64,000 bases of DNA from Desmodesmus armatus. Its lineage: Eukaryota; Chlorophyta; Chlorophyceae; Sphaeropleales; Scenedesmaceae. The position numbers and the translations under genes were made by a program. The notes below the pieces were generated by a model. The model did no database searches, had not been told where the DNA came from, and was given only the letters and a program-made list of their open reading frames with translations. Shown one piece after another: positions 1-64,000 of this stretch. How positions within the stretch are numbered: position 1 is the stretch's first letter; each line of letters starts with the position of its first letter. The DNA lies in contig VIIQ02000054.1 of the NCBI GenBank assembly GCA_007449985.2, positions 248,001 through 312,000 on the forward strand, in the 5' to 3' direction.

Positions 1-519
1 TTGTAGGGGTCCTGCTCGCCATCGAGCCGCCAAGTGTGGCTTTCAAGGCTTCATCAGCATGCGGATGTGCATGGGCAGGGCTTTACAGGGCAAGTGGGTC
101 CACGGGAGGTTGGTGTTGTTGTGAACTTGCTGGTGTGTGTTGTTGAGGGCCATCATGGGCTGTCTCGATCTGACCCTTCACTGCAAGTGTTCCATACGTA
201 TGATCAGCATGCAGTCTATCGCATCAACGTAGCGGGAGGGCGCTTCTGTCAGCTGTTCAGCAGTTCAATGCCCAACGGTCATTTGTAAGCAGCTTGAATC
301 AGAAGGCAAACGGGATGCGTGATGAAGCAGACTCGACGCTTGGCAACAGCAGGTGGCATCTAGGTTGCGCTGCACATCACCCCGATCAGCCTCGAGAGTG
401 GAAACGTTGGACCTTGAGCAATTACTGTTCTCATGCTGTCTGTACAACTGAGATCACAGTAGTCACCTTCACAAACATCTGGCACATCCGCATCCTTTTA
501 CAGCACAATCAACTCAGCA
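1..519. other. Left edge, no gene recognised
   Basis: No reading frame here looks coding. A pyrimidine-rich TTTTACAG just before 510 could be an acceptor for an upstream non-coding or transit-peptide exon of the helicase that follows, so that gene may start further left. Confidence 0.4.
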
Positions 520-3500
520 ATGCAGGCGCTGCTGCCCAAACTGGGCCGTCCCAGCCTGGCAGCAGCAGCAACAGCAGCCAGGGCCAGGGTGACCCGCTTG
601 CCATGCACCATCAGTACATGGCAGGACAAGGCTATCATACGCTGGCTATGCAGCACACACACCCGTGACACCCCTGGCCGTAGCGTAACAGCAGCTGCAG
701 CAACCCAAGCTGCTGCCAGCAGCCAGGAGCAGCAACAGCAGCAGCATGCAGCAACAGCTGAAGATGCTTTTTATGCTGAGGAGGCTCAGGGCTTTGCGGA
801 TCTGGGTCTGGCGAATAGTTTGGTGGCAGCATTGCAAGCGGGAGGCTTCGCACGGCCCTCAAGAGTGCAGGTAAAACACACATGGCCTTGACCTTCTGCC
901 CAGCATGCCCAGCATGCAGTCAGCACCACCAGCAGGCATGCCTGGGCTGGTCTAGGGAAGTCATCACTCTGCGGCTTCATGGAATCGGTTAGTCACACTC
1001 AGCAACCCTACACATGTAGAGCTTGATCGCACACAGAGAAGGCTGCTTTGTGTCAACCAGCAGCAGCTCAGTGTTTACACAAAGGGTGTGCACGCGAGTC
1101 ATGCAAAGGCAATTCCACTAGGAGAATGTGCTGTGTCGTGTCCCCCCACCCTCGCCCACCCCAACAGGAGCTGGTGATCCCCAAGGTTCTTTCTGGCAAG
1201 GACATTGTTCTGGCTGCTGAAACAGGCAGCGGCAAAACCCTGGCGTACATCGGCCCCCTGTCGTCGCTCTTGCTACAGAGGGCAGCCTCAGGCAGCAAAC
1301 CCCCATCAGCAGACCTCTTCAAACAGATCGACAGCAGCAGCAGGCAAACACCTGGTTACAAGCCCAAGCCAAGGTGAGGACCGCCGCTAGCAGCAGTAGC
1401 TGCGCCCAGACAATCCAAGCTTTCTGCGCAGCTGGCGGGTTCCTACATGCAGTTTCCTACATGCAGTTGTATGCCAACGAAAGAAAGTGTTGCGGAATGA
1501 CGTTGATGCGTGGCAGCTCATCAGCCACAAGCTCCCGTTCCTTCTTGCGTAGGCATGTGAAGAGCGTCCATTCTGTGTACAGGGCCATGCTTGCGCTGGC
1601 CTTGCTCCTGCCCATCCTGTAGTGCCCTTCAGTGCCGGGCCCATTGCCTGGTTCTACACTCACCAGCGGCTCACTGAGGTGACCTTCATACACCAGGGCT
1701 GCATGTCACACTGCAGCCGGCGCTGTCAGCAGCCACACTACACGATGCTTCACTCATCCTGATCCAACCCTTTCTTCCCACCCACTACCCCTTGCTACTC
1801 CCCCCCCCCCAGGCCCCAACTGCGCTGGATGGGCCTGGTGCTGTGCCCCAACACCGCCCTCTGCCAGCAAGTTGTGCGGCTTGTCTCCTCCCTCCAAGAC
1901 ACGTCTGGGCGGCCCCTGCTGACCGCCTGCCACGTGTCCTCCAGTAGCCCCCCGCCCTTTGAGTCCCCTGACATCATGGTGACCACACCAGGTGCGCTGT
2001 TTCATCCATAGTTGGTGTTTGGGGGGTGGGGGTGGGGGTGCGCAAGCGGGGGGGAAGGGGGGGGGTGTTGCTGCCAGAGCACAATGGGGGTGAGTGCATG
2101 CCTAGCCCTGGCCGAATTTGCTGCAACCTTGAAGTAGGACTACAGCGCAGGTGCATGATGGGTCAGTTTTCTTGTGAACATCGCGCCGTCTGTGTGTGTA
2201 CGTGCTTTTGTGCGCAGGCGCGCTGAAGACGCTATTCAACGACAGGGGTGTCATGTACGGCAGTGACTGGACGGCTGAGGCTGTGGCGCTGCGCACCGCG
2301 TTTGTGGTAGTTGATGAGGCTGACCTGCTGTGGCAGGGTGGCTATGTGAAGGACCTCACACGCCTGCTGGATGTGAGTGCAGGGAGGGGAGGGGCAATGG
2401 GCTGGTTCGAGGGGGGGGAGAGGAGAGGCAAAGAGGAGAGAGGAAAGGAGAGGCAGGGTTCAGGCAGTGGCTGTGTCACGTGTTGGAGCACTGTTGCAAC
2501 AGTGCACAGCAGCTAGGAGGTTTGCCAGCTCTGTCTAGCAGCAGGTGGTAAGTCGAGGTCTGTGGCAACCTCAGGCAAATGCTACCTGCCACAAGCAGCT
2601 GTACTGATGATATGTCCTATGCCCCGCACTCTGCGATGCTGTGCTGTGCTGTGGCCTGGGGCATGTGCAGGCGCCAAATTCTGCTGAGCTGTGTACGCTG
2701 TGTCATGTGACGCGTGCAAATTTGCAAAATTTGTGCTTTACATAATATGTGCTGTGACCCATGCTGTGGCCCATGCTGTGCAGGCGTTCAAGTCAGCTGA
2801 GCGGCGTGTGCTGGAGGCCCAGGTCCTGCAAGAGCTGCAGCTCGACAAGGCCTGCCTGGACAGGCTGCCCCGCAAGGTCAAGGAGGCATTGTGGAAGGGA
2901 GGCGTGCCAGCAATGCTCAAAGCCGGCTTGACGCAACCACAGATACAGCGCCTGCGGGAGCAGGGGCCTGGCTTGCAGCACCCCAGCAGCCCTACGCAGC
3001 AGCTGCAGGAAGAGGATGAGGAAGAGGAGGCTGCTGATGGTGATGAGGATCCTGCAGTCGAGGCTAGCAGCAGCAGTGATGGCGACAGGGCCAGCAGCAG
3101 CAGTCATGCCAGCACAAGCGGCAGCGGTGCTGACAGCGGTACACAGTATGGTCCGTACTTCCGGAGGCAGTACCTGTTTGTGGCAGCGACCATGCCGGCC
3201 CTAACCAAGGGAGATGTCGGCATTGAGCTGCAGAAGCGGTTCCCAGGGGCACTGTGGGTGTCGGGAGACATGTTACATTACGTGAGTGGGGTGGCAGTGG
3301 TGGTTAGTCTGCTTGGCGGTTGTGCTGCTGGTGGTTTGGGGGGATTCACAGGAAGCTGCAAGTGCTGAGGGTTCATGCACGAGCAGTCTCAGCGCCTTGT
3401 CACACATGTCTGCAGCAGGGGCAGCTGTATGATGGCAGTGCTGTTGCGGCAGTAACCTGCTGCTGTGCTGATACAAAAGCGGCTGCTGCCAACATGCAGG

Positions 3501-4910
3501 ACTTCGATATCTGCTGGCTGCTTAGCGACAGGCAACCTGCCAATGGCAACTCACATGCGCCGACAGGTCAGGGCTTGAATCTTCACTGTGCTTCGTCACG
3601 GAATCAACTCACACTGGCTGTGTGCATGTGTGTCATGTGACTGCAGGTTAAGCCGCATGTGGACCACACCTGGGTGCGGCTGGGCAGTGCTGATTCAGCA
3701 GTGGATGAAGCTCTGCTGGCTGCAGTGCAGGCAGACCCTGACTACACAGCAGGCAAGGCACGTGTGCTGATCTTCACACGCAACACAGCAAACGCTGACC
3801 GGGTGAGTCCCAGGGTGGGTCGGTGCCACACTGAGCTTCGCTGCCAGCCTGGCCATCGTGATGACAGGTCACCCACATCAATCGGGGACCAGTGAAGCAA
3901 CCAGCGAAGCCTCTGGGCTCACTGTCAAGGTCATGCACAGCAAAATTGGGAAAAGATGTACTGCAGCGCTAGCGCAATGATTGACAGCAGCGCTAGCGCA
4001 TTTGATTCAAAGCAGCGCGAGCGTGCTGCCATTTGCTGTAAGCAGGCGCATGCAGCAAACAGGAACCTGTCCCCTGCGTCTGTTAGCTGACGCTCCAATG
4101 TTTGGGTGCTGTGTCTGTCCGCCGTGTTGACGCACAGGTGTCTGCCTTCCTCAATGAAAACAGCGTCCCCAACCGTGTGTACCATAAGAACCTCCCGTCC
4201 AAGGAGCAAGCAGCAGCACTAGAGGCCATGGCCCACCCGGCGCCTGAAGACAACCTGGTGATGGTCAGCACAGATGCAGCAGCACGGGGCATAGACCTGC
4301 CCCAGGTCACCCACGTCATCCAGGCAGACTTTGTGGCAAATGCTATAGAGTTCCTGCACAGGGTGGGGCGTACTGCCAGGGCTGGTAGATCTGGCAAGGT
4401 GACATCGCTGTACACACCTGCAGGTGAGGACATGTACCTTCAGACTTGAAGTTAGTGGGGTGCATTGGAGAGGGGCAGCCTACGGCAGTGTTGCGCCTTG
4501 TCTTGCTTGGCGGCCTCTTGTACGCACAGTGGACCTGCGTAGCAGAGTTGTTGCCGTGTGATCTTCCTGCATCAACAAAGTGCCGGCAATGCATACACGC
4601 CCACTCAGCTCACCCTTTCTTCACAAAAGTGGGTGCACCAATACAGCTCTTCCGCACCTCCAAGATTCTTGCAGATGCTGCAGTTCTGGAAGCGCATGCA
4701 ACATAGTTTTCCCATTCTCACCGCGCACTGACGCGTGTGTTTGTCTGTTGCTCTCTCGCACCTGCAGATGCCAACCTGGCGGAGGCTGTGCGGCAGTATG
4801 TGGAGGCAGGGCAGCCAGTGGCAGACTGCTTCAGCAGAAACCGGTCCTTCAGCCGCAAAGTCAAGCGCTACGGCAAGTTTGTGCCACGCGGACAGCAGGG
4901 CAAACAGTAG
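520..4910 (+). CDS. RH22: DEAD-box ATP-dependent RNA helicase, RH22-like (8 exons)
   Basis: Exons 520-870, 1168-1373, 1813-1991, 2218-2372, 2784-3281, 3647-3802, 4138-4423 and 4768-4910 join without phase conflict into 657 residues ending TAG. Motifs in order: Q motif (about 92-117), AETGSGKT (134-141), TTPG (243-246), DEAD in VVDEADLLW (278-281), AAT replacing SAT (431-433), VLIFTRN motif IV, STDAAARGID (559-568) and HRVGRTARAGR (589-599). Motif Ia reads LCPNTALCQQ instead of PTRELAxQ. This deviation, with VAATMP and ALWVSGD, resembles plant RH22, a chloroplast helicase acting in 50S ribosome assembly. The first 60 residues are Ala/Arg/Ser-rich and acid-poor, as in a plastid transit peptide. 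A poorly conserved acidic Ser/Glu insert of about 130 residues separates DEAD from AAT. The start is the first Met of the exon; an upstream exon is possible. Helicase call is firm, RH22 orthology moderate. Confidence 0.85.
3963..4024. repeat. Short tandem repeat with GCGCTAGCGC palindromes in helicase intron 6
   Basis: Three units of about 24 bases begin GCAGCGCTAGCGC, GCAGCGCTAGCGC and GCAGCGCGAGCG at 3963, 3987 and 4012. The first two contain the perfect palindrome GCGCTAGCGC. Confidence 0.7.
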
Positions 4911-5139
4911 CAGCTGCTGCATGTTGGCTATGTGCACAGTGCATGGGGTTGCTTGTGGAGTCTCCACAACCTGGTTGCTTTACCCAGGGTACCAAGCGAC
5001 ACCTGTTGCAGGTGGTACACATGTTGTTACACATGCCCTATGTTGAGATCATCAGATGCTTGTGATGTGGTGAGCACTGTGCTTAGGCTGGTGGCCACCC
5101 CGACCAAATTCAAAAAGTCACTGCCAGCTTTTACATGGT

Positions 5140-5560
5140 TTCTGTTACACAAAGGACCCTGATCACCCACACATGCTGCAAGCCCCACCGGGACTATCAA
5201 AAGACTGCCAGTGGACAAAGGCTACCTACCCTGTCTCAGGGTTCTTGCTTCAGCTCAAGGACACTGTACGGGACAAATCCTCTCGAACCTTATGAATGAG
5301 CCTCATTGGCAGACAGTGTGCCTGTCACAGCATCATATACTGGCAGCACAGTGTGCCCATCACAGCATCATATCTACTGGCAAACGCTGTGCCATCAGAT
5401 GCCATCTGACCTTGCAAGTTGCGCACTTGACAGTGTGCACTGCAAGGCTTGCAGCACACACACGGTCAGGACTGAATGCACCACAGCAGCACTGTGAATG
5501 CAGTTTGAACAAAAGATAATGGTACAGTGTAACACGCCAACTTGACAAACAAAGCCGTTG
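5140..5560. repeat. Dispersed repeat, copy A
   Basis: This stretch aligns by eye with 12825-13200 over most of its length. Shared landmarks include GCTGCAAGCCCC, GGACAAAGGCTA, TTCTTGCTTCAGCTCAA, GCAAGT(T/C)GCGCA, TTGCAGCACACAC and CAGCAGCACTGTG(A/G)ATGCA. It has no long frame and lies directly downstream of the helicase stop, where it may provide the 3' UTR; a TGTAA, the chlorophyte-type polyadenylation signal, is at 5528-5532. No terminal repeats or target duplication were recognised. Confidence 0.65.
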
Positions 5561-5859
5561 GCACACAGTCAGCCTGGGCTCTCAGCAGCCTCTCAGCACG
5601 ACATGGCCAGTATATAGTACGTACTGCTGTAGACAGCGTGGAACCACTGTATTCGCAGCATGACAGATAATCCTTTTTCTACTCCAGTCAACATGCTCTG
5701 TTGCTGGAACCCATTTTACACGCCAAAGCTGGCAGGGTCGCTCTGCTGCCACACACTGTGTACAGACGGCGCGCCAATCAACCCACCACATGCGCATGCA
5801 AGACTTGCCCCCTCACAGACGCCACCCGGTGGCTGAACCAGTAGCGGCTGGGGGCTCAC

Positions 5860-8800
5860 CTATGGCCCTGTGTGGGGCTCAAGCTGCCCACTGAGCCTGG
5901 CAGGCATAGGTGCAACCTGCTCAAACATGGCTTTGTTGCCACTGTCGGTCCCGCTGCCCCTGCGCATCCCAAAGCATGCCGTGACTCTACCCCACAGCTT
6001 GCTGGCAACAGGGCTGTGTGACACCATGAACGCAAGGCACGCAGACACGAACACCAGGTGCAGCAGCATGCCCAGGGCCCCTGCAGTCTCCGAGTACGAG
6101 GTTGGAGCTGCAACACCTCCACTGGAGAACAGGGTCAAGCTCATTTGGGTGGTCAGGTATAGGCAAGCACATGACAGGAGGCTCATCCTCTGCACATGGG
6201 GGCACATGTACGGCTTGAAAATGAGCTCCATGGACCCAAACAGCACAAATGCCGTGTTCAGCAGAAGCAGTGAATAGAAGCTCCCGAGGGAGAGGCTGAA
6301 GACGGAAATGGCCACACCGGCCAGGATCTGCAGGGTGCTGACAACCTCAAAGTAGTAATGCTGTGGCCGGTATGCACAGTACAAGAAAGACAGCCTGCTG
6401 GGGGTTGCTGGATCCTCCTTTGACCTGCTGCGGTACAGCAGCACCCACAGACCGACAGGGATCCCCACAGAAAACAGCAAAAGAGTGACCACGCCCAGGC
6501 TCAGGGCATACTTGCGGTGCCAGCCGGTGTAGCATGCCTGCTCAATGCTGCTGGCAAAGTAGCCGTGCCTTGCATTGGCAGTGGCGTACTGCGAGCCGGG
6601 CTTGTCGATGGTGATGCAAGCAAAGAAGCCAAGGCCTATGCGGGCAAGCCATGGGAAGAAGAAGTTGAGACACACCAATGCGCAAACAGGCCAGACGCTA
6701 CGCAAAGAGGAGAAGTGCGCATGGTAGCTGATGGGCTTGCCGCAGTGCGCACACGCCTTGACAATCAACAGCCACAGCAGGGCAACAACCAAGCCAACAC
6801 CCAGGGGGGCAGGGAGGTTGATGAAGATGCGCTTCATTGCTAGCGGCATGCCCAGCGGCTTTGCAGCGGCCAGCAGGCAGTCTAAGGAGGCAACCTCAGG
6901 CCCACCAAGGGAAAACACCCAGTTCACCAGGGAGAACGCAGCTTGCAGCGACTCAGGCCAGTTGATCTTGAGGTGCGCCACAATCAGCACATACTGTGCA
7001 TGCCTGATCAGAAGCTTGCAGAACTGCGAAGAGCGGGAATGGCCGTCCATGACATTCTCACGCAGTGCAAAGTGGAGGGAAATCAACACCAACAAACACA
7101 GCACAACTGCCGCCCCCAAGTAGGCAGCGATGATCTTGCCGGTGCTACTGCACTTGCGACACTTTGAGCTGGCAAATCGCATGGCAAAGCCCTTGGAGCA
7201 GCTCATGCACAAGTGCCCTTCATGTCCGTCTGCACAGCGTGCGCCACTGCCTGGGAGGCATGCATCAGGAGTCGGGCACTGGTGGAACTGCGTGGAGTAG
7301 GGGCTGCTGTGCCAAAAGCCAGACAACGGGTATACCAGAGCCCCGCCTGCACAAACAGCACCTCTTTCAGAGATGCTTTCAGGGCAGGGGCTGCACGTGG
7401 CGCTGGTGTTGTCCAGGGCGTAGGTGTTGACAGGGCAGGACATGCATGTGCCGCTCGGCCCGCTTTTGACCTCACCGACGCCACATATCTTTCTTGTCCT
7501 GCAGCAGCAGCAGCAGCAGCATGGAGTGATGACACTGCAGCTGCACGGCGCTCACCGTGTAAATGATATGCTTGGCTGCACAATGCGATTGCAGTTGGAC
7601 AGTGCCTTCAGCACAGTGAAAGGAATGCGATGCAGTACTGGCCTGGTGTGTTGGGGCCCGCATGTTCAACACAATGGGCAACCGCGCACAAGCTCAACAC
7701 AAGGCTGCACACATTGTCGATAACTCACCAACTGACGCTTGGGCTTGTAGCCTGGATGTTGGCGTCCCCTAGCAGCAACGATGCGTCGCCACTTGCGCGA
7801 ATTTCCTCACCAGCATAATTCGCGGAGTTGTTGTAGAATGTCACCCCACCATCAACGACAAACTTGGACTCCCCATGAATGTTGATCGCCCCGCCCTCAA
7901 CCTCTGCGCTGTTGGAAATGAATGCGGTGCCGACTGAAACGTTGACCATTGACCGGTGGCGCGCCGAGATGCCACCGCCACTGCTGCCAATCACCTTATT
8001 GCTTACAAAGCTGCTTCCCTGCACGAGCACGTTGGCATCCTGGTTTGCCACGAGACCTCCTCCGCCAAGCCCATGCATGGCTCGATTGACTGGCTGAATC
8101 AAGTTACGCTCAAAATTGCAGGTTTTGATGGTGACATGTGTGTTGCCGCCAGCGCTGATGCCGCCCCCAGAGCAGCCGGCAATGTTTTCGATGAAGCTGC
8201 TGTTGCCCACCGCCACTGATGCCTGGTCGATGGCAAAGATGCCAGCGCCTGCAAAGTACTTCGCTTGGTTCTTGGTGAAATTGCAAGAGGTGACTCGCAG
8301 CCTTGAGGAGTCCCCAGCAAAGATGCTGGCTCCGTTGTATTCGGCCAGATTACTTGTGAATTTGCAGGCAGTGACAGTCACAGATGCACCACCAGCAATC
8401 AGCAATGCGCCTGCGTCTGCGTCGGGGGCGCTGTTGTTGGCCAGTGAGCTGTTGATGAGGGCAACAGAGGCAGAGCCACTGACAGAGATAGCACCGCCTG
8501 CAGGCAACAGCAAGGTAGCAGGGCAGCACCATGTTGTGGATGTGTGAAAAATACAGTCATCCGATAGACTGTGTGAGGTGTGTGTGTGTGTGTGGGGGGG
8601 GGGGCTCCAGGGAGAGGGGGAGATGGGGGTTGCTGTGGTGTGGCATGTCGGGGGCTGGGGTGTGTGTTGTGACACACATGCCTTTAGTGCATGCCTGCAA
8701 CCAGCTAATTCAACTCAGCCTGAGTTGACAGGAGGAGTACTGAAGATCATGAGCAGTCATACAATTCAAGCAGTTAGGGCGGGCACAAGGTCTAGGGCCG

Positions 8801-9237
8801 GTGGTGCCCCGCAACCCACCTGACGCTTCACCAGCGCTGTTGTTGTTGAAGGCGGCCCCCAGTACTGTCACCATGGCATCCCCTGTCACGACTAGCGCGG
8901 GCCCCTTGGTGTTGTCTGCAAATGTGGTCCCGTTGGTCAGCGCGACCCGCGCCTTGTCAAACACCTTTAGCACGGTGCCAGAGCTGCGCAAGAACTGTCC
9001 CCCCCCTGAAGGTGACATCCGCACTGCCTCCCACACACAGCACTGCGGGTGGTGGGGCACCAGGCACTGGAGGCTGGGCTGAGTCTGTGACTCTTACGTT
9101 GATGGTGGCCTTGGTGCTGCAGATGGAGAAGAGGCAGCTGCCGCTGCTGTGGCACTGTGACTGACCCAGGGCAGTGCTGCCACCGGCACAGGAGACGTTG
9201 ACACTGCTGCCAGTGATGCGAAGGTCGCAGGTCACAC
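5860..9237 (-). CDS. Pmp-repeat (beta-helix) / multi-pass membrane protein, 5'-incomplete, with a frame break
   Basis: Exons on the minus strand run 9237-8820, 8497-7729 and 7498-5860 with matching phases. The first two encode repeats of the chlamydial polymorphic membrane protein type (GGGI, GGAI, FxxN, SxxxNSA), which fold as a right-handed beta-helix. The last exon encodes a Cys-rich stretch (CGVGEVKSGPSGTCMSCP onward, paired CxxC), then about eight hydrophobic helices, and a short Ser/Gln tail ending TAG at 5860. It is a paralogue of the intronless gene at 46075-48870, aligning through the Cys-rich and membrane parts. The exon at 8820-9237 changes frame at a run of eight C (8999-9006). 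The 5' exon with the signal peptide is not located; 10622-10840 is a weak candidate. Function unknown: cell-surface adhesion or sensing would fit. Confidence 0.75.
8999..9006. other. C8 homopolymer at which the Pmp-like reading frame shifts
   Basis: Read on the minus strand, codons before the run (through ADVTFRGG) and after it (GGQFLRSSG) are both clearly coding but lie in different frames. A run of seven would keep one frame. This is either a sequencing or assembly error, or a real one-base insertion that disables the gene. Confidence 0.8.
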
Positions 9238-9514
9238 CTGCAAACAGTTGAGTGGTGGTGGAAGACATAACATGGTTGATGTAACGCAGTGAACCATTGC
9301 TGGTGTGTTGCTGTGCGTGCACCAAGCCTGTGCAGCCTCAAGCACACAGAACACCACCTTCAGGGGTGTGGTGGTTCCTCCTGGCTGCTTGAGGCAAATT
9401 CTTGCCGAGTTATCCCAAACGTTGTGAACTTCAACTAGTGACTAGTTAGACTGCCAAGCATGGTTCATACCACTCCCGCCTTGTCAGGAAGGTATATACA
9501 CGTAAATCAGGCTG

Positions 9515-10125
9515 GTCCTGGCCAAGGGGGTCTTGACTTCGCTAGGTACATGTAGTGGGTGTGTCATCGGAGGTGTACCCCTGTGTTCCCAAGTGTACTG
9601 GTTGCACCCTGGAAAGCTTGTGGGCCTGAGTCTGGTTCTTTTGAGTAGGTACGCTAAGTACATACAGGTACAAAGTACAGGCATGACGGCCACGGCAGGC
9701 CAAGCTCAGGTACAAATTACAACTGAGCCGCCTGTGGCTTGTACCTACGTGTGCCCAACTCAACACATGCACAGGGCTCACATTACGCCTGTCACTCAAC
9801 TGGGTACGCCTGGGTACCGACTGCTTTGTACCTTGTGTACTTAAGCCATAGCATTGGGTACACTTTAAAGTGAGTGGCCTGGCAGGAAGGCACAAGGTAC
9901 AGCCGCTTTGTGGCTTCCAATACAACCCTTGTTACAAAGTACAGCCCAAAACAGGCAGAACCGCAACCGCAAAGTGCTTTGCTGTACTTGCGGTGCATGG
10001 GGGCCTTACCTACAATAAATTGCTTCTGACAGTGCCAAAGCCTTGGGTACGCAGGGGTACACCTCTGTTGACACACTCACTGCGTTTACCCCGTGGAGTC
10101 CAGACCCCCTTTCCTGGCCCAGATT
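9515..10125. mobile_element. Foldback / MITE-like element with long imperfect inverted arms
   Basis: The segment 9515-9592 is an imperfect reverse complement (roughly 80% by eye) of 10043-10125. Landmarks are CAGGGGTACACCTC, TGACACAC(C/T)CACT and AGACCCCCTT. The 450-base interior is rich in GGTAC/GTACC words and has no coding frame. The element lies immediately 5' of the visible part of the Pmp-like gene and may sit in its first intron. Confidence 0.65.
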
Positions 10126-10621
10126 ACCTGGGGTCCCAGATTGGGGTCCGCCGATTGCCGAGTTGACCTTGACACAGCTTTCATGGTGCGTAAAAGTAAC
10201 AGTCCCAAGTATGCATCGTGGGTGCAGCACTGCTCCAAGCTGATAGGCCTGTCATCAGCCTGTATACTACATAGTGGCTAGGCTGCTGTGACAGGCTAGG
10301 CTATAGCAGCACTGATGCTGCTACTTTCACTTATATAAGGAAGGTACTATCGAAATCCTTGGTAGCCTTTTGGGAGCGTGCAGACAAAGGGGCTGCGAAC
10401 TGGCACCGAAATCAAGATCAGGCCTGGGCCCCCCCAAGAACGAGTCGCTCTCGCACTCATAAAAGCAACGTCACACAACTGGATAAACTTTGGGTTGACC
10501 CAGCCCAAGAACAACCATCATCACAACACAAAGATCGGCCTGCTGGAGTCGCAACTGGATGGGCACCAAACTCACTGTCGAGTAGGCTGTGCGAGTCGGT
10601 CATACTCCACGACCGTCTAAC

Positions 10622-10840
10622 TTATGCTATCCAATACTGCTGAACGCCAGGAACATTGGGACAGCAGCCCACGTCAGGTGACAGCTGGTACCCTCTGCAG
10701 ATGGGAGCTTTGGTGGTGGTGGTGGGGAGATCCACGGTGAACCTGGACACCTCCTCACCTTTGGAACCGGCTTGAGACAATTGCGCATCTGCTAACAGCA
10801 TCACCAGCATCATCAGAGGTGCACGAAAAGTGGTCGACCC
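10622..10840 (-). CDS. Candidate signal-peptide exon of unknown gene
   Basis: A minus-strand frame begins MGVGSTTFRAPLMMLVMLL, which resembles a secretion signal, and continues for about 50 residues with a CRGYQLS...GCCPN stretch. It lies upstream of the incomplete Pmp-like gene on the same strand and could be its first exon, but no GT donor in the phase required by the next exon was found. It may equally be a chance frame. Confidence 0.25.
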   Translation of the reverse strand, partial: GSTTFRAPLMMLVMLLADAQLSQAGSKGEEVSRFTVDLPTTTTKAPICRGYQLSPDVGCCPNVPGVQQYWIA

Positions 10841-10869
10841 AACCCCCATTTTGAACAGCACCTACAGGT

Positions 10870-12820
10870 GGCAGGGATCAGACCAGGCACAGCAGCATAC
10901 AAAGGCACAAAGGTGAAGACATCGCATGAAATGTGCGTTGATAAGGATGCTATTCTGAACAGTTGGTTGGCAAGGTCTGGTCAGCACCTGTGGAAGGCCA
11001 CCCGCTGCTTGACCTCAGGAGGCCTCCTTGGCTGTCAGTCTGTGAACTCAATCCAAGAGAACGAATGAATTTAAAACATCGATACTGCCTATTCTTCTTG
11101 CGTGGCGTTCAGCACAGCTGATAGGCTGACACTGGTGGAACTGCAGTCCACCTGTCAAGAAGACAAACAGATGAAAAATGAACAGTCCAGCAGATTGGGA
11201 ACTGATGCTGTTTTCGTCCGTACTTGACTTTCTTCTCGACGTGCGACAGTATTTATGGCACTGCCAGCCGGACCAGAGAAGGTCGGCCAGGTTGACACTG
11301 GCAAGGTTGACGGCTGGAATGTCTATGGAAGGTTGGTCTCCAAGGTTGACATGGTTGCATCACTTATCGTTACTTATCGCATTACTTATCGCACCACCTA
11401 TGCGTGCTTTTGTTGCAGACCCACAGTATCCCCTCTCTGGAAGGACACATGCAGGTCGGATTGCCTGTCAGCACCAGGGTCACTGACCCAGTGTGGCAGC
11501 AGGGATTTAGGGTTGGTTTGCACAGTCTAGGAAGTGTTATGTGACCCCTTGTACACCATGCCTGTGATGTGATGCGCTTTGCTGCAACTGCTGAGTTCAA
11601 GGATGTCAACCAATGAAAGCACCGTTTTGCTGTACAGTAAAGAAAGAAAGAAAGAATCCGATACACCCCCTCTGTATTGTAACGCCATAGGATTCCTCCC
11701 ATTGGCCTCGCATCCTGTAAGGACGGCTCATCTCATGCATGCTCGAGAGTAAACCGTTTAGTGTTGTGCTGTGCATCAGATCACGTCTGTTGTTCAAGGT
11801 AAAGCTGTGTGCATTTCAGCTGTAGCACAGTGACAGGAGCCTCGAAGGCAGCCAGACAACAGGCCCTTGCTTGGGAGCACATCCATGCGGCACTGGCGGC
11901 CACATCTGGCAGGTCTGCTCATGCGCAGACCACCAGCCCCACAGCACTGATGGCAGCATGCCAATGGGCTGTGCTTGTACCCGAACCACTTGTATACATA
12001 CACAATAGGCTGCGGTTATGTTGCTCTATGTGGACAAGAGGAGGTCAGGCACATGTGCAGCTGACTGTGGCACCTCGGGTTCAACTGCACATGCGCCAGA
12101 CCTCCTCCCAGCCATGCTGCGGGACAGCATGCTGATGAGGGTGCACAGCTGCAGCAACAGCGTTGTTGTGAGCAGCAGGAAGCAAGCGCAGACCAAGCAA
12201 GGGGCAGCAGTGACAGCAAGCAGCAGCAACAGCAGGCCCTGACGCCAGTATGTTGGCGCTGGGTGCTTATGTTGCTGCCTCAGCTGTCACCAGGGTTTTG
12301 CTGCTCCCCCTTCAAGGCTCTCTTCAAACCTGTGCCTCGACAATTGTTGCAAGGGTGCCATGTTGTGACGCAGTGCGGTGCTATAGCACCAAACAGACGC
12401 GCTAGTCAGACTGTTGAGTGTCATGGAATGTTTCTCCAGGACGGCCAGTACTTCAATGCAATGTGTGATACATGCGTGTGGACAGGTTATGCTTTTTTGT
12501 GAGCTGCCGCTTGTTTGCGCCAAGTTTCACATAGAACTGTTCAGCACAACGGCAGTGGCGCGCTTATCTGCGGTGGCAGTGCCTGCAGCACAGCATGGCA
12601 TGTCATGCCTGCCGGTGGCCGCCACAGGCCAGCCAGCAGTGTCAATATGGTTTGCTGGCAGGCCTGCTTCGAAGCCTCCCGAATTCAGTGCTCGCCAACT
12701 GCCACCCAGTTCTGCTTACTAAGTTACTGAGTTGTCCTCTCGGTTGTTTGCATCCAGCTGCCAAGCAAAGGTGCCTTAGGACCTACCGGCGGTGTCCTGA
12801 GCACATATCAGCTTCAACAT
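10870..12820. other. Intergenic, no gene recognised apart from a hairpin
   Basis: Frames are short and lack exon-like splice signals. An (AAAG)n tract is at about 11639-11655. A strong hairpin at 12039-12106 is listed separately. Confidence 0.4.
12039..12106. ncRNA. miRNA-precursor-like hairpin
   Basis: Positions 12039-12064 pair with 12081-12106: 26 paired positions with only three mismatches (A47/A98, A51/C94, C61/A84 in the last two digits), closing a 16-base loop. Arm length and isolated internal mismatches resemble plant and algal miRNA precursors. It could also be the remnant of a small inverted-repeat transposon. Strand of transcription is unknown and no target was sought. Confidence 0.35.
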
Positions 12821-12824
12821 GGGT

Positions 12825-13410
12825 CTGTTACACCAAGGGTTCCTGATACACCCACACACGCTGCAAGCCCCAACTTTCGAAATACTGTCAGCGGACAAAG
12901 GCTATCCTGCCCCATGATTCTTGCTTCAGCTCAACATTGCCGACAAATATTAATCCTCTCAAAGCTTCTGATTATACACGGATGAGTTGTGCCAACACAA
13001 CAGCATGTCTGCTGGCAAGTGCGGCGCCACCAGAGGTCATGACACGCGGTGATCAATCACCGTGCAAGTCGCGCATTTGATGAGTGTGCATCTTGCAGCA
13101 CACACGCGGTCATGACACGCGGTCCTGATCAAAAGTAAATGCACCAGAGCAGCACTGTGGATGCAACTTGCCCAGTTGATAATCACAATGAACCACTATA
13201 GCAGTGGAGAATGGATGCCAGATCACCGAGGCTTGACGGCTGCCCTAACTTAGGGCCTCATTGGTGCCCAGCAGAATTTGTGCATCTTGCAGCACATACT
13301 GGATTGGCTCAGGGTCAGCATATGACCTTCTTGAATGGCGCACGTGCAGCTGCAAATAATGGGATGCCCGGCCCTCAGAGGGAGGTGAGAACACTATGTG
13401 TAGTGATCTT
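12825..13410. repeat. Dispersed repeat, copy B (extended)
   Basis: The first 375 bases match copy A at 5140-5560. The continuation, with TGCATCTTGCAGCACAT and later CCTCAGAGGGAGGTGAG(A/G)ACAC, matches a third partial copy at about 50320-50645. No coding capacity seen. Confidence 0.6.
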
Positions 13411-13439
13411 TTTGATGTAAGCGTTACAATCGTTCATCT

Positions 13440-14930
13440 GCATTCAACACACCACACTGCACAACACCACACATCACATGTTACAGTGAGTACTGTAGTC
13501 ACAGGAACCGAGTATCCTTGCTGTATCGACCTCATCGACATCCACTGTAGACCGACACACTGACACATGCTTCATGCAGGCTGTCCAATTGACACACTTT
13601 CTTTCTCACTCTCATCACGACACCCTGATACTGTGTAGTGTCCACTTCACCACAACAGGCTGATCACTGCATTCTCACTGCAGTCTCACCCATCTCTACA
13701 CACGTCAGTCTCCAACTGCTGGACTAACGCTCAGCCTGCTCGACAACTGCGTGGCTACGCCTCCTACCCCCCCAGAGCAGGAAGAGCGGAAGGACAGTAC
13801 CCGCCTCAAATCCTCCTGACTGCACCACTGCAGAAAAAATTGAAGGAAGCAATATCCCAACACACACAACCCCACCAGCCACACACACCTTGCACCCACC
13901 CTGCCAACACACCCGCACAAGCATCTGCAAGGCCACAGGGGCGCCTGTAACACAGTACACCACACAAAGTGAACAATGCAGACAAAAGACCAGCCAACTC
14001 TGCGGAAAGCACCAACCACGGAAGGGAAACAAAAGAAGGATCACCACAGAAGAGAGCACCCGTGTGCCCAAGAGGCAAAACAGAGCAGAACAGACCTCCA
14101 CAACTGAAAGGGGAGCCAGCTCAACCCTCAGTCAAGTGGAGAACATGGGAATGATACATCCATGTGAACAAGGCAGACAGACAGGCATCAGGGGAGCCAC
14201 TCAACCCTGGAACAAGTAGACAAGAGGAGGGGGATGCAGCGCATGGTGCACTCCCGTTCCAGAGACATCAGGGGAACCACGTTCAACCCTGGAACAAGCA
14301 GACAAGAGGAGGGGAATGTAGCGCATGGTGCACTCCCGATCCAGACACAAGCAAGTAAACACTGCAGGACAAGAAGATCACGCCAAACTGAAACAAGGCG
14401 TAGCCAGGGCACCAAGGTCCACACAGTATCAAGGGATCGGCACAGCCGACAAGGGACCCTGGCCTGAACGTACGCACAGCACACAAACAAAGACGAAAAG
14501 TGAACATAATACGCACGAAGAGGTTCTACTGAACCTGCCGCTAACATAAGTAGGGCACCCACGTCCAGCCAGCACCTCCTACGGCACAAGCCATCACCAT
14601 CACCTTTTACAACAAGGACGGAAAGACGGCACGCAATGGGCCAAGCAGGCACACCACGTGTCCACCAAAAGAACAAACCACGAGCAATGCATGCAGAATG
14701 GAAAGCATCAAGCAACAAGGAAAGCACGCCAACCTGCCAAGGAGAATGTAAGTGTGGGCGATTGTGACGGCACCCAAGACCAACCAGAAAAGCGCACACA
14801 CGCACCACAACAGAAAACTGAAAGCACACAAACAAGCTAGACCTACACCACCTCAAAGCACTTACCAACCAAACCAGACAAGTGTGCCGCTAGAGCACAC
14901 ACCAGCTGCGCGCTGCTGCCAGAAAAAAAA
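13440..14930. other. G-poor, C/A-rich strand-asymmetric tract
   Basis: The plus strand is strikingly poor in G and T and rich in CACA/AACC words, so a minus-strand transcript would be G/U-rich. A minus-strand open frame of 226 residues (14188-14868) reflects this bias and has no recognisable domain. The tract follows the Gln-rich ORF on the minus strand and may be its long 3' UTR or part of the same mobile unit. Confidence 0.4.
14191..14350. repeat. Tandem repeat, two units of 80 bases
   Basis: Units start GGGGAGCCACTCAACCCTGG (14191) and GGGGAACCACGTTCAACCCT (14271). Both continue with GACAAGAGGAGGGG and GCGCATGGTGCACTCCCG and differ at only a handful of positions. Confidence 0.85.
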
Positions 14931-14936
14931 AACGCA

Positions 14937-16313
14937 CTACGGGGGACCGGGGCCTCCAACTGACCTAGACCAGGGCACCTGGTCTAAGCCACCAGCAGTG
15001 CGCTCAGGGAGCTGCACTGGCTGAGCTGCTGCTGCTGCTGCTGAGAAGGGAAGACCGACTCGGCTGCGAACCTGCGGAGCTGCAGATGCGTAGCCACCAA
15101 ACACAAATGCGCCAGAAAAACCACCTGATGCAAGGGCCAAACAAGAAACAGACGGGGAGGGGACAAGTGCGAAGTCCCCAGAACCACCCACAGGAGCAAC
15201 CACCAACGGCAACACACTGCTGCGTGTGTCGTCAAAGGCATCATCCTGCCAGCCACCGTTGCCGCTGGGGGCAAGGCTGACCGGGCTGTTGCTGCCAGAA
15301 GGGAAAGCTGTGACAGGGCTGCTGTTGCCACTGCTGCTGGAGAAGGCAGCAGCAGAGACGGGGCTGCTGCAGCCGCTGCTGGCACTAGGGGCAGCAAGAG
15401 GCGGGTACCCAGGGGGTGTGCCAGCCTCCTGACTGTCAAACTGCTGCGGGGCATCTAGCTGCTGTTGCTGGGCAGCCCACTGCCGCCACAGCTGCAGCTC
15501 AGCAGCCATGCTGTCATGCTGCTGCACCACCTGCCGCAGCTCGGCTTGGCTGCTGCAAGCTTTGCCGTACCAGTGCTGCACCTCTGCAGTCAACTGGTTG
15601 TGCATGGAAGCTGCCTCATGCAACTGGTGTTGAGACAACTGCAGGTCCTGCTGTAGCTGACGGACCTGTTGCTGCAAGGGCTGGACAGACTGCTGGGTAG
15701 CCTCTAGCTGGTCCTGTAAGCGACACTGCTGCTGTTGAGACTGCTGTTGGGTCTGCTCCAGCTGCGACTGTACCTGGATGACCTGGGTTTGCAGCTGAAT
15801 AACCTGGAACTGGAGCTGGATACACTGGTCCTGCTGCTCTTGAAGCTGCAAGCGCTCCCGCTGGTTGTACTGTAACTGCTGCTGTTGGGCCTGCTGCTCC
15901 GCGCATTGAAGCTGCTGCTGGGAACACTGTAGCTGCTGCTCCAGCTGTTCAGACCGACTGTTGGAGTGCTCAAGCTGCTGCTGCAGCTTGGTGACCTCCT
16001 GCTGGAGTTGCTGCTCCTGTCCAAGTGACTGCTGCTGAAGCCGGTCCTGCAACAGCTTGGACAGCTCATACCACTGGTGGGCCTCTGCGGACAGCTGATC
16101 CTGCTGTGACTCTGCCTGCTGCAGTAGCTGCTCCAGCTGCCGGGCCCGCTGCTCAGAAAGCTCCAGCTGCCGCTGCAGCTGACTGGCCTGTTCCTGTGCT
16201 GCAGCACGCTCTGCCTCAGCATGCTGCAACTGCTGTGACTGGCTGCCTTGCGTGAGAAACTGCTCATCCACCTCCACGAAACGACCGAATCCGTAAGGCA
16301 GAATTCGGACCAT
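14937..16313 (-). CDS. Gln-rich coiled-coil protein, single exon, unknown function
   Basis: An uninterrupted 458-codon frame starts MVRILPYGFGRFVEVDEQFL. Residues of about 25-290 are a near-continuous heptad-like Gln/Leu/Glu coiled coil (LQQQ, QLEQ and QLQ units). A Ser/Pro/Gly-rich segment of about 300-390 follows, with repeated SSP, NSPV and SGS motifs, and the C terminus is Ala/Pro-rich, ending TAG. No introns are evident, unlike most neighbours. No enzyme domain was recognised. The regular CAG/CTG tract means chance openness must be considered, but the Ser/Pro half and the distinctive N terminus are not simple repeats. A gag-like ORF of a retroelement is one alternative, given the asymmetric tract and tandem repeat downstream. 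Confidence 0.5.
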   Translation of the reverse strand: MVRILPYGFGRFVEVDEQFLTQGSQSQQLQHAEAERAAAQEQASQLQRQLELSEQRARQLEQLLQQAESQQDQLSAEAHQWYELSKLLQDRLQQQSLGQEQQLQQEVTKLQQQLEHSNSRSEQLEQQLQCSQQQLQCAEQQAQQQQLQYNQRERLQLQEQQDQCIQLQFQVIQLQTQVIQVQSQLEQTQQQSQQQQCRLQDQLEATQQSVQPLQQQVRQLQQDLQLSQHQLHEAASMHNQLTAEVQHWYGKACSSQAELRQVVQQHDSMAAELQLWRQWAAQQQQLDAPQQFDSQEAGTPPGYPPLAAPSASSGCSSPVSAAAFSSSSGNSSPVTAFPSGSNSPVSLAPSGNGGWQDDAFDDTRSSVLPLVVAPVGGSGDFALVPSPSVSCLALASGGFSGAFVFGGYASAAPQVRSRVGLPFSAAAAAAQPVQLPERTAGGLDQVPWSRSVGGPGPP

Positions 16314-17029
16314 GCTGCAGGAGGGTCTGGGAGTGACTAGCTGAAGGGGCTAGGAGTGAGAGACCGCTAGGGTGCTGCCTCTAGGACAGCATGCCCTCCG
16401 ACTCCACCATAAGGACTGAATTGCTGCGACTAGAAAGGGAGAGGGATGCTGCCCACAATCGCGACGCGAGAGGTGAGCACCACTAGCGATCTTCAGATGT
16501 AAAATCTCAAGAGACACAGAAGATAACTGGAACCCAGGAGAGACACTCAATTAACTGAGTTTGAAACCTGAAACGACAACTGAGAGCTCGGGAGACCACG
16601 TCTATCGACCGAGACTGAACACAGACAACTGGCTGACAACTGGCTCTGGCTGCTCTAACGGGCCAAAAGCTGGCGAGCCCGGGGTTACGACGGCTACATG
16701 TCTGTAAGCTAGATCCATGCACCACCAATGAATGTGGCGGGTGCACGGCCTAAATGGCTGGGCTGGCAACTGGCAGAGTAACTGCATCACACATGTCACA
16801 CCTGTAATGCAAGCTGCTCTGACAGGTGTACACAAAAGCACGCATGCACCAATAAGAACGCTACATATGAACAGCAAAGCTGATAGATACATTATTCTTG
16901 GGTCACAGTGGGACGACATGCAACATTTTGGGTTGCACTGGGCGTCACCGTGACGCGAGGTGCAACCGGTTGCAATACAGGCTAACACACAACCAGGAGA
17001 CACAACCAGGGCCTTGAAGGCATGCATGC
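16314..17029. other. Spacer upstream of the Gln-rich ORF
   Basis: No credible gene. On the minus strand it is the leader of the Gln-rich ORF. Weak short repeats (CAACTGGCTGACAACTGGCT near 16628) are present. Confidence 0.35.
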
Positions 17030-17253
17030 AGAGGGCAATGCGCTCGTCACTCAACAAGTGCAGCAATACAAAACACAGTGAAAAGAAAGATAGGACAGGT
17101 GTCTTTTTTATAATCGTGGTGCACATTCACACACTGTACAGACTATGTGGCAGGTTGCAGATGGCAAGCCTGCCCTAGCAGTGCAACCAAACACTGTACA
17201 GAAAGGTACTACCAAGACATTCAATATGTGTGCGCATGCTCTGCGCATTGATT

Positions 17254-17722
17254 CTACAGGCGCTTGCTGCCGCCCCTGCCGCCGCCGGGCAGCATGCGCC
17301 TTGCGCCCAGCTCTGTATCGGCCTGCTGCTGCTGGCTGGTAAGTGTAGTGGTTGTCAGCAGGTGCTTGCTGCCACCCCTGCCACCGCCAGGCAGCATGCG
17401 CCTTACACCCAGCTCTGTATCGGCCTGCTGCTGCTGGCTGGTGAGTGTAGTGGTTGTCAGCAGGTGCTTGCTGCCACCCCTGCCACCGCCGGGCAGCATG
17501 CGCCTTGCACCCAGCTCTGTATCGGCCTGCTGCTGCTGGCTGGTGAGTGTAGTGGTTGTCAGCAGGTGCTTGCTGCCACCCCTGCCACCGCCAGGCAGCA
17601 TGCGCCTTGCACCCAGCTCTGTATCGGCCTGCTGCTGCTGGCTGGTAACTGTAGTGGTTGTCAACAGGTGCTTGCTGCCGCCCCTGCCACCGCCAGGCAG
17701 CAAGCGCATGGGGCCTCTCTCC
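17254..17722. repeat. 102-base coding tandem repeat of peptide precursor 1
   Basis: Four and a half units of 102 bases differ at very few positions, suggesting recent unit duplication or gene conversion. The opposite strand is also open throughout because of the repeat composition. Confidence 0.9.
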
Positions 17723-17877
17723 TGCTGTACTGAGCTGCCTTGGACTGCTGCCACCAGGTAGTCCCGCCTAATCCCACCAGCCAAGTGCTTGCTTGAGCCC
17801 AGGTCGCTGGCAGTTGCACCAACAGCTGCCGAGTGCAACAGGCACACACACAGAATTAGGACCAACGACTTGGCCAT
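17254..17877 (-). CDS. Secreted multi-copy peptide precursor, copy 1
   Basis: The frame encodes about 207 residues from MAKSLVLILCVCLL, a clear signal peptide probably cleaved after about residue 23. This Met is preferred to one three codons upstream because the paralogue starts here. Next come DLGSSKHLAGG, a dibasic RR, and then five copies of a core LPGGGRGGSK(H/R)L. Four are preceded by ARRM or VRRM; the first is preceded by GPMRL. The 19-residue spacers (TTTT(L/V)TSQQQQADTELG(A/V)) are nearly identical, giving a 34-residue, 102-base unit, and the last core ends the protein. Signal peptide, dibasic sites and multiple identical cores are the layout of peptide-hormone or pheromone precursors. 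The GGGR within each core could also be an amidation site. No known family was recognised. Confidence 0.75.
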   Translation of the reverse strand: MAKSLVLILCVCLLHSAAVGATASDLGSSKHLAGGIRRDYLVAAVQGSSVQQERGPMRLLPGGGRGGSKHLLTTTTVTSQQQQADTELGARRMLPGGGRGGSKHLLTTTTLTSQQQQADTELGARRMLPGGGRGGSKHLLTTTTLTSQQQQADTELGVRRMLPGGGRGGSKHLLTTTTLTSQQQQADTELGARRMLPGGGRGGSKRL

Positions 17878-18039
17878 TCTAATCACAGGTACTGCAGAAG
17901 TTGAAGGCTGCGATGAATGCTAATGATCTTGACGAAATATACGTGTGCGATCGCTTTGGTTGCTAAGAATGATCGTCACAAGTGAGCACTTGCGAGTTGC
18001 TTTGTTGAGGGCAGTGTCTATTCAGTCACCGCAATCCAC

Positions 18040-18047
18040 CTTATATG
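18040..18047 (-). promoter_or_regulatory. TATA box of peptide precursor 1
   Basis: Minus-strand CATATAAGG lies about 164 bases before the ATG. The paralogue has CTTATAAGG at the same distance. Confidence 0.65.
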
Positions 18048-18091
18048 GGCTCGTTTCGAGTGTGATCAAGGAATGACGCCCGCACACCGGG

Positions 18092-18190
18092 TGACCGGCC
18101 GGTCAGGATGGAAGTTGCGGAACCTGCGGCCTGCTGCGCATGGAGGGCGGTGCCTGGAAGGTCGGTCCCTCACTCGGTGGTGACCGGTCG
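18092..18190. promoter_or_regulatory. Palindromic promoter motifs TGACCGGCCGGTCA and TGACCGGTC
   Basis: The 14-base perfect palindrome TGACCGGCCGGTCA (18092-18105) and TGACCGGTC (18181-18189) flank GGAAGGTC (18156-18163). GGGACCGGTGACTGACC follows near 18296. All are kept in the second copy while intervening bases vary, as expected for binding sites of a dimeric regulator. Confidence 0.5.
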
Positions 18191-18390
18191 GTGGCAGGGC
18201 TGCAGGTTGTACGCCGAAACAAGTCTCTTTATCGAAAAGCAGGAAAGACAAGAACTAATAAGCACACGGGAAGGCTGTTTCAAGGACCTTTGGTGGGACC
18301 GGTGACTGACCATCCAGCGCTATGCGTGGTGATCTGGACAGCACATCCTCTTTGGAAACAGGCATTGCATACCATGATTATTTCTGAAAA

Positions 18391-18448
18391 TGTTGCACAC
18401 GAAGGTTGCAACAGGTTTTATATGTTGCACACGAAGGTTGCAACAGGT
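18391..18448. repeat. Two direct 26-base repeats
   Basis: An identical 26-mer starting TGTTGCACACGAAGG occurs at 18391 and 18423, separated by six bases (TTTATA). Confidence 0.9.
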
Positions 18449-18449
18449 A

Positions 18450-19595
18450 AATGGCACAGGATCACTCAGGATGCATCTACTGCTGCTGTTGCTGTCGTGA
18501 AAGCTGGAGCTGGGTGGATGAGGCTGGCGCAGGAGCAGACACATCACACCACATCATCCTCGTGGTTTTTGCAAGTCAAACTGCTGTTACACGCTACCAC
18601 AACCTCACAGACAGGCCAATGCCTGCAGGCTGCACCTTTATTGCTTGGTTTTACCAGGCTGCACCTGTTGGCGCTGATACCGGCTGACCACACTTAATGC
18701 AGACAAGTGGGGTTGGGTTCTGCACCAAACCAAAAACAACATAACACGACGTGAAGGTCACGTTGCAGGGACGACCAAGCCATCACTTCTAGCAGCATGC
18801 GCTGTCAAAGTCTCGAAAGACCCGGGTATGCGGGGGTCCAAGCCAAGCTCACTGAGGGGGGGAGTCCCCATACTGCGCCATATGGACACATCAGTCCCAC
18901 CCTAGAGCACCGCAACTATCAGGTGCTGCTTGGCCCCCAGAGTGCAGCTTCAACGTGCTGGTCCTGCATGACATGCAGCCCCACGTCGTCAGCACAAACA
19001 CTCTGTGCATGAGAGAGAGTGTGTGTTGGTGTGTACAAGGCTGTCTTCATGCAGCTAGCCAGCTACTAGCCTAGTAGGGCCATTGCACAACCTGTAGCAG
19101 AGGGTGGGGCCAACTTGGGTGGTTGACCACACACAAGGTGACCACCCACAGGGTCCTGACTGACCGTGCAGATGCACAAACACACTCGCGACACCCTCAG
19201 GCTGGGATCCCTTGGCCTACGAGTATACTCAGTATACTCAGTATACTCGCGCACCTGTCAGAGTCAGCACTGATGCGTCCTGGACGCTGGTGATCAGCAC
19301 TGCCAGACAGACAGAGCAGGCCAAACCAGCACTGCCGCAGATTGGTTGCAATAACCAATGGTGTCACATGCAGCACTCTAATCCTTGACTGTTGCAGTGC
19401 ACAACTCTCCAAGGCCACAACCCACTCCCACAAGCTACTAGACAATCAGTGCAAGCCACTCACTCAATGCTGTACACAATTGACAGGACACAAAGCAGGC
19501 GTGCGCTGCACGCAAGGCTTGGTCAGCAAACACACCCCACCCCGCAAGATACACAACAAAACGGACGGCCTCCTTCTCGCAATCACAAAGCAATG
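18450..19595. other. Intergenic, no gene recognised
   Basis: Only short frames. A three-unit repeat of AGTATACTC lies at 19222-19248. The right end is the 3' flank of the haloperoxidase-lectin gene. Confidence 0.4.
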
Positions 19596-22500
19596 CTAGT
19601 GGTCCAGCACAGCTGCGGTGTTGTGTGGCCAACTGCTGTTAGCTGGGCTGCCACCAGATGCAACACCAGCCTCCTCAACAACACTGCCATTGCCAGAAGA
19701 GTCTACCGGCCTGGCCTCAAACAGCGCTTGGCCTGCCGTGGCATTTGGGAGCAGCGTGGCCCCTTCTCCAGTGACTACCGCGGTGGGTGCAGGGCTGGGT
19801 GGCAGGGTGCCTGTACGTGAGCTTGCCTTGCGACCCTTCCCTGGTGACACATGTGTGGGGATGCGTGTTGTCGGCAGGGTGATTGTCATGGTCTGAACTT
19901 CTGAGGCTGGGTCGTAAAGGACTGGACCACCAGGGAAGCGAGCCTTGGGTGCAGGGTTGCGCTTGATGCGCAGCTGCTTGGGAGCGAGGCTTGCAACAGC
20001 CGCAAACTCGCCTGGCAAATAGAAATGCAGCGGCAACAGCAGCAGCAGTGTGCATTGGTCAAGAACCAAGCCTCTCTCAAAGCTGCCTAATGCTGTCAAC
20101 ACCTTTGTTGGTGTTGCAGTTGCAACAGCATGTGTGATTTGCTGTTCAACTTCTGTGTGTGTTGTGCTGTTGGACTTCAGCAACTCGCAGGTGGCCCACC
20201 TGGGGCCCATGTCAAGCTACAAACACTGTCTGCACCAAACATGGCAAAAGTAGGCTGTTGAAGGCAGACAATCACACAGACCAGCTCTGTCAGTTTGTAG
20301 TTGTGATTGAGAGTCAACCCAACAGTCGCGGTGCCATACTACCCACCTGGGCTGCAGATGATCCCAATAGAGACAACGGAGTTGTCTGCCCACCCAAAGA
20401 TCCCAATCATGCGGCTTTCGTCACTGCATGTAAGTGGCGTCCATGCCCCGGGAACGTCAGCATGTCCAACAGCCGGTGACATGCCGCCGGTCATGTTCCT
20501 GAACCTGATGCTGTCCACACTCCCACTGTAGCTGTTGACTTCGATGCCGCTGAAGCCTCCAGTAGATGTGTGGGAGTAGTAGGCATCGTCCGGCTGGGCA
20601 GTTGACGGCATGCCCACCGTCTTGAGGTTCCACGTTCTGGAGCACTGAGCCGTGAGGGAGGTGATGTAGGACCCAGCCCTGCCAAATACGCGGGTGATGA
20701 AGGTGTCATCAGGGCACTGCAGGTCGTAGTACCATCTGCCTTGTGTCTCTGTGTCTGCTGGCACTGGCTGCAAGCGCTCGCTGGCGTCATCAGCTGTGAG
20801 TACGATAACAAGCAGGTTGGCAGCAGCTTGAGGGTTTTGCAAGCCAACCTCAAGGGTGGGTTTAGGACGCTGAACACACAATGTGAAGCAGCCGCAACAC
20901 ACCTGCAAGGCATGCCCCTGGGCTGACAGCAACCATTGGGACACCTGCTCATGTGGTACAACAGCAAATGTGTGCTGTTGTCAGACACGCCTTCTCCACA
21001 AACAAGCTGTGGCAGTCAAGCTGGCAACAAAGTTCACAACACGCGGCACATTTGCAGCCTGTTTCGGGGACAGTGGCTCACCTTGGACCTCACCACACAG
21101 AAGGCCGAGTGTGCCGATGTTGCCCCTGCCGGTGGTTTCACGTACCGCCAGTCCCACCACACGCTGCGCCTCACGACACTGTGTGAACTGGGAACTACCA
21201 GAAGCACCGTACGTTGGGCTGACGTCATCCAAGCGGTCAGTGAAAGACAACCCCACCACTGAGCCAGCACCGTCCGTGACCGCGGTGATACCGTAGTAAC
21301 CGTCAGATTGCGTGGCTGTTGCAAATGGTTCGCCACGGGCCCAAGAGCCAACATCACCAAGGAATGTTCCGTCGCTGCATGTGATGGCAAGGGCGTACAG
21401 CCCGTTGGCGTCTTGGCGGCCGTCCCATGAGCGTACAAAAGTGCCGGGAGGGCAAACCAGCTCCTGGACATGGTTGTCGGAATATATCTCCAGGTTGAAG
21501 CTGGGCAGGGGTGCCGCACGTTCGAATTCGACTGCGGCAAAAGGAAGCACGTGCACGCAACACGTGATTCATCGGAAAGAAACACACGGCCGGCAGGGCA
21601 AGCAAGGCACGCGGCTTCAACGCCAGACGTGATGTTGACAGCTGTGGAGATTTGGCTCAGGCGAACCCACACAAGTTGAGCCGTTCGCAACATCGCATCA
21701 CAAGTGCACCTGTCGATATTCTGTTCACACTGCTAGCAGCCTGCTCCGCATCGCAAAAGGACCCAATAGCTGACCTAGGCCTGAGAAGGTTCCACACATC
21801 CATCGTGCTGCAGGGCATTGCCCTTCAGTGGGTGGAGACCCTGCGGGCCAGGACATGTGCAGTGCACATGTCCTGGCATCTGGTGTGCAGCTGAGCAGCG
21901 TTGACTCACCTTTGGTGCGGTAGCGCTCCGGCGAGAGCCCGGCCAGATTTGCAGCAACCGTCTCGCCAATCCTCTTGCCTAGCTTCAGGCCATCGTCGTT
22001 GTCAATGGAGATGTGGATTCCACCATACAGGCGGCTGACGGCCGCCTGCTGGGCGGCTTGCTCGTATGTCTGCAGCCACCACACACAACAAAGCACACCA
22101 CCATGAACAACGCTATACAGCGGTTTGCTGCAGAGACCCCCTTTGCCCGCGAATGGTGTCCCTCTTGGGGCATAAACATACCTCTTTATGTACTGGGTTG
22201 CTGGGAACCGGACTCAGTTCGAGCGGCTGCATGGCCAAGGTCTGCGTTACATGTACTGCTAGTACAAGGGCTGCCTGTTGCTGGAAAGACCACTAACCAA
22301 GGACAGCGGACCTACGCACCTGCCAGCACAGCACCACATCCCTTGCAGGAGAGAAGCCGATGGAAGTAGGGCCGCGGTTGGGTCGATCGGTGACTCCCGC
22401 TACATACCCAAGGTTTCCGGCTGTGACGCGCGGCTCAATGGTGCTGAAACCGCGGGGCGTCAGGTAGCAGTTGTAACCCAGGGTGGTGAATGAGGTGTTC

Positions 22501-24197
22501 TGGGCGCTCCGAACCTGGCGCAAAGCCTGCATGGAGCGGTGGGAGAGGCAACAGCAGCAACAATACAGGTAGTAACACAGTTGCTGGCAGTACGTGGTCA
22601 CTACGGAAGTTGATGCACTAGCACATGCTGTGTGAGCATCGATGCCTGAACTGCAAGCCCCGGCCCAGGTGTCAGACGGCACACCACCAGTACTGGTGGC
22701 ATCAAGGTTGCTGGCTGCGCGGTAATATGAGTTCATGCGCTGTGACTCACTGTTTGCCAACTGATTCCAGCGTGCTGTACCACACACAACAATGACAGGG
22801 ATTTGCCAATCCCTCACATGTAGACGGCAGCTAACATCTACTTTACTGCCGGCAGTGCTGCGCTCTTGTGCCACGAGTAACTCACCTCTGCTGCTGCAGA
22901 TGAGAAGGATGCATGCCCCGACACTGCAGCACAGACAGAACAGTACCAGGCGGTTCCATTCATGTCAGCACGTGACTATTGAGCAGCTAAACCCACAGGC
23001 TGTGAAGATCTGCAGCACCACCCACACCAAAACGCTGTGACACACGTAGCTGCAGTCTCAGTGGGCGAGCTCATTATGAGACTGGCGGGAAGCAGAGGCG
23101 CACGGACATCCTGACACGTACCATAGCCTGCAAACGGTGGCGTGATGAAGTTGATTGCCTGGAAGGGCTGCCAGGTGTTGAGGTTGCGCCGGCCCACCCC
23201 CATGTAGGGCCCACGCCAAGCTCGCCCAATCCGTGTTGTGTTTGTGGCCGCATCAACACCCAACCCGCACTGGATGCCGGTGATGGGGCGGGACCCCATG
23301 TGCTTCAGTTTGAGCTCCCAGGCCAACAGGCCAGCCTCGTGTAGGGAGAGGCCCACCAGCAGGGTAGCCCACACAGTCCTGTCCACGATGTCTAGGCCTT
23401 TGAGGGCAAAGGCAGCATTCGTGTTGCTCTCCTCCACCGCAATCCTGCAGCAGCAGTGTAACAGGGGCGCATGCACATTGTTGTGAGAGTTTGCTGTAGC
23501 TGTGGCACAAGAGGCCACAAAGTGACAACTAGCAATGCTGAACAGCAGGAACAGTCTAGACAGACATGTCACCTGCACAGCTGGCAATCACCTACGTGCT
23601 TTTTCACAACACGCGCTCACTGTAGTACTACTGTGCTGGCAAGTATTGAAGTACAGCAGCTGTAAGCAGTCAGTGTGAGGCAACTTGCAGTGCGGGCAGA
23701 AGCTGGTTTCAATGCAGCAACTCACTTGAACCAATGACCTTGACGCCGTGACACATAGACACATCCACACCACACCACATCAGCAGCAGCAACCCACGCC
23801 ACAGCAGCAACAGCAGAAACCGCAAGCAGGGACATTAGCAATGAATGTATACACCGACATCGTGCGGCTGTTTCAGGTATGCATTCTGAAACGTGAGCTT
23901 AAGTTGGTGGAATTTGCGCTGCGCGCGTCGTAGAACCACACATCACTGATGATGTGGCAACCGCTGGAGCTGCTCAATTATGGCGCAGCACAAGTGGGCG
24001 GCCCACTTGTGGCAGTCAGCCACTCTCGTTACCCCTTGAATGCTTTTGGAGGCATACCTGGAGGTGTTGTGCTCTCTGGCCCATCAGCCCAAACTGCACA
24101 GCACACACGCGGCAAGTAGACGGCACATGCAGCCAGTGCAGAGGTGTCAGCAGCACGCCAAATTTGAGCCTGGAGCACTGGTGGCACTGATGGGCCC

Positions 24198-24276
<79 letters not shown>

Positions 24277-27200
24277 CATCAGTGCAGTGCATGTGTACAT
24301 GCTGTCAGCCTGACTACCTTAGGCAAGGCGCGTGTGCAACCACAGGCACTCACACTCAGCGACGACCTTCTTCCTGTCATCCAAGGTGGCAGACTGCTGC
24401 AGCACCTGACGCATAGCACTGCCCAGGCCTGGCAAGTCTGACTGAACAGGCGGTCCATTCAGCCCCCCCAGCAGCATGGCACGGCCCTCCTCTGTACTCC
24501 TGAGGGCTGGCTTGGACAGCGCGGCAGCAAAGCCTCTGAAGAACGGGGTGGTGGTCTCACTGGCAGACAAGCTTCTGTAGCTCTCTGGAGGGAAGGGTGA
24601 CAGGGTGGGGTTGGCATTGGGGGTGAAGACGGCCTTGGACCTGGGGACTGTGAGACGCTGCCAGTACCACCAACCCCTCTGGAGGTTGGCGCACTGATGA
24701 ACTGCTGGTGTGGGCTGGCTGGGCCTGATGGCTCCGACCTCAGGGAAGGTTGCGCTCAGCGTGGGTGCATTGTCCTTCAGGAGGTCAGTCATGCTGAGCT
24801 GGTCAAACACCTGACGGAAGGCAGCAGCAGCAGAGCAGCAAGAGTCAGTCAGTCCTGACACTGTGGAAGTGCAAGCTTGACCGCTGAGCTGCACACCGCC
24901 TTCGTTGGTATGCATCGCTGTCGTGCAATGTATAGCAGCAGACAAGCCTTGCGGCAGGACTGGCCTGCATGCGCCATCCGATGGTGAGTCACCACTTGCG
25001 CCACTCAGACCCACAGCCCACTGGGCCTGGTAGCCCCAGCAGTACGGTTGCCCTACCAGCCCACAACCCTCAGAGCCTGATAGGCGAGAATGTCACACAC
25101 CCTTGTCACACCTCCTAAGCGCTCACCAAGGTTGCAATGTCTTCGCCCTGCCTAAAGGGCACGGGGTAGGCTTCCCTGTCCTTATTTCCCACAAAGGCCA
25201 TGGTGCTGTTCAGCACCTCGTCAGCCTTTGCGCACCACACAGCCTGTGTGCGCCTGTCGTTACAGAAGAACAGCGAGATGAACTTGCTGGCAGCACCAGA
25301 TATGGCAGCACGCATGGCACTGCCAGCAGCGCTCTCAGTAGGTGCAAAGTCACCAGGGAAGATGTCCTCGTAAGGTTCAGTCAGCACGTCCCACTGGGCC
25401 GCAAGGGATGGGTCCTTCAAATTCACCATATCTGACCCCAAGGGATGGAAGCTGCGGCCTGCAAGAGCAAAAGCACCGCAGAGCAGAGCAGCACCACACA
25501 GGGTGAACAACTGAATGCCCACATGGATGAGCCGTGGCAGAGCTACATCGGAATTTTCTTGAGCTCTGAAGCAGCCGTCTGATACCCACTGACTTAAGTG
25601 TCTGATTCAGCCAACGTTTCGGTCTAGACTGACCGGCTACTGAATCAGATGCGCGCTGAACCGCGCGGTTGTTTTAGAGCGCGTCGAAGCTGATCAGCAG
25701 TAAGTGAGTTTCATTCCCATTGTTTCAGGGTTCATTAAACTCTTGGCTGAAACAATGGTAAGCATGCATTTCAGCACTACTGCCCCAGTGTTGTGCTGAG
25801 TACACAACAGGCAGCGGCGGCGTGACCAGCATGCAACCACAGCATGCAACCACAGCATGCAAGGATGCATCCATATGGCTGACTGTGCTCAACCTTGCTT
25901 CACTGCAGCCAAAGCACTCAGCTGCCAAATGACAGTACCCAATCACAGTTGACACGAAGCCCACAAGTGCTGAACTGCTGTGCTGCTGCGGCTGTACAGC
26001 ACACATGTGTTGGGATAGCCTCAGGCAGTACGAATACCAGACCATGCAGCTGTATGCAGATGAAACCTGACTCACAAAGAGGCTGCAGTGTGCAGGGTGG
26101 CACCAAACACGGCAACACAGAAACAACTGCTGTCCGCAGCAGATAACAGAGCGACAGAAGGCAGCCGCTAGCTGCAATACATCACAACCAGGACTGTCTG
26201 CACAACAGCCTATGCCACAGCACCAAAAACACAAGAACGGCCCGAGCTGTGGCGCGAGGTGGCCATTGCCACCCTGGCTGCCACAGCTTCTGCAGCAGTG
26301 TGCTTGAGTGCTGGTTGTAAGCAGGAACAAACTAGGAACGGCCTCATCCGTCCTTCTGCTGCTGACAAGGCTAGCACCTGCATCACCACTACCACCCGCT
26401 GCATACGGGCCCTGGTGCTGGCCATGGCTACTGCTGTTACCAACGTTCAGTGTGCAGGGGGGGGGGGGGGGGGGGGGCTGGAGCGCCCGCCAGGCATGAG
26501 GCAAACAATGCAAGGGATGGCTGCCTACTGCGGGACAGGCAAGCCAGTACTGACATCCGGCACGGCTGAGGCGCTGGCTACCAAACCATACTGGTATGGT
26601 ACTGCAACTGCTTCAACACCCTCAGCTTGCGTGCCACCTCCCTGCTGAGCAGTCCCTTGTGCTAGCGCTGTATGTCACTGTCCAACTAGTGTAAGTGCAC
26701 CACATTGAAGGCCACGCTGGGGCACTCGTACAGTTGCACCTGCAGCTGGCGGGCTGCGCCTTGATGGTGGGGTAAATTGTGGTCCAGGCAGCGGTCCTTG
26801 GCCTTCTCGAGGAAGTGTTGATGGGCTGGGTGGCTGGTTGGTGGGGGAGGCTGCAGTGCAGCAGACAGGCAACTGTCTGTGATGACTAACTAAGATGGTA
26901 TCATCTGGGTTGTGGTTGCTATAGACGGGTTTGATTGGAAGCAAGTGCACTCCGAGAGCAGCATGGCATGCTGCTGTCCCAACTGTCATTGCTGGTGCTC
27001 CAGCTGAGAAGCCAAGCATGTGCTGCACAGGGTCAGTGCACATCATAGTTGACACCGTGTTTTGTCTCAAGCCTGCCTACGTCCAACAGCAGTCTCACCT
27101 TCACCAGCATGTGTCCTCAAAAGGCAGCAACCACCACCACCAGTACTGGTCGCAAACAGTCAGTCCCCGAAGCTCCCAGATCGCCTGCCTTCACCAGCAT

Positions 27201-28859
27201 AGAGCTTAAGATACGTGCTTCTTCTTGGTGGACGACATGTGCCGTGAGCCGCAGTCTCAACAAGCTGCTGAGCAGCAGATCTTGCACAAGAGCTGTTGGC
27301 CATACGTGCAATGCATCTGATTGGTCGCTACGACGGCTGCCACAAAAGAGTTCACATTGCACCTGCTTTAAACAGACGCCTTGCAGACGAGGTGAATGAG
27401 GTGTTTCTTTCAAACAACACGTGACAGTTGGCGTATGCTTCACGACTCCAGCATGTTCTTCGGTCCTGCTGTAGAGTGGCATCATCAGCGTTGGTTTCAC
27501 TTTTCTTCCGTAGCACACGCAAGCATGCGGAACAGTCAGTGAGGCCTTGAGCTCAAGGCAACGTTATCACCCTCGTCCTTGTTGGGTGCGCGGATGATGG
27601 AGCTATCAATGATGCAAGCTGTACTAAGCTGTATGTGCTCTGTATGATTGTGTATTGGATGGTATCGAAAGCTACAGGGGTGCCATCACACACGTGCAAG
27701 CTTGTGTCTAGATCCACACAGCAGCAACTGCAACGCCTCGCTCAATGGCTTGGAGAGGTGCTAAGCTGCGCAGACGGATACCTTATGCCATAAGTTCACG
27801 ACCGATAATATCCGTTAGGGTTATGCCGTTCCCTGGCTGATCAGTGCGTTCAGCGTGAACATCGCAGCGCAGCCGAACAACTGAAAAACAATCAGTGTTC
27901 TTCAGTCCAACTGTTCAATATCCTGTTGCCTTTACTACTGAATCAGTCACTGGGCCATCAGTAGCGTCAGACGGGGTCAGTCACCCTGACCCAACCTACT
28001 GACTGGCTGATGGCCCAGTTGCTGATTCAGCCATGCGTGATCAGGGCACCAAGAAATTCCGATGTATGGTTGCTGGTGTCATGTGCACGGCGCAGCAGCA
28101 GGATTGGCAAGTCTACACTTATTCACTGGGCAGCCTAGGCAGATTGAGCATGAGACACGTGTACACACAGCGGGGCCCGCATACGCATCTGGTGTGTGCG
28201 AGTCTCTTTGAGGAGAAGCAGTAGAGTCCCTCACCATACGCGTAGACGTACTCTGAGTACACGGCAAATGACTGGTATACGGCTAGGGAGTAGCCACCCA
28301 GCACACGGGCGACAGCAGGGGGTGTGATGGTGACACTCTGCCCAGGTTGGCCTGCTGATGTGACAGCCTCTCTCACCTGCACACAAGCACAGTGTGCCTT
28401 TTGAACTTGCCGCAAGATTGTGTGAGTGGCTGGTGGTTAGGGGGGGGGGGGCGGGGGCGGGGGCAAACATGCAGGGAGGTGCACTGCTAATGGGTGCAGT
28501 GTACTGAACGGGTTCACTGCATTTCAAAACATCTCCTGCCCCCCATATGCGACCTGCAACGTACTCTGGCACCCAAACCAGAAAGCACACCATACGTACT
28601 ACCTCACCATCGCAAGGAACGCAACTGCCCATGTGGAGGCTCGGCTAGTCCTGAACGTTGTCGAGCTGTTTGAAGCTGGATCTATGCTCAGGAAATCATC
28701 GTTGAAGTCAGCGACGTTGAAGAGCTTTTTGCCCTCGCACAGTGTTCTACAGGTCTGAGGCAGGAAGATCGTCCCTGGACTAGACTGAGCTGTGGCTTGC
28801 TGGCTGAATAGCAGAGTAAGCAAAGCAACACAAAACACACAAGCAGCCAAGCTACGCAT
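19596..28859 (-). CDS. Secreted vanadium-haloperoxidase-like protein with C-terminal lectin-like repeats (12 exons)
   Basis: Exons: 28859-28608, 28376-28235, 25458-25127, 24810-24350, 23945-23883, 23444-23122, 22923-22886, 22526-22320, 22069-21910, 21531-21082, 20793-20347, 20011-19596; 1096 residues. A signal peptide (MRSLAACVFCVALLTLLF) precedes the helical domain. All vanadate-site residues of the family are present: K462-x6-R469-P, S526-G527-H528 on a 38-base exon, and R619-x5-H625 in SRLYGGIH. Residues of about 660-958 hold two lectin-like repeats with CPPGTFVRSWDGR, SDGYYG, VVGLSF, ITRVFGRAGS and MIGIFGWADN motifs, resembling jacalin-like folds. The tail is Ser/Pro/Thr-rich with N-glycosylation sites. 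Expected activity: hydrogen-peroxide-dependent halide oxidation, or phosphatase, outside the cell. The exon 4 donor (GTGCCT) and a GC donor for exon 5 were chosen to keep phase and are the weakest points. A divergent promoter is shared with the lectin mosaic gene. Confidence 0.8.
24202..24271. repeat. (GA)35 microsatellite
   Basis: About 35 uninterrupted GA dinucleotides in intron 4 of the haloperoxidase-lectin gene. Confidence 0.98.
25589..28030. mobile_element. Hairpin-bounded insertion in intron 2 of the haloperoxidase-lectin gene
   Basis: Intron 2 is about 2.8 kb, far longer than its neighbours. Near its left end CTGATTCAG (25602-25610) and CTGAATCAG (25640-25648) form an inverted pair. 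Near its right end 27938-28030 folds into a nested hairpin: CTGAATCAG, then ACTGGGCCATCAG, pairs with CTGATGGCCCAGT, then CTGATTCAG, with GGGTCAG/CTGACCC inside. The same words at both ends suggest a mobile element with subterminal hairpins. Interior frames on both strands are unconvincing, so the element is probably non-autonomous. A G21 run lies at 26457-26477 and AGCATGCAACCAC repeats lie near 25840. Exact ends and target duplication were not resolved. Confidence 0.5.
27938..28030. repeat. 93-base nested hairpin
   Basis: Perfect arms ACTGGGCCATCAG (27949-27961) and CTGATGGCCCAGT (28007-28019) sit inside perfect arms CTGAATCAG (27938-27946) and CTGATTCAG (28022-28030). A smaller GGGTCAG/CTGACCC stem lies at the centre. 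Confidence 0.9.
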
Positions 28860-29330
28860 CGTTGCACTACTGGCTCTTTGGGTTGAAACCGCAGTTGTGC
28901 AGATCGGTGCTGCTGGCCAGCGACAGCCAAGTGCGTTGAAGTGAAGCACGTTCATCTGCAAATATATATGGCACGCAGGCACGTGACCTTCCAGGGGTGG
29001 CCGGGAATGGTGACAAGTGTGGACCAGCTGACCAGGCCATGGAAGGCCATGGAAGGTCAGAATACTGACCGCGACTGTGAATACTGACAATGAATACTGA
29101 CATAGGAAGGTCAGTCAGAATGCTGACCTTGCTTCTAATACTGCCTATAAAAAGCCAAGTCGCCTACAGGTGCTTGTCACAGCTCACAGCCAGCGCTCAA
29201 GCAGCGCTTCTGACTGTAATAAATTAAATTGGAGGGAAGGTGTAATACGGTGGGGCCCTGCTCCGGAGCCGGGTCGCGACCAGTGAGGCAGCGCAGAAAG
29301 CAATCAACTTGCCGATCAAACACACTCTCA
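28860..29330. promoter_or_regulatory. Divergent promoter of the haloperoxidase-lectin and lectin-mosaic genes
   Basis: Only about 470 bases separate the two ATGs. A minus-strand TATATAT (about 28961-28969) and a plus-strand TATAAAAA (29146-29153) point outwards. Between them lie GACCTTCC (28985-28992), GGAAGGTC (29051-29058 and 29105-29112) and a series of GAATACTGAC or GAATGCTGAC words (29060-29128). The layout suggests co-regulation. Confidence 0.6.
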
Positions 29331-32300
29331 ATGTGTTCCAATTACGCCGGCAAGGCCGTTAGGCTGCTGCTGGCGGTCTCGTTGATGTTTGTGTGCCTGG
29401 CAGTTGAGGATCCCGTTATGCAGGCAAACAGCACCTCAACAAGCGTGATAGTTGACGTGGCAGTCTTCAACACATCCGATGTAGCCGTCTCAAGCATCAG
29501 TGCTGGTGACAACAGCTCCACAGCTGAGGTCAACCAGGCACCTGCAATCCCTGACCCAGGGATAGTGGTGGAACCACTTGTCCCAGCCAATGACAGTAAC
29601 AACTCAGCTGTTCATGACTGGGCGATGCACAACACCACTTCATCCCCCGAGCATGGCAACATCACTGCTACAGCATCCCCCCTGGCACACAGCCCCAACA
29701 GCTCTGCTGGGCTGGTGGCAGTTGAGGAGGACACCCTTTCAACAACCCTTGGCACCCACGCACCTGCAGCTGCTACAACCGACCTCCCTCCAGCCGACAG
29801 CGCTGGACAAGCATCAACAGCAGCAACAGCTGTCTTGGGTGGTGATGTCACGTCCCAGGCCTTGGGTGACGGTCACATCCACTATGCGGGACACGACTAC
29901 ATTGAAGTGGGCAAGTGTGTGATGGCTGACAGGCAGGACGCTTGTTTGCACGCACCCGAGGGAAGGTTCCAGCTGTGCATCAAGCCAGGTGCGTGTTTTT
30001 AGAGGTTGCAACCTGGACAACAGCTTGTGAGCAGGCCAAGTTGGACCCCAGACACATATCGAGCTGGCAGATTGATCATGCATATCAGTAGGAGTGAGCA
30101 GGGCTGGCTCAGACTCGGAGCAGCACTCAGTGACGGCTGCCACCTTGGAACACTGCCGCTCAGCTCAAGTGGACACAGCCGACGTGGCAATTGACGCACC
30201 TAACACCTCATGTTGCCCCCGCCCCCCTCCTCTCGTGAAAACATGCTGTGCAGCATGCTCACCTTCCCCACCCTTTGTCTTTCACTCCTGGTGTTGCCTG
30301 TTGCCTTGCTGCTGTGTGCAGATGGGAACATTTAGCTCGACTTCCCCCACCCCTCCGTGTGCTTCAGCTCAATTTTGATGTTGTCTGCAGGATGCTGTGT
30401 GCAGATGGTAACATTCAGCTCGACTTTCCTCACCCCTCCGTGTGTTTCAGCTCAAATCTGATGTTGTCTGCTGGCTGCTGTGTGCAGATGGTGACATTCA
30501 ACTGCGAGACACCCGGTCCAACGGCACCCACTACTGGAGCTCTGCAACAAATGGCAGCAGAACAGGCCCTGTCTACTTGTGCTTGGATGACACCCGCGGT
30601 TTGTTTGCCTACGAGTCTGAGGGAGCTGCCTTTTGGACAGCTGGCTGGCATGCTCATCAAGGCTCTGCTCCTGCAACACCATGGAGGGCTTACATCCAGG
30701 TAGGGGCAACACTGGTGGGATGCAAGGAGGGTGCTTATGAGCTGCACTTTGCACGGCCTGCTGTTGAAAGTTCAGCATACGATCTTTTATTGCCATTGGC
30801 TTGTGAATATTGCAGATCTTATTTGCTGGTTGTAAATCACACCTTTTTGTGGGGTTGTTTGTGGTTTTGAACGCGCATCTGTCCCTGCGGACTACCAGTC
30901 TGCTGTTGCATCGGCACAGGACAACAGCAGCCGTCTGCCCCACCTTCAGGGCCAGCATGCTCATTCTTGCAAACGTGTGTGCAACATGTGCTGCTGCGGC
31001 CCAAGTCCACAGTCTGCAGGGCTTGCTGCCGCAATCTTGCTGTTGTGTTGCCGCCCAGCTCCTGAACAGCTTGATCCCTGCTGATGCTGCTTCTGTTTCC
31101 CTATGCTACCTGCAACCCTGCCCAACACCCCGACGATCTTTGCAGCTGAGCGGCCGCTTCGTCTGTACGCCCGTTCTTACGTTGCTGCCCTTGCCTTGCC
31201 CTTGGCTGTGGTTCGCAGGACGATGGCTTGCTTGGCATGTTTGGGAGCAATTGTGAGCTTCTGTGGTCCACCACTAGAACTATGACAACACCCGTGTTCT
31301 CACAGTGCTGGCCTGCATCCCGAGGTGAGTCTTGACGGCTAAACTTTGCAACCGTTGCAACCATGGCATGATGGCGCACAGTTGCCTCAGACTCTGACTC
31401 GGAGTTGTGTGTGCAGTAGGCCTATCTAACAGTTGGGTGCGACTAGAGTTGCATCTGTCGTTGCTGAGTAACTTATTTGTGTCGGCCGTTGTTTCCTTTT
31501 GATTCGCAGCAAAAACGGTGAGGTTCCCACAGTCCGGCCCTACCGCGGCAAACAAGGAGTGGGTGCTCTTTCAAGATCCACTGGGCCAGCCAGCAGCACA
31601 AGCCGCCTGCACTGCCCTGGGTGGCAGCCTGGTGACAGTCAGGACTGTGAGCGAGCACCACAGGCTGTATCAGGAGTTTGCCGGTGTTGGCGAGGGTGTT
31701 TGGATTGGGCTGCAAACCACTCCCACAGGTAGCCCCAACAACAAGGCTGATTGGAGGTGGGACGGAACCAGCCTGTCTCCCGGAAGTGGTGGGGTGTATG
31801 ATGGGTGGGCCAGCGGCCAGCCTTTCAGCCGCAATCCGTCTCAGCCAAGCAGGTGTGCTGCTGCGTGGCTTGCTTCTGGCGGCTACTTTGCCGCCCTGCC
31901 CTGTTCATCTGGCACTGTGCTTCCATACGCGTGTGAGAGAGCAATCACTTGCTCTGGCCAGCCAGCCGCACAGCCCAATGCAGCCTGGGCTTGTGCCGAC
32001 ACAGCTGTGGGCCGGAGCTGCAATGCAACCTGTGCACTGGGAACTCGAGGCCCCTTGACTGCCAGATGTGTCAACGGCACAACAGGCCCTGTGTGGAGTG
32101 CTCCACAGGGCAGCTGCAGCACTATAGGTAAGGTGGTGCTTTGAAAGTACTTGGGCGAGCCTGTGTGACGGTGTGGCTACCGCTAACAGCACGAAGTCGT
32201 TTTGTGGCTTTAAAAGCCATGCATTTTTGTTTAAAACTTCAACACCATTGCGGTTGATCAGACTGCAGTGTCACACATTGTTGACCCGACCCAACAAGTG

Positions 32301-35300
32301 GATCCTTTATGGGCACTACTGTGCTGCACACACTGACTGACACAGTTTGTCTCGCTCTGCAGTGTGCTCAGGCCTACCAACAGTGTCTGGCGCCACCTTC
32401 AACTGCCCATCCTCGGCTGTTGGTGCAGCCTGTACTGCCACATGCTCCGCTGGCTTGATCGGCAGCGTCAATGCCACATGTGGACCAGCAGGCACCTGGT
32501 TGACATCATGGACCTGCAGCAGCTCCTTGACATGCGCTACCAACCCACCCAACCCTGCCAATGGTGTGTTTGCCTGCAATGGCATCTTCATCAACCAGAC
32601 ATGCACTGCGCAGTGCTCTGCTGGTCACCTTCCCGGTCCATCGGGTGCACCCTCCTCGGTCTGCCAAACCTCGAGGGTGTGGTCAGCAGTCACTGGCAGC
32701 TGTGTCAGAGGCTGCACTGGCAGCCCCAGTCCTGCGCCCAATGCAGCCTTCTCTTGCCCAGCGGTTACTGCAGTGGGCCAGAGGTGTAATGCCACGTGTG
32801 GAACTGGCACTGTTGGGAATGTGTTTGCAACATGCCAGACAGGCACCTTCACATGGGCTGTCAACAGCGCCCAGCCATGCATCCCAGGTAAGACCCTGAC
32901 ACAATGCTTGCACCTGATGGAAGGCAAGGGAGGTGCTCCCAACATCATGCATTGCTTGCTGCTGCGGCAGCGAGCTGCTATGGTGGGTACAGCTTGCAGG
33001 CAGCAAGAAGATTTTCATGCCTCCAGTCTCCTTCAGGGCAGGGTACTACTTCTGTGCCGAATCCTGGCTCCAACTTGTTTACCAATCAAGGCTGTGGCTA
33101 ATCTTGCAAGTCCGTCTGACCACTTGCTCTCTTGTTCCCACTGTGTAGGATGTGTTGGCAGCCCCAAAACCCCAAACGGCAGGTTCACATGCCCAAGCAG
33201 CACACCAGTAGGCGGGACATGCAGGGGAGCTTGCAACACTGGTGAGGCGTGCAAGTGGCATTTGTGTCATTACATCAAGCCACAGCCAGCAGCAATCGTT
33301 TTGTGCACGTATTGAGAAGCACAACACTTGTCGTTTACCAGTCGCGTACCTTGCCCATGGCTGGGCAGAATGGTGCGCTGCGCTGCGCCTGGAACAAAGC
33401 TGTTGCTGTTTGCAAAGCGTCAAAACCCTGCCAAACCCTGTCAAACGTTGCCATGCCCTGATCCTTTCAGGTTTCACTGGGACTGTGACATCGACGTGCC
33501 GTGCCGATGGCAGATGGGATGTTGTCCGTGGCAGATGCAGCACACGGGGTAAGTGCAGCACCAGCCACCTTGTGCCATGCACGAAGTTCAAACTTTGAGC
33601 GCCGCATACCGACTTGATGCATCAGTGGTTGATGACAGACCTTGTGCTGCTCTTGAGTACGTATGTTGAACACGACTGTGTTTGTCTTTCAACTGCTGAT
33701 GCGTGCAGGATGTGTTGGCAACCCACCGCACCCAATGGGTGGAAGCTTCTCCTGCGGCAACGTCACCCGTGTTGGGCGCACATGCACAGCCACGTGCGCA
33801 GCGAATGGCGCACCCAAAGCCGTGTGCAGGGATGGCGGGAGGTGGTCGGCAGTCAGCGGTGAATGCTCAGGTAACTTATAATAGCATCAGAGTAGATCTT
33901 GCCAGATCACTAGGCGGCCAACCCCCTTCACGCGGGAAGGGGCAAACCTTCGACGCCGTACTAAGAAGCCCTTCATGTGCCGCACATGAAGGGGTGGGCC
34001 AGTGTGAGGGGGGGGGTTAGCGACAAGCGTGAAGGGGCTTTGCGATGTCGTCGTGAGAGGGTTGGCGTTTGTAGACGAACGGCTTCGCTTCGGGGATTTT
34101 CTTGAAAAGAGGGTTGTACACCACCGGCACAGTGAATTGATGCAAGATCTTGCGATTGAGATACCCTGGTGGTGAAGGGTGCGGTTGTAGCAATCTTGCA
34201 TGCTGTTTTGAACTGTTGAAGAAAGGCGGAGTTTTACTGACACCGCTGCTGCCTTGTTACTGCTTGTACAGGGGCATGCTCACCGAATCCTTGTTTGAAG
34301 AAGTTTGCCAACAGCAATGGCCAATGCACTGCAGCAGCTGGGTCAACTGGCTATGTGTGTGGATGCGCTGATGGGCTCCAGTGGGACGGGCAAACTTGCG
34401 TAGGTAAGACGTCAATCATGCATAACATGTTTGACTGTTTGACAATGCCGTTGCATACCACAAATGAATCAGCACAGCTTTGGTCCTAGGCCCTAGGTCC
34501 TGGCAGGCATGCTTCATTGGGACGTCACACCCTTGCTGGTACCTGTTGTTGACGGCGATTTCAGCCAACTCACCCATGGTGCCTTTCGCCTTGTTTGTTC
34601 CTGATACTGCAGCCTCGTGCTCCATCCTAATTGAGAGGACAAACAAAGCACAGCAAAATACAGTGATCAATCTGGCGGAGGTGCGCCTGTTCAACCGTCT
34701 GGGCCAACAGATCCCTGAGACCAGGTTGTTACCTAGGTTGTCCAGTGCACATCCCCTGGGACCGGTGCAGCACTGCTTTGATGCGGCCAATCCTACCTTC
34801 TGCCACACTGCCATCGATACGACCTGGGACCAGGATCCGACTTTCAGGGTTGGATACCTTTGCTCTGAAGGTTTGACCAGGGTGGAGGTGCTGAATCGTC
34901 AACAATGCTGCCAGAGCGCAATCACTGCCTTCCAGATGCGCTTCTTGAATGCCACGGGCGCCAGTGTGACATCAGCCTACCAGTTTGATGCAGCTCAGAA
35001 CTTGTTCAACATCACACTACAATCAGGTGAGCTGAAGATCATGTGTGTGTCGATGAAAGGCTGCAAGGCCTTGCCAACTGCCACACCCTTGCCAAAGCCT
35101 GCTTCAACCTTCACAACGACTTGTCACAAATAGACTCTATCCAGTGCATCTCAAGTACAGATGTGAGTGTCTTTGTTGTGTAAGCTCTCCGTCACCATAG
35201 TTGAAACACCCCTGCACCTGTATTGTCGCCTGCAGATGGGCCGTCTGTGAGGGCTGCAGCATGCTCTGGCAGCCCACCCAGCGGCCTGACCGGCGCTGCC

Positions 35301-38300
35301 GCCTGGCAGTGTGGTGGCACCACTGCAAGTGGCAGCAGCTGCTCAGCCCAGTGCGCAGCAGGGTTCACTGGCGCCGGGTACACGTCAACATGTGCCTTTG
35401 GAGCCTGGGGCAGCGTCAATGGCTCTTGCACTCCAGCAGGTGCGGTTTGTGCGCTGGGCTCCGTGCCATTCAGAGCTGTTGTGCTTGGCTCGGCCCATAC
35501 ATGGCACATGGCAGGTCCTGCTTGTGCATGATCAACAGGAAAACACAGCAAGCACTCTTGTTCAGCAGCTGCATGGTGAAAGCAGGTGTGAGAGTGACAT
35601 GTCTTTGGCACTGCACCAGGCAGTCGCTCGTCCTTGCGTCTGGCAGAACTGGGCTGCAAGCCGCTGGTCCTTGCGTTTTACCCCGCCGCTGCCAGCTTGG
35701 AGCTGCTTCTGGCTCAATCAATGCCCACAGTTACATCCCCCAACTTACCTGTTGCTTGTTGTCATTGCATTTGTGATGCAGTCTGTTCTGGCAGCCCACC
35801 AAGCACTGGCCTGACGGGCGCAACATGGCAGTGTTCTGGCACCACTGCTAGCGGCAGCAGCTGCTCAGCCCCATGCTCCACAGCATTTGCTGGCGCCGGG
35901 TACACGTCAACTTGCACAGGTGGAGCCTGGGGCAGTGTGACTGGCTCGTGCACAGGTGGGTGGCGGTCTTTATGAGACATGGTGACCAGTCCGTGTCTGC
36001 TATCAAGGTGCCAGCAGCATGTGAAGCTACAACAGATTCGGTCAACTTGACCTGACGCAGTGGCTATGCACGCCAACAAGGACATGCTTGGCGAGCGCAG
36101 CGCAAGCAATGGCTCACGGACGCAGCCAGATTGATTGGCTGGAAACACTACAGGCCTCATGAGCTTGAGGCATTCAGCACACCGTCAAGGATCTGATACA
36201 ATACGGCCAGATTGTTGAAGTCACTCTTGGGTTTGTGCATCAGCAGCAATGCCAACCATTGCTTCGAAGAAATCTTGCGAACAAACACCGAACCTTATGG
36301 CTGCGATCGCAGGCACTTGCTCTATTCGGATTGAGCTCAAGAGCCAACAGACGACCGGAGCCATCCTCAACCTGGCAGAAGTCCGCCTGTACAACCGCGC
36401 GGGGGCGCAGATCCCTAACAGCCGACTCAGGTTCTCCATGTCCTCCGAAGCGGGAAGCAACAGCCAAGTGCAGTACTGTTTTGATGGCAACTTAAACCTG
36501 CCTATTTGCCACACCGCACCTAGTGACCCCAACCCCAGGTTGCAGGTCGGCTACTCTTGCGATGAAGAGTTGAGCAGAGTGGAGGTTGTCAACCGCCAGG
36601 ACTGCTGCGGGCAGCGCATTGCAGACTTCCAGCTGCGCATCTTGGATGCTGCTGGAGCAGATATGCGACAGCCGTACCACTTCACTGGAGCAGACACCAA
36701 GTACACAATTGCCTCGCAAGGTGAGGGAGCAATAAAGCCATGCTGTTGGTGCTATATTGTCTCTGTTCTGCAGAACCAGCTGGGGAGAGGGTAGAGAGGG
36801 TCGGCATGATTCCCTGTTTGTGAGCCACAGATTTGTGAAAAACTTTAATGTAACAGGCCCCCTGGGGAAAGTAGGCTTGCACCTGTTGTTCACTGTGGTT
36901 GGGTCTTCCAACTCCGTGCTACATGCAGCTACACCCAGGCGATGTCACACAGGCCTTGACATTGGGCATTGTGCAATGGCATGCATGCATCTTAACGCTT
37001 GCTTGCCATGGTGCTGCTGCAGTCTGCACGGGCACAATCGACACCAAGTTCCTGTCAACTGCGGGGCGAAGGATCCGACACGGCACAGTCGAGTCAGTGC
37101 CATGCCGTGCTCCCTATACCGGCAACGCCAACGTCAGATGCAACGCTGATGGCACTCTTCATTACGAAGGCGGATGCGGTGAGGGTAGTATGCAGCAGTC
37201 ACAAAGCCACCACAAGCAACGGACCAATGCTTTGATCTTGGCTTCAAGCCAAGTTGGGGGGCAACCTTGGTGTTTAGGGGCAGTGCGTTTGAGTGCATTG
37301 TGCTGCAGGTACCAAGATCAATCGATTGGAATTCTGCATCATGCAGAATCTGAGAGATTGTGGCCAACAACCTGTACAGCTTCTGCATTGCCGTATGACT
37401 GTTGCCGCTGATCAGTCAAGAGCACCGCTGCCTTGGACGTGACTGTAACGTGCAATCAAATGCAAGTTCATTGCAGGCATCACTCAGCATGTTGTCTATT
37501 GAGCCTGCTTATTCATTGCCCTGCTGCGGGCATTTCTTGCCATGTGTGCAGAGCGAAGCTTCCAAGTGGACGGCAAGACCATCCTGTTTGTTGTCCAAAG
37601 GCTGTCACAACCTGATGCCAGAGCTGTATGCCGTCAGCGTGGTGGTGAGGTGGGTAGTCACAACTGCAATCAACGTGATGCCATCTGAGACGGATGCTGA
37701 AAGTCAAAACACGCTTCAGCATCTTTGAGTGTCGGCGCACCCACTAACGTGCAGGTGCTTGCTTGAGTATTCAGCCCAGCCCGGTATGCAGCCTTGAAGG
37801 CTAGGCATGATGGTACACCTGACACCGGTCATGCCTGGATGCAGCGTGTTTACTCGTTCCCGTCCTGCTGGTGCCGCCTGCCCTGCAGCTGCTTACAGTG
37901 GCCACTCAGGCTCAACGAGATGCGATTGTTGCAGAGTTGCAAGGCGTTGATTATGAACAGTGGATTGGTCTGGAGGCGCTCAACAGGCAACCCACAGCAA
38001 ACAAGGCAAACTTCAGGTGGCTCAGCACTGGCAGAGCCCCCAGCCAGGACTGGTGGATTGCCGGTGAACCCAACAACGCTGCGAATGCTGAAGGTGTCTG
38101 TGCAGCGCAGCCTCCTTCCCCGTTGTGGAATGGTAAGCGGGCATGTTTGGGACACCATGTCGTAGCATCTGCTTCTCTGGGCTATCAAGGGCAGGGAATA
38201 CTGTTCCCTCCCAATGTACAGTGTGCATTGGATGCAGTGCAGAGAGAGTGTTCAGTTGATCGGTTCTGCCAAAGCTAACACCCATCATGCGCACTTTCAA

Positions 38301-41300
38301 TGACTGCAGATATTCCGTGTGACCGGCAGAGGCCATTTGCGTGCCAGATAGGTGAGCGAGTGTTCGGAGGTTGAAGACCATTGTGGGTGCACTGCGTTAC
38401 TACCAAGTCTTGGCTGAAGGGCTTGCCTTTCCTGTCAGGCATCATGTGCCCTGCCAGCGGAGCATTGCCACAACACAACAGCTCGAGCCTTGCAAGCAGC
38501 AATTGTGTTGATTGCCAATCAATGATTGGCTGCTTGTTTGCTTGCAGGCTGCAGCGAGGTGGCCCTACCGGCAGTCAGCAATGCCGCTTGGGCGCAGGGC
38601 CAATGTGACGCAACACCCTCAGGCGGCACCTGCACTGCTACATGCAATGCTGGCTCTGTGGCCAGTCCAAGTGCACCAAGGGTTACATGCGACCGTGGAA
38701 CCTGGGGCAGTGTCAGTGGTTCTTGCACTCCAGCAGGTGTGTCATTGCTCCGTGTGGAGATGAGCATGTTTGTGTTGAGTTTTTTTTCGTTTGTTTGGGG
38801 TTTGTGCTGGTGCACGGGCTTGACTTGGTTTATTTACTTTATGGGAGTGCTGGTCCCCAACAGTGTTGCAGTCAACCTCAGTGAGCACCCCTTTGGCAGC
38901 AATTGCTGTTCCTTACCAGTGCTGCAACAATCAATGCATCATTGTACCAGTGTGGCGTATGCAGCAGGCAGCAGCTGTCTTGGTACTCATTTTGCCATGT
39001 CTTCAGTGAAAGGTACCACGGCTGGCAGGGATATGTGCCAAGGTAAGGGTTACCCTGCTGATACAATTGCCTCAACCAGCCCGCTGAAACGACTTCGAGG
39101 CAGTCCCACATCACATGTGCCGGAACATGCACCCTACCTCTCAACATGCATGCTGATTATCGTGCCACAGTGTTGATGACTAACAAACAAATGCTTGCCT
39201 GTCATGGTGATGTTGCAGAGCCTCTGCCTGAGGCTGTCTGCACAGGTGCAATCAATACCAAGTACCTGTCCACTGTGGGGCGTAGGATCCCCTTGAACAC
39301 TGTCGCGTCTGTGCCATGTCGCAACCCCTACACTGGCAATGCCAACGTCAGATGCCACGCTAACGGCGAGTTGCACTATGAAGGCGGATGCGGTGAGGAT
39401 AGTGTACAGCGATCACCGTGGTTGGCGGCCAGCTTTGGCAGCTGATCACTGACTCACAAATTCAACTGGTCCCGGTGTTTTGAGCACATTGCAATACTCG
39501 AACCTCACCTACTGGACCAATTGGCTTGTTGCTGCACCTGGTCTTGTGCTGCCTCACATGCCCCAACAACCAACCAATGTAGGGGCGTGTGGCGCTGATG
39601 TTTCTAGCAGCTGTTGCACTGCTGATTGACTATTGGCCGTTGGTACAAGGGGAAAAACTGTATCTTTGTTGTTGGTTTGCAGCCAGCTATAGTTGACAAC
39701 TCGCGCAACGTCGATGTCGCGATTCGTCGCAGTGTGTCGCGGTGTCGCGCCCACAGGTAGCATCTACGGCTCAGCGCTGTTAAGCAGGACCCCTCTTACG
39801 AAAACTACTGATGTTGTGTTTGTTGCTTGCAGAGCGAAGCTTCCAAGTGGAGGGCAAAACTATTGTGTTCGTTGCTCAGTGGGTGTCTCAGAATGCCGCA
39901 AGAGATGTATGCCGTCAGCGGGGGGGTGAGGTGAGTTGTCAGAGTCGGCATCACTTGCTGACGGTGGCTGCTGCCGCCGCCGCTGCTGCTATTGCCAAAG
40001 CTTGCCGCAAGGTGGCTGCTGCTGCTACTGCTGGTGCTGCTGCAAAAGCTTCCTTGTTGCAAGCACATCCACCTTCTTTCTCACCAGCACGTGCAGAACA
40101 TGGGAGCATGATCTTGCAGTCAATCGCCGACACGTGTCGGGTTTTGTTGTTACCTGATCGGCTGCTACATGTTGTCCCATCCTCTCTTCCCTGTGCCCCT
40201 CTTCCCTGCAGCTGCTCACCTTGGCCACTACAGCCCAACGTGACGCACTTGCGGCAGACTTGTTAGGCGGCGCAGGTGCCGCATGGGTTGGTATGGAATC
40301 GCTCAACAGACAACCCTCAGCGAACAGAGCAGACTTCAGGTGGCTGAGCACCGGCAGGTCCAGCCCAGAGTGGTGGGCCGGTGGTGAACCCAACAATTTC
40401 AACAGTGAAGAAGGCATATGTGGGGTTTTTTACGATTCAAATCAGATGAATGGTGAGTTGTTGGGCTTGGCAGGACATCTCGCAGTGTAAGGTGACAAAG
40501 ATGCGTACGCCACAACCAACCTGGTCCATGTCACAATTTGCAAAGCAAATGGCGTGTTGTGGCTGCGTTCAACTACATCAACCTTCTGTCCGACATTTTC
40601 ACACCCAAGTCTGAAATCGATCATGCCAACTGCAACTGCATGCAGATCTGCCATGCCACTTGACCAGAGCGTTTGCGTGCCAAATAGGTGAGTGACCGCC
40701 TGACACTGTCAGTGCCACGTCGCTGTGGGTTCATGTGATGCGTGTCAAGTGCAAGGCTGGGTCAGCGATGGACTTGGTGGCAGCAAAATTGCCCTGCCAA
40801 CACCTGCTTTGGGTGTCACAAAGAGCTGCGTGTCACAAACGGCACAAAGAACAGGCCAGGTTGGCAACCAAAGCTAGTTCAGTTGCTGATGGGCAGTCGC
40901 TTGCGTGTGCAGTGGCTGGCTTTGCAAGCAACACTGCTTGTGTTTGATGTTCGTTTGTTTGTATGGCTGCCTGTCTCCTTGCAGGCTGTAGCACGGCGGC
41001 CCTACCGGCAGTCAGCAATGGTGCTTGGGCGCAGGGCCAATGTGACGCAACACCCTCAGGCGGCACCTGCACTGCTACATGCAATGCTGGCTTCACGGGA
41101 ACGCCAAGGGCCACATGCAACTCTGGCGCCTGGACCCTTCAAGGGAGTTGTGTGCCAGGTATGCATGAGTATGCAGGTTGTCATGACCATGAGCAAACTT
41201 ACCAAGGCAGCACCGCCAGCATGTCATGATTGGCACGCACAGCATTTGGCAGCTGCTAGTGACATCATACTTGCTGGTCACATTGATGTCGATACCCCTG

Positions 41301-41775
41301 CTGTCACATGCTGACAACAGCTGCTCACTATGGTGCCTGCTCTTTCATGCCTGATACTGCAGCCCCGTGCTCCATCTTGATTGAAAGGAAAAACAGAGCA
41401 CAGCCAAGCAATTCAATCATCAACTTGGGGGAGGTGCGCATGTTCAACAGCGCGGGCACACAGATTCCTGCCAGCAGCCTGGCACGTTCGATGTCCACTA
41501 CACATCCAGAATTTCCATTGGATAATTGCTTTGATTCGGCGACACACACCTTCTGTCACTCTGCCGACAACCCATGGGACTCAGACCCGACTTTGAGCGT
41601 CAGGTACCCATGCTCTGGCGGTTTGAGCAAGGTGGAGGTGGTGAACCGTCAAAATTGCTGCGGAGCGCGCATCACAGACTTCCAGATGCGCGTTTTCAAT
41701 GCTGAGGGGGCAAGTGTGACACCGACCTACAGATTTGATGCCGCCCAGTCCTTGTACACAATCACGGTGCCATAA
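29331..41775 (+). CDS. Secreted multi-lectin mosaic protein (24 exons)
   Basis: Exons: 29331-29988, 30488-30699, 31219-31324, 31510-32127, 32363-32887, 33149-33241, 33471-33548, 33709-33870, 34272-34403, 34613-35026, 35236-35439, 35782-35955, 36313-36720, 37023-37178, 37552-37649, 37889-38132, 38310-38351, 38548-38736, 39219-39392, 39833-39930, 40212-40452, 40646-40687, 40985-41158, 41363-41775; 1884 residues, all phases consistent. Order: signal peptide; Ser/Thr/Asn-rich stalk with many N-glycosylation sites; bulb-type lectin (exons 1-3, LCIKPDGDIQL); C-type lectin (exon 4, VWIGLQ, PYACE); Cys-rich sushi-like modules (4-8); EGF-like (9); discoidin-like (10); sushi-like (11, 12); discoidin-like (13); Cys module, C-type lectin, sushi-like (14-18); the same block again (19-23); discoidin-like (24). 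C-type lectins carry WIGLE and GEPNN. Likely binds glycans at the cell surface or matrix. Domain names rest on motifs read by eye. Confidence 0.8.
30311..30510 (+). repeat. 83-base tandem repeat that triplicates a 3' splice site
   Basis: GCTGTGTGCAGATGG occurs at 30311, 30394 and 30477. Each is followed by an exon-like GGNAACATT(C/T)AGCTC or its coding counterpart. Only the third continues into the open bulb-lectin exon (30488). The first copy would hit TAG after four codons. Confidence 0.85.
33893..34150. mobile_element. Small inverted-repeat element in intron 8 of the lectin mosaic
   Basis: AGATCTTGC (33893-33901) and GCAAGATCT (34142-34150) bound about 258 bases. Inside is a perfect stem CCCTTCATGTGC/GCACATGAAGGG (33969-33993) and CCCCTT...AAGGGG pairs, with GAAGGGG words on both strands. 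This is a MITE-like layout without coding capacity. Confidence 0.45.
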
Positions 41776-42143
41776 GGTGAGCTAGTGGATCACCCCTGGT
41801 CCCTGTTGGGCTATGATGGTTGTCACAGTTGTAAGGAACTTGAAGACTTGTGTGTGGACAGGTCCTCTGGGGCCCCGAGATAGGCTATATTGATGTTTGG
41901 TTGTCAGGGCAGGATTCTAGGGTTGTGCCAGTGACTCAGTCGGTTGCAGTGCACCAGGTTCTCTCTGCTCCCTCACGGCAGCACCTGGCAAGATATGTTC
42001 AGGAACACTTGGGTCTTGGAGCACTGCCGGGGTCGTCAATGGTACGACCATGCATATTGACCGCTCAGCGGCCATTTGAATGCTCAACCCAGTTACTTGT
42101 ACTGCCTCTTGCTGTCCTGACTGCTGCAATATCTTGCCTGCAG
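41776..42143 (+). other. Former intron or 3' UTR between the TAA and the hevein exon
   Basis: A good donor (GTGAGC) follows directly after the TAA plus one base, and a TTGCCTGCAG acceptor precedes 42144. The stretch behaves as intron 24 if the stop is ignored. Confidence 0.5.
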
Positions 42144-42295
42144 GCTGCACCTCCACAGCAGAGTGGATGGGACGCTGTGGTAACGGCATCTGCTGCCGCC
42201 CTGGCAACTGCTGCTCACAGAATAACTGGTGCGGCATCACAGAAGGCCACTGCGGCGCTGCAGGATGTCAGAGACTATTTGGCGAATGCTGGTGA
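42144..42295 (+). pseudogene. Hevein-type chitin-binding exon cut off from the lectin mosaic
   Basis: After a TTGCCTGCAG acceptor, a phase-1 frame reads about 50 residues containing CGNGICCRPGNCCSQ, NNWCGITEGHCG and a final GECW before TGA. Cysteine spacing and CCSQxxWCG match type-1 chitin-binding (hevein) domains of plants. Phase 1 matches all preceding module exons, so it looks like the original last exon. The upstream TAA at 41773-41775 would exclude it from the protein unless a different splice is used, so it may be an alternative or dead exon. Confidence 0.55.
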
Positions 42296-44032
42296 TGGAA
42301 CGCTTTGGTTGCAGCAGCACTCTTGAAGGTGACGCGTGTACAAATCAGCCTGCACGGATGTGTCGGATTGCTGGTGGTGTGCCACATTTCAGTATCTGTG
42401 GAGTGGACCCTGTAAGAAGTTCTGCGCGTGTCGTTTGGAAAGTGCAGACGTCCCACCTGAGCCGGTCAAGACCTTGCAGGTTGACGTCTGTCTGCAACCG
42501 TGCTGTCAGTTGATGCTGGCATCCTGCGGTGTTCAAGCAAGGTGTGAGAGTATACCTGTATGCACAGTTTGCAGCAGTCTGGAGGGCACGTAATGCTGTG
42601 GCAGTTGTTTGCTGGTAGTGATCACTTCATGATGTCATGTCCTGTGGAGGTGCTGAGAGTGTGCAGTAAGGAGTGAGCGGTGCCTGGCAGCTTGTGTGAC
42701 TGAGCTGTGGCTTTAAATGTTGGTTCCTGCAGCGACAGCGGCTTGCAGTGCGACTTGCAAAGCTAGTCGTTGAGCAAACCAGCCTGGCAGCAACTTGTGG
42801 CTCATAGTTGCTGCCAGCAACAGACGGTCTGTCTGGCCGGACTGTTGGACGCATGCGACGATTCATCCGATGCTGAGCACTCCTGAGCAGGTCGTGGTTG
42901 CCCAGAGGGGTGCGTGAGCGTGTGTTGCATGAGGATAGATAGCCACAGGGGTTGGGTCCCTGAAGTGATGCTCTTCATGGATGGTGGAAGCCACCCCGTA
43001 CATGCATATGCATGTGCCAGCCCCTGGCCCTTCTTGAGTACTACTAGTAGCTGGATGCAGCCTTATACACACCTGAACGGACACATGCTCAGACACAGAG
43101 TGCTTGTGTTGTTAAGGGGTGTAGGTTTGCATGCCTGCAGGGTGTGTAGTGTTGGATTGCGCTCAAGTCTTGAGCAGCACTTGCCAAGGCGGCTGGGCCG
43201 TTGTAACTGCAGTGGTACTTGACAGTTGTTAAAAGTAGTAGATTGTAGCATCAGCTCCAGGGCAGGACTGCTGGGTGGGGACTGCTGAGTTTGTGGCAGT
43301 GAAGCAGTGCCCATCGCCTGGCCCGGGACCCGGTGTGGCAAAGGCAGTGCATGCTGCTGGAGACCATGACTTGGCCGTCACCGCAATGTGACGAGGGCAC
43401 CTGTCTGTGTGCCTACATTGGCTGCCACATGTTGTTGACGTCACCACACCTGCGGCTGATGTTTGCTGATGTGTTGTTGGTTGTGTTATGTCTGACATGT
43501 TGTGTTGTATGGCTTTGGTGCAGAATTCAACCCCAGTTGCCTTCATGCCATGAACTCCATGATGGAGTGAAGCCAGCCAGCATAAGCACCAACAGGTGCA
43601 GCTTGTCAGCATCAATACAAGCTCGTATGTTTTGATGTGTGGTGGTGGGAATTAGTGGTAGCCAGTATACTGAAGACCCGGTAACACATCCTGCACAGAT
43701 GCATGGCATGCATGTGTGGAGCTTGTTGCCAATTTTAGCTCTCACATAGCACAGAACTGTTGACTGACTGACAGCGTACTGCAGGCAAATTATGCCGAAA
43801 TGTTGGTGTGTGGATGTGACATGTTCCCCAACCTGACAGTGCTATCGTCCAGCACATTGAGCAGCACATCTAGTCAACTACAGCACAACTGCTGCCGCTG
43901 TACACATGTGCCACTCAGCATCTGAATAGACTGCAGATCCTTTGGGAGTCGAAATGCACTCATTTTGATCTTTAAATGCTTTTGCCTGAGAAAGACAGCA
44001 CCTGCACACACTCAATCAAGCATGAGCTTCCA
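42296..44032. other. Intergenic, no gene recognised
   Basis: Short frames only. A Cys/Trp-rich frame near 42340-42430 (DCWWCATFQ, CKKFCACR) could be another exon remnant of the lectin gene but lacks clear splice sites. Confidence 0.35.
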
Positions 44033-44301
44033 GGGTAGGGATTAGTTGAACGTGACACAGGGAGTTCTTCTATCAGGGCTCTGCGAATGCCCCTACCCCT
44101 GGGGGCATTGCCACCAGGGCCCACGCCCTAATGCCCCTCCCCCTCCTGGCGGCTCAAAATGCCCTGTTTTCAAAGGATTTTGACCCCCAAAGCTTTCAAA
44201 AATGCCCCAAGCCCCACCCCCTAGGGCATGATGTGAGCAATGCCCCCGGCCCTCCCCCCTCTAGAAGAACTGCCTGTGTCACTTTCAACTAATCCCTACC
44301 C
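44033..44301. mobile_element. MITE with about 46-base terminal inverted repeats
   Basis: The left end, starting GGGTAGGGATTAGTTGAA (44033), is the reverse complement, with few differences, of the right end finishing TTCAACTAATCCCTACCC (44301). The similarity runs about 46 bases through GTGACACAGG and AGTTCTTCT. The 180-base interior is rich in AATGCCCC and GGGGCAT words. No convincing target-site duplication was identified. No ORF. Confidence 0.85.
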
Positions 44302-45780
44302 AGAGTTGTCTGGGTTCATACCTGTCCCGCGTTTGAACAGGCTGTCTCTGACCGGGCTCAGGGTGGCAACGTCTTGATGCCTTGTGCGTCTGCACCTGGC
44401 ATGATCCTTCGCCTGTTCCGCGTCCTTTTGCTGTTGCTCATAAATACCTGCTTCAATGCAGCAGCTGAGCTGCACCCATGTGCAACATTGTAGTGATTTC
44501 TTCCGTCTCAGTCACAGCTTGGCTTGTTCTGCTATAGTTACCACGTACTCACGCACAGTATCCTGGGGGGTATCAGCACGAGGCTCACACAGTGCAGCTG
44601 CAGCAGTAATGGAATGATCTGCATCCAGAGGACCCAGAGCATATTAGCCGCTGGTGCTGTATTGATGGCAACCCAGACCAGAGCAGACCCTGGAGGCAGC
44701 GCCTGTGATGGCAATGGAGGAGATGCACAACGATTTGCGGTCTCTTACGACGTGTCGAAGGCTGACCGGCTGGGTCAAAATCAGCGTAAGTTCAACTACG
44801 GCTGTTGATCTGGCAGCTGTGCTTGTGGGCCTTGACCCAGAAGCTTGTATTCCCCAGCAATGCTGGCAGGTACAAAAAGTCACACGAATGCAACGCCTGT
44901 CTTGTTGCACAGCAGGTGAATAGCTGGCGTGTGCTGGTACAGCCTGCCCCAACTTTCTTTCTTGCTGCTTCTCCGTGTTCAGGCACCTTGGCGCTGCCTT
45001 TGTATGTGTTTGAAGGTGATGCTTTGTGGGCAGGAGTGCTGTTGTGTGGCTTCTGGATTGGCTCAGGGCCAGCGCAAGCTCTGAAGCTTGCAAATGGGGG
45101 TTCTGCAGCATGTTGAGCTCAAGATGCATCCTACCAGCTTCAAGACTGGGTTCTGTTGCCCCATGCCACAGGGTCAAACCAGACTGGTTGTGCTAGTTTG
45201 CAGTCGGAACATGTCTTCCACACTCTTGTCATGCTGTGGCAACGTCTGCATCCGCAGTAAGTCGGCCCAACTGATCTCTTTGGCTGCTGCTGCTGCCCTG
45301 TTGTCCCCTGCAGTCAAGCAATGTGCTGGGCGCTTCAAGGGCCACTGGAACACACCAACCGTGCTTGCAAAGCTTTACGCCTGCTGGAGACAAGCTTACA
45401 GGGCATGTTGGGTGCCTGCGAGTACTGGAGGCTCGTTATGAGCGTAACTAGGCCAACACAAGCAAGGAGCTGGCCAAGCTGCAGCAGGAGACAGACGAGG
45501 ATAGCACTGCAGGCATCATGGAGGTGAGCTGCCAGGATAGCTTGATCAGGCCTATGACTTGAGTCAGATGCAACAGGTAATGAGCTTGGGCACAATCTGT
45601 CATGCACACATGCACCTATGATAAGTAAGAGCTTGTACAAAGTAAGGGCGACTGTAGGCCCATTATGTTACTGCACAGGGTACTCTACAGGCTAACGCAC
45701 AAAGTCAGTATACAGTGCCCTTCTGGGCAATATGTTGATATTCCACTGGTCTTCTGACCAAGTTGTAAAAGTTGTCAGCA
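44302..45780. other. Intergenic with possible exon fragments
   Basis: A plus-strand frame near 44650-44790 and a short Glu/Lys-rich stretch before a GTGAGC at about 45525 (KELAKLQQETDEDS) might be exons of a decayed or low-expression gene, but no chain could be built. Confidence 0.25.
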
Positions 45781-45786
45781 CGCGGT

Positions 45787-45892
45787 GACCTTCCCTGGCC
45801 TTCCTTTTTTTTGTCAGCATGCGGTGACCTTGCCTGACCTTCCCTGACCTTCATGGTCTTCAAGGCGGAAGGTGGCTTATTGTGTATATAAG
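45787..45892 (+). promoter_or_regulatory. Promoter of the intronless Pmp-like gene
   Basis: TATATAAG at 45885-45892 lies about 190 bases before the ATG. Upstream, GACCTTCC occurs at 45787-45794 and 45836-45843, each set close to a GTCAGCA(C/T)GCGGTGACCTT repeat. Confidence 0.6.
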
Positions 45893-46074
45893 TGCCTATT
45901 TGCTGAGCATACTACTTGCATATATCGAGAGAGTTCAAAGTTGCTACAACAATCCGCTGAGGGCGAGGCAGTGAGGACCGGCAGGCATTGAAGCATCTGG
46001 TCTGATGGGCTGCTTCAGGTGGGCCCTCGGGTGGGGGCTCCGCCTGATCATGATCCTGCAGCAGTTACAAGCAT

Positions 46075-48870
46075 ATGACCTGCTTGATCCGCGCGTGCAG
46101 CATCAGGTTGCGCTTGCCTTACTTACCTGGCCCACCCTCCTATGTGCTTGTGCGTGCCTGCAGGCCTTGGCTTGGCCTCAGTAGCCTGGCAGTGGGCGTG
46201 CTGTGGTGCTTCTTGGTGACCTCTGTGCATGCAGCTGGCGAACAGCCCACACCCCACTGTGTGGTGAGTGTGCGTGGCTCAGGGTCTGGGTCAGTTGGGC
46301 CCATCCAGTCCTTCAGCTGGTCCTGCACCGATGGCAGCAGCAAGCTCACAGTGGGCGTGGACAAGTCGCTGGCAGCATTGAAGCCCCGTGCTGAGGGTGT
46401 CACCTTCAGCAACAGCTGCACCAAGCCAGGCTGCCTGATCACAGTGTGTGGCAGCACCAGCACACCCCTGGTGCTGTGGGACAGCAGCTTCATAGGTGTA
46501 AACGTGCCAGGGGTGGAGTCTGTGCTGTGTGCGGCTGACAGCAGCGCTTTGGCCATCAGCAACAGCACCTTCAGCGGCAACAGAGCCCGTGCCATCCAGG
46601 CGCATGACGCTGCCAATGTCACCATCACAGACAGCAACATCGTAGGAAATGTTCTGACACGAGCAGATGGTGGGGGCGTGTGGCTGGGCGCTGGGGGTCC
46701 TTCCCTCACCATGCTCAACAGCACGGTCAGTGACAACAAGGCCAGCTCCGGTGGAGGCCTGTGGCTGGGAGGCAGTGCTGCAGCAGTGATCAACAGCAGC
46801 AGCATCAGCGGCAACCAGGGCATAGCTGTGCGCGGCACTTCTGGGGGGCTGGGTGGTGGGCTGATGGTGACTGACAATGCCACTGTGGAGTTGGGTGGCA
46901 GCACCACGGTGGACAGCAACACCGCTGGGACCAGTGGTGCGGGTGTGTATACTGCTGGCACTGCGGGACTGATTGTGGCTCCTAGTGTGAAGTTTGGGCT
47001 GAACCAGGTTGTGAACAAGTCGTTTGGGTATGATGTTGCTGCATCAGGTGCTAGTCGCCTTGATATGCCGCCTGTCACTTTTGCAAACTACACCTCTGCT
47101 GCTCTTGCTGGCATCTCCAAGTGCAGCAAGGGTGTTGCCCTTGAGCGGACCCCCTGTGGTATGGGCGAGTTCAGGGACAACAGGACTGGTGTGTGCATGT
47201 GTTGTCCTGAGCGCACATATAGCTTTGATGCATCAGGCATTTGCCTGGAGTGCCCCGAGCATGGGGCGTGTCCCGGGGGTGACACGTTGCAGCCTCTGCC
47301 AGGGTACTGGCGCTCGTCAAACCTGAGCACCCAGATGCACCTGTGCCCGCTGGGCAAGGTGTCCTGTGCTGGTGAGGATAAGTGCCAGACGGGTTACACG
47401 GGGCGGCTGTGTGCTAAGTGTGACAAAGGCTATGGCAGCAGTGGACCTCTCCGCTGCAGCAAGTGCCTGAACCCCAGGATGCAGTTCGGCATCTACATCT
47501 TCCTGAGCTTTGTCACAGTTGCTTTTGTGGCGATCACGGTGCACTTCACATATGCAGACAATGTTGAGGGCAGCAACGAACTGCGCCCCTCCGATCTGAT
47601 CAAGATCCTTGTGTCGTATGTTCAGCACCATGCTATCATCGGCTGTGTGACCCTTCCGTGGCCCCAGTTCTATGCCAACCTTTTTAGGGCGTCTGACAGT
47701 GTGTTTGGTGTTGGGGCGGGGTCGTCTTTGTCTCTGCAGTGTTGGCCACCACAGATTGCCGGTAGGCCCAGGGACAAGTTGCCCTATGCCATGCGCATGC
47801 AGCTGATATTGTTCATGACACCTGTGCTGGTGTTTGCAGCTGTGATTGTGCTGCGGCTGCTGTGGTGGGCTTTCATGAAGTGCGTGAAATCTGCACTGCG
47901 GAACACCAACAGGGATTGTGTACCCCCCGGTTGTGTGAAGGTCTTCCAACCCTCACCCCTGCGCGCGTTGGCACGCAAGCTGCCTGTCACTGTGCTCGTG
48001 GTGCTGTTCTATGCCTACCCCACCCTGTTGCGCACGTCCCTGCGGTTCTTTGCCTGCCTGCCCATTGACTCTGCCAGCCCTGGCAGCTTGGCACAGCTGC
48101 TGTCGCACAAGCAGGGGTACCTCATGATTGACCTCAACCAGGAGTGCTGGGCAGGCTGGCACAGGGCTTGGGCATTTGGTCTGGGTGTTCCCTCTGTTCT
48201 GCTCACATATGTTGTGATACCTGTGGGCCTGTTCTGGCTGCTGAAGGCCAACCAGCACCGTGCCGGGGAGTTGAGGTTCAGGGAAACCTTTGGGTTCCTT
48301 TACAGGAACTACAAGGATACGCATATGTACTGGGAGTCGTGCTGGACGGTTGAAACTGTCGTGCTGTCCGCTATCGCTGTGTGTCATTTTGCCATTGGCG
48401 CGTATCAGTCGATCCTCCTTATGTCCCTCGTGTTTTTCGTGTGCGGCTGTCTTCAGTCAATGTGCAAGCCCTACGCCGTCCGCAAGTTGCACCAGGCCCA
48501 CTATGGCGCGACCGTGGTTCTGTTTCTTACCACCCTGTCAGCGTTGTCCATGTTCCATGTGGAGGGTTCAGCCCCCATACAGGACAAATCTCGCAAGGTC
48601 ATTGCGTTTGTGGCGCTGGGCGTGAATGTGTGTTTTTCAAGCTGGTGCCTCTATGAGGCTTGCCTGTGCTCAAGCAAGAGCCTCAAGGCGGTTGCCAGCA
48701 AGGTGGTGGGGTGTGTCACCTGCAAGCCTGCAAAGCAGTCCAATGTGGGAGGTGTTGGCAGACTGGATGAGGTGCTGAATCAGGGGTCTAGTGTGTCAGA
48801 GTCAGGATCGTCATCAGACGTGGTTGTGGTTGACTCTGCAGTGCTGCTGAGCAGCTCAACAGGCAGCTGA
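46075..48870 (+). CDS. Pmp-repeat (beta-helix) / Cys-rich / multi-pass membrane protein, intronless
   Basis: A single 931-codon frame. A hydrophobic segment (LAVGVLWCFLVTSVHA, about 38-53) acts as signal peptide or anchor. Residues of about 140-340 are Pmp-type repeats (NSTFSGN, GGGVWLG, GGGLWLG, NSSSISGN) predicted to form a beta-helix. About 370-470 is Cys-rich (CMCCPERTYSF, CLECPEHGACPGG, CQTGYTGRLCAKC, CSKC), like EGF/ephrin-receptor-type Cys modules. About 475-870 holds some nine hydrophobic helices, including YIFLSFVTVAFVAITVHF and LLMSLVFFVCGC. The tail is Ser-rich. The same architecture is seen at 5860-9237, but there with introns. The start is the only Met before the hydrophobic segment. 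Role unknown; a surface receptor or adhesion protein fits. Confidence 0.85.
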   Translation: MTCLIRACSIRLRLPYLPGPPSYVLVRACRPWLGLSSLAVGVLWCFLVTSVHAAGEQPTPHCVVSVRGSGSGSVGPIQSFSWSCTDGSSKLTVGVDKSLAALKPRAEGVTFSNSCTKPGCLITVCGSTSTPLVLWDSSFIGVNVPGVESVLCAADSSALAISNSTFSGNRARAIQAHDAANVTITDSNIVGNVLTRADGGGVWLGAGGPSLTMLNSTVSDNKASSGGGLWLGGSAAAVINSSSISGNQGIAVRGTSGGLGGGLMVTDNATVELGGSTTVDSNTAGTSGAGVYTAGTAGLIVAPSVKFGLNQVVNKSFGYDVAASGASRLDMPPVTFANYTSAALAGISKCSKGVALERTPCGMGEFRDNRTGVCMCCPERTYSFDASGICLECPEHGACPGGDTLQPLPGYWRSSNLSTQMHLCPLGKVSCAGEDKCQTGYTGRLCAKCDKGYGSSGPLRCSKCLNPRMQFGIYIFLSFVTVAFVAITVHFTYADNVEGSNELRPSDLIKILVSYVQHHAIIGCVTLPWPQFYANLFRASDSVFGVGAGSSLSLQCWPPQIAGRPRDKLPYAMRMQLILFMTPVLVFAAVIVLRLLWWAFMKCVKSALRNTNRDCVPPGCVKVFQPSPLRALARKLPVTVLVVLFYAYPTLLRTSLRFFACLPIDSASPGSLAQLLSHKQGYLMIDLNQECWAGWHRAWAFGLGVPSVLLTYVVIPVGLFWLLKANQHRAGELRFRETFGFLYRNYKDTHMYWESCWTVETVVLSAIAVCHFAIGAYQSILLMSLVFFVCGCLQSMCKPYAVRKLHQAHYGATVVLFLTTLSALSMFHVEGSAPIQDKSRKVIAFVALGVNVCFSSWCLYEACLCSSKSLKAVASKVVGCVTCKPAKQSNVGGVGRLDEVLNQGSSVSESGSSSDVVVVDSAVLLSSSTGS

Positions 48871-50784
48871 AGCCCAGCAGCTGCAGCTCTTGGGTTACAA
48901 CGGTTGTCCTGCAGCCAAAGTACCTGTCAAGGCCTCCGTTTGCGTCTTCGTTGACTTAAACAGGTTGATGGGGTTGCCGCAGCTGCAAGCACAGTGGCAA
49001 GGCATGTCCTGCTGGCCTGCCTTTGTTTTTTTGCTGGCTGTGCGGCTTCTTGTTGTTGTTGCTGCTGTCTCTGTAGTTGTTGCTGCTGTCCAGGTCCGTG
49101 TGGATTTTCATGCGGCACTGCCTCCCATTACTTTCTTACAGACTGCCTGCGCTTAATCCTCAGGGAAGCCATCCTCAGGGAAGCTTGTGCTGGGGCAGTT
49201 GGCACCAGCAGTGACCGGCCTGCTGATGAGCAGGGACTGAACCTGACTGTCTGAGTGCTTGTGATCTTGTGGTATTTTGTGGTGGTCATCCCCAAGCGGG
49301 CGCAGGGGCTCTTGCTCACACAGCAGCCTTTCATTGCATGGCATGTGGTGCTGTCAGGAGGCAACGGTTTGCGAGTAGTTAGGCATTGAGCTTGTGCGTG
49401 TTTTGACATGTGGGTTGCTGGCTGCTGTGTGCATGCTTTCCTGCTGGCATGTCAAAAAGTGCAGCGACTGGTGGTGTCGGTGAAGTCGCCCCACGTATGC
49501 CCACTGCACAAGTGGGAGCGTTTTGTTGCTTGCAGCTGTGTGTTCGCTGTTGTCTGTTTTCTGTTCCGTCCGCCCGTCCCTATCGCAGCCTGCAGGTGCG
49601 AGAAGCAGTGCCGTTGGCGCCATTCAGTCCTTCCAGTGTATACACATGTGTTATACCCTTTGCGCAATCTGGCAGCACACTGAGTGTGCGTGACAAGCTT
49701 TTGAGGGTGAAGTATGTCCAAACAGCCCCCTTGCGTGCTGGTTGTGTCCCTCCGTAGCTGGGTTCGTTGCAACATAGTTGCTTGTGTAACAGTGGTAGTG
49801 CTGCTCTGCTGCTGCCATTGGTGAGTGACTTGTGTCTCGCCCACTCTACATCCACACTGGCAGTGCAGGGTTGGCCCTGTCACTTTGCACCCAGATCCTG
49901 TGCCAGCTTGGGCATGGAATTGTGTTACACCAATTGTGTTAATCCTTTCACATGCACAAACTCTTCAAGGCAAATTCAGTATGACTGCCAGCCAGCGCTG
50001 AGCGCCCGAATGTACTGCGCCAGCAGGGTGCAGATGTGCCACCCTAGGTCAAAGAGCACCATGCCATGCCATGCACATTTGGCTTGTGCATGCTGCCAAA
50101 GACACAAACTCCTGCAGCGCCTCGCATTGCTAGGGAACAGGCCAGATGGACCCAACCAAGAAGACAGCAATGTCAATATCTCTGGGGCACCTCACAGCAA
50201 CAAAACACAAGTGGCTCATGGGCTCCTCAGGGTCAACAACAAACAACTTGCACTGGATCTACGTCCATCAAAGCAGCAAGTCTGCTGGCTTGTAAGTTAT
50301 AGTGATATACTATATCATTGCAAATGATCCAGCCGACTTAGTATTATGTGTGCATCTTGCAGCACATGCGCAGTCAGAAATCGATTCACCTGGTACTGCT
50401 GTGATATCAACAGCAATCCAAAGCCAAGACCCACAACTGCAGTAGGCGACGGATGCCTGGTCAACACAGCTTGGGAAATCAGCCACATTTCAGCGGCTGT
50501 TGAATGCTGTTGCTTTTGCTTATTGCGGCACCCTCTGCACTGACCAAGGGTCGACAAACCATGCCCAGGACCGTCCTTTATGACACACACGCAGCAGCTG
50601 CCATCTGTTGACCAAGCCTCAGAGGGAGGTGAGGACACGACCGAATCAAACAATCACAAATAATATGCTGAAGGTAGATTGGGCACCTTGCCAACATCAT
50701 ATGCACCAGGCAAATGCACTCATTGATGGCAATACTGTACTACCGTCGCACTAGGCTAGTGTACACAACTTTACTGTGCAGGGT
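48871..50784. other. Intergenic, no gene recognised
   Basis: Contains the 3' flank of the Pmp-like gene and, at about 50320-50645, a partial third copy of the dispersed repeat (TGTGCATCTTGCAGCACAT; CCTCAGAGGGAGGTGAGGACAC). No exon-like frames. Confidence 0.4.
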
Positions 50785-50957
50785 GGACAAGGCATGCATG
50801 CAGAAGGCAGCATGCACTCATCACACAACTTCAACACTGTACAGGCTGTGTGACTGGCTGCAGATGGCAAGCCATCACCAGCAATGCAAACGATCATTCA
50901 TTCATTATCGACCGAAAAACCGATAACCACCACCCCTGTGTGATCAGCATGATGTTC

Positions 50958-51701
50958 CTACAAGTGCTTGCTGCCGCCCCTGCCACCGCCAGGCAGCATG
51001 CGCCGTGCACCCAGCTCTGTGTAGGCCTGCTGCTGCTGGCTGGTAACTGTAGTGGTTGCCAGCAGGTGCTTGCTGCCACCCCTGCCACCGCCAGGCAGCA
51101 TGCGCCTTGCACCCAGCTCTGTATCGGCCTGCTGCTGCTGGCTGGTTAGTGTGGTGGTTGTCAGCAGGTGCTTGCTGCCGCCCCTGCCACCGCCAGGCAG
51201 CGTGCGCCTTGCACCCAGCTCTGTATCGGCCTGCTGCTGCTGGCTGGTAACTGTAGTGGTTGTCAGCAGGTGCTTGCTGCCACCCCTGCCACCGCCAGGC
51301 AGCATGCGCCTTGCACCCAGCTCTGTATCGGCCTGCTGCTGCTGGCTGGTGAGTGTAGTGGTTGTCAGCAAATGCTTGCTGCCACCCCTGCCACCGCCAG
51401 GCAGCATGCGCCTTGCACCCAGCTCTTGTTCAGTGTCCTGGCCCTCCTGCTGCTGCATGGCCTCACTTTGTGCCAGCTGTGATGCCAAAAGGTGCTTGCT
51501 GCCACCCCTGCCACCGCCAGGCAGCAAGCGCATGGGGCCTCTCTCCTGCTGTGCTGAGCTGCCTTGGACTGCCGCCACCAGATACTCTCGCTTAATCCCA
51601 CCAGCTAGGTGCTTGCTTGAGCCCAGGTCACTGGCTGTTGCACCAATGGCTGCCGAGGCCAACAGGCACACACACAGAACTAGGACCAGGGACTTGGCCA
51701 T
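50958..51701 (-). CDS. Secreted multi-copy peptide precursor, copy 2
   Basis: A 247-residue paralogue of the 17254 gene, starting MAKSLVLVLCVCLLASAA (signal peptide). DLGSSKHLAGG and a KR dibasic site follow. There are six cores LPGGGRGGSKHL: the first preceded by GPMRL, the others by ARRM or ARRT. The first spacer is divergent (ASQLAQSEAMQQQEG...), the others are the TTTT(L/V)TSQQQQADTELG type with small changes (ATTT, AYTE). The last core ends the protein. Cores and dibasic sites are more constant than the first spacer, suggesting selection on the core, although recent unit duplication blurs the contrast. Function is unknown; a secreted signalling or matrix peptide is the leading idea. Confidence 0.75.
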   Translation of the reverse strand: MAKSLVLVLCVCLLASAAIGATASDLGSSKHLAGGIKREYLVAAVQGSSAQQERGPMRLLPGGGRGGSKHLLASQLAQSEAMQQQEGQDTEQELGARRMLPGGGRGGSKHLLTTTTLTSQQQQADTELGARRMLPGGGRGGSKHLLTTTTVTSQQQQADTELGARRTLPGGGRGGSKHLLTTTTLTSQQQQADTELGARRMLPGGGRGGSKHLLATTTVTSQQQQAYTELGARRMLPGGGRGGSKHL

Positions 51702-51863
51702 TCCAAAAGCAGGTAGTGCACTGGTTGCAGACTAAGATGAATGCTTATGAGAGCACAAGGAAGTGCGCTCGCTGTTGGTTGCCAAGATTGATCGTCAACA
51801 AGTGAGCAGTTGCGGAGTTGCTTAGTTGAGGGCACTGTCTGCATTCAGTCGCTGCGATCCACC

Positions 51864-51870
51864 TTATAAG
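51864..51870 (-). promoter_or_regulatory. TATA box of peptide precursor 2
   Basis: Minus-strand CTTATAAGG lies about 163 bases before the ATG, the same spacing as in copy 1. Confidence 0.65.
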
Positions 51871-51914
51871 GGCTATTTTCTAGTGTGATCAAGGAATGAC
51901 GCCCGCACACCGGG

Positions 51915-52012
51915 TGACCGGCCGGTCAGGATGGAAGTTGCGGAATCTGAGCCTGCTGCGCATGGAGGGCGGTGCCTGGAAGGTCGGTCCCTCACTCGGT
52001 GGTGACCGGTCG
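51915..52012. promoter_or_regulatory. Palindromic promoter motifs, copy 2
   Basis: TGACCGGCCGGTCA (51915-51928), GGAAGGTC (51978-51985) and TGACCGGTC (52003-52011) keep the order and spacing of copy 1. GGGACCGGTGACCGACC follows near 52118. Confidence 0.5.
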
Positions 52013-52189
52013 GTGGCAGGCCTGCAGGCTGTACGTTGCATCACGCTTTTCCCGTGACAGCTAATGAAATAGGTGATGCTAAGCACACAGGGAGGCTGTT
52101 TCGAGGACCTTGGGTGGGACCGGTGACCGACCATCCAGCGCTATGCGTGGTCGTATGGAGGGCCCGTAACAACACATCCTCTTTCTAAC

Positions 52190-53274
52190 ACAGGTATTGA
52201 CAGTCTCTGCAACCAGAAGGGACGATGTTTGCATGCGTGCTATGGCTCTGGGGGCCAGACCAGACTGACCATCCAGTGCAGTGCTGTTGTGTGCACACAA
52301 CGTGGTGAGCCAACCGTGCACTGCACTGTGCATTGTCGTTGAGGTGCTGTATGTTGTACATTTGAACAATTTAGTAACGCTTTTCTGCAACAAGGCACTA
52401 GTCGCATGCAGCTGAAATTGCTGCTGGTGTGGACCAGTGGGAGGTGGGTGTGCTCGGGGCCAGCAGAAAGTCAATGTGAGGCACGCAGAGGCATATGCCT
52501 GGGTGTACGGGTGCACACAGCTGAAAGAATGTGACACAGGGCGTATGTACGGCAAGAGCCACCAAGCTGGCCAGCAGCTGCTGTTGCTGACAAATCTTGC
52601 AGACAGCTGTGCCCTGGGAGGTTTGTGCAATGGACATGGGACGGCGCTGTGCGTCTAGCCGCTCTACAGAAGTTCACAGACAGCCCAGTTTATCAGCCGC
52701 TGTGCATGATCAGATGCAACCAATCCGTTGCTCTTGTTACATCCGCCATTCATGGCAACTGGCAATCACCACCAAGCTCATCCTGCCAGGCAAACACCTC
52801 CAACCGTACACATCATATAAACTGCGGTCGCGTCAGTGGATAGCTTGATCACAATGGCTGTCGTGCAACCTTCTTGGTCAGCAGTAACGAGCAGCCATAA
52901 CACGCTGCACCGCACAAAATGGTGTATGCAAACAACGCCACACTCACACAATACCTAGGATACAGCATGCCATGCCCGCCTGGTGCCACTGTGTGCAGGG
53001 AGCACCCGGCAAAAGCCTTGCCCACCGTCACGGTTAGATCAACAGTACCACAGCATCAAGTAAAGCATGATCACAGCACACTGCTCCCTGCAAGCTACAG
53101 TCCAGCAGAACAACCCATGTCTGCTTGCTCAGCAGCTCGTCAACTGGCAGACACACGTGCACCCTCTTATTGCACGCACAAGACACGGCATGCATCCATC
53201 TACTAGAGTAGTACGTGTACATCCAGGCAGCCAATGATGAGCACCACTGCTGCCACAAAAAAACCCTGCGCTTC
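52190..53274. other. Intergenic, no gene recognised
   Basis: A 183-codon minus-strand frame at 52079-52630 overlaps the duplicated promoter and has no domain signal. The right end is the 3' flank of the kinesin gene. Confidence 0.4.
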
Positions 53275-56200
53275 CTACGCCTCACAGCCATCATCACCCA
53301 CAATGGCAGCTGGCAGGCGCATGTCAGGGATGCTCTCACCACCCCCTGCCACAGACCACTCCCCAGACACAGACAACATGACAGGGTGTGCCTCACCAAG
53401 CCCCATCTTGTGTCGCTTGTCGCTCAGGCTGGCGAAGCTGTGTGCATCTGAGCAGCCAGCCCGCAGACCACGCCGGGAGCTGTTGTCCCTGCCTGTTGTG
53501 CGGCTCCTGGCTATGCTGCCATGCGGGGACTCCCTTGTGGGTGAGGATGGCACCGGGCTGCTGGCTTGCTGTGGTGCCATCAAGTGCCTGCAGCAGCAGA
53601 GCACAGGATGTGTTGCCCAACAGTCTGACAGCTTTGACGCTGAAGGGGTTACTGCAGGCTCATTCTGTATTGTGCAGTCCAGCCATCAAGCCATCAGCCC
53701 CCAGGCAACCCCTCTTTATGCAACCTTTCAACGTGAAGGTCTAGCCATCAGCCCCAAGCTTCCCTATTGAGAGCAAGACTTGCAACTCAGCAAGCGATGG
53801 TGGCAGAATCAACAGGTCGTCCATCAACCCCACCCTGCAACATCTGCGGCAAAGCGTTAACCCCTGCCTACGCACCTGCTGTCACCAGCCTCGCTCCTGC
53901 CCTCCCCTCCATACATGGTGCCGTCATGCTGCTCGTCGAAGCTGCCCTCAGGCCCAGCAGAGGCCAAGGTGTCATCCTCCACCTCAGCTGCTGCCTCGTA
54001 CCGCTCCTGCCCCCTGGCATGGTGCTGCTGCTGGTCGGGCGGCAGCTTGTGCTGCGCTGCTGCTGCCAGTGCTGCCGCAAGCTGCTGCTTGGAGCTGGAG
54101 CTGCGTGTAGGAGACCCCATGGAGCCCCTGTGTGCCCTGCCCCTGCTGCCCACACCTAGTGACATGCATGCTGATGACAGGGCTGCTTCTGACAGCACTG
54201 GTGATGCAGGGGCACCCCCAGCTGTGTCACGGTCTGGGTAGGCTGCAGCAGATGCTGGCTCGTGGCCCGAAGTGTGGTCCACTGCCAGGTCCTCTGAAAC
54301 CTGCAGCGTCAGCGGCATCATGTCGCCAGCCCTGGCCGCGAGCTTGCTGGGGGAGCCGCTGCCTCCCCTGCCGATGCCACGACGGGAGCCTATGCCAGAG
54401 CTGCTGCTGCCTGCCCGCCCTGCCTGCATGAGCGCCTCGCCTCCTGCGCCAGCCACCACTGGCTCCCCATACCGGTGCTCCAACTGGCTGTGGTGGTGGT
54501 GGTGATGGTGCCGGCTGTGGGCATGGCTGCTGTGGTGCCTGCTGCTGCTGCTATTGCTGCCGCCGCTGCCCTGGTGGCTGAGCTGACTGGCTGGTAGCAG
54601 CAGGGCAGGCGGGTGTGGCATGGTCCTGCTTGGGTCCTCGCCCGCCTCCTGGCCCTCACAGGGCTGCTCCACTGCCAGCAGGTCCCCATAGTGGCTGCTT
54701 GCTGGGCTGCCTGGGATGCTGCTGCCCTCTAGGTGGCCAAAGGGCTGCATGCAAAAAGGCATCAGTGCACAGCAACAGTCAGCAAACAGCAATGGATGGA
54801 TCGTGGGAGCAGTGTGTGGATTCCCCGGGACCGCCCAAAAGTATAATTATATGTAAACCTTGACACTGGGTGAGAGACGCTTGGGTCCTGGGTGGGGGAC
54901 GATGCTCAATTATGTTGCCCGTTTTGAAATCAGCTCTGCACGAGCAAATGGGCAGTGCCATCACGCTGAGGCAAACATGTGTGCGATCAACAACCCGTCC
55001 TTACCTGGGTGTGGTGGCGCCGAGAGGCAGAGGAGCTGGGCCGCGAGGGGTGCGGCGGCGTGGTGGCGACAGCACCAGCAGGCAGCTGCTGCGCCCAGTT
55101 GATGACCTTGCGGATCTCGTTCATTGCCTGGCGGTTGCGGGCCTGGAAGCAAGCACGGTGCACCATATGTGTCCATGTCAGTTGCGCGGAACGTCAAGGG
55201 TCAAGTCTGGGTGGCTCACCTGTCAGATCCTGGCAGCTGGTGTGCAACCGCTGTCTCTGTGTCACAAAAACATGTCCTGCCCCGGCAGCATGCAACTGGG
55301 ATAAATTGGCAAAAAAGCTGAGAGTGCACCATAGTGACCGATGCACCTAGGCTCACATTGTACACGATCTGCTCCTTCAGCTGCAGCTCGTTGGAGTTGA
55401 GCTTCAGCCGCAGCTCTGCCTCGCGGTCTGCCAGCTGCTCCAGCGTCTCGTGTAGGCGGCCGCCGAGGGAGGCGTTCTCAGCCTAACGGAGCATCAACAA
55501 CACAGCAGCGGGATGACAACCAAGTCAAACCAAATGACCATCAAGCGGATTGCAGAAATGATACCAACTTATAGCAGAACTGAACCCAGCCGCCTTTGCT
55601 GCTAGCGTGGTGCACCTCTAGGTGGCCAAGCAAAATGAGCAGGTGCACACACTGTACGCATATGATACATCGTGACTGTGCTCGTGAGATACGAAGGCTG
55701 GTTGCAATTCATGTGTCAGCACGGTGGCTGCGCTGTGTCAGCTCACCTGCAGCTGCCGGGTGCGGGCATTCTGGTCTGCCAATGCAGCTTCCTGCCTGCG
55801 TGCTGCAGCGGATTGATCCCTGATGGTGGCTTTGAGCGTTTGAATTTCCTGTACATCACACAGCAGCCATGTAGCACATCTCAGTGGTCTGGGCAATACA
55901 TGAATGTCAATGCAAGGTGAAAGTGTACCCCAGCCAAATGGATGTATTCAACCTGGCGGTGTGCTGACGGAACAGGTGTACTGCGGTGGAGGCATCTCAC
56001 TAATCAACACCCAGTCGCAGAAGCAAAGAGCCAGTCCCGCTGTGCCAGTGGTCCACTCACACTCCTGCTCCCCTCCAGGCTGCTGCTCTTGTCTGCCAGG
56101 CGCTGGCCCAGCTCCTCCATGCGCCGCTGCATCTGGCCCCGCTCGTACTCATACTCCTGCAGCACCTGGTCCTTGTCCAGCAGCAGGCGCTTCAGGTCGT

Positions 56201-59200
56201 TCAGCTGCACAGCACAGCAACAGGGCACATATGGCTTGTGAGGTGCCAAGTCATTGGTACTGACATGAAAATTAGCGGTCATTAATACGGTATGCAGGGC
56301 GGCCCATTGGGCACCACATGGAGGTTGTAACAAGCTGGAAGTAGGAAGCTTTGCTGACGGCATGCACAGCTCACTAGCATCAGAGAAAGAAGGCACAGCA
56401 CCTTGCGGAGCCATACGAAAGCGCCTACCTGCTCCTCTGCTGCTGCCTGTGACTCCCCGGCGTCGCTCTCCATGGCCTGCACCTGCAGCCGCAGGTGTGT
56501 TGCCTCCTGCTGGACCTCTGCCAGGTCTGTGCGCAGGGCCGTGATGCTGCAGTCGGCGGCCGACAGCTTCTTGCGCAGCAGCTCAACCTCAAGGCCGTTG
56601 CTGGTGGCCTGGCCCTGCGCAGACATGCATCAAGCCAGCAACAGAACACAATGAATAATGGTTGATATGTGTACAGTTTCCTGGTGGCATGCCATGCACA
56701 GCCTTGGGTCACAGGGCATCCAAGCTCTTGGGCTTCCAGCTGGTCACTCTCGGCTAGTGGGCAGCCCTCAGGCAGCTTAGCAGCAGTATCACTAAGGCTT
56801 GATGCATGCAACATGTAGTCAGCCTGCATCGCCTCAAACGCTACAGTCAGCTGCCCTCAACGTGCATGACAACCGCCACATGTGCCGCAGGATCCACCCC
56901 AGCACTCACCCTGAAGTTGTCCGTCTCCCCTTGTGCATCAGCCAGCTGTGCCTGCAGCGCGCTGTTGTCCCCACGCAGCCCATCCAGCTCCTCCTGCAGC
57001 CGCTCCTGCTCCTGCTGTGACGCGCTGAGCTGCATGTGCACCTCAGTGACCTGCTTCATGAGCTCCTCCAGCTTCACCTTGCTGCTCTCACGCAGTGTGC
57101 TGAGGTCCGTGCTGAGCTGCTCGTGCTTGGCGGCCGCGGCAGCTAGGGCGTCCTCCTTCTGCTGCTGGACCTGCTGCAGCTGCTTGATTTGCTCGTGTGC
57201 TGACTCCAGCGCTGTGGACCTGTCCTTGACGGCACCGTTCAGCTCAGCCAGGGCCTCCTCAAGGGCGGCAACCTGAGAGCGCCCCTCAGCCGAGCGGCCC
57301 TGCTCAGACTCCAGCTGCTGCTGCAGCTCGCTGCACTGCTGCTGCTTGAGGCCCAGGCGGCTCTGCAGCTCCTGCTTCTCCGTGAGGATGCTGCCGAGGT
57401 CCTCCTGCTTGGTGGTCAGCAGTGCCTGCACAGCCTCGAGCTGCTCGCGCAGCTGCTGCTCAATCGCATCTGAGGCAGCAGCACTGGATGCGGCGGCATC
57501 AGACTCCTGCTGGCGTGCCTGCACCTCCACCTGAAGCTCTTCCTTGGCCTGTAGGCACCAGATAGCAACATAAGGTGAATTGGTGCAGTCCTGCACAGTG
57601 GCAGATGCCCAGTACCACGCACATGGGATTGATCAGCACATCCTGCATGCGGTATTGCGGACGTCATACCTGGGCCAGTTGCTGCTGCAATGCCTGCAGC
57701 TGCTCCTTCAGGGTGACATTGGTGCCCTGCTCCGCCTGCAGCGCTTGCTGTGCTGCCTCAGCAGCGCCCAGGGCATCAGCCAGCCGCTTGCCAGCCTCAG
57801 CCTCACTGCAGGTGGCCTGCATGGGAGAAAACGGCAGCAGTGCATTGTCAGCAACATCATGCAAGCGGACGTGCACCACAGTGCCTTGCACCCCACTCAT
57901 GTTCTCCTGATGTGCAATAGGCACATAGATGCACTGCTCTGCCACTATGCTCACCATCTCCTTGGCCTGATCCAGCTCCCCCTGGGTGGCTGTCAGCTGC
58001 TCCTGCGCCTCTGACAAGGCCTGCTTGACCTGCTCAGTGTCCTCCTGCTGCTGGCTGAGCTGCTGGCGCAAGCCTGAACCCTCCTGCTGCAGGCATGCGG
58101 CCTCGGCCTTGCTGTCCTGCAGCTCCTGCTGAAGTGCATCGATCTGTGCTGTGCTGGCTTCAAGCTGCGCCTGTGAAGCGTCACGCTCCTGCAGCAACAC
58201 CCAGAGCTCAATACGTCAGTTGCCGGCATTGCTGTGTTGCTCACTGCACCTGCATGCAAAAGCTGAACGCAACACAATACTGCACGTCCATGCAAGCTGC
58301 ATATGCAACAGCCATCAGACCGCAAACCGCAGCTGGCACCCACCTCCTGCAGCCGCTTAGCCACGTCAGCAGCCTCCTGCTCAGCTGCCTTCAGCTGCAG
58401 CATTGCCTCAGCATGCTGCTGTGTGACCTCCGCAAGCTGCGTCGTCAAGCCAGTTGAGCGCTCCTGCTCTGCAGAAAGCTGCTCCTGCAGATCAGCAGCG
58501 CCCTGCTGGGAAGCTGTCAGCTGCTCGTGCAGGCCAGCTGCCTCCTGCTGCGCAACACCCAGTTGGGCCTGCAAGCAAGCTGTCTCTTCCTGGGATGTTG
58601 CCAGCTGCTCAGATACGGCAGCAGCATCCTCCCGTGCTGTGCTGAGACTGCTTTCCAGCTGAGACACGCGCTGCTCATGAGAGTGCAACTGCTCCTGCAG
58701 CTGCTCGGCATGCTGGCGGGCTGCTGCCAACTCCTCCGCAGTTGCTGCTGCATCCTGCCGTGCTGTGTCCAGCTGCTGCGTCAGACCAGCACAAGCCTGC
58801 TGTGCCGTGCTGAGCTGCTCAGCCACAGCGGCTGACTGCTGCTCGGCATCGGACAGCTGCTCGACCAGTCCTGCTGTCTCCTGCTGTGCTGCGCTGACCT
58901 CCTGCGCCAGGCTTGCTGTCTGCTGCCGCTCAGCTGCCAGCTCAGACCGCAATGCGGCAACTTCAGCAGCAGAGGCTTCTGCTGCTTGAGTGCTGCTTGC
59001 TGCATCAGCTTGCGCCTGCTGCAACTCCTGCTGCAGCTGCTGCACGGCTTCCTGCAGCTCATCGGCACCGCGGGACCGCTGCTGCGCTGCTGCGAGCTCT
59101 GCCTGCAGCTGTGCTTGCAGCAGCTGGTGTTCAACCTCCCAGATCTCCTTCATCAGCTGCAGTGAGTGCTCGGTGCCGTCCTCATACGTGTTCATGCGCC

Positions 59201-62200
59201 CATACAGCTGAATCATTGCCCCACCAAGCTCGTTGGAGCCCCTGTGGGGTGGCACAACCAGCAGCACACAACACACAAGCACACATGAGCGGCTGAGAGA
59301 GGAACTGGTTGGGTGAGGCACTTGTGGAGCGCAATGGACATGGTCAGTGCTGCTGATTGATAAGCATCAGTCAAGCAAACACCGGACCAAACCACTGTGC
59401 TGCAGAGCAAGTTTGCTTACTTTTGGACCTGTGAGAGTTTGTTGTCCAGGCGCCGCCGCTCGTGTTTGAGGTTCTGGTTCTCCTTCTCCAGGTTGACAAG
59501 CCTGATCTCAGTCTCGCCCCTAGACTCCCGCATCCTGCAGACAGACACGGCCATACACATGCATCACACAAACACATCGACCGCTGCACACTGCCACCAA
59601 GATGGGCTCAACAGGAGGGGTTGCTTGTCTGTATCATTCCATGGCTCTTCAAGCGTCATGCAACCCCATCAGCATACAATATCATGCAGGAACAGCAGTT
59701 GACACCTACTTTGACAGCTCCTCTCGCAGCTGCTTGGCCTCCTGAATGGCCGGCTCTGTGTAGCCCTTGCGCAGGTTGTCAAGCTCCACATTGAGCCGCG
59801 CGATCTCACGCTGAAGCTCGCCAACATCACCCTGAGCATCCAGGTTGATCTTCGCGCGGTTGCGGATGCACTTGGCGCGGCTCATGAACTGCAGCGTGCT
59901 GAGCGTCTCCGCCCCGCTGACGCTGCAGGGGCTGATGTTGGCAATCATGAGGGTTTTGGCGTTGCCGCCCAGGGAGTCCTGCAGCAGGAAGGTCAGCCGG
60001 CTGTCGCGGTAGGGTACGTGGCGGTTGCGGTTGGCTGGGATGCCTTTGCCGACACTGTTGCCGCCGCGCCCCGGGCCAGTCCTCTGGGCCTCCACCAACT
60101 CTGTGATGACGCGGCCCAGCGTGGTCAGGGACTTGTTGATGTGGCAGGCCTCCTTGAAGTGCTTGCCGGTCGCCTGGCTGCCCCCGTGCTCTCCGCCATG
60201 GACACGCTCGCTACCTGCAGGTGTATCATACAAGATGTGTAAGGATGACAAAGCCAGGGAGCTGATACCAACGATGGTGCTGTACAGGCAATGCTGCTAT
60301 GAGCATGTCCCTGCAGTGTCAGTACAGCCTTGACAAGCATCAATGCACCTTGTTGTTGGCTCCTGTTCCAATCAACAGTCTGTGCATGTTGCCTGGTGGG
60401 GCTGGCAAGTGGACAGATGGGCTGTGCTCTTACCAGCAAGGTCGATCAGGTTGAGCCGTGAGAACAACACATTGGTGATGCCTGTCGCCATGTTCTTGCT
60501 CTGGCGCTCCAGCACACACGTGAACACGCTGTGGCTGCGGCTGCTCTCCCTGTTGAGGCGCGTCTCCCCAGTGTGCCGGTTGTCGGCACCCTTGCGCATC
60601 AGCGCCATGGCATCAGACACTGCAGCAGGCGGCAGTGGGACAACGTTACATGCTAAAGAACACTATAGCAGGACACAGCAACGGCCTTCTGAACCAAGGA
60701 TGGGCAGATGAGCAGCAACCAAGGATCCTGCTGCTGCTGCTGCTGGTAGTGGTAGCTGTAACCTGACATCACACTGGAAAACTGCATGGCATGCTTGACA
60801 CCCGTGCGGCTGCTGTGTGTGGTTGTAGTATTACCGTTCTGTATGGTGTGCTCCGACAGGTCCTCGACATAGCAGCCGCGCTTGATGTCCTCCCTGATCT
60901 GCAGGTTGGTGCCTGCAGGGTTAATGAGGTCTGTGATGACCTCGTTGTAGATCTCCAGCATGCTGCACTTGCAGCAGAAGGTCAGGTTCTCGTGGCACTG
61001 CATTGGCAAGAGCAAGCAAGGCACACAACATGTCAGGGGGGTCACCATGGCAGACCTGGGCCGGCACAGGACATGGCTGTTCTTGCATCGCAGTGCAGTC
61101 TTGGCGGCCAGCTGCTCACACAAACACCTGCATACTGTGCCTGGCTGTTAGTTGCCGCACTGCCAAGCTGTGATATATCGCCCCACTGCTGCAGACAACC
61201 ATTGACACAGGCACTGCTTGTGGCTGACTCACGTTCTCATCCTGAGCCTTGTCAATCTCCTGGAAGAGGTACTGAAATACGCGGGGCGCCAGACCTCTCT
61301 GCAGGTTGCAGCAGCAAAGCACACAATCAAACACCAGTGTGAGGGTCACTCTGCAGTGGCAATGGGCTGTTGGTGAGTACAGAGAACTGACAGGGAGCTA
61401 CAATGCACTGCCAGAAATGGCATGATGCCACAGCACGGCTGTTTGGCTCGCCTGCAAGAGCTGCTGCGCGGCGCCGCTGAGCGGCAGCACCAAGGCCTGC
61501 ACATAGCCGCAACCACAAGCATCTGCAACCCACCTGCGGGTTGTCGTCCTGCGTGGCTGCAGACAGCGGCCCCTGCATAGTGTACGTCTTGCCTGCACCT
61601 GTCTGCCCGTATGCAAAGATGGAGGAGTTGTAGCCGCCCATGCAGTTGTCCACAATTGGCCTGCCAGCCCCTGCAGCAGGCAACGGCACAAAGTTGTCAG
61701 CACCACATCAGCATAAGATGTGTGCAATGCTGCTGCCATACAGGGCGTTTGCTGAGATTGCTAAGCTTGCTGACCAGCCTGCAGCTGTTGTCGCGTACCA
61801 CCTGCTGCCAGCTTCTGTCCTTCTGTTCCTGTGCTGCTGGGCTGCTCTGCGGGCGCAATGCATCTGCTGTCCAGGTGTTGGGCCTCAACAGGATTTCAGC
61901 CACAGTGAGCTGTCAGTTGTCATCACTGCGCTGCTGTCCATGTGACCAGCCAGCTGCTTACGTTCAAAGACCTCCTCCTGCGTGGTGGTCTCTGGCAGCA
62001 CACAGTCAAACTTGTAGTGGTACGGCTCCACTCGGCTTTTCAGGTCCACAGATACACTGCGCTCGCCGTACAGCCGGGTACAGGTGTAGCCGTCCGCTGC
62101 AGCAACATACATTCGGCAGAAGGGAAGTAAGACATTCAGTCCTGGTTGCATTGCAGTATGCTAGCGCCAAAGTGGTCATGAGTTGAGAATGGTTGCATCA

Positions 62201-62945
62201 TACTTGACCTTCTGCACATCCCCAGCACTACGTCCCCAACAGCCTCACCGTCTGCTGCTTCGGTTTCATTGATGGGCCGCACCCTGACAAAAACCTGCAT
62301 TGCAGCACACAGCATGGGTCAGCCATTGCTCACCACAGGTGTCTGCCTGCAGCAGAGGCACACACACAAAGCACATCGGCACACCGTCACAATGCACAGC
62401 AGTGTCAGCTGCTTCACCTGGACACTGTCTCCCTCCTGCGGCCCATAGTCGTCCTCGGTCATCACCGAAACATCATCAGACTCTGCCACGCTGGCAGCAT
62501 CACCGTCAGCATCCATGTTACTGTTCTGGCGGGGCACTGGAGGGCGGCCTGAGGGTGCCAGGGCACTCCTAGCACGAGGTGTGCTCCTGGGGCCAGTGCC
62601 AAAGCCATGCTGTGGCAGCGCACCCCAAGTCCAACATCAAAGCAGCAGCAGTTAGTACCCCGTCCAAGCTGCCATGCTACCGGAGCTAGCATCAAAATGC
62701 ACGCCAGATAAAAGCTTTCAACGTACCATTGTATTGAAGTTTGATGCATATCTGCCTCCTTGACGTGGGGTGGTATTCCTGGTTACTGATGGACTGGAGG
62801 ACTCGCTGCCAGGGCTGCCTTCCAGCTCGTCTGCATCAATAGGGCCCCTGCTACCGGTCCCAACAGGTCCATATCGGTTGTTTACTTTATTGTTTCTAGG
62901 CGTGCTGGTCCCCCCACCCCTCAGGGACCTCTCAAAGGAAGACAT
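53275..62945 (-). CDS. Kinesin-12-like N-terminal motor with long coiled-coil tail (21 exons)
   Basis: Exons: 62945-62727, 62609-62418, 62294-62249, 62096-61962, 61670-61534, 61298-61233, 60997-60835, 60619-60434, 60214-59710, 59534-59421, 59241-58344, 58188-57955, 57816-57670, 57548-56910, 56614-56429, 56204-56061, 55848-55747, 55482-55357, 55142-55005, 54744-53876, 53587-53275. They sum to 5559 bases, 1852 residues, with every phase matching. After a Ser/Pro/Gly head, the motor starts at VFVRVRP (138). It has GQTGAGKT (about 219-226), [27 protein letters not shown] and [20 protein letters not shown] neck ([13 protein letters not shown]) like that of kinesin-12/KIF15/PAKRP1 follows. Residues of about 520-1460 are Gln/Glu/Ala-rich coiled coil. 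The tail is Ser/Gly/His-rich and probably disordered. Expected role: plus-end microtubule motor in spindle, phragmoplast or phycoplast. Subfamily rests on motor-tail layout and neck motif. Confidence 0.88.
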
Positions 62946-64000
62946 TAGTGCCCTGCTGCTGTTACGGAGCCAGCATTGCTGAGCGGGGCTGCAACACGAA
63001 AAACGATACTGTAGAGGTGTATGTGATAGTGGAGGGTTTCGTTGGCGATGGTGAGCTGATGTTGGGACTGCTGGAGCAGCTGCTCTTGTTGGTGGTCGCT
63101 TCTCTGAGGACGCCGAACATACACCCAATGGGTGAATGCACGGGTTGTGATGTAGTGTGACTGGTGGGGGTGCAGCTGGGGTGTTGGTTCTGTTGGACTG
63201 TTGACAGCTTGAACTCGGAAGGGTTTTGAACAAGACGACAGCACCCGTTACCTGCAGGTGCATGCACCCTTTACTCTTTGTAGCAATGTCGCATGCCTTT
63301 GAGTCCGACGTCGACCATGGTGCTGATGGCATGACGCAGCAGTGATCCAAGCAGCTGAGCTGGTTGTTTCTGGATTCCTCAATCATACAGCAATGGGCCA
63401 GGCAATGGGCACACAAAACAATAGAAGGGTTTTGCACTGTACTGTGGCAGCTGTGGCAGTCATATATGCTCTGAGGGGGAGGGTGGGTGGGTGCCTGCAG
63501 GCTATCACAGCTGTGGGGAGGCAAGAGGTTTGCCGAAGGACTCAAGCCTGGTTCGGCAGAAATCACAAGTGCTATCATGATCACAACACTTCCCATGCAA
63601 CCGACGCTAGCATGCCACTTGGTGACATAGCCACGTTCACAGCATTGCCACTCTGTGCCAGTCAGCAGACTGTGCTGGCAGTGAGCATTGGGGGTGGCGA
63701 TGGCCTGTTGGGCTGAATGGGTGGGTTAACAGCTGAACTTGACCTGTTGGACGGGCAAGATAGTAGCTGGACCATTACACCAGTGCCACAAGGCAACTCT
63801 GTTGTGGGTCAGAACTGCATGCCTATTCCCGTGGTGTGGACACCAAACCTGCGACACTTGCAATGTGTGTTTGGTTACCATACGGTACATACTTGCACAT
63901 CCATCACACCCAGTAGCTCTACACACCACACAATGTCAACACCCAAGCAGTTGAGTGCAGCCTACACGGCTTACCAAAGCACACCCACTGTCGCCGCACA
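62946..64000. other. Kinesin 5' flank, no further gene recognised
   Basis: The kinesin frame stays open upstream of the chosen Met to about 63596, but without motor-family similarity. No TATA-like box was found. The plus-strand frame 63342-63716 has no recognisable feature. Confidence 0.4.

Follow-up and report, generated by a model that had tools for sequence, protein, structure and literature searches.

Multi-Copy Peptide Precursors and Their Maturation: A Proposed Green-Algal Family

Animal neuropeptide precursors are multi-copy chains with Gly-Lys-Arg amidation sites, and GOLVEN/CLEL precursors of plants carry a single copy of a C-terminal peptide. Among green algae, Chlamydomonas and Volvox apart, peptide signals are to our knowledge known in few cases. 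The KEX2-processed repeat proteins (KEPs) of fungi, which include the alpha-type pheromone precursors of ascomycetes, combine a signal peptide with at least three near-identical units and basic sites between them, as described in PMC6339444. In plants, SBT6.1 takes part in CLEL6 maturation (PMC7162652), and its site rule is given as RXXL and RXLX (PMC4983112). PC-like, S1P-like, and CPB-like enzymes have been reported in Chlamydomonas (PMC6313938), as has similarity to plant-type SSPs (PMC13091385), the accessible portion of the latter article naming no LPGGGRG-type core.

Here, a 207-codon gene of the green alga Desmodesmus armatus, termed copy A, is compared with these systems, together with its paralogue copy B from the same window, i.e., the whole stretch of 64,000 nucleotides that was analysed. 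With a probability of roughly 0.6, the products of A and B are considered to be preproproteins that belong to a new family of multi-copy secreted peptides in algae, which would be cut by subtilisin-type proteases and whose released cores would act as signals.

A Repeat-Bearing Gene and Its Paralogues

Copy A occupies positions 17254..17877 of the minus strand and consists of 207 codons followed by TAG, with no need for an intron. Its signal-peptide-like N-terminus, MAKSLVLILCVCLLHSAAVGA (17815..17877, minus strand; heuristic cut site), reaches a hydropathy maximum of 3.69 at residues 5-14, versus 1.45 elsewhere, and VGA|TAS satisfies the -3,-1 rule, also applied as a heuristic. Five cores of the pattern LPGGGRGGSK[HR]L follow at residues 60-71, 94-105, 128-139, 162-173, and 196-207 of the translation, four of them identical (LPGGGRGGSKHL) and the fifth reading LPGGGRGGSKRL. 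On the minus strand, core 1 (17665..17700) is preceded by PMRL, cores 2 (17563..17598) and 3 (17461..17496) by ARRM, and core 4 (17359..17394) by VRRM, and core 5 (17257..17292) is C-terminal and reaches the stop codon. The first-pass annotation, which had described five near-identical cores behind a signal peptide in one frame and a protein ending exactly on a core, is confirmed in these respects. Its placement of most cores directly behind RR is correct for four of the five, except that a Met intervenes (RRM-LPGGG) and that core 1 follows PMRL; likewise, its spacing of 19 residues corresponds to the distance from a core end to the next RR, the period being 34 residues (12 of core plus 22).

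Copy B (50958..51701, minus strand) comprises 247 codons plus a stop, with six cores and an SKHL end. Its N-terminus (51639..51701, minus strand) is also signal-peptide-like by heuristic. Core 1 (51489..51524) is again preceded by PMRL, cores 2 (51369..51404), 3 (51267..51302), and 5 (51063..51098) by ARRM, and core 4 (51165..51200) by ARRT, and core 6 (50961..50996) is C-terminal, all on the minus strand. A third, inverted copy, C, lies about 67 kb from A, outside the window (L008 4634-5180; G000:C50:198133-198677), with a frame break within its third core that reflects either a pseudogene or an assembly error. All three copies are on one contig of a genome of 115.8 Mb in 831 contigs, and a DNA pattern for MLPGGGRGG matched 10 times in these 115.8 Mb, only in A, B, and C, the reversed-pattern control giving 0 matches. 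One D1-protease exon of this genome is identical in 74 of 91 columns to the chain of PDB 1fc7, which comes from Scenedesmus obliquus; this agrees with a sphaeroplealean source and makes Chlamydomonas less likely.

The cores of A and B are embedded in 102-bp tandem repeat arrays (17257..17707 and 50964..51426, respectively, both on the minus strand); that of A contains 4.4 copies with 95% matches, and core copy number would therefore be cheap to change. Since the period is divisible by 3, an open frame across the array of A is little proof of a gene, and other reading frames are likewise open there, as would be expected if a spurious frame merely overlay a minisatellite. However, this explanation is most improbable in view of the surplus of silent changes in the N-terminus, which lies outside the repeats, and of the same core in diverged relatives within other contexts. 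Over 71 N-terminal codons, dS and dN are 0.249 and 0.046 between A and B, 0.349 and 0.056 between A and C, and 0.303 and 0.060 between B and C, values that gene conversion among the copies would blur. In the coding frame, dN/dS of these pairs is 0.16-0.20, the lowest of all six frames, and in the other five it ranges from 0.33 (A-B, in one antisense frame) to about 5, exceeding 1 in 9 of 15 comparisons. Judged by its sequence, copy A is a real gene, because the paralogues show this excess of silent changes in frame and the diverged relatives described below keep the core.

Beside copy A, a Gln/Leu-rich, coiled-coil-like frame of 458 codons is found at window positions 14937-16313 of the minus strand, and a perfect (GA)35 repeat is present at 24202-24271.

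An Upstream Block Common to the Three Copies

The similarity among A, B, and C sets in about 450 bp ahead of the ATG and persists through the coding region, beyond which only short pieces are alike. Within it, a block is placed 193-321 bases before the ATG of A (18070..18198, minus strand), with similar blocks at 51893..52020 (minus strand) for B and at about 4314-4433 of L008 for C. Over 120 bases of this block, identity among the three copies is 97-98% (98% for A-B), and a query with these 120 bases matched at A, B, and C only in the 115.8-Mb genome. When the alignment is read in 50-column windows, the four that begin between columns -333 and -258 show a three-way identity of 0.90-0.98. The block includes two invariant runs, of 43 and 44 bases, and a palindromic GACCGGCCGGTC; between it and the ATG, identity drops to 0.42-0.74. 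Within the coding part, by contrast, all three copies agree at 53 of 71 third codon positions and at 25 of 34 fourfold sites. A shorter second block near -458 has a three-way identity of up to 0.90. A TATA-like box occurs near -171 in A and B, and none was detected in C by the pattern used. The upstream block is read as a putative regulatory element common to A, B, and C, the alternative being that local gene conversion has kept it alike.

Diverged Relatives in the Genome and in Protein Databases

Four further loci of the genome carry diverged relatives of A and B. Locus D (contig C563, L009 3899-5368) is best interpreted as three exons separated by GT-AG introns in phase 0, with limits read from the sequence, and its joined frame begins MMSSFQTLVLVCLASVACAHA. 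It contains six cores of two alternating kinds, three of MLPGGTSKNGRG-RHLL and three of MMPGGGRG, and the chain terminates in RRMMPGGGRG followed by the stop. Locus E, arranged head to head with D at a distance of about 950 bp, is a single frame of 139 residues; its start is of signal type and its cores are RMLPGGGRSQLI and RVLPGGGRGHLV. The remaining two loci are the C8 arrays (L032 6160-7290, plus strand; L033 about 4200-5240, minus strand), each with three one-core units of the kind RRFLPGGGRGGS...GRHLL, some of them degenerate. As read from the sequence, like all C8 unit limits, the L032 units appear to be exons that lie between an AG and a GT and are in phase 1 at either end. Between LPGGGRGGS and the GRHLL-type element, the C8 exons have an insert of 8-23 residues, which counts against a core cut closely on both sides. 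On this reading, cores would have been multiplied in two ways, as 102-bp tandem units within one exon in A and B and as phase 1-1 exon cassettes in C8. Behind each of the two C8 arrays lies a similar Asn/Thr-rich frame; that of the L033 array gave no Pfam match.

A genome scan for R-x-L-P-G-G-G-R gave 22 matches, 19 in family loci and 3 outside, with 9 in the reversed control. The outside matches on C43 and C601 were read as chance, that on C601 being inside a frame that looks glucosidase-like, and no LPGGGR frame was found at the match on C47. R-M-L-P-G-G matched 33 times, versus 5 in the reversed control, with 15 matches in family loci; among the 18 outside them, the 15 that were read had no GRG-type core. 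The database relative P0002 matched 14 times in the genome, including weakly on C613, C507, C334, and C708 (E 0.06-0.4), and another weak match, on C229, was without a core at its position.

Among about 5.8 billion proteins, 3, 8, and 17 relatives were found at E <=0.001, 0.01, and 0.1, respectively, each search having scored the 8000 candidates with the most words in common. A and B have P0002 as a relative, D has P0004 and P0005, and E has P0011-P0014. For P0005 as for P0014, the longest contig is given as 17944 bases, and D and E may thus be neighbours there too. P0003, P0006, and P0010 have in common a C-terminal QC/KC-[ST]WWE...W end after their cores, which might form a small domain, either folded or acting as a carrier. 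Precursor-like frames are also seen in P0016-P0018; the compact P0017 has 98 residues, a start of signal type, and two cores, with KR and RR behind them. P0007-P0009 and P0015 are short or diverged. By the heuristic, a hydrophobic signal-type stretch is present in 11 of the 13 sequences tested (A, B, D, E, and 9 of the 17 database relatives), namely A, B, D, E, P0002, P0011, P0012, P0014, P0016, P0017, and P0018, where the start points of P0002, P0012, P0016, and P0018 were picked by hand inside longer frames and that of P0016 is not a Met. The same heuristic gave no such stretch in P0006 and P0010, which are probably exon fragments. The signal peptide expected of a neuropeptide-type prohormone (PMC6313938) is, by this measure, found in A, B, and 9 of the 11 relatives tested.

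No Pfam family exceeded its cut-off with 15 query sequences (E up to 1 or 0.1), several of which were fragments and two of which were overlapping pieces of D; the nearest model, PF10618, scored 21.2 bits with exon 3 of D, against a cut-off of 23. In NCBIfam, the phage Icd-like model NF033153 gave whole-protein scores of 29.1 bits for A, 34.4 for B, and 31.1 for P0002 (cut-off 25), but no single stretch passes, the best covering 14-23 residues of the 48-position model, and the score is read as an artefact of summed repeats. NCBIfam otherwise yielded low matches, far below the cut-offs, and a search of PDB sequences with A gave two matches, the best (chain C2HR4_8r) at E 0.032. The DNA pattern was absent from viral contigs and prokaryote genome contigs, which is little surprise given that these collections are viral and prokaryote. 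In the literature, the string LPGGGRG had 0 occurrences in the text of 5.39 million open-access papers, a scope distinct from subscription papers and supplementary files, and topic searches named no such family among the best matches listed. The statement of the first-pass annotation that no family with this core was known is borne out by these searches and, as far as they show, the multi-copy layout is a known one, and the family, its core, and its flank rule are new.

Core Conservation and Flanking Sites

The core of the family can be written as R-x-L-P-G-G-G-[RK]-[GS], frequently followed by [KR][HR]LL. In all 11 pairs compared, which are not independent of one another, the core is conserved above the non-core sequence: for A and P0002 the values are 0.91 in the core and 0.66 in the rest, and for E and P0011, P0012, or P0014 they are 1.00 versus 0.66-0.71. 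The relatives were retrieved by words containing the core, which biases the comparison toward seeing it conserved. Variable cores in homologues had been named at the outset as the mark of a structural wall protein; the homologues hold the core and it is the spacers that change.

A hand list of 49 distinct cores was compiled without identical repeats, copy C, and the N-truncated starting cores of P0003, P0005, P0007, and P0008, with four cores missed by the pattern added from the sequences and with the inserts of the C8 exons shortened. In this list, R stands before x-L-P in 47 cores (strictly in 46, because in the F3 core R replaces x), L and P are each present in 46, and x is Met in 32. On the C side, [KR][KRH][LM] follows GRG in 34 of 49 cores, with Gly immediately ahead of the site in 24 of the 34. 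A dibasic site, counted strictly as an adjacent pair, where PMC6313938 also admits (R/K)Xn(R/K) with n = 0 or 2, is located directly before 27 of 49 cores and directly after 14 of 47. The paired basic sites of neuropeptide-type prohormones (PMC6313938), and with them the dibasic processing first proposed for this locus, are accordingly found at only part of the cores. In copy A, dibasics stand before cores 2-5 only, apart from the KR inside the last core. The C-side site of A and B is KH, not a dibasic, with KR solely in the last core of A, a point that counts against the preferred reading.

RXLX and RXXL sites, such as mark site-1-protease substrates, are more widespread in the sequences: R-x-L-x is found on the N side of 45 of 49 cores and, with K and M allowed, [RK]x[LM] or [RK]xxL on the C side of 43 of 47. 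This flank rule seems to be favoured over the dibasic one, though mildly, because its C-side form is looser and easier to satisfy. On the other hand, proline is a poor P1' residue after RRML, which speaks against a cut there. The presence of such sites on both flanks would also suit a processing linker, in which cuts of site-1-protease type at RRML and [KR]HLL release the Thr/Gln spacers as the products. However, no spacer motif was seen to be kept across subfamilies, and the PGGGRG enclosed by the sites is more strongly conserved than a mere linker should require, making this explanation improbable.

The chain terminates on a core in 8 of the 21 proteins (A, B, D, E, and P0002-P0018), with K[HR]L in A, B, P0002, and P0016, GRG in D, P0004, and P0005, and GRGKH in P0009. 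These ends fall at differing places and the other 13 chains end elsewhere, so that a single mature C-terminus is not implied. A secreted matrix or wall protein that escapes processing would likewise be compatible with a conserved glycine-rich repeat; its PGGGRGG[SG][KR] repeats would be glycine-rich, basic modules for binding or assembly, joined by Thr/Gln spacers in the role of O-glycosylated linkers. The 102-bp tandem repeat with its variable copy number is in keeping with such a role, as are the TTTT stretches and Q-rich composition of the spacers of copy A, and A has no confident AlphaFold fold (mean pLDDT 48.8 from a 3-row alignment, which is uninformative). Nevertheless, two-core relatives of 98-151 residues (P0017, P0018, E) are unlike structural repeats, the basic and leucine flanks stay while the spacers vary, and stops coincide with core ends in the 8 chains above; a matrix protein is therefore held to be unlikely, though less so than a linker.

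Candidate Processing Enzymes and Amidation

S8 subtilase domains gave 44 exon-level matches in the genome, and three subtilase frames that were read look subtilisin-like. The P domain of kexin/furin (P_proprotein) was not found in the genome search, although a gene split into exons may escape such a search. The genome does contain a PHM gene, with exons at G000:C90:139791-140522 that match PF03712 at E 7.8e-9, contain an HTH stretch and EMCNMYLM, and have PHM chains as their best PDB matches (best E 3.3e-12). These exons correspond to the hydroxylase half of the PAM expected in the genome of an organism with neuropeptide-type prohormones (PMC6313938).

A product sequence that ends in Gly, or runs into G-KR or G-RR, is found in D, P0003, P0004, P0005, P0008, and P0017, and not in A or B. 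The amidation of a glycine-extended core put forward in the first-pass annotation is consistent with this part of the family, where it appears possible, and with the PHM gene, but it does not agree with the SKRL and SKHL ends of A and B. A prohormone of the classical type, cleaved at dibasic sites, trimmed by a carboxypeptidase, and amidated to give MLPGGGR-amide-like peptides, could account for the RRM[LM]PGGGRG termini of P0004, P0005, and D, for G-KR and G-RR in P0017 and G-KR in P0003 and P0008, and for the PHM gene. The dibasic counts given above, the ends of A and B, and the P domain not being found speak against it; as a general account it is possible but doubtful, and it is counted as a sub-case of the subtilisin-type reading that applies to part of the family.

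Proposed Function

The multi-copy, secreted-type, precursor-like architecture first noticed in copy A is supported by its five cores and, heuristically, by its signal-type start. In the preferred reading, the signal peptide would route the A or B chain to the secretory pathway, where one or more subtilisin-type proteases may cleave both sides of each core, at R-R-M-L before it and at [KR]-[HR]-L-L after it. Each precursor would then free several short, basic, glycine-rich peptides around LPGGGRG, which could serve as an extracellular signal. The mature peptide might begin as R|MLPGGGRG... or be L|PGGGRGGSKHL, with a C-terminal amide possible where the core ends in Gly. A more specific proposal is offered tentatively and with more doubt than confidence: a green-algal hormone or pheromone family built on x-LPGGG[RK]G, with tandem and exon-cassette cores, maturation at either flank by a rule of site-1-protease type instead of kexin/furin cleavage, partial amidation, and co-regulation of A, B, and C by a private 120-bp element.

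If the pieces are truly released, they would represent a new set of algal signalling peptides. The short, defined core and the multi-gene family mean that synthetic peptides (PGGGRGGSKHL, MLPGGGRGGSKHL, and MLPGGGR-amide) could be tested at once. Moreover, the family raises the question of whether multi-copy prohormones originated independently in the green lineage and of which protease matures them.

Comparison with Known Systems

No sequence common to the fungal KEPs and the A/B family is known to us. The two have in common the signal peptide (by heuristic in the alga), at least three near-identical units, five in A and six in B, and basic sites between them, most cores in A and B being preceded by RR; they differ in lineage and in that the fungal sites are consistently KR, whereas those of the algal family are R-x-L and [KR][HR]LL (PMC6339444). 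Cre03.g204500 of Chlamydomonas reinhardtii, the precursor of GATI-amide, is likewise a green algal protein, with an amidated product, a glycine-rich stretch near its end, and PAM present; compared by its description in PMC6919629, however, it is a 94-kDa protein with one described product, unlike the short, multi-copy A and B. The multi-copy layout of animal neuropeptide precursors recurs here, and some algal members have G-KR or a Gly end, but most algal cores are without a C-side dibasic and A and B end in SKRL and SKHL. With the GOLVEN/CLEL small secreted peptides of plants, which unlike it are single-copy, the algal family has in common RXXL/RXLX-type sites, which in plants are those of SBT6.1/S1P (PMC7162652 and PMC4983112).
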